NCBI GenBank assembly: GCA_902572945.1 | Contig: CACGHU010000004.1 | Location: 1-45,128, forward strand | Source of the DNA: an uncultured Pelagibacteraceae bacterium | GTDB taxonomy: Bacteria; Pseudomonadota; Alphaproteobacteria; Pelagibacterales; Pelagibacteraceae | Direction of reading: 5' to 3' | DNA: 45,128 bases | Shown here: in pieces, positions 1 through 45,128 of the stretch | Numbering within the stretch: the first letter of the stretch is position 1 | Layout: every line of letters starts with the position of its first letter | Position numbers and translations under genes: made by a program | The notes under the pieces: model-generated | Database searches by the model: none | Told to the model about the DNA's origin: nothing | What the model saw: only the letters and a program-made list of their open reading frames with translations

Positions 1-1
1 A

Positions 2-250
2 ATACTAGATAAAGAATTTGAGGATAAAAAAAAAATAGTAAGAAACTATAAATCATACATTGATTCTTTAAAAAAATTAAACATCACAATTGATCAAAAT
101 CTACGAAAATCAATAATTGAAAAAGAGCTAATTAGAAATTCTAAAAAAAATTCAGACATTTTTAAGTTTGACTTTTTAACCAAATTTCAGCTGCACCTTT
201 TGTTATTTCTCTTATTCTTGATATGTATTCTGCTCTTTGAGCAACACTAA
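2..250 (+). CDS. Partial unknown ORF, 3' end only, convergent with glyQ
   Basis: Reading frame 2 is open from the left window edge to a TAA at 248-250, giving about 82 residues with no start codon needed inside the window. The first part is Lys/Asn/Glu-rich, like real proteins of this genome, and the strand is purine-rich, whereas the minus strand here is T-rich and has no long frame. The last 89 bases run antisense to the conserved end of glyQ and encode a hydrophobic Leu/Phe-rich tail, which may be only a read-through of the antisense frame. I do not recognise the family. It could be a real gene with a long convergent overlap, or a chance frame. Confidence 0.4.
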
Positions 251-1043
251 TTACACCACGTGCATCTAAAATATTAAAAATATGACTTGCCTTTAGACAC
301 TGGTCATAGGCTGGTAATGAAACGTTATTTTCAGTAAGCGTCTTGGCTTCTTTTTCAATCATATCAAAAATTTTAAAAAGATTTTCTGTATTTGCTAATT
401 CAAAATTATAAGTGGAAAATTCCTTCTCTGCTTGATGAAATACATCTCTATATTTAACATCTTCGTTGTTCCATATTAAATCATAAACATTTTTTTTCTG
501 TTGAGTGAACATGCACAATCTTTCTAAACCATATGTAAGTTCCACGGACACAGGTTTACATTCAAAGCCTGCCATTTGTTGAAAGTATGTAAATTGAGTT
601 ATCTCCATCCCATCGCACCAAACTTCCCAGCCAAGTCCTGCTGCACCTAATGTCGGACTTTCCCAGTCATCTTCTACAAAACGAATATCGTGTTCTTTGT
701 GATTAATGCCTATAGTATTTAAACTATTTAAATAAAGTTTTTTTATATTTTTTGGTGAAGGTTTTATAATAACTTGAAATTGGTAGTAATGTTGAAGTCT
801 ATTAGGATTATCACCATATCTTCCATCAGTTGGTCTTCTTGAAGGTTGAACATATGCTGCTTTCCAAGATTTTGGTCCCAATGATCTAAGTGTTGTTGCT
901 GGATGAAATGTGCCTGCTCCAACTTCAATGTCATAGGGTTGTAAAATTATACAGCCTTGCTTGCTCCAATATTTTTGAAGATTCAAAATAGTATCTTGAA
1001 AAGTTTGAAATTTTGGTTGTTTCTTTTTTTTTTTAGAAACCAT
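162..1043 (-). CDS. glyQ: Glycyl-tRNA synthetase alpha subunit
   Basis: Alpha subunit of the bacterial (alpha-beta)2 glycyl-tRNA synthetase, a cytoplasmic class II enzyme that charges tRNA-Gly; the alpha subunit carries the ATP/glycine site. At 293 aa it has the usual length. Family blocks are visible: [16 protein letters not shown] near residues 35-50, the [14 protein letters not shown] stretch near 69-82, the [18 protein letters not shown] block near 125-142 and [12 protein letters not shown] near 167-178. The ATG at 1043 lies 11 bases inside the upstream peptidase gene, and no later Met precedes the conserved core, so this start is favoured. The beta subunit gene glyS, normally the next gene downstream, is not visible in the 161 bases to the left. 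Confidence 0.97.
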
Positions 1044-1839
1044 ATCTTTGCCAGATAGATCTTTCTTCTAAAATATTTATTACTTGCTCTGTACTACTTT
1101 CTGAAGATAGTTTTCTAGCTAACCAACCTTTTGCTTTCTCAAATTTCTTTATAATAACATCATCACCAAATTTTTCTTTTAAAATCTGATCTGCATTTCC
1201 AATTCCATCTATAAGTCCTAATTCTTTGGCTTTTCTTCCCGACCAAAACTCGCCAGAAAAGAGTTCTATACCCATATCTTTTTTTAGTTTTGTTCCTCTA
1301 CTTTTTTCAACAACTTCAATAAAATCTTTATGAAGATCTAATTGTATATTTTTTAGCCTTTCGATATCTTCATCTTTCTCTTTCATAAAAGGATCAAGTG
1401 TACTTTTATTTTTGCCAGCAGTATAAACTCGTCTTTGAACACCTATTTTACTTATTAACTCAGTAAATCCAAAAGATGAGTATATAACTCCAATAGAGCC
1501 TATTATAGAGCTTTGGTTTGCGTAAATTTCATCTCCACAACAAGCAATTAAATATCCCCCTGATGCAGCAACATCCTCAGCGAATATAATAACTTTTTTT
1601 TTGTGCTTCTTTGCTTGTTGTTTTACGTAATCATGAATTAGATGAGACTGAACTGGCGAACCTCCTGGAGAATTAATTGATATTGCAACAGCTGGAGATT
1701 TTTTTAAAGAGAACGCTTTTTTAAAAATTTCCTCTTGACCTGCAAAATCTATTCCTTGCTTAAACTTTCCAACATTGCCTATTACACCATTTAGCTTTAT
1801 GTGAGGTATAACTTTTTTTTTTTTGAAAATTGAAAACAT
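1033..1839 (-). CDS. S49 family serine peptidase (SppA/SohB-like)
   Basis: A 268-aa short-form S49 peptidase. These enzymes use a Ser-Lys dyad and are known for cleaving residual signal peptides or membrane-associated peptides. The sequence shows SINSPGG at 54-60, then the nucleophile block [11 protein letters not shown] with Ser93 the likely nucleophile, followed by IIGSIGVI, and a Lys around 143-145 (AGKNKS) in the position of the general base. Unlike E. coli SppA or SohB there is no obvious N-terminal membrane segment or signal peptide, only a short basic leader (MFSIFKKKK), so it may be cytoplasmic or peripheral. It is the first gene of a unit with glyQ (11-base overlap), divergent from the polyprenyl synthase gene. 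A gene symbol is withheld because SppA and SohB cannot be told apart here. Confidence 0.9.
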
Positions 1840-1892
1840 ACGTATGCTTATAAAATTTATGATTAAATATAAAGTCTCCTTATAGTTGAAGA

Positions 1893-1920
1893 TTGAGGTG
1901 CGTCAATTGTTAAGTATAAT
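1893..1920 (+). promoter_or_regulatory. Candidate sigma-70-type promoter for the polyprenyl synthase gene
   Basis: TTGAGG at 1893-1898 and a perfect TATAAT at 1915-1920 are separated by 16 bases inside the 109-base divergent gap, giving a likely transcript start near 1927 and a leader of about 20 bases before the ATG at 1949. The match is by eye only. In DNA this AT-rich TATAAT arises often by chance, but the -35-like hexamer and location support it. Confidence 0.45.
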
Positions 1921-1948
1921 AAAGTAATATATATAATACTTTGAATTT

Positions 1949-2962
1949 ATGGGAACAGTAGTCCAACTTAAAAATAAGATAAATAATTCTTATTTAGACC
2001 TTAAAAGCTCTGTTGAGGATAAATTAGTTTTAGTTGAGGAAAGAATTAAAACAAAGCTTATAAGTAAAGTAGATCTGGTGGAGAAAATGACCAAATATCA
2101 TTTAGACACTGGAGGTAAAAGACTAAGAGCTTTATTAACATTAGGATCGTCTAAACTATGCGGCTACGAAAAAGGCACCAGAGATGTAAACCTTGCTGCC
2201 TGTGTTGAACTTATACATGCAGCTACGCTTATGCATGATGATGTAATTGATAATGGCGATTTAAGAAGAGGAAAAAAAACAATTAATAAAATTTGGGGTA
2301 ATCAATCATCTATATTAGTTGGTGATTATTTGTTGAGTAGATGTTTTGAGATGATGGTTGAAGATGGTGATCAAGAAGTTTTAAAACTTTTATCATCGAC
2401 ATCAGCTGAGATTTCACAAGGAGAAGTTTTACAGCTTCAGCATAATAGAGAAATTGATATGCTAGAAGAAACTTATTTAAAAATAATATCTTCGAAGACT
2501 GCATCTCTGTTTGCTGCAGCAACAAAAGTAGGCGCAATTTTATCAAATCAGGAAAATAAAGTAAAAGATGCTTTGGAATTTTATGGAAAAAATTTGGGGC
2601 TAACGTTTCAAATTGCAGATGATACTTTAGATTACAACTCAGAACTGAAATTATTTGGGAAAGAAATTGGAAACGACTTTTTCGAAGGTAAAGTTACATT
2701 GCCCATTATTTTGTTAAATCAAAAAGCAAATACAGATGAAAAAAAAGATATTAAAAATTGTTTTTTAAATCATGAAAGATCTGAAAGCGATTTCAAAAGT
2801 ATTTTAGGACTGATAAAAAAATATGATATTATAAATGATTGTTATTTAAAAGCAGAATACTTTATAGGTTTATCGTCTAATTCGCTCAGTATATTTCCAG
2901 ATACAAGAGAAAAAGAAATTCTTAAAAAATTAACTTCATTTAGTTTAGAAAGAAATTTTTAG
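1949..2962 (+). CDS. Long-chain polyprenyl diphosphate synthase (octa/decaprenyl type)
   Basis: Trans-prenyltransferase of the IspB/DdsA type that extends farnesyl diphosphate with isopentenyl diphosphate to make the ubiquinone side chain. The 337-aa protein has GGKRLR at 55-60, the first Asp-rich motif HDDVID at 96-101 followed by RRG, and the second Asp-rich motif QIADDTLDY at 221-229. The residues four and five places before the first motif are small (Ala, Thr), which in this family goes with a long product. A second, short-chain enzyme (ispA) lies at 6.6-7.5 kb, so this one is best read as the quinone-tail synthase. It is a single-gene unit with its own likely promoter, and its end overlaps convergent pdxH by four bases. 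Exact chain length cannot be told. Confidence 0.92.
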   Translation: MGTVVQLKNKINNSYLDLKSSVEDKLVLVEERIKTKLISKVDLVEKMTKYHLDTGGKRLRALLTLGSSKLCGYEKGTRDVNLAACVELIHAATLMHDDVIDNGDLRRGKKTINKIWGNQSSILVGDYLLSRCFEMMVEDGDQEVLKLLSSTSAEISQGEVLQLQHNREIDMLEETYLKIISSKTASLFAAATKVGAILSNQENKVKDALEFYGKNLGLTFQIADDTLDYNSELKLFGKEIGNDFFEGKVTLPIILLNQKANTDEKKDIKNCFLNHERSESDFKSILGLIKKYDIINDCYLKAEYFIGLSSNSLSIFPDTREKEILKKLTSFSLERNF

Positions 2963-3585
2963 GGACTTAATAAAACTTTTTTCCAACTTTTACTATCTGA
3001 TTTTAAATACTTTAGTCTTTGATGAATTCTATTATCTCCATCTAACCAAAACTCAATTTCTTTTGGGGAAAGAGACCACCCAGACCAATAGTCAGGTCTT
3101 GGAACGCTTTTTTCGTTAGGAAACTTTTTCTTAAAATTTTCAATTGACTCATATAATTCTTCTCTATTTTTTAAAACTGTGCTTTGATTAGAGGCCCAAG
3201 CACCAATACGACTTCCATATGCTCTACTATTATAGTAATCATCAGCCTCTTTGTTTGAAACGTTAGTTATAGTTCCCACTATTCTTATTTGTCTTAATAA
3301 ACTTTTCCAATGGAAACACATTGATGCATTAGGGTTATTTTTTAAATCATCACTTTTCTTACTATTAAGATTTGTGTAAAAAACAAATCCTTTATCACTA
3401 AAACCTTTAAGAAGTACCATTCTGACACTCGCAACTCCGCTTTTATCTGCTGTGCCTAGCGCTAAGGCATTTGGATCATTTATTTCCGACTTTTTCGCTT
3501 CATTAAACCATTCCTTAAATAATTGGAATGGATCATCTAATTCGCCAAAACATTTATCAAGACCTAAAGAGTTTTTTTGATTCAT
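2959..3585 (-). CDS. pdxH: Pyridoxamine/pyridoxine 5'-phosphate oxidase
   Basis: FMN-dependent oxidase that makes pyridoxal 5'-phosphate from the pyridoxamine or pyridoxine phosphate, in cofactor synthesis or salvage. The 208 aa match the family length. Visible blocks are [12 protein letters not shown] near 51-62, the FMN-binding [12 protein letters not shown] near 70-81, [12 protein letters not shown] near 91-102, [11 protein letters not shown] near 125-135 and the C-terminal DNRIHQRL, which holds the Arg and His equivalent to the E. coli substrate-binding RLH residues. The gene overlaps the end of the polyprenyl synthase gene by four bases and is divergent from aroC with only 33 bases between starts, so the two promoters must share this space or overlap coding sequence. 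Confidence 0.96.
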
Positions 3586-3618
3586 AATTTAAACAAAATA
3601 ATCTATATATTATATTTT

Positions 3619-4704
3619 ATGTCATTTAACACATTTGGAAAGATATTTCGATTCACCACATGGGGAGAGTCTCATGGTCCAGCCATAGGCTGTGTCGTGG
3701 ATGGTTGTCCTCCTAATGTAAGTATAAATGAGGCTGATATCCAAAAAGAATTAAATAAAAGAAAACCTGGACAGTCTAAGTTCACTACCCAAAGAAAAGA
3801 AGATGATAAAGTAAATATTTTGTCAGGAGTTTTTGAGGGTAAAACAACAGGTACTCCAATATCGATGATTATTTATAATAAAGATATGAGATCTAGGGAT
3901 TATGAAACAATAAAAAATAAATTTCGTCCTGGTCATGCTGATTTCACATATTTCAAAAAATATGGAATAAGAGATTATAGAGGTGGCGGTAGACAGTCAG
4001 CTAGAGAAACAGCTTCTAGAGTGGCAGCTGGAGCAATAGCGAAAAAAGTTTTAGAAAAAAAAATTGGAAAAAAATATAATGTTAAAGGTGCTGTCACTCA
4101 ATTAGGAATTCTTGGTTGTGACATAAAAAAATGGGACGATAGATTTATATCAAAAAATCCTTTTTTCTGCCCAGATAAGTCAATTTTAAAACTTTGGGAA
4201 AAATACTTATTAAGTATAAGAAAAGCTGGGTCTTCTTGTGGAGCAATAATTGAAGTTAGAGCAAGAGGTGTTCCAGTTGGTTTGGGAGCTCCTATTTACT
4301 CAAAATTAGATATGGATCTTGCGTCAGCAATGATGAGTATAAATGCAGTTAAAGGCGTGAATATTGGATCTGGAATGAATTCAGCGCAATTAACAGGAGA
4401 ACAAAATTCAGATGAGATATCTCAGAAAGGAAATAAAACTAAGTTTGACTCTAACAATGCTGGTGGAATACTTGGGGGAATTTCCTCTGGTCAAGAAATT
4501 TCCGTATCTTTTGCTGTTAAACCAACCTCATCAATTTTGACAAGTAGAAAAACAATAGATCGATTTGGTAAAAATACCTCTATCTCTGTAAAAGGTAGAC
4601 ACGATCCTTGCGTAGGTATAAGAGCAGTTCCAATTGGAGAAGCCATGATGCATTGTGTATTACTGGATCATTACTTGATGCATAATGCTCAATGCAATAG
4701 TTAA
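3619..4704 (+). CDS. aroC: Chorismate synthase
   Basis: Last step of the shikimate pathway: removes phosphate from 5-enolpyruvylshikimate-3-phosphate to give chorismate, using reduced FMN. From the chosen start the protein is 361 aa, the normal family length, and begins [20 protein letters not shown]. The ORF track starts 42 bases earlier (3577), but that would add an unconserved hydrophobic stretch and overlap the start of divergent pdxH, so the ATG at 3619 is preferred. Family blocks include [38 protein letters not shown] and the C-terminal [18 protein letters not shown]. The end overlaps convergent dxs by four bases. Confidence 0.97.
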
Positions 4705-6614
4705 TTACTTTTTTTTACAACAACTTTAGAATTTATAGTATCTAATATTTTATTTTCTATATTAGTAGCATCTAAACCTGCATATTTATACATCAAATCA
4801 GGTTTATCATGATCTATAAATCTGTCGGGCAAAAACATTGCTCTAAACTTTAAATTACTATCAAGCAATTTTTTTTCATTCAAAAATTGTCCAACATGTG
4901 AGCCGAAACCTCCAATAGATCCTTCTTCAATAGTTATCAATGCTTCATGATCAGTAGCTATTTGCCAAATTAAATTTTCATCTAAAGGTTTTACAAATCT
5001 AGCATCGACTAATGTTAAATTTAAACCTTTTTTTATTAAATTTTCTCTAGCAATTAAACATTCATTTAATCTTGCACCAAAATTAATTAAAGCTACATTT
5101 TTACCTTCTTTAATAATTCTTCCTTTTCCTATTTCGATTTTCTCAGTTAATTTTGGAAGTTCGATACCAATTCCATTTCCTCTTGGGTATCTAAATGCTG
5201 ACGGTCTGTCATTAATATCTACTGAAGTATTAATCATTTTAACCAATTCGGACTCATCACTTGCAGCCATCACAACAAAATTAGGAAGTGTAGATAAATA
5301 TGTAATATCAAATGATCCAGCGTGTGTTGGGCCATCTGCACCAACAAGTCCAGCTCTATCAATTGCAAATCTAACTGGTAAACTCTGAATTGCTACATCA
5401 TGAACAACTTGATCGTAGGCTCTTTGAAGAAATGTAGAATAAATTGCAGCATAGGGCTTAAATCCTTCTGTTGCTAATCCAGCAGCAAATGTAACTGCGT
5501 GCTGCTCTGCAATACCTACATCAAACATTCTTGTTGGAAACTTTTTACCAAAAATATCCATCCCAGTCCCTGATGGCATTGCAGCAGTAATTCCAATTAT
5601 TTTACTATCTTTTTCTGCGTGATTTACCAATGTATTTGCAAAAACTTTTGTATAAGAAGGTATATTAGACTTGGATTTCTCTTGAACTCCTGTGTTAACA
5701 TTAAACTTTGTAACTCCGTGGTATTTATCCTCTGATTTTTCAGCAAAACTATAACCCTTTCCTTTTTCAGTTTTTATATGGATCATAATAGGGCCCTCAT
5801 AATTTACTTCTTTTGCATTTTTTAAAACTGAAACTAAAGCATCTACATCATGACCATCTATAGGCCCTACGTAATAAAAACCCATTGAACTAAATAATGT
5901 TCCTCCAGTTACAGCTGAACGTAAAAAATCTTCTGCCTTTCCAGCTTTTTTACTAAATCTTTTTGAGAAAGCTGAAATTATAAGTTTTACAGTTTCTCTC
6001 AAGCTGAAATAAATTTTACCAGTAAAAATTTTAGCTAAATATGCTCTCATTGCTCCAACAGGTTTTGCAATTGACATATCGTTATCGTTTAAAATTACAA
6101 TTAGCTTAGTCTTACTTGATCCAGCATTATTCATTGCTTCATATGCCATTCCTGCGCTAATTGCTCCATCACCTATTACAGCAACCACATTGTCAGATTT
6201 ATTTGATAATTTATTTGCGATCGCTATACCTAAAGCTGAAGATATTGATGTAGAACTATGAGCTGCACCAAATGGATCATACTCACTTTCCGTCCTTTTA
6301 GTAAAACCAGATAAACCATTTCCTTTTCTCAAAGTTCTAATTTTATCTTTACGACCAGTTAAAATTTTATGTGGGTAAGATTGATGCCCTACATCCCAAA
6401 TTAATTTATCATTAGGAGTATTGAAAATGTAATGAAGAACAACTGTTAATTCTACTACACCCAAACCTGCCCCAAGATGTCCACCAGTTACAGAAACAGC
6501 ATCTATCATTTCCTCTCTAACTTCTTTAGCAAGTGTTTTTAAATCATGTGCAGATAATTTTTTAATATCGCCAGGAAAATTAATATTATTTAAAAATTTA
6601 TAATTTTTTTTCAT
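4701..6614 (-). CDS. dxs: 1-deoxy-D-xylulose-5-phosphate synthase
   Basis: Thiamine-diphosphate enzyme that condenses pyruvate and glyceraldehyde 3-phosphate, the first and usually flux-setting step of the methylerythritol phosphate route to isopentenyl diphosphate. At 637 aa it is full length. The ThDP-binding motif runs from [18 protein letters not shown] at about 148-165 to NDNDMS near 176-181; [12 protein letters not shown] near 79-90 and the mid-protein [15 protein letters not shown] and [15 protein letters not shown] blocks are also intact. It overlaps ispA upstream by four bases (ATGA), so the two are translationally coupled and place the first and a late step of short-chain isoprenoid synthesis in one unit. 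Confidence 0.98.
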
Positions 6615-7480
6615 TTACTTCTTATTAAAATATAATTTATGGTATCTGATAAATCTTTTTTTTTATTTTTATATTGTTTTATTTTATTTAATATTTCTAA
6701 TTTTACTTTATCTCTATATTTAACAGTATTTTTATATCCTAGTAAACTAATTAAGGTAGCCTTTCCTTTTTTTGAATCTTTTCTTGTTTTTTTTCCAGCT
6801 TTTTTTGAAGATCCAGCATAGTCTATAAGGTCATCAGCTATTTGAAATAGTAAGCCTATTTTAGAACCAATAGAATTGAATAAATTTAAATTTTTATTTT
6901 TTTTTGAAACTATGACTGGTGCCATACAACAAAAACTAAATAGTTTTCCTGTTTTATTAATTTGCATATCAACAATTTTTTTAAAAGATTTCTTCTTTCT
7001 TTCAAATTTTAGGTCGGAGTACTGACCGCCAGCTATCCCTGTATGTCCTGCGCTCTTAGATAAAAGATTAATTAGTCTTATCTTTGTTTTATAATCTATT
7101 TTTAAAGTTGGCTGGCTAAGAATTTCAAACGCTATAGTTAATAATGAGTTTCCTGCTAGAATAGCAGTTGACTCTCCATACTTAGCATGAGTTGATAATT
7201 TTCCTCTTCTTAATCTATCATTATCCATACAAGGAAGATCATCATGAATTAATGAGTAAGCATGGATACATTCAACCGCCGCACCAATTTGAATTAATTT
7301 TTTATATTCAATATTAAAAATTTTACCGACATCAACAATTAATTTTGATCTAATCTTTTTTCCTCCTGGTAATAGACCATATTTAATTGGATTCAATAAA
7401 TCTGTTTTTTTTTGATTTAGTATAAATTTTTTAAGGAATAGATTTGTATCTTTTGCGACTTTATTTAGTTTTTTTTTCAT
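6611..7480 (-). CDS. ispA: Short-chain (farnesyl/geranylgeranyl) diphosphate synthase
   Basis: Trans-prenyltransferase that builds farnesyl (C15) or possibly geranylgeranyl diphosphate from C5 units. The 289-aa protein has GGKKIRSKL at 39-47, an expanded first Asp-rich motif [10 protein letters not shown] at 79-88 with RRG following, and DDLID at 216-220. The two-residue insertion in the first motif (DDxxxxD) is the bacterial type II FPP synthase signature and separates it from the long-chain enzyme at 1.9 kb. The order xseB-ispA-dxs is a classic bacterial arrangement. It starts 20 bases inside xseB and ends four bases inside dxs. The C-terminal part is shorter and more Lys-rich than in E. 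coli. Confidence 0.95.
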
Positions 7481-7712
7481 TTTCTTTCAACACATTTTGA
7501 ATTTTTTCCTTAGTCGATTTAGATAACTCTTTGGAGGCTTTCTGAAATTGCTTTTCAATTAATAAGTTTAATTTAATTAATTTTTGATACTCTTCTACTG
7601 ATCCATCAAGAGTATTTTTATCTTCTAGATTTTTGATAATATTATTTGCTAAATCCGTTAACTCATTGAGAGATTTATTTTTAATATCATCTGGCAAATT
7701 TTTATCTTTCAT
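7461..7712 (-). CDS. xseB: Exodeoxyribonuclease VII small subunit
   Basis: Small subunit of exonuclease VII, which degrades single-stranded DNA with the large XseA subunit (not in this window). From the ATG at 7712 the protein is 83 aa, near the usual 70-85. The helical pattern SLNELTDLANNIIKNLED then SVEEYQKLIKLNLLIEKQFQKA follows the family scheme of a short two-helix protein. The track starts 39 bases further up at 7751, but this would overlap the start of the divergent Sua5/TsaC gene at 7733 and adds residues not typical of the family. Its place before ispA-dxs is the conserved bacterial context and supports the call. Confidence 0.88.
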   Translation of the reverse strand: MKDKNLPDDIKNKSLNELTDLANNIIKNLEDKNTLDGSVEEYQKLIKLNLLIEKQFQKASKELSKSTKEKIQNVLKENEKKTK

Positions 7713-7732
7713 ATAAAAGTTGTTATTATTAC

Positions 7733-8662
7733 ATGAAAAAAGATCTTTCAAATATTAAAAAAGCTAAATATTTATTAGATAAAAATCATTGCGTAGCAAT
7801 ACCCACTGAAACTGTATATGGACTTGCTGCTAATGCATATTCCAATCAAGCTACGTCCAAAATTTATAAATTAAAAAAAAGACCAAAATCTAATCCTTTA
7901 ATAGTTCATTATTCTAACTTAAAGGATTTGGAAAAAGATTGTGTAATTAATGATAATTTTCAAAAATTATACAAAAAATTTTGTCCAGGACCTATAACCT
8001 TTGTCTTAAAATTAAAAAGAGAAAGTAAAATATCAAGAAATGTTACGAATGGAAAAAAAACTCTGGCAGTAAGATTTCCAAAAAATGCAGTTACTATAAA
8101 TTTGCTTTCACATTTAAAATATCCTTTGGCTGCACCTAGTGCAAATATTTATACACAACTAAGCCCAGTTTCAAAAAAAGATGTTGAGGAGGAATTTGGA
8201 AATAAAATAAAGTTAATTTTAAATGGTGGTAATTCAAGAATTGGTTTGGAGTCTACTATTGTAAATTTGGTCAATAAACCTCAGGTCTTAAGATTGGGTG
8301 GTATAGATATAAAAAAAATAAGTAAAGTTTTAAAAAAAAAATTAAATTATACAAAAAATAGGTCAATAAAAGTTCCAGGACAATCAAAATTTCATTATTC
8401 ACCTGGTATACCTATAAGATTAAATGTTAAAACATGTTTCCATGATGAGGCATTTGTATTAATCCAAAAACGGAAAAAATTTGATAGAAATCATTTTTAT
8501 TTGTCGAAAAACAAAAATTTAAAAGAAGTTGGTAAAAATTTGTATAAAACATTAAGAAAAATTAAAAAACTTAAATTTAAAAAAATCGCAGTTGAGGAAA
8601 TTCCTAATATCGGATTAGGTCAAGCTATAAACGATAGATTAAAAAGAGCATCAAAAAGTTAA
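7733..8662 (+). CDS. L-threonylcarbamoyladenylate synthase (Sua5-type)
   Basis: Makes threonylcarbamoyl-AMP from Thr, bicarbonate and ATP, the first step of the t6A37 modification on ANN-decoding tRNAs. The 309-aa protein has the YrdC-like fold at about 1-200, with VAIPTETVYGLAANA near 21-35, a KLKKRPKSNPLIVH block near 46-59, PLAAPSAN, and GLESTIVNL. The extra 100 residues beginning at VPGQSKFHYSPG are the linker and C-terminal domain found in Sua5 but missing from short TsaC, so this is the long form. Only 20 bases separate its start from divergent xseB. The ABC transporter genes follow three bases later on the same strand. Confidence 0.93.
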   Translation: MKKDLSNIKKAKYLLDKNHCVAIPTETVYGLAANAYSNQATSKIYKLKKRPKSNPLIVHYSNLKDLEKDCVINDNFQKLYKKFCPGPITFVLKLKRESKISRNVTNGKKTLAVRFPKNAVTINLLSHLKYPLAAPSANIYTQLSPVSKKDVEEEFGNKIKLILNGGNSRIGLESTIVNLVNKPQVLRLGGIDIKKISKVLKKKLNYTKNRSIKVPGQSKFHYSPGIPIRLNVKTCFHDEAFVLIQKRKKFDRNHFYLSKNKNLKEVGKNLYKTLRKIKKLKFKKIAVEEIPNIGLGQAINDRLKRASKS

Positions 8663-8665
8663 GTC

Positions 8666-9403
8666 ATGCAGAAATCAGTAATTGTAGAAAGTTTATCAAA
8701 AAATTATTTTAAAAAAGAGGCTGTTAAACAAATTAGTTTTTCAATACATGAAAATGAAATTTTAGGTTTGCTTGGACCAAATGGTTGTGGAAAAACGACA
8801 ACAATTGCGATGATGTTGGGTTTGCTAAAACCTACAAATGGAAAAGTGATAATTCACGGTCTTGATATTGAAAAAAATAGAATATCTTTACTCCATAAAA
8901 TGAACTTTATCTCACCATATATTGAACTTCCAAAAAAACTAACAGTCAAAGAAAATTTGATCGTTTATGGAAAATTATATGGAGTAAAATTTATTTCTGA
9001 CAGAATAAAGTATTTATCTGAAAAACTTAGGTTAGAAGAATTTATAAATAAAAAAACTGGAGAGCTTTCATCAGGGCAAAAAAATAGAGTAAGCTTGGCT
9101 AAAGCATTAATTAATGAACCATCAATATTATTTTTAGATGAACCAACTGCTTCCTTAGACCCTGAAACTGGAGACTTTGTAAGATCTTTTATAGAAAAAA
9201 TTTCAAAAGAAAAAAAAATGTCGATTTTGCTAGCATCACATAATATGGACGAAGTTAAAAGACTTTGTAAAAATGTTTTAATGATGAACAATGGAATTAT
9301 AATAGATAAAGGTACACCTGATCATCTTATTGAAAAGCATGGCAAAAAAAATCTTGAAGAAGTATTTTTAAAACTTAATAGGAATAATAATGAGCTTGAA
9401 TAG
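8666..9403 (+). CDS. ABC-2-type transporter ATP-binding protein
   Basis: ATPase of a two-gene ABC exporter. In 245 aa it shows Walker A GPNGCGKTT at 37-45, a Q-loop region replaced in part by NFISPYIELP near 80-89, the ABC signature LSSGQKNRV at 134-142, Walker B ILFLDEP near 154-160 with the D-loop SLDP, and the switch His in LLASHNMDEV. The signature has Gln-Lys in place of the common Gln-Gln or Gln-Lys variants, so nothing is broken. The fold and the ABC-2 permease partner resemble NodI/CcmA/DrrA-class exporters. It starts three bases after the Sua5 gene and overlaps the permease by 14 bases. Substrate is unknown. Confidence 0.93.
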   Translation: MQKSVIVESLSKNYFKKEAVKQISFSIHENEILGLLGPNGCGKTTTIAMMLGLLKPTNGKVIIHGLDIEKNRISLLHKMNFISPYIELPKKLTVKENLIVYGKLYGVKFISDRIKYLSEKLRLEEFINKKTGELSSGQKNRVSLAKALINEPSILFLDEPTASLDPETGDFVRSFIEKISKEKKMSILLASHNMDEVKRLCKNVLMMNNGIIIDKGTPDHLIEKHGKKNLEEVFLKLNRNNNELE

Positions 9404-10181
9404 AATAATTGGATTGTTTTTAAGACATTTTTTTTTAATTAAGAGTTCTCTACCCAGAATTCTAGATTTAATATACTGGCCCACTATCCAAATTATTTTA
9501 TGGGGATTTATTTCAAAATTTTTCACAATATACAGCGATTATTATAATAATACAGTAGGGGTTATTTTAACTTGTGCTATTCTTTATGACTTTTTATTTA
9601 GATCAAGTATTAGCTTTAATATGTTATTTCTTGAAGAAATATGGAGTAGAAATTTTACAAATTTATTTATTGCACCAATGCGCATAAGCGAAATAATTAC
9701 TGCATTGGTTGGTACTGCGTTGATTAGAACATTAATAGGATTAGTTCCTGCAATATTAATTACAAGTCCATTATTTGGGATATCTATTTTGAACTTAGGA
9801 ATTCCATTATTTTTTTTATTTCTAAGTTTGTATATTTTTGGAATTACTTTGGGGCTTTTTGTTTCGTCTGGACTACTTAGATATGGACCGGCTTTTGAAA
9901 ATATTGCTTGGTCATCTCTGTTTTTACTAGCACCACTTGGTTGTATTTACTACCCTATTGAAATTTTACCTGATTTTTTTCAAAATGTTGCTAAAGGATT
10001 GCCACTTGTTTATATTTTTGAGGAGGCTAGATCAATTCTTGTAAATCAAGTTGTCAACTATTCAAATATCAAAAACGCTTTTATGTTAAACGGAATTTAT
10101 TTGTTAATAGGAATTACTCTCTTTTATTATTCTTTCAGCCAAGCTAGGAAAAAAGGTTCACTGATAAATATAGGTGAATAG
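9390..10181 (+). CDS. ABC-2-type transporter permease
   Basis: Membrane partner of the ATPase just upstream. The 263-aa protein is strongly hydrophobic with about six predicted membrane segments: near 24-40, 55-75, 100-125, 130-155, 170-190 and 232-250. The motif FNMLFLEEIWSRNFTNLFIAPMR in the second loop matches the ABC-2/NodJ permease pattern of a conserved cytosolic loop before the third helix. The start ATG lies 14 bases inside the ATPase gene, so the two are coupled. It ends 12 bases before the convergent SGNH-like gene. Transport of a lipid, polysaccharide or drug-like compound is possible from the family; nothing in the sequence identifies the substrate. Confidence 0.9.
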   Translation: MSLNRIIGLFLRHFFLIKSSLPRILDLIYWPTIQIILWGFISKFFTIYSDYYNNTVGVILTCAILYDFLFRSSISFNMLFLEEIWSRNFTNLFIAPMRISEIITALVGTALIRTLIGLVPAILITSPLFGISILNLGIPLFFLFLSLYIFGITLGLFVSSGLLRYGPAFENIAWSSLFLLAPLGCIYYPIEILPDFFQNVAKGLPLVYIFEEARSILVNQVVNYSNIKNAFMLNGIYLLIGITLFYYSFSQARKKGSLINIGE

Positions 10182-10193
10182 TGTTTTTAAATT

Positions 10194-11537
10194 CTAATTG
10201 AAATTTTTTTCGTTTATGAATTCAAAAACCTCTTGGGCTATTTTTTCATTTCCTTCAACCGTATAATGTCCATACATTTCAAATGGGAATAGTTTAATAG
10301 GATTTTTCTCTTTATCAAAAACTTTATGAATATCTATAAAAGGAATATTTAATTCACTCATTACTGATTTTACTTTATTGTAATTGACATCATTATTATC
10401 GATTTTTTTATAACGTTTGTATGTTGGAAGATAAATAAAATAAAAATTTGAACCTTTCTTCTCTGTAAGCTCTTTTGCTAATTTTAATATTTCTTTAAAT
10501 TCTGGTTTTATTACATTTTGAGTTGGTGGTCTTCTCTTGCTCGGAAGCAATATATTTAAATTTGATCTTAATTGATTAAGTTTTAAATAAGAATATATTT
10601 TATATTTTAAGTCTGACGAAAGTTTTGCTTTTTTTGCTGCCTCTTTTTTCTCAAGATTAATTATTTTATCACTTAAATTATCAACTAATTTTTGTTTTTT
10701 TTTTAGATTTTGTGAAAAATTTATATTGTTTATATATTTTCTTAAAAAAATATTTCTTAATTCGTCTGATAGATTTTTAACATCGTTACCTTCATAATAG
10801 AACCATAATACATTTTTAACTCTATCGGGAAAAAATTCCCTCAATGACGCATATTCTAAAATAGGACCATTTGAACCATATCCTAAACTTATAACAGACT
10901 TATTTGATAAATTTCTAAGCTTAGATGAAATATCGTTGGGTCGATTAACACATGCGCCATGAACAAATGAGTCTCCAACTAAAAGGTATTCTACTTCAGT
11001 TTTATCCCACTCCTCATCAGGATTATTAAATCCATATCTATCACTTTTATAAATTGCATAATAACCATTCTCATTACAAAATATTGTTTTAGAATTAGAT
11101 TTTCCTGACAATGGTATAAAGTTTGAATTTGATTTATTTAAGTGTTTAAAAGGAAAAATTGTTACTGTAATTTCTTTATCATTTTTTTTTAAGTCATTAT
11201 AAATTTCTAATTTTGATCTTTTATCATATATGTTGCCTGTTTTTTTTTTATAAATTTTAGCTTTACGAAGTGAGGAGTCATTTACAATTAAATATGCTTC
11301 AAAAAGATAAAATGAAAATGATAAACTCAAAAAAAATATTAATAAATAAGTTTTAATTTTTTGAGAAAGAAAAATTGTAATTATAGAAAACAGTAATATT
11401 GAAACAGATACAATATAATAAAAAAAATAGTAATCTCTTCTGGCGCCCTGCCATACTATTTCTGATTTATAAAAGATATAGCATAAGAGCAATATAGAAA
11501 TAAATATGCATAAAGGGGAAAAAAATTTTTTAATCAT
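10194..11537 (-). CDS. Membrane-anchored SGNH/GDSL hydrolase-like protein
   Basis: A 447-aa protein with three likely membrane segments near 7-24, 36-56 and 62-84, then a large soluble region. The soluble part carries SGNH-hydrolase-like blocks: LLVGDSFVHGAC near 185-196 (block I, Ser190 the likely nucleophile), GYGSNGP near 219-225 (block II), YYEGNDVKNL near 247-256 (block III) and YGHYTVEGNEKIA near the C-terminus with His424 (block V). The Asp expected three residues before that His is not there. A Lys-rich predicted coiled section lies near 260-320. Related membrane SGNH proteins acylate or deacylate envelope sugars, but activity and substrate here are inference. It is a lone gene with a 199-base upstream gap. 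Confidence 0.75.
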   Translation of the reverse strand: MIKKFFSPLCIFISILLLCYIFYKSEIVWQGARRDYYFFYYIVSVSILLFSIITIFLSQKIKTYLLIFFLSLSFSFYLFEAYLIVNDSSLRKAKIYKKKTGNIYDKRSKLEIYNDLKKNDKEITVTIFPFKHLNKSNSNFIPLSGKSNSKTIFCNENGYYAIYKSDRYGFNNPDEEWDKTEVEYLLVGDSFVHGACVNRPNDISSKLRNLSNKSVISLGYGSNGPILEYASLREFFPDRVKNVLWFYYEGNDVKNLSDELRNIFLRKYINNINFSQNLKKKQKLVDNLSDKIINLEKKEAAKKAKLSSDLKYKIYSYLKLNQLRSNLNILLPSKRRPPTQNVIKPEFKEILKLAKELTEKKGSNFYFIYLPTYKRYKKIDNNDVNYNKVKSVMSELNIPFIDIHKVFDKEKNPIKLFPFEMYGHYTVEGNEKIAQEVFEFINEKNFN

Positions 11538-11736
11538 ATCAAATTTTTTATTTTTTTTAGGCTATTGTCATTATTTAAAATTTACACTTTTACAATTGTA
11601 AGGGTATTCTAAATGTGAAATTTTCATTTTTATAAATAAAAACTATACATCAAGAATACTTGAAATTTGCCTTCAATTTTTTAAATTTTGCCTAAAAAAG
11701 TTGAGTTATTTAAAAATAGTAAAATTTACAACAAAA
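11538..11736. other. Largest intergenic gap, with several inverted repeats
   Basis: This 199-base, very AT-rich gap lies between the SGNH-like gene start and the end of tRNA-Arg, both on the minus strand. I see no ORF. It holds a perfect 12-base palindrome TTACAATTGTAA (11590-11601), TGAAATTTTCA (11616-11626), TCAAG-AATA-CTTGA (11650-11663) and TTGAA-N7-TTCAA (11660-11676). It probably holds the promoter of the SGNH-like gene and the 3' end of the tRNA transcript. Short palindromes arise by chance in such AT-rich DNA, so no operator is claimed. Confidence 0.5.
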
Positions 11737-11813
11737 TGGTGCGCCTGCAAGGAGTCGAACCCTGAACCTCCAGAGCCGAAATCTGGCGCTCTATCCAGTT
11801 GAGCTACAAGCGC
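11737..11813 (-). tRNA. tRNA-Arg (anticodon TCG)
   Basis: On the minus strand the 77 bases fold as a complete cloverleaf. The acceptor stem GCGCTTG pairs with CAGGCGC with one G-T wobble, the anticodon arm is CCAGA-TTTCGGC-TCTGG giving anticodon TCG, the T loop is in GGTTCGACTCC, and discriminator A is followed by an encoded CCA. It reads CGN arginine codons. Its 5' end is 23 bases from the divergent rluD start. Confidence 0.97.
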
Positions 11814-11836
11814 ATATAGTATTAATATTACAATCT

Positions 11837-12814
11837 ATGAAAAATATCATTAACTTAATTGCTGAGAAAGAAGATAATAACCAAAGAGTAGATCAATTTA
11901 TTGCTCACAAAGAACCTTCTTTAAGTAGAACCAGAATTAAAAATTTAATTATTAAATCAAAATTGAAAATAAATAAAAAAATTATTGAAGATCCTTCAAA
12001 AAAAATTATTGCTGGTGATTTGCTATTTTTAGAGATACCGAAGCCTAAACAGTTATCTTTAAAACCTTATGAATACAAACTAGATATTATTTTTGAAGAT
12101 GAAGACTTATTGGTCGTTAATAAAAGTGCCGGCATATCAATACATCCTGGTCCTGGAAACTATGACAATACTATTGTAAATGCGCTGATTAATTATAATA
12201 AAAAACTCTCAAATATTGGCGATGAGCTAAGGCCTGGAATTGTACATAGGTTAGATAAAGATACCTCAGGATTAATATTAATTGCAAAAAATAATTTATC
12301 ACATGAAAATTTATCAAATCAGTTTAATAATCATACTGTTAATAGAATATACCAAGCCCTAATATGGGGAAAACTAAGACCTCAAAAAGGGAAAATTGAA
12401 ACCTATATTAAAAGAAGTTCTAAGAACAGACAATTAATGGAAGTTAGTTTTTCAAGAGGAAAAAAGGCTATAACAAATTACAAAACATTAAATGTTTTTG
12501 AAAATAAAAAAATACCAACATTTAGTTTGATTGAATGCAAACTTGAAACAGGTCGTACGCATCAAATACGAGTTCACATGGCTTTTAAAGGCAATAATAT
12601 TTTGGGCGACAAAAAATACAAAAAAAAATTTAAGAAAATTAAAAATATAGATCTAGGTCTTGAAAAAACTTTAATTGAGCTGGATAGACAATTTTTACAT
12701 GCAAAAAGTATAGGTTTTATCCACCCTAGAAATGGTCAAAAATTAGATTTTACATCTAATTTACCCTCAGATTTAGAATTGGTTGTAAAAAAGCTTAGAA
12801 ATGCTTGTAAATAA
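11837..12814 (+). CDS. rluD: Ribosomal large subunit pseudouridine synthase, RluD family
   Basis: Pseudouridine synthase of the RluA/RluD family; RluD modifies U1911, U1915 and U1917 in helix 69 of 23S rRNA (E. coli numbering) and aids ribosome assembly. The 325-aa protein has an N-terminal S4 RNA-binding domain at about 15-68 (RVDQFIAHKEPSLSRTRIKNLI) and the catalytic motif GIVHRLDKDTSGL with Asp140 as catalytic residue, plus TGRTHQIRVHM and ILGDKKY further on. The S4 domain and length favour RluD over the S4-less RluA. The RluC alternative cannot be ruled out without an alignment, though the rluD-rpoH adjacency is common in alphaproteobacteria. Confidence 0.88.
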   Translation: MKNIINLIAEKEDNNQRVDQFIAHKEPSLSRTRIKNLIIKSKLKINKKIIEDPSKKIIAGDLLFLEIPKPKQLSLKPYEYKLDIIFEDEDLLVVNKSAGISIHPGPGNYDNTIVNALINYNKKLSNIGDELRPGIVHRLDKDTSGLILIAKNNLSHENLSNQFNNHTVNRIYQALIWGKLRPQKGKIETYIKRSSKNRQLMEVSFSRGKKAITNYKTLNVFENKKIPTFSLIECKLETGRTHQIRVHMAFKGNNILGDKKYKKKFKKIKNIDLGLEKTLIELDRQFLHAKSIGFIHPRNGQKLDFTSNLPSDLELVVKKLRNACK

Positions 12815-12856
12815 AACCATTGTAAAATAAGAAAATTTTATTAAATAAATACTGCT

Positions 12857-13747
12857 ATGAATTCAACATCTATGAAGTTTCCTGCATTATCAAATGAGGG
12901 CGGTCTTGCTGCCTATTTAGACCAAATCAAAAAGTTTCCTATGTTGGATGCTGAAGAAGAATATATGCTTGCAAAAAATTGGAAATCAACCGGAAATGTT
13001 AAATCTGCAGAAAAATTAGTTACCAGTCACTTAAGACTAGTTGCAAAGATTGCTATGGGTTACAAAGGTTATGGTCTGCCGCTTAATGAAATAATTTCTG
13101 AGGGAAATGTCGGGCTAATGCAAGCTGTAAAAAAGTTTGAACCAGAGAAAGGTTTTAGGCTAGCAACCTATGCGATGTGGTGGATTAAAGCATCTATACA
13201 AGAATATATTCTTAGATCTTGGAGTTTAGTAAAGATTGGAACTACAACAGCACAAAAGAAATTATTTTTTAACCTAAAAAAATTAAAAAATCAAATAGCG
13301 CCTAGGACTGAAGGTGATTTGAGAGATGAGCACGTGAAAGATATTGCCAATAAGTTAAATGTAACTGAGAATGAAGTAGTATCAATGAATAGAAGGCTAT
13401 CAGGTCGTGAGCAGTCCCTCAATGCACCGATAGGTGAAGATGGAGATGAATGGCAAGATTGGGTAGTAGATAACGAAATGGACCAGGAACTCAAATTTGC
13501 CCAACAAGAGGAAATGGAGCAAAGAAAAGATCTTTTACAAGACTCTATTAAAATATTAAATGATAGAGAAAGGCAAATTCTTTATGCTAGAAGACTAAAT
13601 GACAATCCAGAAACTTTGGAAGATCTGAGTAAAAAATTTAAGATTAGCAGAGAAAGAATTCGGCAAATTGAAAATAAAGCTTTTGAGAAATTACAAAAAC
13701 ATATGTTAAATTCAGCGAAATCAAAAAATCTATTGCCTGCAAATTAA
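12857..13747 (+). CDS. rpoH: RNA polymerase sigma factor RpoH (sigma-32)
   Basis: Heat-shock sigma factor that directs RNA polymerase to chaperone and protease promoters. The 296-aa protein begins with [18 protein letters not shown] near 19-36, region 2 is at about 50-125 with [17 protein letters not shown] and the region 2.4 stretch [25 protein letters not shown], followed by the RpoH-box-like [12 protein letters not shown] near 133-144. Region 4 ends with [16 protein letters not shown]. The RpoH box separates it from RpoD. It is 42 bases after rluD on the same strand and overlaps convergent purA by four bases. FtsH, the protease that degrades sigma-32 in E. coli, is encoded 4.5 kb away. No clear 5' thermosensor can be seen in the short leader. 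Confidence 0.96.
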
Positions 13748-15036
13748 CTTTTAAAAGGGTCTACAATTAAAATTGTATCATTTCTTTCTGGACTTGTAGA
13801 AATACTTGAAATTTTAGTTTCTATAAATTTTTCAAGTTCATTAATATAAGCTTTTGCGTTTTTTGGTAAATCATCAAATTTTTTAATTCCCCTAGTTTCA
13901 GTTTTCCATCCCTCGAAAGATTTGTATATTGGCTTTACTTTTAATTGATCCTCCACAGCTGCAGGCAGATAATCTATTTCTTTTCCATCAATTTCATATG
14001 CAATACACATTTTAATTTCATCCAATTCATCTAAAACGTCAAGTTTAGTGAGAGCAATGCCATCAATTCCAGAAATTTTTATAGTCTGTCTAACCAACAC
14101 ACCATCAAACCATCCACATCTTCTTTTTCGACTTGTTACAGTACCAAATTCTTTTCCCCTTGTGCCAAGTTTCTCTCCTACATCATTTTTCAACTCAGTT
14201 GGAAATGGTCCTTCACCTACTCTAGTTGTATAGGCCTTTGTTATTCCTAAAACATAATTTATTGAATTTGGTCCACAACCAGAACCTGTCGCAGCTGCAG
14301 ACGCAACAGTATTGGATGACGTCACAAAAGGATAAGTTCCATGATCAACATCTAACAATATTCCCTGAGCCCCCTCAAATAATATCTTTTTATTGTTTTT
14401 TTTAAATTCGTATATTTTTTTCCACACCGGTTTTGAAAATTTTAAAATATGTGGAGCAATTTTGAGTAAATCTTCTTTGAGTTTATCTTTTTTAAAAATT
14501 TTTTTACCCAAACCCCTTCTAATAGCATTGTGATGCAACAAAACTGTTTCGAGTCTCTGATTAAGATTTTTTTCTGACATAAGGTCCATTATTCTTATTG
14601 ATCTTCTTCCAACTTTGTCCTCATATGCAGGGCCAATTCCTCTTCTAGTTGTGCCTATTTTAGCTTTGCCAGCTGCATCTTCTCGTATTTCGTCCATTTC
14701 TTTATGAAATGGTAAAATTAGATTTGCAGATTCTGAGATAATCAAATTATCAACATCAACTTTAACACCTTTTGACTTTATTTCTGAGATTTCATCTAGA
14801 AACGCCCATGGATCAATTACAACTCCATTTCCTATTATTGAAATTTTATTTTTTCTTACGATGCCTGATGGAAGTAATCTTAATTTATATGTAACCCCAT
14901 CAATAACTAAGGTGTGTCCAGCATTGTGTCCTCCTTGAAATCTTACAACAACATCGGCCTCACTTGATAGCCAATCTACAATTTTTCCTTTTCCCTCATC
15001 ACCCCACTGTGAACCAATTACTACAACATTATTCAT
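13744..15036 (-). CDS. purA: Adenylosuccinate synthetase
   Basis: Commits IMP to AMP: GTP-dependent addition of aspartate to make adenylosuccinate. The full-length 430-aa protein starts with the nucleotide loop [17 protein letters not shown] at about 8-24 containing the catalytic Asp, then GGHNAGHT with the catalytic His near 35-42, [14 protein letters not shown] near 128-141, and [16 protein letters not shown] near 228-243. The end retains the [15 protein letters not shown] block. It is the last gene of the long minus-strand run, coupled to thiD by a four-base ATGA overlap, and it converges on rpoH with a four-base overlap. Confidence 0.98.
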
Positions 15037-15845
15037 AAATATTTTTTATCTAATTTAAAACTTACTAAATGATTAATTGGTCCATTTCCTTTACCATAGT
15101 TGGGACTAGTTTTTATTGAATGGTTAACATAATTAATTGCTAACTCACAAGATTTCTTTAGTGTTTTTCCACATGAAAAATATGTTGCTATTGCACTAGA
15201 TAGTGAGCAGCCAGTACCATGTAGATTTTTGGTAGGAATTTTTTTGTTACGAAAAATTTTTATTTCTTTTTTGTTAACGAATATATCCGTAATAATTTTG
15301 GTTTTAAGATGACCTCCTTTTAAAAGGACATTTTTTGCTCCCATATTAATTAATTTTTGACTAGCATAAATCATATCATCTATGGTCATAATTTTTATGT
15401 TTGCAAGAATCTCTGCCTCTGGAATATTTGGTGTAATCAATTCAACCTTTTTAATAAAATGTTTTTTTATTTTAATAATAGCATTTCGATTAATTAATTT
15501 TACGCCAGTAGAGGTCACCATTACAGGGTCTAATATTATTTTTTTAGCTTTTATTTTTTTTAGTGATTTTGAAACTGCTTCTATAACATCTGCAGAGTGC
15601 AACATTCCAATTTTAATTGCATCTGGTTTGATGTCTTTTGAAGTATATTCAATTTGCTTTGAAATTTCTTTGCTAGGAATTTTTATAACAGACAACACAC
15701 CAGTAGTATTTTGAGTGGTCAAAGCAGTTATAGCTGTCATAGCATAGGATCCAAGTGAAGTCATTGTTTTTATATCCGCTTGTATTCCAGCTCCACCTGA
15801 TGAATCTGATCCAGCAATAATGAGTAACTTTGATTTTATTTTCAA
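15033..15845 (-). CDS. thiD: Hydroxymethylpyrimidine/phosphomethylpyrimidine kinase
   Basis: Phosphorylates 4-amino-5-hydroxymethyl-2-methylpyrimidine (HMP) twice to give HMP diphosphate for thiamine synthesis or salvage. In 270 aa the ribokinase-like fold shows [20 protein letters not shown] near 9-28, [10 protein letters not shown] near 42-51, [10 protein letters not shown] near 100-109 and the active-site [14 protein letters not shown] near 207-220. The thiamine-phosphate synthase thiE is 19 kb away in this window. thiC, the HMP-making enzyme, is not here, in line with SAR11 being known to need an external HMP source. It lies between glmM and purA with four-base overlaps on both sides. Confidence 0.95.
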
Positions 15846-17176
15846 CTGATTAACGACCTTTTTACAATATTAATACATTTAGATAATATTTGTTTATTTT
15901 TTGCTTCAACCATAATTCTTATCTTTGGTTCAGTACCAGATTTTCTTACCAGAATTCTTCCATTATTATTTAATAATTTTATTGACGTGTTTATTGCTTT
16001 TTTACATTTTTCCGAATTTATTATATTTTTATCGCTTACCGTGATATTTTTTAAAACTTGAGGCGTTGGGGTGAAGTTATAAAATAACTCACTAGCCTTT
16101 TTACCTTTTCTCATTGAAAATAAAATTTCAAGAGCAACTAATAAACCATCACCTGTAGTGGCAAACTTTCCTAATATTATATGTCCAGATTGTTCTCCGC
16201 CAAGATTAAATCTATTTTTTTGCATTTTTTCTTTAACAAACCTATCTCCAACATTTGATCTTAAAAATTTAATTTTATTTTTTTTTAAAAAATCTTCTAA
16301 ACCAAAATTTGACATTAAGGTACCTATTACTCCACCTTTTAAAATTTTTTTTCTTTTCCACCGATTTGCAAGCATAGCTATAATTTGGTCACCATCAACA
16401 ATCCTTGCATTTTCATCACATACAATTATTCTATCTGCGTCACCATCAAGAGATATACCTAAATCTACTTTTTTTTTTGAAACAAGCATTCTTATCTTTT
16501 GTGGAAATGTTGACCCACATTTATCATTTATATTAAGCCCATTGGGCGAAACACCCACTTCATAAACTTTTGCGCCTAATGATTTAAGTAATTTGGGTGC
16601 AGACTTATAACCTGCACCATTTGCGCAGTCTATTGCAATACTGGTCCCTTTTAGATTAAAATCATTTGGGAAATTTTTCCTCAAAATTTTAATATAATTA
16701 TCAGTAGCATTTTCTAATCGTTTTACCCTACCTAAATTTTTTGGTAATGTAAGATTTTTAACAATTTTTGAGTCAATTAGTTTTTCAATTTTCTTTTCAA
16801 TTTTATCTGACAACTTTAATCCATCAGGACCAAATAATTTTAAACCATTATCATGATAAGGATTGTGTGACGCGGTAATCATTATACCTAAATTTGCTCT
16901 CATTTTTTTTGTAAGCATAGCTAAGCCATTTGTGGGTAAAGGTCCAAGTGTGAAAACGTGCATTCCTGCAGAAGCTAATCCAGATACCAATGCAGGTTCT
17001 AAAGTATAGCCAGAGAGTCTTGTATCTTTAGCTATAACAGCAGTTTGTTTATTTTTTTTTAAATTCTTAAAGTAGGTACCTGCTGCCAATCCAAACTTAA
17101 AAAACATTTCACCATTAATTTTTTTTCCATTTACTTCTCCTCTAATACCGTCAGTCCCAAAATATTTTTTTAACAT
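15842..17176 (-). CDS. glmM: Phosphoglucosamine mutase
   Basis: Converts glucosamine 6-phosphate to glucosamine 1-phosphate, leading to UDP-GlcNAc for peptidoglycan and lipid A. The 444-aa alpha-D-phosphohexomutase begins KYFGTDGIRG (4-13), has the active-site TASHNPYHDNGLK with phosphoserine Ser103, the metal-binding SLDGDADRIIV block mid-protein and the sugar-binding GGEQSGHII, and the C-terminal phosphate loop VRKSGTEPKIRIMVE. The FGTDGIRG opening is characteristic of GlmM rather than ManB. The start codon shares one base with the folP stop (TAATG). The order ftsH-folP-glmM is widespread among bacteria. Confidence 0.97.
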   Translation of the reverse strand: MLKKYFGTDGIRGEVNGKKINGEMFFKFGLAAGTYFKNLKKNKQTAVIAKDTRLSGYTLEPALVSGLASAGMHVFTLGPLPTNGLAMLTKKMRANLGIMITASHNPYHDNGLKLFGPDGLKLSDKIEKKIEKLIDSKIVKNLTLPKNLGRVKRLENATDNYIKILRKNFPNDFNLKGTSIAIDCANGAGYKSAPKLLKSLGAKVYEVGVSPNGLNINDKCGSTFPQKIRMLVSKKKVDLGISLDGDADRIIVCDENARIVDGDQIIAMLANRWKRKKILKGGVIGTLMSNFGLEDFLKKNKIKFLRSNVGDRFVKEKMQKNRFNLGGEQSGHIILGKFATTGDGLLVALEILFSMRKGKKASELFYNFTPTPQVLKNITVSDKNIINSEKCKKAINTSIKLLNNNGRILVRKSGTEPKIRIMVEAKNKQILSKCINIVKRSLIS

Positions 17177-18231
17177 TATGTAAATTTTAAAGTCTTAAAA
17201 ACTTTTATCGCTTGATTTATTTCGTTTAAATCATGAACTCTTAAGATTTGTATTCCTTGCGTCATTAGCCATATACTTGAAGATATTGTGCCTCCTAGTC
17301 GTTCTTTACTATCATTTATCCCCGCTAAATCTTTTATAAATCTTTTTCTAGATATTCCTAACATTACAGGATAACCAAGAGAGTGAAAAATAGAAACGTG
17401 CTTTAAAAGAGTAATATTATGTTTCAAGTTTTTACCAAAACCAATTCCTGGATCTAAAATTATATTTTTGTGCTTTATTCCTTTATTTTTAATTATTTTT
17501 AATTTTTTTTCAAAAAAATCATAAATATCAAGAACTACATTTTTATAATTTGGTTTTTTTTGCATGTTTCTAGGTGAACCTTTAATATGATGGATAACAA
17601 ATGGCTTATTTGTTTTTCTCAAATAATCAATTGTGGAAATGTCGTAATTTAGTCCAGACACATCGTTTATTAAATCAACTTTATAATTTGAGGCAGACTT
17701 CATTATTTTACTTTTTCTTGTATCAATAGAAATTAAACAATTAAGGTTTTTAGCTTTTTTGAAAAAACTTTCCATTCTCTTCCACTCTTCTTTTAAAGTT
17801 ATATCTTTTGCTCCTGGTCTCGTAGATTCTCCTCCCACATCAATTATTTTGCAACCTTTTTCAATAAAATATCTAGCGCGTTTTAAAGCAATTTTTGTTT
17901 TATTAAATTTTCCCCCATCGGAAAAACTATCTGGTGTCATGTTGATCACACCCATCAAAATTGGTAAATTTGCTAAATTTAGTCTCTTAAATTTTTTTTT
18001 TTTAACAATATTTGAGATATCGAGATTTATTTTTCTCTTTAAAACTTTTTTTAAATTACTAATTTTCTTAATATGTAATAATTTTTTATTTTTTCTTGAA
18101 ATTATCTCTATTGAATCAAAAGATATAAGTTTACTTCCACATAAAGGCAATGATTGCTTTTTTAAAACTTTTCTTTCTGATTGTTTCCCATAATAAAAAT
18201 TACACGGTTTAGTGTAATATTTATCCATCAA
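17176..18231 (-). CDS. folP: Dihydropteroate synthase with N-terminal extension
   Basis: Joins p-aminobenzoate to dihydropterin diphosphate to make dihydropteroate in folate synthesis. The catalytic barrel starts near residue 90 with PILMGVINMTPDSFSDGG, followed by GCKIIDVGGESTRPGA near 131-146, LISIDTRKS, DLINDVSG, LDPGIGFGKN and a C-terminal LRVHD. At 351 aa it is about 70-80 residues longer than E. coli FolP because of a Lys-rich N-terminal section (about 1-88). I recall such an extension from other alphaproteobacterial FolP proteins, but its function is not known to me. It lies three bases after ftsH and shares one base with glmM. Confidence 0.95.
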   Translation of the reverse strand: MMDKYYTKPCNFYYGKQSERKVLKKQSLPLCGSKLISFDSIEIISRKNKKLLHIKKISNLKKVLKRKINLDISNIVKKKKFKRLNLANLPILMGVINMTPDSFSDGGKFNKTKIALKRARYFIEKGCKIIDVGGESTRPGAKDITLKEEWKRMESFFKKAKNLNCLISIDTRKSKIMKSASNYKVDLINDVSGLNYDISTIDYLRKTNKPFVIHHIKGSPRNMQKKPNYKNVVLDIYDFFEKKLKIIKNKGIKHKNIILDPGIGFGKNLKHNITLLKHVSIFHSLGYPVMLGISRKRFIKDLAGINDSKERLGGTISSSIWLMTQGIQILRVHDLNEINQAIKVFKTLKFT

Positions 18232-18234
18232 GGA

Positions 18235-20127
18235 TTAATGAACTATCTTTGGTTTTAACCCAATAGAGCTCAATGCTGAAGATTGATCGTCTCCATCATC
18301 CTGAATATCTTGTTTTCCAGCTGGATATATATTCTTGTTGACCAAGTCTTCAATTTCTTTACCGGTTAATGTTTCATAAGTTAGCAATGCCTTAGCTAAT
18401 TTGTGTAAATCATCGATTTTTTCAGTTAAAACTTTTCTTGCTCTATCATAACCTTTATCAACAAACTTTCTTATTTCTGCGTCTACCTTTTTAGCAGTTT
18501 CTTCAGACATATTTTGTTGACGAGCTACAGATCTTCCAAGAAATACTTCCTCTTCATTTTCTCCGTAAGCTACTGGACCTAATTCTTTACTTAATCCTGC
18601 TCTCATAACCATAGCTCTTGCTCTTTTAGTTGCTTGCTCAATATCGCTCACTGCACCAGTGGTTACCTTATCATCACCAAAAATTAATTCTTCAGCAACC
18701 CGTCCTCCCATCGCAATGGCCATTTGTGCGTGTAATTGTTCTCTAGTTTGTGAAACTTCATCTTTCTCAGGAAGTTGCATTACCATTCCAAGCGCTCTCC
18801 CTCTTGGTATAATTGTGGCTTTGTGAATTGGATAAGCAGCTTTTTCATTTATTGTTACTATTGCATGTCCAGCTTCATGGTACGCTGTAAGTTTCTTTTC
18901 TTCCTCAGTCATTACCATTGATCTTCTTTCTGCTCCCATCATTACTTTATCTTTTGCTTCTTCAAATTCTTGATTTGTAACAATTCTTTTATTTTTTCTA
19001 GCTGCAAGAAGAGCGGCTTCGTTGACTAAGTTTGCAAGATCTGCTCCAGAAAAGCCTGGTGTTCCTCTTGCTACAGTTCTTAAATTAATGTCTGGTGCCA
19101 TAGATATTTTTTTTGAATGCACTTTTAAGATTTTTTCTCTACCAATTATGTCTGGTAGTGAAACTACTACTTGTCTATCAAATCTTCCAGGCCGCAATAA
19201 AGCTGGATCTAATACATCTGGTCTATTCGTGGCAGCTATTATTATAACACCCTCATTTGTATCAAAGCCATCCATCTCAACTAATAGCTGGTTCAATGTT
19301 TGCTCTCTCTCGTCATTTCCTCCTCCTAAGCCAGCTCCTCTACTTCTTCCAACTGCATCTATTTCATCAATAAAAATTATGCAAGGTGAATGTTTCTTTC
19401 CTTGCTCAAACATATCTCTAACTCTTGATGCTCCAACTCCGACAAACATTTCAACGAAATCTGATCCAGAAATTGTGAAGAATGGAACTCCTGCCTCTCC
19501 TGCAATTGCTCTAGCAAGTAATGTTTTACCTGTTCCTGGAGGACCCACTAATAAACACCCACGTGGAATTTTTCCACCTAATCTACTAAATTTTTTTGGA
19601 TCTCTTAAGAATTCAACAACTTCTTCTACTTCCTCTTTTGCTTCCTCAACTCCAGCAACATCGTTAAAAGTAACTTTTCCTTTCAACTCATTCATCATTT
19701 TTGCTTTGGATCTTCCAAAACCCATTGCTCCACCTTTTCCACCCTGCATTTGTCTCATGAAGAAAATCCAAACTGCAATTAATAAAAGCATAGGGAACCA
19801 CGAAAGTAAAACACCAAACAAGGAAGGCATTTTTTCATCAAGAGGAGCAGCTGAAATTGAAATACCTTTTGAAGATAATTTTTCAATTAAATTTGGATCA
19901 TTGGGAGCATAAGTTGCAAAACTACTTCCATCTGAAAGCTCACCATTAATATTATTACCTTTGATTTCGACCTTAACCACTCTCCCATTTTCAACTTCAC
20001 TGAGGAACTCAGAGAAATTTATTTGGTTATTTTTTGATATATTGGCTTGTGGGTTTTTAAACATGTTATATAGACCAATTGTAAGAAATACAATTATTGC
20101 CCACATTGCTAAATTTTTGAAATTCAT
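18235..20127 (-). CDS. ftsH: ATP-dependent zinc metalloprotease FtsH
   Basis: Inner-membrane AAA+ protease that removes misfolded membrane proteins and regulatory targets (in E. coli LpxC and sigma-32). The 630-aa protein has membrane segments at about 6-22 and 104-123 with a periplasmic section between, Walker A GPPGTGKT at 195-202, Walker B IIFIDEID near 250-257, the second region of homology [18 protein letters not shown], and the zinc site HEAGH at 417-421 with a distal Asp-bearing segment. All active-site elements are intact. A 68-base gap to tilS upstream is the likeliest place for its own promoter. It heads ftsH-folP-glmM-thiD-purA. Confidence 0.98.
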
Positions 20128-20195
20128 AACTATAAAATAAGTGTTATTTAAAATTTAACAAGTGTCTATTTTTGCGCTAATTTGACCTTGTTGAT

Positions 20196-21224
20196 TTATT
20201 CTTTAGTGATTATCACCGTTTCATTGATTTTTTCAAAGACACAGCCACCGAGAGTGGTTTTATATGGCTTATTTTGAGATGACATTAAGTATATCAGCCT
20301 GCTCATTTTCTTTCCTCTTGGTGGATAATATCTATTACTAAGATCTTTGAGAATCACGTTCATTGACCTTAATATTACTTCTTCAGGTTTTAAAAAAAAA
20401 TTTTTATTTATTAAATATGAATTAGTTTTTTTTAAGAAAGTCGTATTATTAGAAATGTTTTTTTTTGCATAAAAATCTAATGCACTATTTGCAGATTTTA
20501 GATTATTAATTGTAAGTGCTAATTTATTTGTTTCTAAACCCTCTTTTTGAAACACATCAAGAATTTTTCTTACTCTTACTCTTTTAAAATCCTCGTTTTT
20601 ATTTGACGGATCCTTTATAAATTTTCCAAAAATCTTATACGCAAGTTTTTCAAGATCTTTTTTCGGAATGTCAATCATTGGTCTTAGTAATGCGATATTG
20701 GAAATTTCTGTTTTTTTCCCTAGTGAGGTTAAACCTTTTAAACCACTTCCTCTGGTCATTCTTAAAAAAAAATTTTCATGTAAATCGTTTAATTGATGAC
20801 CAAGTATAATCGTTTCAACTTTCAATCTTTTGCACTCTTTAGTCAACAAATGATACCTGTAATTTCTTGCAATTTTCTGAATATTTGAATTTGGTTTTTT
20901 TCCTTTCCAAACCAAGATTTTGCAGTCAATGCCAATTTTTTTTAATATTCGTACAACTTTATTTGCTTCATCGGAAGATTCTTTTCTTAACCTGTGGTCA
21001 ACTACTGCATAACTAAATTTAGCTGAATTATTTATTGAATAACATTTAGCAAGGAATGCCAGAGATAGACTATCTGGGCCTCCAGATACAGCAATTAGAG
21101 ATTTTTTAACTCCTTTAATATTTTTGGAGAAAATTTGATAAATTTTGTTTATAAATTTTTGATCAAGAAAAAAATTTGTTTTATTAAGAATCCTCTTTTT
21201 TACACTCAAACTTTTTTTCTTCAT
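20196..21224 (-). CDS. tilS: tRNA(Ile)-lysidine synthase
   Basis: ATP-dependent enzyme that puts lysine on C34 of the CAT-anticodon tRNA-Ile so it reads AUA, an essential function in a genome rich in AUA codons. The PP-loop SLIAVSGGPDSLSLAF has SGGPDS near residues 47-52 from the chosen start. Further family features are VVDHRLRKES, ILGHQLNDLHENFFLRMTRGSGLKGL and RPMIDIPKKDLEKLA. At about 342 aa it has the core plus a short C-terminal part. The track start at 21278 overlaps cpoB by 95 bases; the internal ATG at 21224 reduces this to 41 bases. Neither has a clear Shine-Dalgarno, so the true start is uncertain. Order cpoB-tilS-ftsH is common in proteobacteria. Confidence 0.93.
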   Translation of the reverse strand: MKKKSLSVKKRILNKTNFFLDQKFINKIYQIFSKNIKGVKKSLIAVSGGPDSLSLAFLAKCYSINNSAKFSYAVVDHRLRKESSDEANKVVRILKKIGIDCKILVWKGKKPNSNIQKIARNYRYHLLTKECKRLKVETIILGHQLNDLHENFFLRMTRGSGLKGLTSLGKKTEISNIALLRPMIDIPKKDLEKLAYKIFGKFIKDPSNKNEDFKRVRVRKILDVFQKEGLETNKLALTINNLKSANSALDFYAKKNISNNTTFLKKTNSYLINKNFFLKPEEVILRSMNVILKDLSNRYYPPRGKKMSRLIYLMSSQNKPYKTTLGGCVFEKINETVIITKE

Positions 21225-22164
21225 ATTTTGCTTTTTGAAGAACAGACTGATTAGCTTTTGGGTATTCTTTTTGAACACCAGAAATCATTAAGCAGCCTTG
21301 ATCTTTTTCTCCAATCTGAACTAATGATACACCAAGTTTTAATAAATTTATAGGAGCCTTCGTACTCTTTGGATATTTTTGATATCCCTCTAAATACGCT
21401 GATGCTGCATCTGTGAAAAGTTGTCTTATACGAAATGTTTCAGCATACCAATACTGTGCGTTTCCAGCTAAATTATGCTCTGGGTTATCATTAACAAATT
21501 CTCTAAACGCTCTTTCAGCCATATTGTAATCTCCGACTTTTAAAAAACTAGTGGCAAACTCATATTGTTCATTTGGTGTACCCTCAGGTAAAATTTTTTC
21601 TTCTGATACAAAAGTTTCAGTTAGAACAGTATTTGTAGTTTCAATTGATTGTATATCTTGGTTTTCTTGTCCTGTGTCTGTATCCTTATACGAAATAGAT
21701 CCCAGATCTTGAGGTAGAGAAGAGCCAGGTAAAACTTGATCTTGTTTTTTGATCTTTAATGTATCATTTTCATTAATACTTAAACTTACAGTTTTATTTT
21801 CTAACTCTTGGAATCTTAGTTGATTATCCGCCTGCGATTTTGATATCCTATTTGACAGTTTATCTAGTTTAAAATTTATTTCTTCAAATTTGTTAGTTAA
21901 TTCTTGAAATTGGTTTTCAATTTCTGATAACTTGAGTAAATGCCTAGTCAAAACTTCCTCTGAATTTTGATCCATTGAAGAAGATGAAATATTTAAATCA
22001 TTACTGGAAGAATTTGAGTAAACTGCTTTCTCTAAAGTTTTAAGATCTTTTTGAATTATCTCCAATAGCTCAGATATATTATGGTTGTCAGCATTGTTAG
22101 GAAAACTAAAAAAAAACAAGCCTAAGATGTTAAAGAAAAATATATATTTAATTTTTTTCATCAT
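21184..22164 (-). CDS. cpoB: Cell division coordinator CpoB / Tol-Pal accessory protein (YbgF)
   Basis: Periplasmic TPR protein that in E. coli links Tol-Pal with peptidoglycan synthesis at the septum. The 326-aa protein has an N-terminal signal peptide (MMKKIKYIFFFNILGLFFFSF), a coiled-coil trimerisation region at about 75-125 (LKLSEIENQFQELTNKF...LDKLSNRI), a Ser/Thr/Asp-rich linker, and C-terminal TPR repeats from about 205 (NEQYEFATSFLKVGDYNMAERAF, NAQYWYAETFRIRQLFTDAASAYLEGYQKYP). It follows pal but is separated from it by 79 bases with a strong terminator, so its transcription may be partly independent. Its end overlaps tilS. Two ATGs stand in tandem at the start; either could serve. 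Confidence 0.92.
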   Translation of the reverse strand: MMKKIKYIFFFNILGLFFFSFPNNADNHNISELLEIIQKDLKTLEKAVYSNSSSNDLNISSSSMDQNSEEVLTRHLLKLSEIENQFQELTNKFEEINFKLDKLSNRISKSQADNQLRFQELENKTVSLSINENDTLKIKKQDQVLPGSSLPQDLGSISYKDTDTGQENQDIQSIETTNTVLTETFVSEEKILPEGTPNEQYEFATSFLKVGDYNMAERAFREFVNDNPEHNLAGNAQYWYAETFRIRQLFTDAASAYLEGYQKYPKSTKAPINLLKLGVSLVQIGEKDQGCLMISGVQKEYPKANQSVLQKAKYEEKKFECKKEDS

Positions 22165-22194
22165 ATAGATTTAATTTGTATTTATAATGATGGC

Positions 22195-22236
22195 AAAAAA
22201 AAGACCCCAGAGAATTTATACTTTGGGGTCTTTTTA
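22195..22236 (-). terminator. Rho-independent terminator after pal
   Basis: On the minus strand, eight bases after the pal stop, AAAAAGACCCCA pairs with TGGGGTCTTTTTTTT around a roughly 14-base loop. The stem has five G-C pairs, rare in this AT-rich DNA, and ends in a T run in the minus direction; the A run on the other side makes it potentially bidirectional. It is the clearest terminator in the window and lies inside the tol-pal-cpoB cluster. Confidence 0.92.
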
Positions 22237-22243
22237 AATTAAA

Positions 22244-22723
22244 TTAATTTGCTTTTACAGTTACAGATCTTCTATTTTTTGACCATGCTAAAGGATTTGA
22301 TCCTGAATCAACGGGTCTTTCTTTACCATAGCTTATAACAGAAATTCTATTGCTAGAAATTCCATAAGTCATTAAATAATCTTTTGCAGCATTAGCTCTT
22401 CTTTCTCCTAATGCTAAGTTGTACTCTCTAGTACCTCTTTCATCTGCGTGACCTTCTAATACTACATTAATTTTTGAATTCTTTCTTAACCACTCTGCTT
22501 GTTTTCTTAAAGTGTCTCTTGAAGCAGTTGTTAAAACTGACTCGTTTGTAGCAAAGAATACTCTGTCTGGAACTCCTGATGCTAAATACTCTACAGTATC
22601 TTTCCCAGTATAGACATCACCTTGCATTTGATTTTGAACTTTCTTAGTCGCACAAGCTGAAAGCACCAAACATGCTAGCATTACTAAGAATGCATTTTTT
22701 AAATACTTGCTTAAATTCATCAC
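22244..22723 (-). CDS. pal: Peptidoglycan-associated lipoprotein Pal
   Basis: Outer-membrane lipoprotein that binds peptidoglycan and TolB, tying the outer membrane to the wall and helping its constriction. The 159-aa protein has a lipoprotein signal with lipobox LSAC (Cys24 if the first Met is used, Cys23 otherwise), then an OmpA-like domain with the hallmark GHADERGTREYNLALGERRA and a C-terminal SYGKERPVDSG. The start is supported by a good Shine-Dalgarno AAGGAG five bases before the tandem ATGATG. A TATAAT is present in the 84-base gap to tolB, so pal may have a second promoter of its own. A strong terminator follows the stop. Confidence 0.97.
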   Translation of the reverse strand: MMNLSKYLKNAFLVMLACLVLSACATKKVQNQMQGDVYTGKDTVEYLASGVPDRVFFATNESVLTTASRDTLRKQAEWLRKNSKINVVLEGHADERGTREYNLALGERRANAAKDYLMTYGISSNRISVISYGKERPVDSGSNPLAWSKNRRSVTVKAN

Positions 22724-22807
22724 TGCTCCTTAATTGATTATTATAAGTTTTCCACAACTGATTAAATCTTTCAAGTCAAAAAATCAACTATTTTGTAATA
22801 TTTATAT

Positions 22808-24154
22808 CTAATTACTTAATAAAGACGACCAAGATGGGTCGGAGGCGTCTGATTCTGTCTTCACCATACGCTCATTATAGCCAGTTAAATCTATTGACCA
22901 CAGTTTTGCGGAAAATCCCTTTCCTTCGCTGTCAGTCTTGGTCTCCCTATAAAAAATTAAAACCCTCCCGTTTGGTGACCAGGATGGAGCTTCTTGGTAA
23001 TAGTTTTCTGTGAGCAGTCTTTCACCCGATCCGTCTGTTCTCATTACACCTATATAAAATTTTCCTTTATGTAATTTAGTAAAAGCAATTAAATCTCCTC
23101 TTGGAGACCATACTGGAGTTCCATATAATCCTTTTCCAAAAGAAATTCTTTTAACTCCTGTTCCATCATTTTTCATAACATAAATTTGTTGATAACCACT
23201 TCTGTCAGAATTAAAACAAATAAATTTTCCATCTGGAGAATAGGATGGAGAGGTGTCAATCGATGGGTGATTTGTAATTCTTTCAACGATTCTATTTTCT
23301 AAGTCCATTGTATAAATATCTGAGTTTCCATCCATAGCAAAACTCATAATAATTTTTTTTCCATCTGGTGAAAATCTTGGTGCAAAAGTCATGCCAGGGA
23401 AATCTCCAACTACTTCTTGAACACCTGTTTCAATATCTAATAGATATACTCTTGGTAAGTTTCTGAAATAAGAAAGATAAGTCACCATTTGATTTGTAGG
23501 ATTAAATCTTGGAGTTAATACCAGCTCATTTCCTAATGTGAGATATTTAGTATTTGAACCATCTTGATCCATTATAGCTAACTTTTTAATTCTTTTTGTT
23601 TTTGGTCCATCTTCAGCAACATATATAATTCTAGTATCAAAGTATCCTTTTTCTCCAGTTAGTCTCTCATAAATTTTATCGGTAATTATATGTCCAACTC
23701 TTCTCCAATTTGATGGAACTGTTGTAAATGCTAAAGCCATCATTTCTTTAGCGGCAAGAACATCCCATAATCTAAATTCAACTCTTAATTTTTCATCTTT
23801 TAAGATTACTTTACCAGTTATCAAAGCTTGGGCTTTAATAAGTGACCAGTCCTCAAATCTCGGCTTAAGATGTGCAATATCTGGTTTCTGTAAAAAAGCG
23901 TCTTTGTCTAGAGGATTAAATAGACCAGAATTTTTTAAATTATTTTCAACTACTTCAGATATTTTGTGTCCAACTTTATCTATTTTTAATTCTTTTTTTA
24001 ATTTATCATTGGTATCTTTATCAGCCGATAATGGTGAAACTGCTATTGGAAGTGGATCAAGATTACCCCTGGTTATATCGACTTCAATTAAAGCATTTGA
24101 TTTAACTGATGTTAAAAAAATTAATATTACAGAAAAAAAAACTTTTTTAATCAT
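22808..24154 (-). CDS. tolB: Tol-Pal system beta-propeller protein TolB
   Basis: Periplasmic protein that bridges TolA and Pal. The 448-aa protein has a signal peptide [21 protein letters not shown] (about 1-21), an N-terminal alpha/beta domain at about 25-165, and a C-terminal six-bladed beta-propeller built from repeats with the typical SPDGKKI / SPDGKFI / SPRGDLIAF / SPNGRVL pattern spaced about 43-45 residues apart. The length is typical. It starts four bases inside tolA (ATGA overlap). The gap to pal downstream is 84 bases. Confidence 0.97.
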
Positions 24155-24960
24155 CCTTCCAACATTTCCCTTGCATCAAAATTTAATTGTAAGTTTTTCC
24201 ATCTTTCATAACCTTTAGAAGGAACCCTTAAAGGTTGACATAGTTTAATAGCCCTTAATGCGCTCTCTGCTAAAACTTTATAGAAACCTTGTCCTGGTTT
24301 ATTCATTCTGGCATGATCCAATATTTCTGATTTAATTACAGTTCCATCTGGTTTTAATTCTAATTTAATTCTTACCAATAAATTTTCGTTATATGGTAAT
24401 CCTAAAGGAATACTCCAGCAACTAAATATTTGGGCTTTTAGCGCATCTTCTTCATTTAAAGTTAGTCTCATGTTATCAACATTTTTATCTTTTGACTGAG
24501 TGATTTTATTGTTTTTTTTTGTTGTTTCTGCTGTCTCCTCTTTTGATTTATCTATTAAAGCGGCAATACTATCTGGGTCGAATAATTCGTCCTTTTCGAA
24601 TTCAGAAACTTGCTTTATTTCATCTTCGATTTTTTCAGGATTTTGTTTTTTTTCCTCTACTTTTTTTACTTTCTCTAAATTTTGGTCTGGCAAAGGGACT
24701 GAGTCTGGCTTTTCTTTTTTTACCTTTTTTGGAGGTGCTTGTTCAGATGTTACTTTTTCCTCTTTTTTTTTTATTTCCTCGATAATTTTCTTTGCTTTTG
24801 GTGCAAAAGGAATATTTGTTTTTTCTGCTATTTGTATCAACTCAACTGAAATAATTGGTGGTAAATCAATCGGTTTTTTCGCTAAAAATGGCAAACTCAC
24901 AGCAGTTATAAAGATTAAAAAAAAATGAAGTACAGATGAAATAATAATATTTTTAGTCAA
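24151..24960 (-). CDS. tolA: TolA-like Tol-Pal protein (TonB/TolA C-terminal)
   Basis: Links the inner-membrane TolQR motor to TolB-Pal in the outer membrane. The 269-aa protein has one N-terminal membrane anchor near 7-27, a charged Lys/Glu/Pro-rich spacer at about 50-150 ([23 protein letters not shown]...), and a C-terminal folded domain from about 165 ([20 protein letters not shown] ... [19 protein letters not shown] ... [29 protein letters not shown]) which is the TolA/TonB C-terminal type. The spacer is much shorter than E. coli TolA's long helix, as in other alphaproteobacteria. Position between tolR and tolB confirms the call. Confidence 0.92.
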
Positions 24961-24963
24961 TTA

Positions 24964-25380
24964 TTACATCTCCTTGTAAGGTTCAGAAATTAGAGCAACT
25001 TTTGTAAATCCTGATCCTGAAAGCATACCCATTACCTCTAATACTCTACCGTAATTTATAGATTGATCGCCTCTTACATAAATTCTTGTATCGGTCCTAT
25101 TTTTTGAAACTGCAAGTATTTTTGCTATGATTTTATCAAATTCAACTTTTGTTTCTTGTATAAAAATTTCACCTTTAGAATTAATTGTTAAAGTTAACGG
25201 CTCTTGTTCTTCGGGAAGAGAGTCAGCTGAACTTTCAGGTAAATCAACTTGAACACCAACTGTTAGCAAGGGTGCAGTTACCATAAAAATAATTAAAAGT
25301 ACCAACATTACATCTACAAAAGGTGTAACATTTATTTCACTCATTGGTTCTCGTGAAGACCGTTTAAATTTAAAAGCCAT
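24964..25380 (-). CDS. tolR: Tol-Pal system protein TolR (ExbD family)
   Basis: Inner-membrane ExbD/TolR protein that, with TolQ, uses the proton gradient to energise TolA. The 138-aa protein has one membrane helix at about 21-40 preceded by MSEINVTPFVDV; Asp23 is the conserved proton-carrying residue of the family. The periplasmic domain follows (LTLTINSKGEIFIQ, IYVRGDQSINYGRVLEVMG), with the usual length. It starts with only one base between its start and the tolQ stop, and is followed by tolA after three bases. Confidence 0.96.
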   Translation of the reverse strand: MAFKFKRSSREPMSEINVTPFVDVMLVLLIIFMVTAPLLTVGVQVDLPESSADSLPEEQEPLTLTINSKGEIFIQETKVEFDKIIAKILAVSKNRTDTRIYVRGDQSINYGRVLEVMGMLSGSGFTKVALISEPYKEM

Positions 25381-25381
25381 T

Positions 25382-26056
25382 TTAAATAATCGATAAAAAT
25401 CTTTTTGAAAAGTTTTCTAATTTTTGAAGATATTTTTTTGAGTCATTGCTGAATTTATTATATGCAACTACAGCAGGTATTGCAGCTAGAAGGCCTAATG
25501 CAGTTGCAAACAAAGCCTCTGCTATACCGGGTGCAACAATTGCTAAACTTGTATTTCTTGAAATAGCAATTGATTGAAAAGAATTCATGATACCCCACAC
25601 GGTTCCAAAAAGTCCAATAAATGGTGCTGTAGATCCGACAGTAGCTAGAAAGGTGTAGCTTTTTTCAATTTTTTCCATTTGTTTTTCAATATTAATTTGC
25701 AGCATATTTGAAAGTCTTTCATTTAGTTGAGACTTAGATCTTGTTTTTAGTGCTGCCTCCATTGATGCTCTGAAAATTTGTGCCAAAGGATCATCAATAT
25801 TTTTTGGAATATTGTTATAAAAAGTTTCAGCCGACTTCGATTTCCAAAATTTATCTTGAAATTCTTCAGTCGAAATATTTATTTTTTTAAACAACCTTAC
25901 TTTTTCTATTATTATTGCCCAGGAGTAAATGGAGCAAGCGATTAAGAGTATCATTACAGACTTTACAATTATGTCAGCTCTCAGAAATAATTTTAATAAT
26001 GAAAAGTCAGTGTTAGTTGCCAAACCAACTGCTTGTGAAGATATATCAGCTTCCAT
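25382..26056 (-). CDS. tolQ: Tol-Pal system protein TolQ (ExbB family)
   Basis: Proton-conducting inner-membrane protein of the TolQR motor. The 224-aa protein has three membrane segments at about 28-50, 137-158 and 171-193. The conserved ExbB/TolQ blocks are GTVGSTAPFIGLFGTVWGIMNSF around helix 2 (here ATVGSTAPFIGLFGTVWGIM) and APGIAEALFATALGLLAAIPAVVAYN around helix 3, with the family Thr residues retained. It is the first gene of the tol cluster, following the ruvC-like gene after 54 bases that may hold a promoter. The usual upstream ybgC thioesterase is not present. Confidence 0.97.
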   Translation of the reverse strand: MEADISSQAVGLATNTDFSLLKLFLRADIIVKSVMILLIACSIYSWAIIIEKVRLFKKINISTEEFQDKFWKSKSAETFYNNIPKNIDDPLAQIFRASMEAALKTRSKSQLNERLSNMLQINIEKQMEKIEKSYTFLATVGSTAPFIGLFGTVWGIMNSFQSIAISRNTSLAIVAPGIAEALFATALGLLAAIPAVVAYNKFSNDSKKYLQKLENFSKRFLSII

Positions 26057-26110
26057 AAAAAATTTTTCACACTTAATTGTGTCATCAATTTGTCTAATGC
26101 CTAAAAACGC

Positions 26111-26602
26111 TTATTTTTTAATAAAAGTTTCCTCAAAATAGCTAGCTATCAATATTGCATCTGCTTTGTTTGCATCTTTTTTTTTAGATAAATTCACCGA
26201 AAAATAGGGAAAAATCTCAATAGCCTTAGTTCTACTTGCATCCTTTGATGCATTTATTAAATTAAAATGTTTTTTCCACTTTGCGGGCCTTACAAAATAC
26301 ATTGATAGGTTCATCGCAGAACAGATCCCCTTAAGAATACCAAATGATTGACCAAAATTAAACATACTAGTTACACCCTGACCCGGCATTGCGGATACAT
26401 GCTCAATTATGACTTTAACTTCTTCTGGTTTTTTATCTTTTGTATGTCTCAAAATTTCGTTAAAAACTTGAGATCCATTTACTTGTTTTTTATTTTTTTT
26501 TCCATCCGCCATACTTGGCATATCAATTACATCAACGATTTTACCATGTTCCATGAAGCATAAAGCTCCTGAAATTCCTGGGTCAATTCCTATTATTAAC
26601 AT
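26111..26602 (-). CDS. RuvC-fold Holliday-junction-resolvase-like protein, phage type
   Basis: A 163-aa protein of the RuvC/RNase H-like nuclease superfamily. IIGIDPGISGALCFM at 3-17 gives the first acidic residue (Asp7), VIIEHVSAMPGQGVTSMFNFGQS at 65-86 the second (Glu67), and DANKADAILIASY near 143-154 the C-terminal Asp pair. The MPGQGVTSMFNFG stretch and the VRPAKWKK segment look like the RuvC-like resolvases of phages rather than E. coli-type RuvC, which has a different second motif. It nonetheless holds the place of ruvC, between yebC and tolQ, as in many proteobacteria; ruvA and ruvB are not beside it. It may be the resolvase of the cell. Start shares one base with the yebC stop. Confidence 0.8.
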   Translation of the reverse strand: MLIIGIDPGISGALCFMEHGKIVDVIDMPSMADGKKNKKQVNGSQVFNEILRHTKDKKPEEVKVIIEHVSAMPGQGVTSMFNFGQSFGILKGICSAMNLSMYFVRPAKWKKHFNLINASKDASRTKAIEIFPYFSVNLSKKKDANKADAILIASYFEETFIKK

Positions 26603-27327
26603 TAGTTATTTTTTAAGTTTAAATTGGTGTAAATATTTTGAACATCATCGTTATTGTCTAAATCTTCTAAAAAACTATTGGCTAATTCTACATTATCTTC
26701 ATTTACCATAATTTTATTGTTTGGAATCCATTCTAATTCTGTTGAAATAAAATTTGATATTTTTGCCTCTAGTTTTTTTTTAACAATATAAATATCTTTT
26801 TTATCACAATGTACTTCATGAAAATCTTCATAATTAAAACATTCAGTTGCACCTGCGTCTATTGCTAGTTCTAAAATTTCTTCTTCTTTTATCTCATTTT
26901 TACCTATCCTTATTACCCCTACTTGACTAAAATTGTGTGATGCGGAACCACTCGATCCAAGATTTCCACCATTTTTATTAAAAATAGTTCTTAACTGAGA
27001 GGCAGTCCTATTTTTATTGTCGGTCAACGCTTCAATAATAACTGCAATTTTTTCAGGGCCAAATCCTTCATATCTAATATTTTCTAAACTTAAACCTAAA
27101 TTGCCTGATGATTTATCTATTGCTCTCTCAATTTTGTCTTTTGGCATATTTGCTGCTCTTGCGGCTTGGATTGCAGATCTTAATCTGGGGTTCATATCAG
27201 GGTCTTTATCACCCAATTTTGCTGCCACTGTAATTTCTTTTGAAAGTTTTGAAAAAATTTTTGATCTTAGTTTATCTGCTCTTCCTTTTTTATGCTTAAT
27301 CCCTGCCCAATGTGAATGACCTGCCAT
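26602..27327 (-). CDS. yebC: YebC/PmpR/TACO1-family regulator
   Basis: The 241-aa protein starts MAGHSHWAGIKHKKGRADK, the unmistakable YebC opening, and continues with DPDMNPRLRSAIQAARAANMPKDKIERAI near 42-70, YEGFGPEKIAVIIEALTDNKNRT near 84-106 and GGNLGSSGSASHNF near 114-127. Family members were first described as DNA-binding regulators (PmpR); mitochondrial TACO1 and recent bacterial work point to a role in translation, including relief of ribosome stalling. It lies five bases downstream of the ymdB-like gene and shares one base with the ruvC-like gene, the classic yebC-ruvC order. Confidence 0.95.
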   Translation of the reverse strand: MAGHSHWAGIKHKKGRADKLRSKIFSKLSKEITVAAKLGDKDPDMNPRLRSAIQAARAANMPKDKIERAIDKSSGNLGLSLENIRYEGFGPEKIAVIIEALTDNKNRTASQLRTIFNKNGGNLGSSGSASHNFSQVGVIRIGKNEIKEEEILELAIDAGATECFNYEDFHEVHCDKKDIYIVKKKLEAKISNFISTELEWIPNNKIMVNEDNVELANSFLEDLDNNDDVQNIYTNLNLKNN

Positions 27328-27332
27328 TTTAT

Positions 27333-28139
27333 TTAGTGAGTATTTTTTAAATCACCTCCGTAAATAAAGCTTTCAACATTTTTAGCTAAACCAGTTTCTT
27401 TATCACAGTCTACAATAACTCCTGATAAACTCGCAATACCTTCTGCTGGAAAATGTTTTTTTGATTCTTCTTTGAAAAATTTTTTAAGAGAATTTTCTTT
27501 ATTCATTCCAATTACAGAATTGTAGTCACCACACATTCCTGCATCTGTTTGATAGGCGGTTCCAAAATTAAGTATTCTTGCATCGTTTGTTGGTATATGC
27601 GTATGCGTTCCAACTAGTAATGTTGCTTTACCATCGAAAAAGTGGCCCATTGCTGCTTTTTCACTTGTTATCTCTCCGTGAAAATCAACAAACAAAAAAT
27701 CGTAATCTTTTTTTAATTTTTTTTTTGATAAAAATTCCTTCGCAATATGAAATACGTCATCGCATTTTTTCATAAAAACATTTCCCATAAGATTTAATAC
27801 CCCAATCTTAAAACCATTTTTGGAGTTATAAACTTCAAAACCATTTCCAGGGGAAGGTTTAATTAAGTTTAATGGTCTTAATAATCTGCTCTCTGTGTTA
27901 ATGAAGTCCGCTGTTTCCTTTTGGTCCCAAACATGATTACCTGTAGTAATCACATCAACTCCAGAATTAAAGAGACTTTCCGAAATATTTTTTGTAATTC
28001 CTACGCCTTCATTAGCTGCATTCTCACCATTTGCGATGACAAATGATATTTCTTTTTTTATAATTTGTTTTTTTAAGTTTTGAGCTATAGCAAGTCTACC
28101 TGCATTGCCAACTATATCACCCAAAAATAATACTCTCAT
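27333..28139 (-). CDS. YmdB-family metallophosphoesterase
   Basis: A 268-aa protein of the TIGR00282/YmdB family. Metal-ligand motifs are complete: MRVLFLGDIVGNAGR (Asp8), ANGENAANEGVGI near 36-48, TTGNHVWDQ near 65-73, DFHGEITSEK near 152-161 and GTHTHIPTND near 177-186. Bacillus YmdB hydrolyses 2',3'-cyclic nucleotides and affects RNA turnover and development; the role in alphaproteobacteria is not established, so no gene symbol is given. It overlaps fau by four bases (ATGA). The fau-ymdB-yebC order is also seen in other alphaproteobacteria. Confidence 0.9.
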   Translation of the reverse strand: MRVLFLGDIVGNAGRLAIAQNLKKQIIKKEISFVIANGENAANEGVGITKNISESLFNSGVDVITTGNHVWDQKETADFINTESRLLRPLNLIKPSPGNGFEVYNSKNGFKIGVLNLMGNVFMKKCDDVFHIAKEFLSKKKLKKDYDFLFVDFHGEITSEKAAMGHFFDGKATLLVGTHTHIPTNDARILNFGTAYQTDAGMCGDYNSVIGMNKENSLKKFFKEESKKHFPAEGIASLSGVIVDCDKETGLAKNVESFIYGGDLKNTH

Positions 28140-28678
28140 TTATAAAGCTTTTTCTCTGTTAATATATAATCCATTTTTTTGTCAAAACTGTTTAAAGGAA
28201 CCTTTTTTACCTTTTGACACGCAATTGCCAGACCAATTTTAATAATATTTTTTTTTTCATATTTCTTTAAAAATCTATCATAATAGCCACCTCCATATCC
28301 TAATCGATTTAATCTTTTATCAAATGCAACCATTGGAACAAACAATATGCTCGGTATTACTTTTGTTTTCGATTTAGGCTCTGGTATACCATATTTATTA
28401 ACATGCAAAGGATCTTTTAAATTCCAAAAATAAAAATTCATTTCAAATTTTGAACCAATAACAGGTAAACTTATTTTAAAACCCTTTTGCCTCAAAATTT
28501 TCATTATTTGAAATGTATCTGCTTCAAAATTTACAGGAAAATAACTACCAACTATTTTATTTTTTAATTTTTTCTTTTTTAATATTTCTTTTAAAAATCT
28601 TGTTTTTACTTGTAAATTGTTTTTATTTTTAATCTCTCTTATTTTGATTATTTTTTTTCTGATATGATTTTTTAACAC
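28136..28678 (-). CDS. 5-formyltetrahydrofolate cyclo-ligase
   Basis: ATP-dependent conversion of 5-formyl- to 5,10-methenyltetrahydrofolate, returning folate to the one-carbon pool. The 180-aa protein has an N-terminal basic helix (MLKNHIRKKIIKIREIKNK), YFPVNFEADTFQIM near 46-59, VPMVAFDKRLNRLGYGGGYYDRFL near 113-136, the strongest family block, and the C-terminal DYILTEK. Length is typical of the FAU/MTHFS family (E. coli YgfA). It is three bases after zapA. In many proteobacteria 6S RNA lies between zapA and this gene; here there is no space for it. Confidence 0.93.
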   Translation of the reverse strand: MLKNHIRKKIIKIREIKNKNNLQVKTRFLKEILKKKKLKNKIVGSYFPVNFEADTFQIMKILRQKGFKISLPVIGSKFEMNFYFWNLKDPLHVNKYGIPEPKSKTKVIPSILFVPMVAFDKRLNRLGYGGGYYDRFLKKYEKKNIIKIGLAIACQKVKKVPLNSFDKKMDYILTEKKLYK

Positions 28679-28681
28679 AGA

Positions 28682-29128
28682 TTATTGCACTGAGTTATCT
28701 TGATTTACTTTTTCAATAAATTTATCAATTTCAGATGTTGTGTCATCTAAAATTTTTTCATAATCTAATTTAGTTTTATCTATTTCAGATTTAAGTTCTT
28801 GATGTGTGTTTAAAAGATTATTTATTTCTTTCTCTTTATCATCTTTGTAAGCATATATAAGTTTCTTTATTTCTAAAAATTTTTCCTTAAGGTTTTTTAA
28901 TTCATTTTTCTTTTCATCTATCTTTTTTTTCGTTTCAAAATACTCATCCATAATCTTAATTGAGGTTATCAAGAGAAGCTTGTTCTCACCAATATTTCCA
29001 AGATCATTTTTTAAACTTTCAAACTTTTTATTTAAATGAATAGAAAGTTCTTCTAGGTGATCTTCCTGACCATCTTCACAAGATAACAAAAATTCTTTAC
29101 CATTAAATTTTATATTTACGTTTGCCAT
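28682..29128 (-). CDS. zapA: Cell division protein ZapA
   Basis: FtsZ-associated protein that bundles FtsZ filaments at mid-cell. The N-terminal 90 residues follow the family: MANVNIKFNGKEFLLSCEDGQEDHL, then LSIHLNKKFESLKND, KLLLITSIKIMDEYFETKKKI. The remaining part to residue 148 is a long charged coiled coil, making the protein longer than E. coli ZapA (109 aa) . It overlaps the upstream coiled-coil gene by 13 bases, the same pairing as zauP-zapA in Caulobacter, and is followed after three bases by the folate cyclo-ligase gene, the widely kept zapA-fau order. Confidence 0.9.
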   Translation of the reverse strand: MANVNIKFNGKEFLLSCEDGQEDHLEELSIHLNKKFESLKNDLGNIGENKLLLITSIKIMDEYFETKKKIDEKKNELKNLKEKFLEIKKLIYAYKDDKEKEINNLLNTHQELKSEIDKTKLDYEKILDDTTSEIDKFIEKVNQDNSVQ

Positions 29129-29430
29129 TTATCTATTTCTTCCATTAAAATATCTGTTTCTTGATTTAATTCATCAATTTTTTCATTAAACATCATTTCC
29201 TTATTCTTTTGATCTAAATCTTGCTTTTTAAGTCGATCTTTCAATTTCTGATAGTTTTCCATTAATGATTTATACTTTGTTTCAAGTTGGTGCTTTTCAA
29301 TTTCTAATTGATTTTTTTGGTCTTTCAAATACTCGGCTTGTTTATTTTGGGAAGAATTTATTAAATTTAAATCCTTTAACTTATTAAGTGATGTGTTTAA
29401 TTTTTTTTCTTTTTCACTGAAAGTTTTCAT
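29116..29430 (-). CDS. Small coiled-coil protein, ZauP-like
   Basis: A 104-aa protein that is nearly all predicted coiled coil, from about residue 5 to 100, rich in Lys, Glu, Gln and Leu with heptad-like spacing (QLEIEKHQLETKYKSLMENY). There is no catalytic motif, signal or membrane segment. In Caulobacter, ZauP (ZapA-upstream protein) is a coiled-coil partner of ZapA encoded directly before it; the size, composition and 13-base overlap with zapA here make this the best reading. Coiled coils diverge freely, so the call rests mainly on position. It heads the long minus-strand run and is divergent from tkt across 54 bases. Confidence 0.7.
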   Translation of the reverse strand: MKTFSEKEKKLNTSLNKLKDLNLINSSQNKQAEYLKDQKNQLEIEKHQLETKYKSLMENYQKLKDRLKKQDLDQKNKEMMFNEKIDELNQETDILMEEIDKWQT

Positions 29431-29484
29431 ATATATATAAACATAATATTAAATTGAGTCTTCTTAGTCTAGATAGGATAGTAA

Positions 29485-31446
29485 TTGAGCAAACTAAATA
29501 AAGATTTGTCTAACGCTATAAGATTTTTATCTATAGATGCCGTAGAAAAAGCAAATTCTGGACACCCTGGCATGCCAATGGGTATGGCAGATGTTGCAAC
29601 GGTACTTTTTAAAAACTTTCTTAATTTTAATCCAAGAAATCCAAATTGGATAAACAGAGACAGATTCGTTCTTTCCGCCGGACATGGCTCAATGTTGCTT
29701 TACTCACTTTTGTACCTAACTGGATATTCAAGTATAAATCTAAAAGATATTAAAAATTTTAGACAGCTAGACTCTATTTGTGCTGGACATCCAGAATTTC
29801 ATCCTGGCACTGGAATTGAAACAACTACAGGTCCTTTGGGTCAAGGGATTGCCAATGCAGTTGGATTTGCTATTGGGGAAGAAATATTAAGGGAAAAATT
29901 TGGAAGTAAAATATTTAATCATAAAACTTACGTATTGGCTGGTGATGGGTGCCTTATGGAAGGAATTAGTCATGAAGCATTAAGTCTTGCTGGCCATTTG
30001 CGACTAAAAAACTTGATCATGTTATTTGATAATAACTCGATATCCATTGATGGACCAACAAGCTTAACTGTTTCTGATAATTATAAAAAAAGATTTAATT
30101 CATATGGATGGAGTTATATTGAAATTGATGGTCATAATGAAAAAAAAATATTTAATGCACTAAAAAAAGCTCAAAAAGCAAAAAAGCCAACTGTAATATC
30201 TTGCAAAACAAAAATTGGATTTGGTTCGCCTAATAAATCAGGAAGTGAAAAAGCACATGGAAGCCCACTTGGTGAAAATGAAGTTAAGTTGGTAAGAAAA
30301 AAATTGAAATGGACACATGAGCCTTTTGTGATACCTAAAAATATCATTGAAGAATGGAGGAGAATTGGCAAAAGAGGTCAAATAAAAGAGGATAAATGGA
30401 AAAAGTTTTATAATAAGAAAAAAAAAGAAATTAATAAAATTTTTTCAATGAATTTTTCTAAAATTTTTAAAAAAGAAAAACAAAACGCAATTAAAAATTT
30501 AGAAACATTGGCAACCAGAAAATCTTCGGAAAAAATTCTTACAGCATTACATGAGAGAAAAAATATGATAATTGGCGGGTCTGCTGATCTTGCGGGATCA
30601 AATAATACTAAAACTAAAAATCATAAACCAATTAATAGAAATAACTTTAATGGAAATTATATTCATTATGGAGTAAGAGAGCATGCCATGTGTGGTATTA
30701 TGAATGGTTTGTCCTTACACAGTAAGTTTATTCCTTATGGAGGAACCTTTTTAATCTTTAGCGACTATTGTAAACCAGCTATAAGACTTTCATCGCTCAT
30801 GAAGCTGAATGTAGTTTATGTAATGACTCATGACTCTATTGGACTTGGGGAGGATGGTCCTACACACCAACCAATAGAGCAATTAACTGGGTTAAGATCA
30901 ATACCAAATCTAAATGTTTTTAGACCTGCAGACACAACCGAAACCATTGAGTGTTGGGAATTAGCTCTAAAGAGTTTAGATACTCCTAGCGTTTTAGCTT
31001 TAAGTAGACAAAATTTATCTCCAGTTCGAAAATCGTACGATATTGAGAATAAATCTTCACTTGGAGCTTATGAAGTTTACAGATCTAACGAAAAGATTGA
31101 TTTAACTATATTTGCAAGTGGTTCAGAAGTTAATTTAGCATTAGAAGTAAGTCATAAATTAGCCACACAAAACACCTATTCCAAAGTTATATCAGTGCCG
31201 TGCCAAGAAATATTTTTTAAACAAAAAAATATTTATAAAAATAAAATTTTGAAAGAGACCAATATCAATATATCTATTGAGGCAGGTAGATCAGATACTT
31301 GGTCCAAATTTATTGGAGAAAATGGAATGGCTTTTGGAATAGAAGATTTCGGAAAAAGTGCTCCTTACAAAGATATTTTTAAGGATTTTAAATTAACTGC
31401 TAGTGAAATAGTGAATAAAACAAAAAATATTATTAATAAAAATTAA
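29485..31446 (+). CDS. tkt: Transketolase
   Basis: ThDP enzyme that moves two-carbon units between sugar phosphates in the non-oxidative pentose phosphate pathway. The 653-aa protein shows AVEKANSGHPGMPMGMADVA near 17-36, GPLGQGIANAVGFAIG near 116-131, the ThDP motif GDGCLMEGISHEAL...DNNSISIDG near 155-191, and DSIGLGEDGPTHQPIEQL near 450-467. The start is TTG at 29485; an AGGA lies six bases before it, and the first ATG downstream is inside the conserved core, so TTG is the likely start. It leads tkt-gap-pgk-fba, collinear genes of sugar-phosphate metabolism, with only five bases before gap. Confidence 0.97.
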   Translation: MSKLNKDLSNAIRFLSIDAVEKANSGHPGMPMGMADVATVLFKNFLNFNPRNPNWINRDRFVLSAGHGSMLLYSLLYLTGYSSINLKDIKNFRQLDSICAGHPEFHPGTGIETTTGPLGQGIANAVGFAIGEEILREKFGSKIFNHKTYVLAGDGCLMEGISHEALSLAGHLRLKNLIMLFDNNSISIDGPTSLTVSDNYKKRFNSYGWSYIEIDGHNEKKIFNALKKAQKAKKPTVISCKTKIGFGSPNKSGSEKAHGSPLGENEVKLVRKKLKWTHEPFVIPKNIIEEWRRIGKRGQIKEDKWKKFYNKKKKEINKIFSMNFSKIFKKEKQNAIKNLETLATRKSSEKILTALHERKNMIIGGSADLAGSNNTKTKNHKPINRNNFNGNYIHYGVREHAMCGIMNGLSLHSKFIPYGGTFLIFSDYCKPAIRLSSLMKLNVVYVMTHDSIGLGEDGPTHQPIEQLTGLRSIPNLNVFRPADTTETIECWELALKSLDTPSVLALSRQNLSPVRKSYDIENKSSLGAYEVYRSNEKIDLTIFASGSEVNLALEVSHKLATQNTYSKVISVPCQEIFFKQKNIYKNKILKETNINISIEAGRSDTWSKFIGENGMAFGIEDFGKSAPYKDIFKDFKLTASEIVNKTKNIINKN

Positions 31447-31451
31447 ATTTT

Positions 31452-32462
31452 ATGACTATTAAAGTTGGTATCAATGGACTTGGAAGAATTGGCAGAATGA
31501 TCATTCGAACTATATTTGAAAATAACTTTAATGATATCCAAATAAAACACATAAATAACAGGTCAAATACTCAGGTAAGTTCAAATTTACTTAAATACGA
31601 TTCTGTTCACGGAAAATTTAATCAAAATATTCAATTTAGTGAAAAATTTATAAAATTAGGTGAACAGAAAATATCTTTTTCTCAAGAAACAAATATTGAG
31701 GATATTAATTGGTCAAAACACGATGTTGATTATGTTCTAGAATGTACAGGTAAGTTTAATTCTAAAGATAAACTTAGCGCTCACTTAAAAAATGGAGCAA
31801 AAAAAGTAATTGTTTCAGCCCCGTGTAAAAATGCAGATAAAACTATTGTTTTTGGAGTTAATGAAAAATCGATTACTAAAAAAGACAGAATAATATCTGC
31901 TGCATCATGCACAACTAATTGTTTAGCTCCAGTATTGAATGTTTTAAACAGCAATTTCAAAGTTGAAAAAGGATTCATGACTACAATTCATGCATTCACA
32001 ACAGATCAAAGAATATTAGATAATTCGCACAAGGATCCTAGAAGAGCAAGGTCAGCTTCTCAATCTATAGTTCCGACCTCAACTGGAGCATCAAAAGCAA
32101 TTGGAGAAATCATTCCATCACTTAAAGGGAAACTAGAGGGTGTTGCCATGCGGGTCCCCACCCCTAATGTATCATTAATTGAATTAGTATTTTGCACAAA
32201 AAAAAATATAACTACTGATTTAATAAATAATAGTTTTGAAAAAGCTTCAAAAAGTAATTTAAAAGGTGTGCTAAGTATCACTAAAGAAAAATTAGTATCA
32301 GTTGATTTTAACCATAATTCAAATTCAGCAATCATTGATGCATCTCTAACGAATACGATAGGAAAAAATATGGGTAAGATTTCAGCCTGGTATGATAATG
32401 AATGGGGATTTTCAAATAGGATGTGCAATATTGTGCAATATTTACTTAAAATCTCTAAATGA
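31452..32462 (+). CDS. gap: Glyceraldehyde-3-phosphate dehydrogenase, type I
   Basis: Interconverts glyceraldehyde 3-phosphate and 1,3-bisphosphoglycerate. The 336-aa protein has the dinucleotide fold VGINGLGRIGR at 5-15, the catalytic ASCTTNCLAP with Cys153, TTIHAFTTDQ with the catalytic His, and WYDNEWGFSNR at the C-terminus. An unusual point is the cofactor loop: NAD enzymes have Asp after 'IN' (INDL in E. coli), while here it is IN-Asn36-Arg37, which would fit use of NADP(H). This is inference. The gene sits between tkt and pgk, overlapping pgk by four bases (ATGA). Confidence 0.97.
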   Translation: MTIKVGINGLGRIGRMIIRTIFENNFNDIQIKHINNRSNTQVSSNLLKYDSVHGKFNQNIQFSEKFIKLGEQKISFSQETNIEDINWSKHDVDYVLECTGKFNSKDKLSAHLKNGAKKVIVSAPCKNADKTIVFGVNEKSITKKDRIISAASCTTNCLAPVLNVLNSNFKVEKGFMTTIHAFTTDQRILDNSHKDPRRARSASQSIVPTSTGASKAIGEIIPSLKGKLEGVAMRVPTPNVSLIELVFCTKKNITTDLINNSFEKASKSNLKGVLSITKEKLVSVDFNHNSNSAIIDASLTNTIGKNMGKISAWYDNEWGFSNRMCNIVQYLLKISK

Positions 32463-33640
32463 AAACGGTTGAAAGTATAGCTAAAAGTCTTAATGGCAAA
32501 AAAATAATATTAAGATTAGATTTAAATGTCCCTCTAAATAAACAAAAAATTACTGATACAAATAGGATAGATAAAGTAATTCCAACTTTGCAATTTTTAA
32601 TAAATAATAAAGCTAAAATTTTAATTCTTTCACACATTGGAAGACCCAAGGGTAAAGTAATAAAAGAACTTTCGATGAAGCCTATTTGTGAATACCTTGA
32701 AAATAAATTGAATCAGAGCATCTATTTAGTGAAAACAGACATTAATAATTTCAGAGAAAAAGATTTATTTGACAACAAAAAAGCGAGTATTTTGATGCTT
32801 GAAAACTTAAGATTTTATAGTGAGGAGGAAAAAAATAATGAAGAATTTGCTAAAATTTTAGCTAGTTTTGGAGATTTATATGTTAACGATGCATTTTCTT
32901 GCTCCCACAGAAGACACGCATCTATTTTTAGCATTACTAAATATTTACCATCTTATGCTGGAATTCAATTAATGGCCGAAATTACAGCATTAAGGAAGAT
33001 AACAAAAGATATTACAAGACCAATAACATGTATAATCGGAGGTTCTAAAATATCTACAAAGATAAATGTAATAAAAAACCTCATATATAGATTTGATAAT
33101 TTAATATTCGTAGGAGGGATGGCAAATAATATTTTAAAAAATAAAAATTTTCAGATTGGGAAATCGATTTTTGAGCAAAATTGTGATCACATCGTTGAAG
33201 ATATATTTGAGTTATCAAAAAAAGAAAATTGTAGAATAATTTATCCAATTGATGTTTCGGTTAGTAAAAAAATTGATGGAAAAGGAAATGTAAAAAAAAT
33301 AAGTGAAGTTCAAGAAGATGACTTAATTCTTGATATTGGGCCAGATACAGTAAATATGCTTTGTAAAACTATAGAAGAGAGCAGAACAGTTCTTTGGAAT
33401 GGTCCAGCTGGTTATTTTGAAAATGAAAATTTTAAAAAAGGAAGTTTAGAGATTGCAAGAAAAATTGTTGAAAAAAATAAAAAAAATGAAATTTATTCTG
33501 TTGCTGGAGGTGGTGATACTGTGGCGGCACTAAATAGTTTTGATTTAACAAAACATTTTAGTTTCGTTTCAACTGCGGGTGGAGCATTTTTAGAATTTCT
33601 TGAAGGTAAAGAATTACCTGGTATAAATGCATTAGAGTAA
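32459..33640 (+). CDS. pgk: Phosphoglycerate kinase
   Basis: Reversible phosphate transfer between 1,3-bisphosphoglycerate and ADP. The 393-aa protein has the substrate loop ILRLDLNVPLNK near 16-27, SHIGRPKGK near 60-68, ENLRFYSEEE near 115-124, FVNDAFSCSHRRHAS (here YVNDAFSCSHRRHAS) near 138-152, and the C-terminal nucleotide motif AGGGDTVAAL and STAGGAFLEFLEG. All typical blocks are present. It begins four bases inside gap and is followed after three bases by fba, so the three enzymes that run between triose and hexose phosphates are translated as one unit. Confidence 0.97.
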   Translation: MKTVESIAKSLNGKKIILRLDLNVPLNKQKITDTNRIDKVIPTLQFLINNKAKILILSHIGRPKGKVIKELSMKPICEYLENKLNQSIYLVKTDINNFREKDLFDNKKASILMLENLRFYSEEEKNNEEFAKILASFGDLYVNDAFSCSHRRHASIFSITKYLPSYAGIQLMAEITALRKITKDITRPITCIIGGSKISTKINVIKNLIYRFDNLIFVGGMANNILKNKNFQIGKSIFEQNCDHIVEDIFELSKKENCRIIYPIDVSVSKKIDGKGNVKKISEVQEDDLILDIGPDTVNMLCKTIEESRTVLWNGPAGYFENENFKKGSLEIARKIVEKNKKNEIYSVAGGGDTVAALNSFDLTKHFSFVSTAGGAFLEFLEGKELPGINALE

Positions 33641-33643
33641 AAA

Positions 33644-34657
33644 ATGTCAGAACTATACTCAATTACAGAAAATATAATTTCTCAAGGAAAAGGTATTCTA
33701 GCTGCTGATGAGAGCACAGGCACAATGACTAAAAGACTAGATGCTGTAAATGTACCATCTACACCAGAGAATAGACTATTATTTAGGGAAACACTTTTAT
33801 CATCTCAAAGTATGAAAGATTGTATAGGAGGAGTAATTTTATATGACGAAACAATAAAACAGATTGCGACAAATAAAAAAACGATTCCTGAACTTATTTC
33901 AAGCTCTGGTGCAGTGACTGGGATAAAAGTAGATACTGGAGCAAAGGTATTGGCTAATTCAAAAGACGAAAAGATAACAGAGGGGCTAGATGGTTTGAGG
34001 GAAAGATTAAAAATATATTATGAGCTTGGAGCTAGATTTACAAAATGGCGAGGTGTTTATAATATTTCAGATAAATTCCCTAGTAAACTTGCAATTCATG
34101 TTAACGCTCATGCTCTTGCTCGTTATGCTGCTTTAGTTCAAGAAAGTGGCATGGTGCCAATTATTGAACCAGAAGTATTAATGGACGGAGATCACAATTC
34201 AGAAGACTGTTTGAGAAAGACTTCAGAAGTTTTAAAAAGATGCTACGAAGAGCTAATTGTGAATAAAGTAGATCTTAAAGGAACAATACTTAAACCTAAT
34301 ATGATTTTACCTGGAGTTGATAGCAAAGAAAAAATTGAAACTAAAAAAATTGCTGAGTTGACATTAGAATGTTTGAAAGAATCTGTGCCATCAGAAGTTC
34401 CTGGTGTAGCATTTCTCTCTGGAGGTCAAACTGAAAAAGAGGCGGCAAAAAACTTAAATGAAATTAATAAATTAAATAAAACTAATTTCATCCTGACGTA
34501 TTCTTATGGAAGAGCTTTACAACAAAGCGCTTTAAAATTTTGGTCTAAAGATATTAAGGATATTTCTGGTACGCAGAATAAATTTAATCATAGAGCAAAA
34601 ATGTGCTCTTTAGCTGCTCAAGGAAAATGGACAGAAGAAATTGAGAATAAACATTAA
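33644..34657 (+). CDS. Fructose-bisphosphate aldolase, class I
   Basis: Schiff-base aldolase linking dihydroxyacetone phosphate and glyceraldehyde 3-phosphate with fructose 1,6-bisphosphate. The 337-aa protein is of the eukaryote-like class I type: GKGILAADESTGTMTKRL near 15-32, RFTKWRGVYNI near 132-142, HALARYAALVQESGMVPIIEPEVL near 151-174, and the lysine-bearing GTILKPNMILPG near 211-222, whose Lys would form the Schiff base; LSGGQTEKEAAKNL follows. It is not the zinc class II enzyme (FbaA). Class I aldolase with gap and pgk fits a cell using this section mainly for gluconeogenesis, but direction is inference. The end overlaps thiE by 17 bases. Confidence 0.95.
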   Translation: MSELYSITENIISQGKGILAADESTGTMTKRLDAVNVPSTPENRLLFRETLLSSQSMKDCIGGVILYDETIKQIATNKKTIPELISSSGAVTGIKVDTGAKVLANSKDEKITEGLDGLRERLKIYYELGARFTKWRGVYNISDKFPSKLAIHVNAHALARYAALVQESGMVPIIEPEVLMDGDHNSEDCLRKTSEVLKRCYEELIVNKVDLKGTILKPNMILPGVDSKEKIETKKIAELTLECLKESVPSEVPGVAFLSGGQTEKEAAKNLNEINKLNKTNFILTYSYGRALQQSALKFWSKDIKDISGTQNKFNHRAKMCSLAAQGKWTEEIENKH

Positions 34658-35267
34658 TACAAGAAGATTTATTTATTTAATTTCCCCAAATAAAATTCAT
34701 AATAAAGACTTATTTTATCATGAACTTGAAAAAGTTCTAAAATCAAGGAAAATTTATTTTTTTCAATTGAGATTAAAAAATTACAAAGAAAAACAAATTA
34801 TAAAAATAGGTAAAAAAGTTAGATTTATTTGTAAAAAATATAAAACTAAACTTATTATTAATGATAGTCCTTTGATTGCGAAAAAACTAAATGCAGATGG
34901 ATATCATCTCGGTCAAAAAGATATGAGATTAATTAAATCTAAAAAGATAATCAGAAACAAAATATTTGGTATAACATGCCATAATTCAAAAAAATTGGTT
35001 AAAAAAGCAATAAATTTTAAACCAACTTATATAGCAATTGGAGCATTCTTTAAAAGTAGTACAAAGAAAGTTAAATATAAAGCTAATATAAATCTGCTAA
35101 AATACGTAAAAGAATTGACAAAAATACCTGTAGTCACAATTGGTGGGATCAATGATAAAAATTATAAAAATCTATTATTGAATAATGCAAACTTTTTAGC
35201 TATTTCAGGCTACATCTGGAATAATAAAAAATATAAACCAAAAGAGGCAATAGAAAAATTAATATGA
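34641..35267 (+). CDS. thiE: Thiamine-phosphate synthase-like protein
   Basis: Joins HMP diphosphate with the thiazole phosphate to form thiamine phosphate. The 208-aa TIM-barrel protein has FFQLRLKN near 39-46, LIINDSPLIAKKLNADGYHLGQKDM near 71-95 (the Asp and HLGQ-D residues of the metal and substrate site), IFGITCHNSKKL near 107-118, YIAIGAFFKSSTKK near 129-142 and PVVTIGGINDKN near 159-170. It is more Lys-rich and diverged than E. coli ThiE, so a TenI-like role cannot be wholly excluded, but the HLGQxD motif favours ThiE. The start is a TTG within the end of fba (17-base overlap) and is uncertain. The last four bases overlap efp. Confidence 0.85.
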   Translation: MRININTRRFIYLISPNKIHNKDLFYHELEKVLKSRKIYFFQLRLKNYKEKQIIKIGKKVRFICKKYKTKLIINDSPLIAKKLNADGYHLGQKDMRLIKSKKIIRNKIFGITCHNSKKLVKKAINFKPTYIAIGAFFKSSTKKVKYKANINLLKYVKELTKIPVVTIGGINDKNYKNLLLNNANFLAISGYIWNNKKYKPKEAIEKLI

Positions 35268-35824
35268 AAATATCAGCCAATGAAATTAGGGTCGGAATGT
35301 TACTTGAGTATAAAAATGATTTATGGGAAGTGCTAAAAACTCAGCATGTAAAGCCTGGTAAAGGTGGGGCTTTTGCACAAGTTGAAATGAAGAGTTTAAA
35401 TAAAAATACAAAATTGAATGAGAGATTTAGATCTAGTGAATATTTGGAAAAAGCATCTGTAGATGAGGTAAAATTAAATTATTCATATAATGATGAAAAC
35501 AAATATTACTTTATAGATACTAAAACATTTGAGCAAATAGAAATTCAAAAAGATATTGTTGGTGAAAAAGGAAAAATGCTTACTGAGAATTTAGAAGTAA
35601 TGGTAAGTATCTATGATGATAAACCAATTTCAGTAGAACTACCTAACCAAATTACATGTAAAGTTGAGACAACAGATGTAGCCCTAAAAGGACAAACTGT
35701 ATCATCATCATATAAACCTGCAATATTAAGTAATGGTATCAAAATTCAGGTGCCTCCTTTTATTGAAACTGGAGATGAAATTATAATTGATACAAGAAAT
35801 ATTGAGTACGTAAAAAAAGTATAG
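35264..35824 (+). CDS. efp: Translation elongation factor P
   Basis: Binds stalled ribosomes and speeds peptide bonds at polyproline stretches. The 186-aa protein has three beta-barrel domains; domain I starts MKISANEIRVGMLLEYKNDLWEV and its loop tip reads HVKPGKGGAF, with Lys33 at the position that is beta-lysylated by EpmA in many proteobacteria. The C-terminal domain has the signature VDVALKGQTVSSSYKPAILSNG (here TTDVALKGQTVSSSYKPAIL) and ends with GDEIIIDTRNIEYVKK. Length is typical. It starts four bases inside thiE and is followed after three bases by suhB. No modification enzyme is seen in the window. Confidence 0.97.
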   Translation: MKISANEIRVGMLLEYKNDLWEVLKTQHVKPGKGGAFAQVEMKSLNKNTKLNERFRSSEYLEKASVDEVKLNYSYNDENKYYFIDTKTFEQIEIQKDIVGEKGKMLTENLEVMVSIYDDKPISVELPNQITCKVETTDVALKGQTVSSSYKPAILSNGIKIQVPPFIETGDEIIIDTRNIEYVKKV

Positions 35825-35827
35825 ATT

Positions 35828-36568
35828 ATGAATGTGCTATCATCAAATTTAAATTTAATGATTAAAGCTGGAGAAAAAGCTTCTAAAAGATTAATTAGAG
35901 ACTTTGGGGAAGTAGAAAATTTACAAGTTTCAGTAAAAGGTCCAACAGATTTTGTAAGTAACGCAGATATAAATGCAGAAAAAATTATAATCGAGGAGTT
36001 GTCTAAACTAAAAAAAAACTACTCCATTTTGAGTGAGGAAACTGGTTATGTTAAAAACAAAGATGAAAAAAATATTTGGATAATAGATCCTATTGATGGA
36101 ACTTCTAATTTTTTACATGGAATACCACATTTTGCTATTTCAATTGCACTGCAATCTTATGAAGAGATTATTTGTGGTTTAATTTTTGACCCAATTAAAA
36201 ATGAAATGTTTTATGCTGAAAAAAATAATGGTTCATTTCTAAATAACAAAAGAATAAGAGTTTCAAAAAAACAAGACTTAAATGCATGTTTATTTGCAAC
36301 AAATGGAATTAAATATAAAAATATTGATGTTCCAACTCGAAAGACGGGGTGCGCAGCATTAGATATGGCTTATGTCGCAGCCGGAAGATTTGATGGGTAT
36401 TTTCAAGAAAATTTAAACTTATGGGATATTGCGGCAGGGATTGTATTGGTAAAAGAGGCGGGAGGAACCCTAAATTCAATTGAATTATCAAAAAAAGAAA
36501 ATTTAGATATAAGAGCGGCAAGCTCAAGCATAAGTGAAAAAATCCTCGAAAAACTGAATAAGTTTTAA
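35828..36568 (+). CDS. suhB: Inositol monophosphatase family protein (SuhB-like)
   Basis: Mg2+-dependent phosphatase of the inositol monophosphatase superfamily; E. coli SuhB also acts in rRNA transcription antitermination. The 246-aa protein has [18 protein letters not shown] near 36-53, LSEETGY near 67-73 (metal-binding Glu), [24 protein letters not shown] near 86-109 (metal-binding Asp pair) and [18 protein letters not shown] near 195-212 (Asp of the second metal site). All metal ligands are present. Whether the substrate is inositol phosphate, another sugar phosphate, or PAP cannot be told. It is three bases after efp and 35 bases before rpmE. Confidence 0.9.
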
Positions 36569-36603
36569 TTGTTTTATCATTTTCATTTGCTATAAGTCTC
36601 GTA

Positions 36604-36828
36604 ATGAAAAAAGGCATACATCCAAATTACCATAAAATCAAAGTTGAGATGACTGATGGTACACAATTTGATACAAAATCAACATGGGGGAAAGAGGGAG
36701 AGATTCTTAAGTTGGAAATTGATCCTAAATCTCATTCAGCATGGACAGGTGGTAAGCAAAAGTTATTGGATAAAGGAAGAGTAAGTAAATTTAATAAAAA
36801 ATTTCAAAATTTTAGATCAGAAAAATAA
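36604..36828 (+). CDS. rpmE: 50S ribosomal protein L31
   Basis: Ribosomal protein of the large-subunit central protuberance, bridging to the small subunit. The 74-aa sequence matches the alphaproteobacterial form: [20 protein letters not shown] at the start, [16 protein letters not shown] in the middle and [25 protein letters not shown] at the end. It has no cysteines, so it is the zinc-free type. The stop shares one base with the start of the DUF1013/TrcR gene (TAATG), so the two are coupled. Confidence 0.97.
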
Positions 36829-37409
36829 TGACTAATGGACTTTTAATGCCAATAGCAACTGCTGTTTGGTTAGTAGAAAATACAACACTTACTTTCAAAC
36901 AAATTGCAAATTTTTGTAATTTGCATGAAGTTGAAGTTCAAGGTATTGCAGATGGTGAAGTTGCAAAAGGAATTAAACCATATAATCCAATAATTTCTGG
37001 CCAACTAACAAGGGAAGAAATTAATTTATCTTCAAAAGATGAAAGCAGACCACTACAAATAAAAGGTACAGATATTAAAATTGAGGCAGAAGATAAAAAA
37101 ATAAAAAAATATGTTCCTTTATCAAAAAGACAGGATAAGCCAGACTCTGCACTTTGGTTGATTAAGCATCATCCGCAGTTAAAGGACTCACAAATTGCGA
37201 AATTAGTGGGAGTGACAAAAAACTCTGTCACATCGATAAGGAATAAAAGCTACTGGAACTATAATAATTTGAATTCAAAAGATCCTGTTGCTATGAATTT
37301 ATTTACACAAAAAGATTTGGTTTTAGCCATAGAAAAAGCTGAAAGAAGAATTAAAAGAGAAAAAAAAGAAAAAGAAAAGGCAAATCTGTCAGCATCACAA
37401 GGATCATAA
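36828..37409 (+). CDS. trcR: Cell-cycle transcriptional regulator TrcR (DUF1013)
   Basis: A 193-aa protein of the DUF1013 family, found in alphaproteobacteria and described there (Brucella, Caulobacter) as TrcR, a DNA-binding regulator tied to the cell cycle and to CtrA expression. The N-terminal part is [44 protein letters not shown], a helix-turn-helix-like pattern near 20-40. A second such pattern, DSQIAKLVGVTKNSVTSIRNKSYWN, lies near 119-143. The C-terminal tail is a charged helix. It shares one base with rpmE. About 20 bases after the stop lies the intrinsic-terminator-like hairpin before rpsU. Confidence 0.92.
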   Translation: MTNGLLMPIATAVWLVENTTLTFKQIANFCNLHEVEVQGIADGEVAKGIKPYNPIISGQLTREEINLSSKDESRPLQIKGTDIKIEAEDKKIKKYVPLSKRQDKPDSALWLIKHHPQLKDSQIAKLVGVTKNSVTSIRNKSYWNYNNLNSKDPVAMNLFTQKDLVLAIEKAERRIKREKKEKEKANLSASQGS

Positions 37410-37429
37410 AGTGTAGACAAAAAAAAATT

Positions 37430-37454
37430 AAAGTGGTAATACATCACTTTTTTT
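37430..37454 (+). terminator. Intrinsic-terminator-like hairpin directly upstream of the rpsU ribosome site
   Basis: AAAGTGGT (37430-37437) pairs with ATCACTTT (37443-37450) around the five-base loop AATAC; seven Watson-Crick pairs and one G-T wobble. It is followed by TTTT, and a preceding A run can lengthen the stem with the T tract. The T tract runs straight into the GGAGG of rpsU. It could end the rpmE-trcR message, or act as an attenuator or a structure limiting ribosome access for rpsU. Confidence 0.7.
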
Positions 37455-37459
37455 GGAGG
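37455..37459 (+). promoter_or_regulatory. Strong Shine-Dalgarno of rpsU, deciding an AUU start
   Basis: GGAGG is an unusually strong ribosome site for this genome, where most genes lack one. It lies five bases before ATT at 37465. The track's TTG start at 37453 would overlap this site and so is unlikely. Confidence 0.75.
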
Positions 37460-37464
37460 TGGTT

Positions 37465-37659
37465 ATTAAAATAGAAGTTAAAGATAATAATGTTGAACAA
37501 GCTTTAAGAGTTTTGAAAAGAAAGCTTCAACGAGATGGTTTTTTTAAAATCATCAAATTAAAAGATACGTACGAAAAACCTTCGGAAAAAAAGAAGAGAA
37601 TTTTACAAGAAAATATTAAGAGAGTAAAAAAATTAAATAAACTCAAAAACAGATTTTAA
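37465..37659 (+). CDS. rpsU: 30S ribosomal protein S21 with probable AUU start
   Basis: Small-subunit protein near the anti-Shine-Dalgarno region, needed for efficient initiation. The body, VKDNNVEQALRVLKRKLQRDGFF then KLKDTYEKPSEKKKR, is plainly S21. The usual alphaproteobacterial N-terminus is M-Q-V-V-V-R-D-N-N-V; the frame here gives I-K-I-E-V-K-D-N-N-V with the same spacing, so ATT at 37465 stands where the initiator Met is expected, five bases after GGAGG. No ATG or GTG lies in a fitting place: GTG (37459) and TTG (37453) are inside the Shine-Dalgarno. The protein is 64 aa from this start. Initiator tRNA follows three bases after the stop. Confidence 0.93.
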   Translation: MKIEVKDNNVEQALRVLKRKLQRDGFFKIIKLKDTYEKPSEKKKRILQENIKRVKKLNKLKNRF

Positions 37660-37662
37660 CAA

Positions 37663-37739
<77 letters not shown>

Positions 37740-37740
37740 A

Positions 37741-39135
37741 TTAAATAATATTGGGTAACTCCTTTATCCAATTAGATATTGTTCCAGCTCCCATCCCTAT
37801 TACAATTTTTTTTCCATAAATATTTTGTTTTACAAATTTAGCTAAATTATCTTTATCTTTAATCAAATATGTTTGTACTTTTGATCGGTATGATATTTCT
37901 TTTGCAAAACTTTCGTAATCAAATTTTAATTTGATATTTTCACCGGCTGCAAAGACTGGACATAATATAACTTCATCTGCTTGCTTAAAGCATTTAATAA
38001 ATTCTGATTTAAGGTCATTTAATCTAGAAACTCTGTGTGGTTGAAATATGCAAACAATTTTTTCAGAGGAATATGCAGTTTTAACTCCATTCAAAACTTC
38101 TTTGATTTCTGTTGGATGGTGAGCATAATCGTCAAAAAAAATCGCTCCTTTGTAGTCAAAAATTTTATTAAATCTTCGTTGTACACCTTTAAATTTTTTT
38201 AATCCATCTTTAATCTTAATGATTGGTATACCCAAACTAATTGCTACAGCAATTGCTGCAGTAGCATTTCTTATATTGTGTAATCCAATAATAGGTATTT
38301 TAATATTGTTAATTGAGAAAGTCTTTTTTCCAGGCATACTTATAACTAAATCAAATATCGACCAAGCTCTTGTTTGAACGGGTTTATTTATACGAAAATT
38401 TGAATTTTGGTGAATGCCATAAGTATTATAATTTTTAATTTTAAGTGATTTTATTAATTTTAAATTATTTTTATCATCGATACATATAAATGACTTTCCG
38501 AAGGAAGGAACTTTATTAATATATTCTCCGAAAAGATTTAATAATTTATCCATTGTTTTATAGTAATCCATATGCTCCCTATCAATATTTGTGATTATTG
38601 AATATGTGGGTTGAACTTTTAAAAAACTTCCGTCTGATTCATCTAGCTCTACAATGCTCCAATTACTTTTACCAAGTCTTGCAGAATTATTAAACGATTT
38701 CAAAACTCCGCCATTTATAATTGTTGGATCTAAATTTGTACTAGATAGAATACCTGCAACAAGAGAGGTTGTTGTCGTTTTTCCATGAGACCCAACCACT
38801 ACAATATTTTTGGTAAGTGAAGTAATATGTCCCAGCATATCTCCTCTTTTATATATTGGTAAGTTTTTTTTTTGTGCTGAAATATATTCAATATTATTTT
38901 TTTTAACCGCTGAGGAAATTACAATTATAGTAGAATTAAGTAAGTTTTTTTTATCATGGCCAATATAAACTTTAATTCCATTTTTTTTTAATCTTTCAAT
39001 ATTTTTATTAAAACTTATATCGCTTCCTTGAACCTTAAATCCCATTCTTCTCATTACCAAGGCCAGCCCACTCATGCCAATACCACCAATACCTATAAAA
39101 TGTATAACTTCAGATTTAGCAATTTTAATTTTCAT
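37741..39135 (-). CDS. murC: UDP-N-acetylmuramate-L-alanine ligase
   Basis: Adds L-Ala to UDP-MurNAc, the first peptide step of peptidoglycan synthesis in the cytoplasm. The 464-aa Mur ligase has the N-terminal Rossmann opening HFIGIGGIGMSGLALVMRRMG near 12-32, P-loop GSHGKTTTTS near 115-124, ELDESDGSFL near 167-176, NIDREHMDYY near 187-196, HNIRNATAAIAVA near 277-289 and DDYAHHPTEIKEVL near 332-345. It is the last gene of the dcw run, starts 11 bases inside murG and stops one base from the convergent tRNA-fMet. murB, ddl, ftsQ, ftsA and ftsZ do not follow. Confidence 0.97.
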   Translation of the reverse strand: MKIKIAKSEVIHFIGIGGIGMSGLALVMRRMGFKVQGSDISFNKNIERLKKNGIKVYIGHDKKNLLNSTIIVISSAVKKNNIEYISAQKKNLPIYKRGDMLGHITSLTKNIVVVGSHGKTTTTSLVAGILSSTNLDPTIINGGVLKSFNNSARLGKSNWSIVELDESDGSFLKVQPTYSIITNIDREHMDYYKTMDKLLNLFGEYINKVPSFGKSFICIDDKNNLKLIKSLKIKNYNTYGIHQNSNFRINKPVQTRAWSIFDLVISMPGKKTFSINNIKIPIIGLHNIRNATAAIAVAISLGIPIIKIKDGLKKFKGVQRRFNKIFDYKGAIFFDDYAHHPTEIKEVLNGVKTAYSSEKIVCIFQPHRVSRLNDLKSEFIKCFKQADEVILCPVFAAGENIKLKFDYESFAKEISYRSKVQTYLIKDKDNLAKFVKQNIYGKKIVIGMGAGTISNWIKELPNII

Positions 39136-40198
39136 CTATTGTTTCTATTATTATTTTGTTATTGATTTCCCATGTATTTTTTGAACTGAAATCTCTCATA
39201 GCTTTTTTTTTAAGCTGTAAATCTGTTTTATCATCTAGCATATTTGATATTATTTCATAGAAATTTTTTTGGCGTATATCTTTTTGCTCAATCATCCAAC
39301 AACAATTATTATTTTTATAATAAATTGCGTTAAAAAATTGATGATTATCTTTAGAATAGGGGAATGGGATAGCTAATGATGGTACTTCAAAAAATACTAA
39401 TTCAGCCAAAGTAGATGCTCCTGCACGAGTGATACAAAAATCAGTTTTTAAGAAAATACTTTCTAAAGAGCGATCAAAGTCAAAAAGCTTAAACGCAATC
39501 TTATTTTTTTGATAAAAAATTTCAAGGTCATCAAAATTTTTTTTATTAGCTTGATGATATATAAATAATTTGAAATTTTCCGACAATTTTTTTAACATAT
39601 CTTTTAATTCTGTTTGAAAAAATTTTGCTCCCTGACTTCCGCCAATAACGAGAATAACTTTTTCATCCAAAGATTTTTTAATATCTTTTTTCAAAAAATA
39701 GCTTTTTTTGCTTAAAACTGGATAAATAATTTGTAATTTATGAATATATTTTTTAGGAAAATTTTTTATGAAGTTTGAATAACAAAAAACTTTTTCACAT
39801 TGCTTCAAAAAAAATAAATTTGACTGGCCTAATACCATATTAGGCTCGAACAAAAACAATTTAGATTTTGTAAATATTGATGCTATACAAATGGGGAAAG
39901 TCATGTAACCGCCAGTTGAAATAATTTTATCAATTTTTTTTTCCTTCAAATAAAAAAATGATTTAATTATTGAAATTAAGAAAAGAAATAAATTAAGAGG
40001 AATTTTAAAAATATTCTTTTTTATATCAGGTACATCTATAATTTTATTATTATACACTTTTGTATCAATAAATCTCAATCCTCTTAAATCAGAAGTTAAA
40101 AAAACTTCATTATTTTGTTTTAAATGTTCATAAAAATTTAATGCAGGAATAATATGCCCTCCAGAACCTCCTGTAGTTATTAAAATATTTTTTTTCAA
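39125..40198 (-). CDS. murG: UDP-GlcNAc:lipid I GlcNAc transferase MurG
   Basis: Membrane-associated glycosyltransferase (GT28) that turns lipid I into lipid II on the inner face of the cytoplasmic membrane. The 357-aa protein has the Gly-rich loops ITTGGSGGHIIPAL near 7-20 and VIGGSQGAKFF near 187-197, an N-terminal membrane-contacting hydrophobic patch, and the acceptor/donor block ITRAGASTLAELVFFEVPSLAIPFPYSKDNHQ near 257-288. Motifs are intact despite heavy Lys/Phe drift elsewhere. Overlaps are four bases with ftsW upstream and 11 with murC downstream. Confidence 0.96.
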   Translation of the reverse strand: MKKNILITTGGSGGHIIPALNFYEHLKQNNEVFLTSDLRGLRFIDTKVYNNKIIDVPDIKKNIFKIPLNLFLFLISIIKSFFYLKEKKIDKIISTGGYMTFPICIASIFTKSKLFLFEPNMVLGQSNLFFLKQCEKVFCYSNFIKNFPKKYIHKLQIIYPVLSKKSYFLKKDIKKSLDEKVILVIGGSQGAKFFQTELKDMLKKLSENFKLFIYHQANKKNFDDLEIFYQKNKIAFKLFDFDRSLESIFLKTDFCITRAGASTLAELVFFEVPSLAIPFPYSKDNHQFFNAIYYKNNNCCWMIEQKDIRQKNFYEIISNMLDDKTDLQLKKKAMRDFSSKNTWEINNKIIIETIDEN

Positions 40199-41316
40199 TT
40201 TATATTTTTTTTTGTAAGATTTAATATAATTCCAGCAAGAATTGAACTTCCAATAATTGATGATCCGCCATTACTTAAAAATGGGAGAGTCATTCCTGTT
40301 GTTGGTAAAATTCTAATATTTACTCCTAAATGAATTAAAAATTGAAAAAATATTATTATACTGCATCCAAATATAATAAATTTAATCTTGTCATTTTTAA
40401 GATATGAGATCTTTTTAAAAGTTCTATATAAAAATATCAGAAAGATTATTAATATAAAAAATATCATTATTACTCCAAATTCTTCCGAAATTACTGAGAC
40501 AATATAATCAGTATGAGCTTCTGGAACTTTATTTTTTAAAACTCCTTCACCAATACCTTTTCCAAAAAATCCTCCACTTATAATAGCCTCAGATGCTTTC
40601 TCTGACTGATAATTGTTTCCAGATGAAGGATTTAAAAAAGATGTAATTCTAATCATAATATACTCAAATTTTGGGACAAAAATTACAAGTGATAGCACAG
40701 TAGTAATTACAAGACTTAAAAATAAAAAAAATAAATAAAGATTTATTCCAGAGATAAATATTAATGAAAGCCATGTAAGAAAAATTAGAATTGTTTGCCC
40801 AATATCTGGTTGAGCGGCCAATAAAATGATAATTGGTAAAATTAATATAAAACTTACAAAATATTTTATGAATCGATAATTTTTATTTTCAAAACTTAAA
40901 GATGTAGCAATCATTACAATTATAAAAGGTTTTAAAAGTTCTATAGGCTGAAATCTTGGTAGAAAAAAAAAATCTAACCATCTTTTTGATCCTTTAACTT
41001 CAGTTCCAATGAAGAGAACTAAAATCAAGGTTATTAAAAAAATTATGAAAAATATATATGAAAGTACAAATAGTTTATTTTTTTCTAAAATTGAAAAAAA
41101 AAACATTGTAAATATACCGACCGTTATAAAAATGCAGTGCTTAAGAAAGAAAAAATAATTATTGGTATTTAATCTATCTGAGGCCACAAGTGAAGTAGAA
41201 AGCAAAGAAAATAATAATCCTAAAGTAAAAAGCGATAAAAGAGTTATTAAAATCGTCTTGTCTAAACTTCTCCACCAGTAAAAATAAAGATTATTTAAAA
41301 ATTTATTATCTAACAT
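40195..41316 (-). CDS. ftsW: SEDS glycosyltransferase FtsW
   Basis: Polytopic peptidoglycan polymerase of the divisome, working with class B PBP FtsI. The 373-aa protein has about ten hydrophobic segments starting near residue 20. Family motifs include GSKRWLDFFFLPRFQPIELLKP near 110-131, with the QP.E pattern, AQPDIGQTILIF near 168-179, GGGFFGKGIGEG-type loop (SGGFFGKGIGEG near 248-259) and the conserved KVPEAHTDYIVSVISEEFG near 263-281, which holds the catalytic Asp equivalent in the loop before. GMTLPFLSNGGSS lies near the end. Position between murD and murG favours FtsW over RodA. Overlaps murD by 11 bases. Confidence 0.95.
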   Translation of the reverse strand: MLDNKFLNNLYFYWWRSLDKTILITLLSLFTLGLLFSLLSTSLVASDRLNTNNYFFFLKHCIFITVGIFTMFFFSILEKNKLFVLSYIFFIIFLITLILVLFIGTEVKGSKRWLDFFFLPRFQPIELLKPFIIVMIATSLSFENKNYRFIKYFVSFILILPIIILLAAQPDIGQTILIFLTWLSLIFISGINLYLFFLFLSLVITTVLSLVIFVPKFEYIMIRITSFLNPSSGNNYQSEKASEAIISGGFFGKGIGEGVLKNKVPEAHTDYIVSVISEEFGVIMIFFILIIFLIFLYRTFKKISYLKNDKIKFIIFGCSIIIFFQFLIHLGVNIRILPTTGMTLPFLSNGGSSIIGSSILAGIILNLTKKNIN

Positions 41317-42616
41317 TTTTAATTTTATATCGACTTATTAAGTGATTAAAATATTTACCTCTTTCTTCAAAATTTCTAAAATTATCAAAAGATGCTGCAC
41401 ATGGACTGAATAATAAATTTATTTTTTTATTTTTGTCCTCTTTTTGAATATCTTTACGTATCTGCTTTATAACTTCTTCAAGATTGCGAAATTTTGAATA
41501 TTCAAATTTGTTTTTGAAATTCTTAATGAAAAATGAGCTATATTGACCGAACACATAAATTTTGGATATATTATTTTTTTTACTATGCTTAAACTTATCT
41601 CCCTTTTTAGGCAAACCTCCTAATATCCAAAAAATTTTATCAAGATTATTTAATAGACCTTCTGAAGAGGAAAAGCTTGTCGATTTTGAGTCATTAATAA
41701 TTCTTAACCTTTTTGAATTATGAATTATTTGCTGCCTAAAATTAAGAGCCTTAAAATTGTTTACAACTTTAAAAATAGCTCTTTTTTTAATTCGAAGTTT
41801 TGAACATATTTTTAAAATAAAAGATAAATTTTGTAAATTGTTTGAATTTTTAAAATAACTGTTTTTTAATAGCTTATTATCTTGCTGCGATATTTTATTT
41901 TCCACATTTGTAATTTTACAAATAAATTTTTTATTTTTAAGAAATTCTTTTTGAACTGGATCTGAGTTATTTATAAATCCACAATCATTTTTTTTTAGTG
42001 AATATATTAATTTAAATTTTGTTTTTATATAATTCTTAATTGTTTTATGTCTTTCCAGGTGATCAGGAGAAATATTTAATAAAACTCCATAATTAGGTTT
42101 AAAAATTCTACTATAAGAAATTTGATATGAGGAAATTTCTACAACAAAAACTGTTTTATTAGATATTTTGTTTTCATTAAGAATAGCATTTCCAATGTTC
42201 CCCACTAATCTTGCGTCATATTTATTTTTTTTTAAAATATCGTACAATAATTTAGCCGATGTAGATTTACCGTTTGTTCCAGTGATAGCTACAATGAAAT
42301 TCTCTGGATTTTTTGCATAAAAAACATCTAAATCTGTACAAATTTTTGATTTATTTTTTTTTACATATTTTTTTAATGAACAATTAGAAATATTAATGCC
42401 TGGACTTATAATTATGTGATCAAACTTAGTTTTATAAATTTCTTTTTTTGAAATTAGACGTTTTTTTAAATTTTTTCCTTTTAAATTTTGGAAATTATCA
42501 TCAAAGCACTTGATAAAGTTGTTTTTTTTTAAATAATTTAGGCTAGATTGACCCGAAACCCCAAGACCGTAAATTAATATTTTTTTTTTAAAATATAGGT
42601 CCTTTTCTAATTTCAT
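41306..42616 (-). CDS. murD: UDP-N-acetylmuramoylalanine-D-glutamate ligase
   Basis: Adds D-Glu to UDP-MurNAc-L-Ala. The 436-aa protein has an N-terminal Rossmann segment ILIYGLGVSGQSSLNYL near 13-29, SPGIN near 71-75, P-loop ITGTNGKSTSAKLLYDIL near 111-128, VEISSYQISYS near 159-169, LNISPDHLERHKTIKNYI near 181-198 and INDSKSTSFSSSEGLL near 312-327, with ILGGLPKKGD after it and LLFSPCAASFDNFRNFEERG near the end. All Mur-ligase catalytic residues appear present. It is very Lys/Asn-rich in loops. It shares one base with the mraY stop and ends 11 bases inside ftsW. Confidence 0.96.
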   Translation of the reverse strand: MKLEKDLYFKKKILIYGLGVSGQSSLNYLKKNNFIKCFDDNFQNLKGKNLKKRLISKKEIYKTKFDHIIISPGINISNCSLKKYVKKNKSKICTDLDVFYAKNPENFIVAITGTNGKSTSAKLLYDILKKNKYDARLVGNIGNAILNENKISNKTVFVVEISSYQISYSRIFKPNYGVLLNISPDHLERHKTIKNYIKTKFKLIYSLKKNDCGFINNSDPVQKEFLKNKKFICKITNVENKISQQDNKLLKNSYFKNSNNLQNLSFILKICSKLRIKKRAIFKVVNNFKALNFRQQIIHNSKRLRIINDSKSTSFSSSEGLLNNLDKIFWILGGLPKKGDKFKHSKKNNISKIYVFGQYSSFFIKNFKNKFEYSKFRNLEEVIKQIRKDIQKEDKNKKINLLFSPCAASFDNFRNFEERGKYFNHLISRYKIKNVR

Positions 42617-43701
42617 TATCTAAATTTTAATGTTGCCAAACCAATCATCGCTAAAATAATTGCAACTATCCAAAATCTTACAACTACAGTTGATTCTGGC
42701 CATCCTTTCTTTTCATAATGATGATGAATAGGAGCCATTTTAAATATTCTTTTTCCTGTCATTTTAAATGATATAACTTGAACAATTACTGAGATTGCCT
42801 CTAAAACAAATAAACCACCAGTTATAGCTAATACAATTTCATGTTTGGTAATTATGCCTACTGCACCTAACGATCCTCCTAAAGATAATGATCCTGTGTC
42901 TCCCATAAAAATTTTAGCTGGTGGTGCATTAAACCATAAAAAGCCTAAACAAGATCCAATTATAGCACCAAGAAAAACTGTTACTTCACCTACACCCTTT
43001 ATATATGGAATTTGTAAGTACTCTGAAAAAACAATATTTCCTGTTACATAACTTATAAAAGCAAAACATCCAGCAACTAAAATTACTGGAACTGTTGCTA
43101 AACCATCTAATCCATCTGTTAGATTTACTGCATTTGATGAGCCTACAATAATAAATATTCCAAATGGAATAAAAAACCAGCCTAAATTAATAATTAAATT
43201 TTTAAAAAAAGGGAAATATAAATTATTTAAATTTTGGTTATCAGAAAAGTAAGTTAAAGCCATTACTCCAATTAAAGCTATAATTACTTGAGAAGTTAAT
43301 TTAAACCTAAAAGATATACCTGTAGAATTCTTATATTTTACTTTTTTAAAATCATCAAATGCTCCCAATAAACCATAACTTCCTACTATATAAATTAAAA
43401 ACCATATATATATACTTTTAAGATCTCCCCAAAGTAAAATACCAGAAAATAATCCAACAAGTATTAGTACACCACCCATAGTCGGTGTACCTATCTTTTT
43501 AATAATATGTTCATTTGGACCATCTTCTCTAATAGGATCTAAGATTTGCTTTGTAGAAAAATATTTTATGAAAGGATTACCAATTAGAAACACAACAAAT
43601 AAAGAGGTAAATACAGCCAATCCAGTTCTTACAGTCAAATACTTAAATACATTTAAAAATGAATATGTTTCAATAAATTCTAATATTAGCAAATATAACA
43701 T
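42616..43701 (-). CDS. mraY: Phospho-MurNAc-pentapeptide transferase MraY
   Basis: Integral membrane enzyme that moves phospho-MurNAc-pentapeptide from UDP to undecaprenyl phosphate, giving lipid I. The 361-aa protein has about ten membrane segments and the family motifs GTPTMGGVLIL near 71-81, GAFDDFKKVKYKNS near 113-126 (Asp pair), NAVNLTDGLDGLA near 190-202, FMGDTGSLSLGG near 263-274 (third catalytic Asp) and APIHHHYEKKGWPE near 322-335. Length and motifs are standard. It shares one base with murF upstream and one with murD downstream, so the three are tightly coupled. Confidence 0.98.
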   Translation of the reverse strand: MLYLLILEFIETYSFLNVFKYLTVRTGLAVFTSLFVVFLIGNPFIKYFSTKQILDPIREDGPNEHIIKKIGTPTMGGVLILVGLFSGILLWGDLKSIYIWFLIYIVGSYGLLGAFDDFKKVKYKNSTGISFRFKLTSQVIIALIGVMALTYFSDNQNLNNLYFPFFKNLIINLGWFFIPFGIFIIVGSSNAVNLTDGLDGLATVPVILVAGCFAFISYVTGNIVFSEYLQIPYIKGVGEVTVFLGAIIGSCLGFLWFNAPPAKIFMGDTGSLSLGGSLGAVGIITKHEIVLAITGGLFVLEAISVIVQVISFKMTGKRIFKMAPIHHHYEKKGWPESTVVVRFWIVAIILAMIGLATLKFR

Positions 43702-45074
43702 TAGTTAGCGCCTCTTAAAGTTCCAACTATTTTGTTTAAACCAGTCGAGTTTGATCCTTTAACCATTAAATAATCATTATTATTTAAATCTCTAACAATC
43801 AAATCATAAATATCGGATGTTTTTCTTAAAATTCTTCCTTTTCTGTTTTTTTTAATACCTTTAAATGTTTCTATTGCATGTTTGCCATAAATATGAATCT
43901 TATTTATTTTCGATTTATTTAAAATATTTGACATATTCTTATGTAGTTTTTTTGAATGTTTTCCAAGCTCAAGCATATCTCCCATTAAAAAGTGCCTTTT
44001 TTTATTTTCAACAACAGTACTACTAAAATTCGATATTGCACTAGACAGCGAAAGAGGATTTGAATTATAGCTTTCGTCAACCAAAAAAAATTTTTTATTT
44101 TTAAATTTAATTTTTGAAATATTTCCTCTTCCAGTGGGAATTAAAAAATTTTTGAAAAATTCAGATTTTAATTTTTTTGTTTTTTTTAATATATATAAAA
44201 CGGCTATAGCAGATAAAATATTTTTGATATAATTTTGGTATTTATATTTAATATCAAATTTTTTTATTTCATCAAAAATACGAACTTTTATTTTAAAATA
44301 GTTTCTAAATTTTGTTAATTTTAAAAATCTTATATCTGATTCATAAGAATAGCCAAAAGATATAATATTTAATTTTCTTTTTATTGCTATTTTTTTGTGA
44401 AAAGTGAAAAATTTGTCATCTGAATTTAAAATTAAAAAACCATTTCTTTTAATATTATTAATTATTTCAGATTTTGCTTTTGCAATTTCTGAAATATTAT
44501 TAAAATTCTTTGCATGGGCATATGAAATATTTGTTATTATCCCAATATTAGGTTTTACTATACTTGATAAAAAATCTATTTCTCCTTTTTTATCCATCCC
44601 AATTTCAAAAACTCCAAAATTATCATTTATATTTAAGTTAAATAGGCTTAATGGCACACCATACTTATTATTATAAGATTTTGGAGAACAACTTACTTTG
44701 CCAACTTTATTCAAACAATTTGCTAATAGGTCCTTTAATGAAGTTTTTCCACAACTTCCTGTTATTCCAATTATTTGTCCATTATAAACACTTCTTATAC
44801 TAGATGATATTTTGGTCATAAAATCTAAAGTATTTTTCACCCTAAAGATTTTTTTGTTATTTATTTTTCCTCTTATTTTATCTGTTACAATAATTGACGC
44901 TCCCTTTTTAATTGCTTCAGGAATAAACATATTGCCATCATTTTTTTTTCCTTTAATTGCAAAAAAGATATCATCTTTTTTTATTTCCTTTGAGTTTATA
45001 GAAGCTTTGTTTAATCTAATTGATTTATCAATTTTTTTGATTTCTTTTTGCTCTTTTAGAATATTTAATTTCAA
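43701..45074 (-). CDS. murF: UDP-MurNAc-tripeptide D-Ala-D-Ala ligase, start uncertain
   Basis: Adds D-Ala-D-Ala to the UDP-MurNAc-tripeptide. The 457-aa frame has the N-terminal Mur domain (SINSKEIKKDDIFFAIKGKKNDG near 25-47), P-loop GITGSCGKTSLKD near 103-115, YNNKYGVPLSLFNLN near 128-142, FEIGMDKKGEID near 147-158, NISYAHAKNF near 174-183, DESYNSNPLSLSSAI near 333-347 and GDMLELGKHSKKLH near 363-376. The track start is TTG; no ATG or GTG is in frame upstream, and the frame stays open to the right edge (45128), so the gene may begin a little further up or beyond the window. Length from TTG fits the family. murE would lie upstream, and a short TAA at 45113-45115 in another frame could be its end. 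Confidence 0.94.
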   Translation of the reverse strand: MKLNILKEQKEIKKIDKSIRLNKASINSKEIKKDDIFFAIKGKKNDGNMFIPEAIKKGASIIVTDKIRGKINNKKIFRVKNTLDFMTKISSSIRSVYNGQIIGITGSCGKTSLKDLLANCLNKVGKVSCSPKSYNNKYGVPLSLFNLNINDNFGVFEIGMDKKGEIDFLSSIVKPNIGIITNISYAHAKNFNNISEIAKAKSEIINNIKRNGFLILNSDDKFFTFHKKIAIKRKLNIISFGYSYESDIRFLKLTKFRNYFKIKVRIFDEIKKFDIKYKYQNYIKNILSAIAVLYILKKTKKLKSEFFKNFLIPTGRGNISKIKFKNKKFFLVDESYNSNPLSLSSAISNFSSTVVENKKRHFLMGDMLELGKHSKKLHKNMSNILNKSKINKIHIYGKHAIETFKGIKKNRKGRILRKTSDIYDLIVRDLNNNDYLMVKGSNSTGLNKIVGTLRGAN

Positions 45075-45128
45075 GTTATTTGAAAGAGATTTATTCTTAA
45101 ATCTGATAGAACTTAAAATAGTATTTTT

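Follow-up and report, generated by a model that had tools for sequence, protein, structure and literature searches.

A near-cognate AUU start codon paired with an extended Shine-Dalgarno sequence in rpsU of SAR11 bacteria, a possible regulatory device

In E. coli, infC (encoding IF3) starts with AUU and is autocontrolled via IF3, and pcnB likewise has an AUU start; the autocontrol of infC is reportedly lost once the AUU is removed, in work from 1987 by Butler et al. A separate line of work concerns strong Shine-Dalgarno (SD) sequences: in Flavobacterium johnsoniae, ribosomes without bS21 prefer the strong-SD rpsU mRNA, on which they assemble 30S complexes without IF3 (PMC9976891). Extended SDs drive initiation at the AUA of infC, the AUU of cvfC1 and the AUA of ccpN in S. 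aureus, and bS21 has been argued to hinder the extended SD helix (PMC13009471). The components are known singly (AUU in infC and pcnB; strong-SD rpsU in Bacteroidota), and in the open-access literature searched we found neither a description of rpsU with an AUU or other non-AUG start nor one of the combination of AUU and strong SD in this gene, its spread and its swap.

Here, we describe rpsU on a window of 45,128 nucleotides from an uncultured Pelagibacteraceae bacterium (contig CACGHU010000004.1 of an incomplete draft genome, 55% complete), and compare it with rpsU across Pelagibacterales (SAR11) and other Alphaproteobacteria. Our overall explanation, with a probability of roughly 0.8, is that SAR11 rpsU has a near-cognate start coupled to an extended SD, as the comparison indicates, and that the pair would serve as a regulatory device. 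Like infC and pcnB of E. coli, SAR11 rpsU is a translation-related gene with a near-cognate AUU initiator; unlike infC, it is a different gene, in which the near-cognate codon goes together with an exceptional SD and with a leader predicted to be very short. With rpsU of F. johnsoniae and other Bacteroidota it shares the gene, an extended SD of apparently exceptional strength, the short leader and, as suggested for SAR11, bS21-less ribosomes as the proposed sensor, whereas the passages of PMC9976891 consulted report no near-cognate rpsU start for Bacteroidota, which are a different phylum. The S. aureus genes also combine an extended SD with an AUU or AUA start that is conserved among relatives; they are different genes, however, and bS21 density near the SD helix is absent there, whereas bS21 is the very product of the SAR11 gene (PMC13009471).

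The product was identified as S21 by profile search against PF01165 (57.8 bits, E 8.8e-16, cut-off 27) and TIGR00030 (53.3 bits, cut-off 28.95), and passing these curated cut-offs places it in the ribosomal protein bS21 family. Listed matches among solved structures are uninformative on the N-terminus of SAR11 S21. The gene lies between trcR and an initiator-type tRNA-Met, and its 5' region reads TTTTTTTGGAGGTGGTT ATT AAA ATA GAA GTT AAA GAT AAT AAT. The features are collected in Table 1.

Table 1. Coordinates in the window of rpsU, its putative start signals and its neighbours
Feature	Position	Strand	Basis or remark
trcR, 5' neighbour of rpsU	36828..37409		
Predicted -35 element TAGACA	37414..37419	+	T[A/T]GACA conserved; sequence prediction
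Predicted extended -10 (TGG-TAATAC)	37434..37442	+	17 nt past the -35; predicts a leader of roughly 15 nt
TTG chosen by ORF callers, rejected as start	37453..37455	+	Lies partly within the SD and lacks one itself; relatives have a stop, CTG or another codon here
SD GGAGG (37455-37459) extended by TGGTT	37455..37464	+	Can pair over as many as 10 nt with the congeneric 16S tail GGAUUACCUCC
AUU start codon of rpsU	37465..37467	+	Cross-genome comparison
rpsU coding sequence (64 aa, (M)KIEVKDNN...; bS21)	37465..37659	+	PF01165 and TIGR00030 matches
Initiator-type tRNA-Met (CAT, C1/A72 ends)	37663..37739	+	3 nt past the rpsU stop; linkage kept in the family

No usable AUG, GUG or UUG start is present in the rpsU of the window, and the ATT stands five bases past GGAGG. 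Among the 297 Pelagibacterales genomes searched, rpsU was detected in 268, about 224 of them in the family of the window. At the homologous start codon, 214 genomes of this family have ATT or, rarely, ATC, and eight more have ATG at exactly the same position, which together make up nearly all of its rpsU-bearing genomes; in the named records, uncultured Pelagibacteraceae together with Candidatus Pelagibacter ubique, it is ATT in 79/80 and ATC in 1/80. In 22 of the 112 unique family leaders, the stretch from the in-frame stop to the ATT holds no ATG, GTG or TTG, and two genera have GGAGG TAG GTT ATT as their leader, with TAG two codons ahead of the ATT. The sister family has ATA in 10/10 loci (GGAGGGCAGAACA-ATA-GTT-GAA or close variants), with the SD eight bases 5' of the ATA and no canonical start. 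A near-cognate start is near-certain because relatives carry ATG at the same codon, in-frame stops lie upstream and the sister family uses ATA; SAR11 rpsU almost certainly starts at AUU (AUA in the sister family), not at an upstream UUG or GUG. The original prediction of an AUU start is strongly supported on these three counts, and an ATG or GTG at a different fixed position in relatives, named beforehand as the finding that would speak against it, did not turn up. With a conserved codon and no alternative canonical start, rpsU appears to belong to the class of near-cognate-start genes of the infC and pcnB type. Separately, two SAR11 genomes have one additional T in a poly-T run of rpsU that shifts the frame; the probable cause is an error in sequencing the homopolymer.

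Translation from the in-frame TTG at 37453 or GTG at 37459, which would yield (M)EVVIKIEV... and make the ATT an internal isoleucine codon, is highly improbable. A TTG does stand four codons 5' of the ATT in 86/112 unique leaders, but it is a product of the T-run followed by GGAGG, it overlaps the SD (as had been pointed out for the TTG of the ORF track, and as the coordinates confirm) and has none of its own, it lies only a few nucleotides past the predicted 5' end of the transcript, and in many relatives it is missing or separated by a stop. In eight genomes, moreover, ATG occupies the ATT codon. ATA, found at about 40% of the gene's other isoleucine codons, occurs at the start codon in 0/112 unique leaders, a weak point against an internal isoleucine since codon 3 of rpsU is itself ATA-biased. 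Chance, sequencing error or a meaningless relic would be conceivable for a single incomplete draft, but this reading is refuted by conservation, the identical arrangement being present in >200 independently sequenced genomes, and its probability is negligible; because the SD and ATT are kept across the order, their arrangement is not due to chance.

The predicted promoter lies at a constant distance from the gene. Of 112 unique family leaders, 95 carry the -35 motif T[A/T]GACA, mostly beginning 50 nt 5' of the start codon, and TGNTAN follows at fixed spacing in all 95; such a promoter predicts a leader of roughly 15 nt. A leader this short would put the TTG almost at the 5' end and makes an upstream structured regulator unlikely; a structured leader or riboswitch was likewise rejected on the Rfam search, in which no match fell in the leader (the tRNA alone passed).

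Pairing of the SD was computed with the 16S tail of congeners, 16S rRNA not having been found in this draft genome. The congeneric tail (GGATTACCTCCTTTCT) and the commonest rpsU leader (GGAGGTAGTT) are able to pair over ten bases. In the window, the rpsU leader has a predicted pairing energy between -12.0 and -14.5 kcal/mol, varying with the anti-SD stretch used, while the runner-up among the 48 other genes reaches -10.3, so rpsU ranks first among 49 and the claim that its SD is the strongest in the window holds. In a complete congener (duplexfold), the rpsU SD reaches -14.9 kcal/mol with a 16-nt tail (rank 1 of about 1,283 genes), -12.4 with a 13-nt tail (rank 10 of 1,297) and -10.6 with an 11-nt tail (rank 21 of about 1,290); the SDs of most genes there are weak, with a median near -3 to -4 kcal/mol. 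These ranks are conservative because the starts of the other genes were picked to favour strong SDs. Genome-wide, the rpsU SD is exceptional, yet its status as single strongest is not robust, since the rank varies with tail length. For bS21 autoregulation of the Bacteroidota type (PMC9976891), the rpsU SD would have to stand out from all other genes with pairing below -13 kcal/mol; our energies come from duplexfold, not from the program used there. Across 600 kb of a sister-family genome, the rpsU SD comes 4th or 10th among about 627. SAR11 genera differ in the base adjoining the anti-SD: three have GGATTACCTCC and two others GGATCACCTCC. The idea that the SD covaries with this U/C change in 16S was considered and rejected: genera carry GGATTACC or GGATCACC, but their leaders do not covary cleanly.

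Start codon and SD change together. All eight ATG genomes lack an SD (+1.4 to -2.4 kcal/mol, versus a mean of -11.8 for ATT/ATC leaders), and neither intermediate, ATG with an SD or ATT without one, was found among the leaders inspected. This natural swap shows the two elements behaving jointly, weak codon and strong SD apparently forming one module, and it is compatible with both feedback control and simple tuning. On a tree of the upstream flank the eight genomes fall into two clades (6 + 2), a result with which the downstream-flank tree conflicts, so the type with ATG and no SD may have arisen once or twice. Since these genomes survive without the device, any regulation would be dispensable.

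Beyond SAR11, 91 alphaproteobacterial rpsU loci were anchored, and their start regions have as last canonical codon GTG in 40, TTG in 25 and ATG in 18; the remaining eight lack all three, most having only ATA, ATC or ATT there. As controls, rpsO of the same alphaproteobacteria starts with ATG in 27/27 scored cases, and rpsU outside the class does so in 19/20. Fisher tests on the avoidance of AUG gave 5e-15 and 2e-10, values that relatedness among the genomes makes too strong. The shunning of AUG by rpsU thus looks like a trait of the whole class with SAR11 as its extreme; this and the joint switch of codon and SD go beyond the original prediction. The infC start is GTG in the genus of the window and three other SAR11 genera, ATT in two and ATA in the sister family, and in other Alphaproteobacteria it is mostly ATA or ATC; ATG also occurs among infC starts of SAR11 genera. 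Generally relaxed start usage was rejected: a scan of a complete congener for coding sequence upstream of any canonical start, blind to short N-terminal differences, gave no other convincing cases.

The following mechanism is proposed. The extended SD on a very short leader would dock the 30S subunit, making initiation at a near-cognate codon possible, and the combination of a strong SD with a codon rejected during normal, IF3-checked initiation would tie S21 synthesis to the state of the 30S subunit. Subunits without bS21, their anti-SD free and less dependent on IF3, would be favoured, which would give homeostatic control of S21. We infer such a switch from the precedents of infC and IF3, of Flavobacterium bS21 and of the extended SDs of S. 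aureus. The role that we consider most likely is translational homeostasis, with S21 supply governed by the state of the 30S subunit (stringency of IF3 and/or access to the anti-SD), and feedback control as the purpose of the pair is held tentatively, at a little under even odds. A wider proposal, in which non-AUG starts make rpsU an alphaproteobacterial control point and AUU or AUA with the extended SD would let bS21-deficient, less IF3-stringent 30S subunits make bS21 in SAR11, is rather doubtful. If true, it would amount to a two-input autoregulatory switch (anti-SD access and start-codon fidelity) within about 20 nucleotides, lost as a unit in some strains.

Constitutive tuning would explain the same pair without feedback: AUU cuts yield, the strong SD restores it and S21 is held at a fixed level, AUU with a strong SD and AUG with no SD being two equivalent settings. 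The eight AUG genomes, having exchanged codon and SD together, behave as they should were codon strength times SD strength all that counts, and the weakness of most congener SDs also suits this reading, to which we give somewhat less than an even chance; this weight and that on feedback are rough judgements. Tuning accounts less well for the persistence of the harder-to-keep pair in about 96% of the family when a single base turns AUU into AUG, or for the recurrence of AUH or GUG/UUG solutions across the class, where neutral equivalence would be expected to drift to AUG more often. Control by IF3 or initiation capacity, raised in the original prediction, is plausible by analogy with infC. In its infC-like form IF3 rejects the AUU, and S21 output reports the level of IF3 or a surplus of 30S subunits, independently of bS21; this IF3-only reading, which overlaps with feedback control, is unlikely. 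AUH codons are the near-cognate class that IF3 checks in infC of E. coli, and infC itself has AUU or AUA in some SAR11 genera and AUA or AUC in many Alphaproteobacteria. Against it, infC starts with GUG in the genus of the window, so an AUU regime shared with IF3 is not general, and rpsU has GUG or UUG in many Alphaproteobacteria, codons not subject to the same rejection by IF3 as AUH.

SAR11 is among the most abundant bacterial groups, and gene callers limited to ATG, GTG and TTG will give S21 a false N-terminus there or miss it. An AUU kept in hundreds of genomes, with the SD dropped where AUG appears, offers a natural test of the trade-off between SD strength, start-codon fidelity and 30S composition, and SAR11 rpsU joins two ideas so far separate, the control of infC through IF3 and AUU and the control of strong-SD rpsU through bS21. 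Phage S21 genes were considered as users of the AUU device and rejected, as they start with ATG or TTG and never AUH (HTVC008M is annotated with ATG); AUU or AUA occurs in none, and many in marine phages have a TTG start behind GGAGGTAA, followed by an in-frame stop. Directly 3' of rpsU, ARAGORN matched a tRNA-Met of initiator type in 123/138 Pelagibacterales loci, the gap from the rpsU stop being 2-7 nt in the genus of the window and larger in other genera. The anticodon stem of this tRNA opens with A-U, not G-C, in the initiator-typical stretch of three pairs (AGG/CCU).
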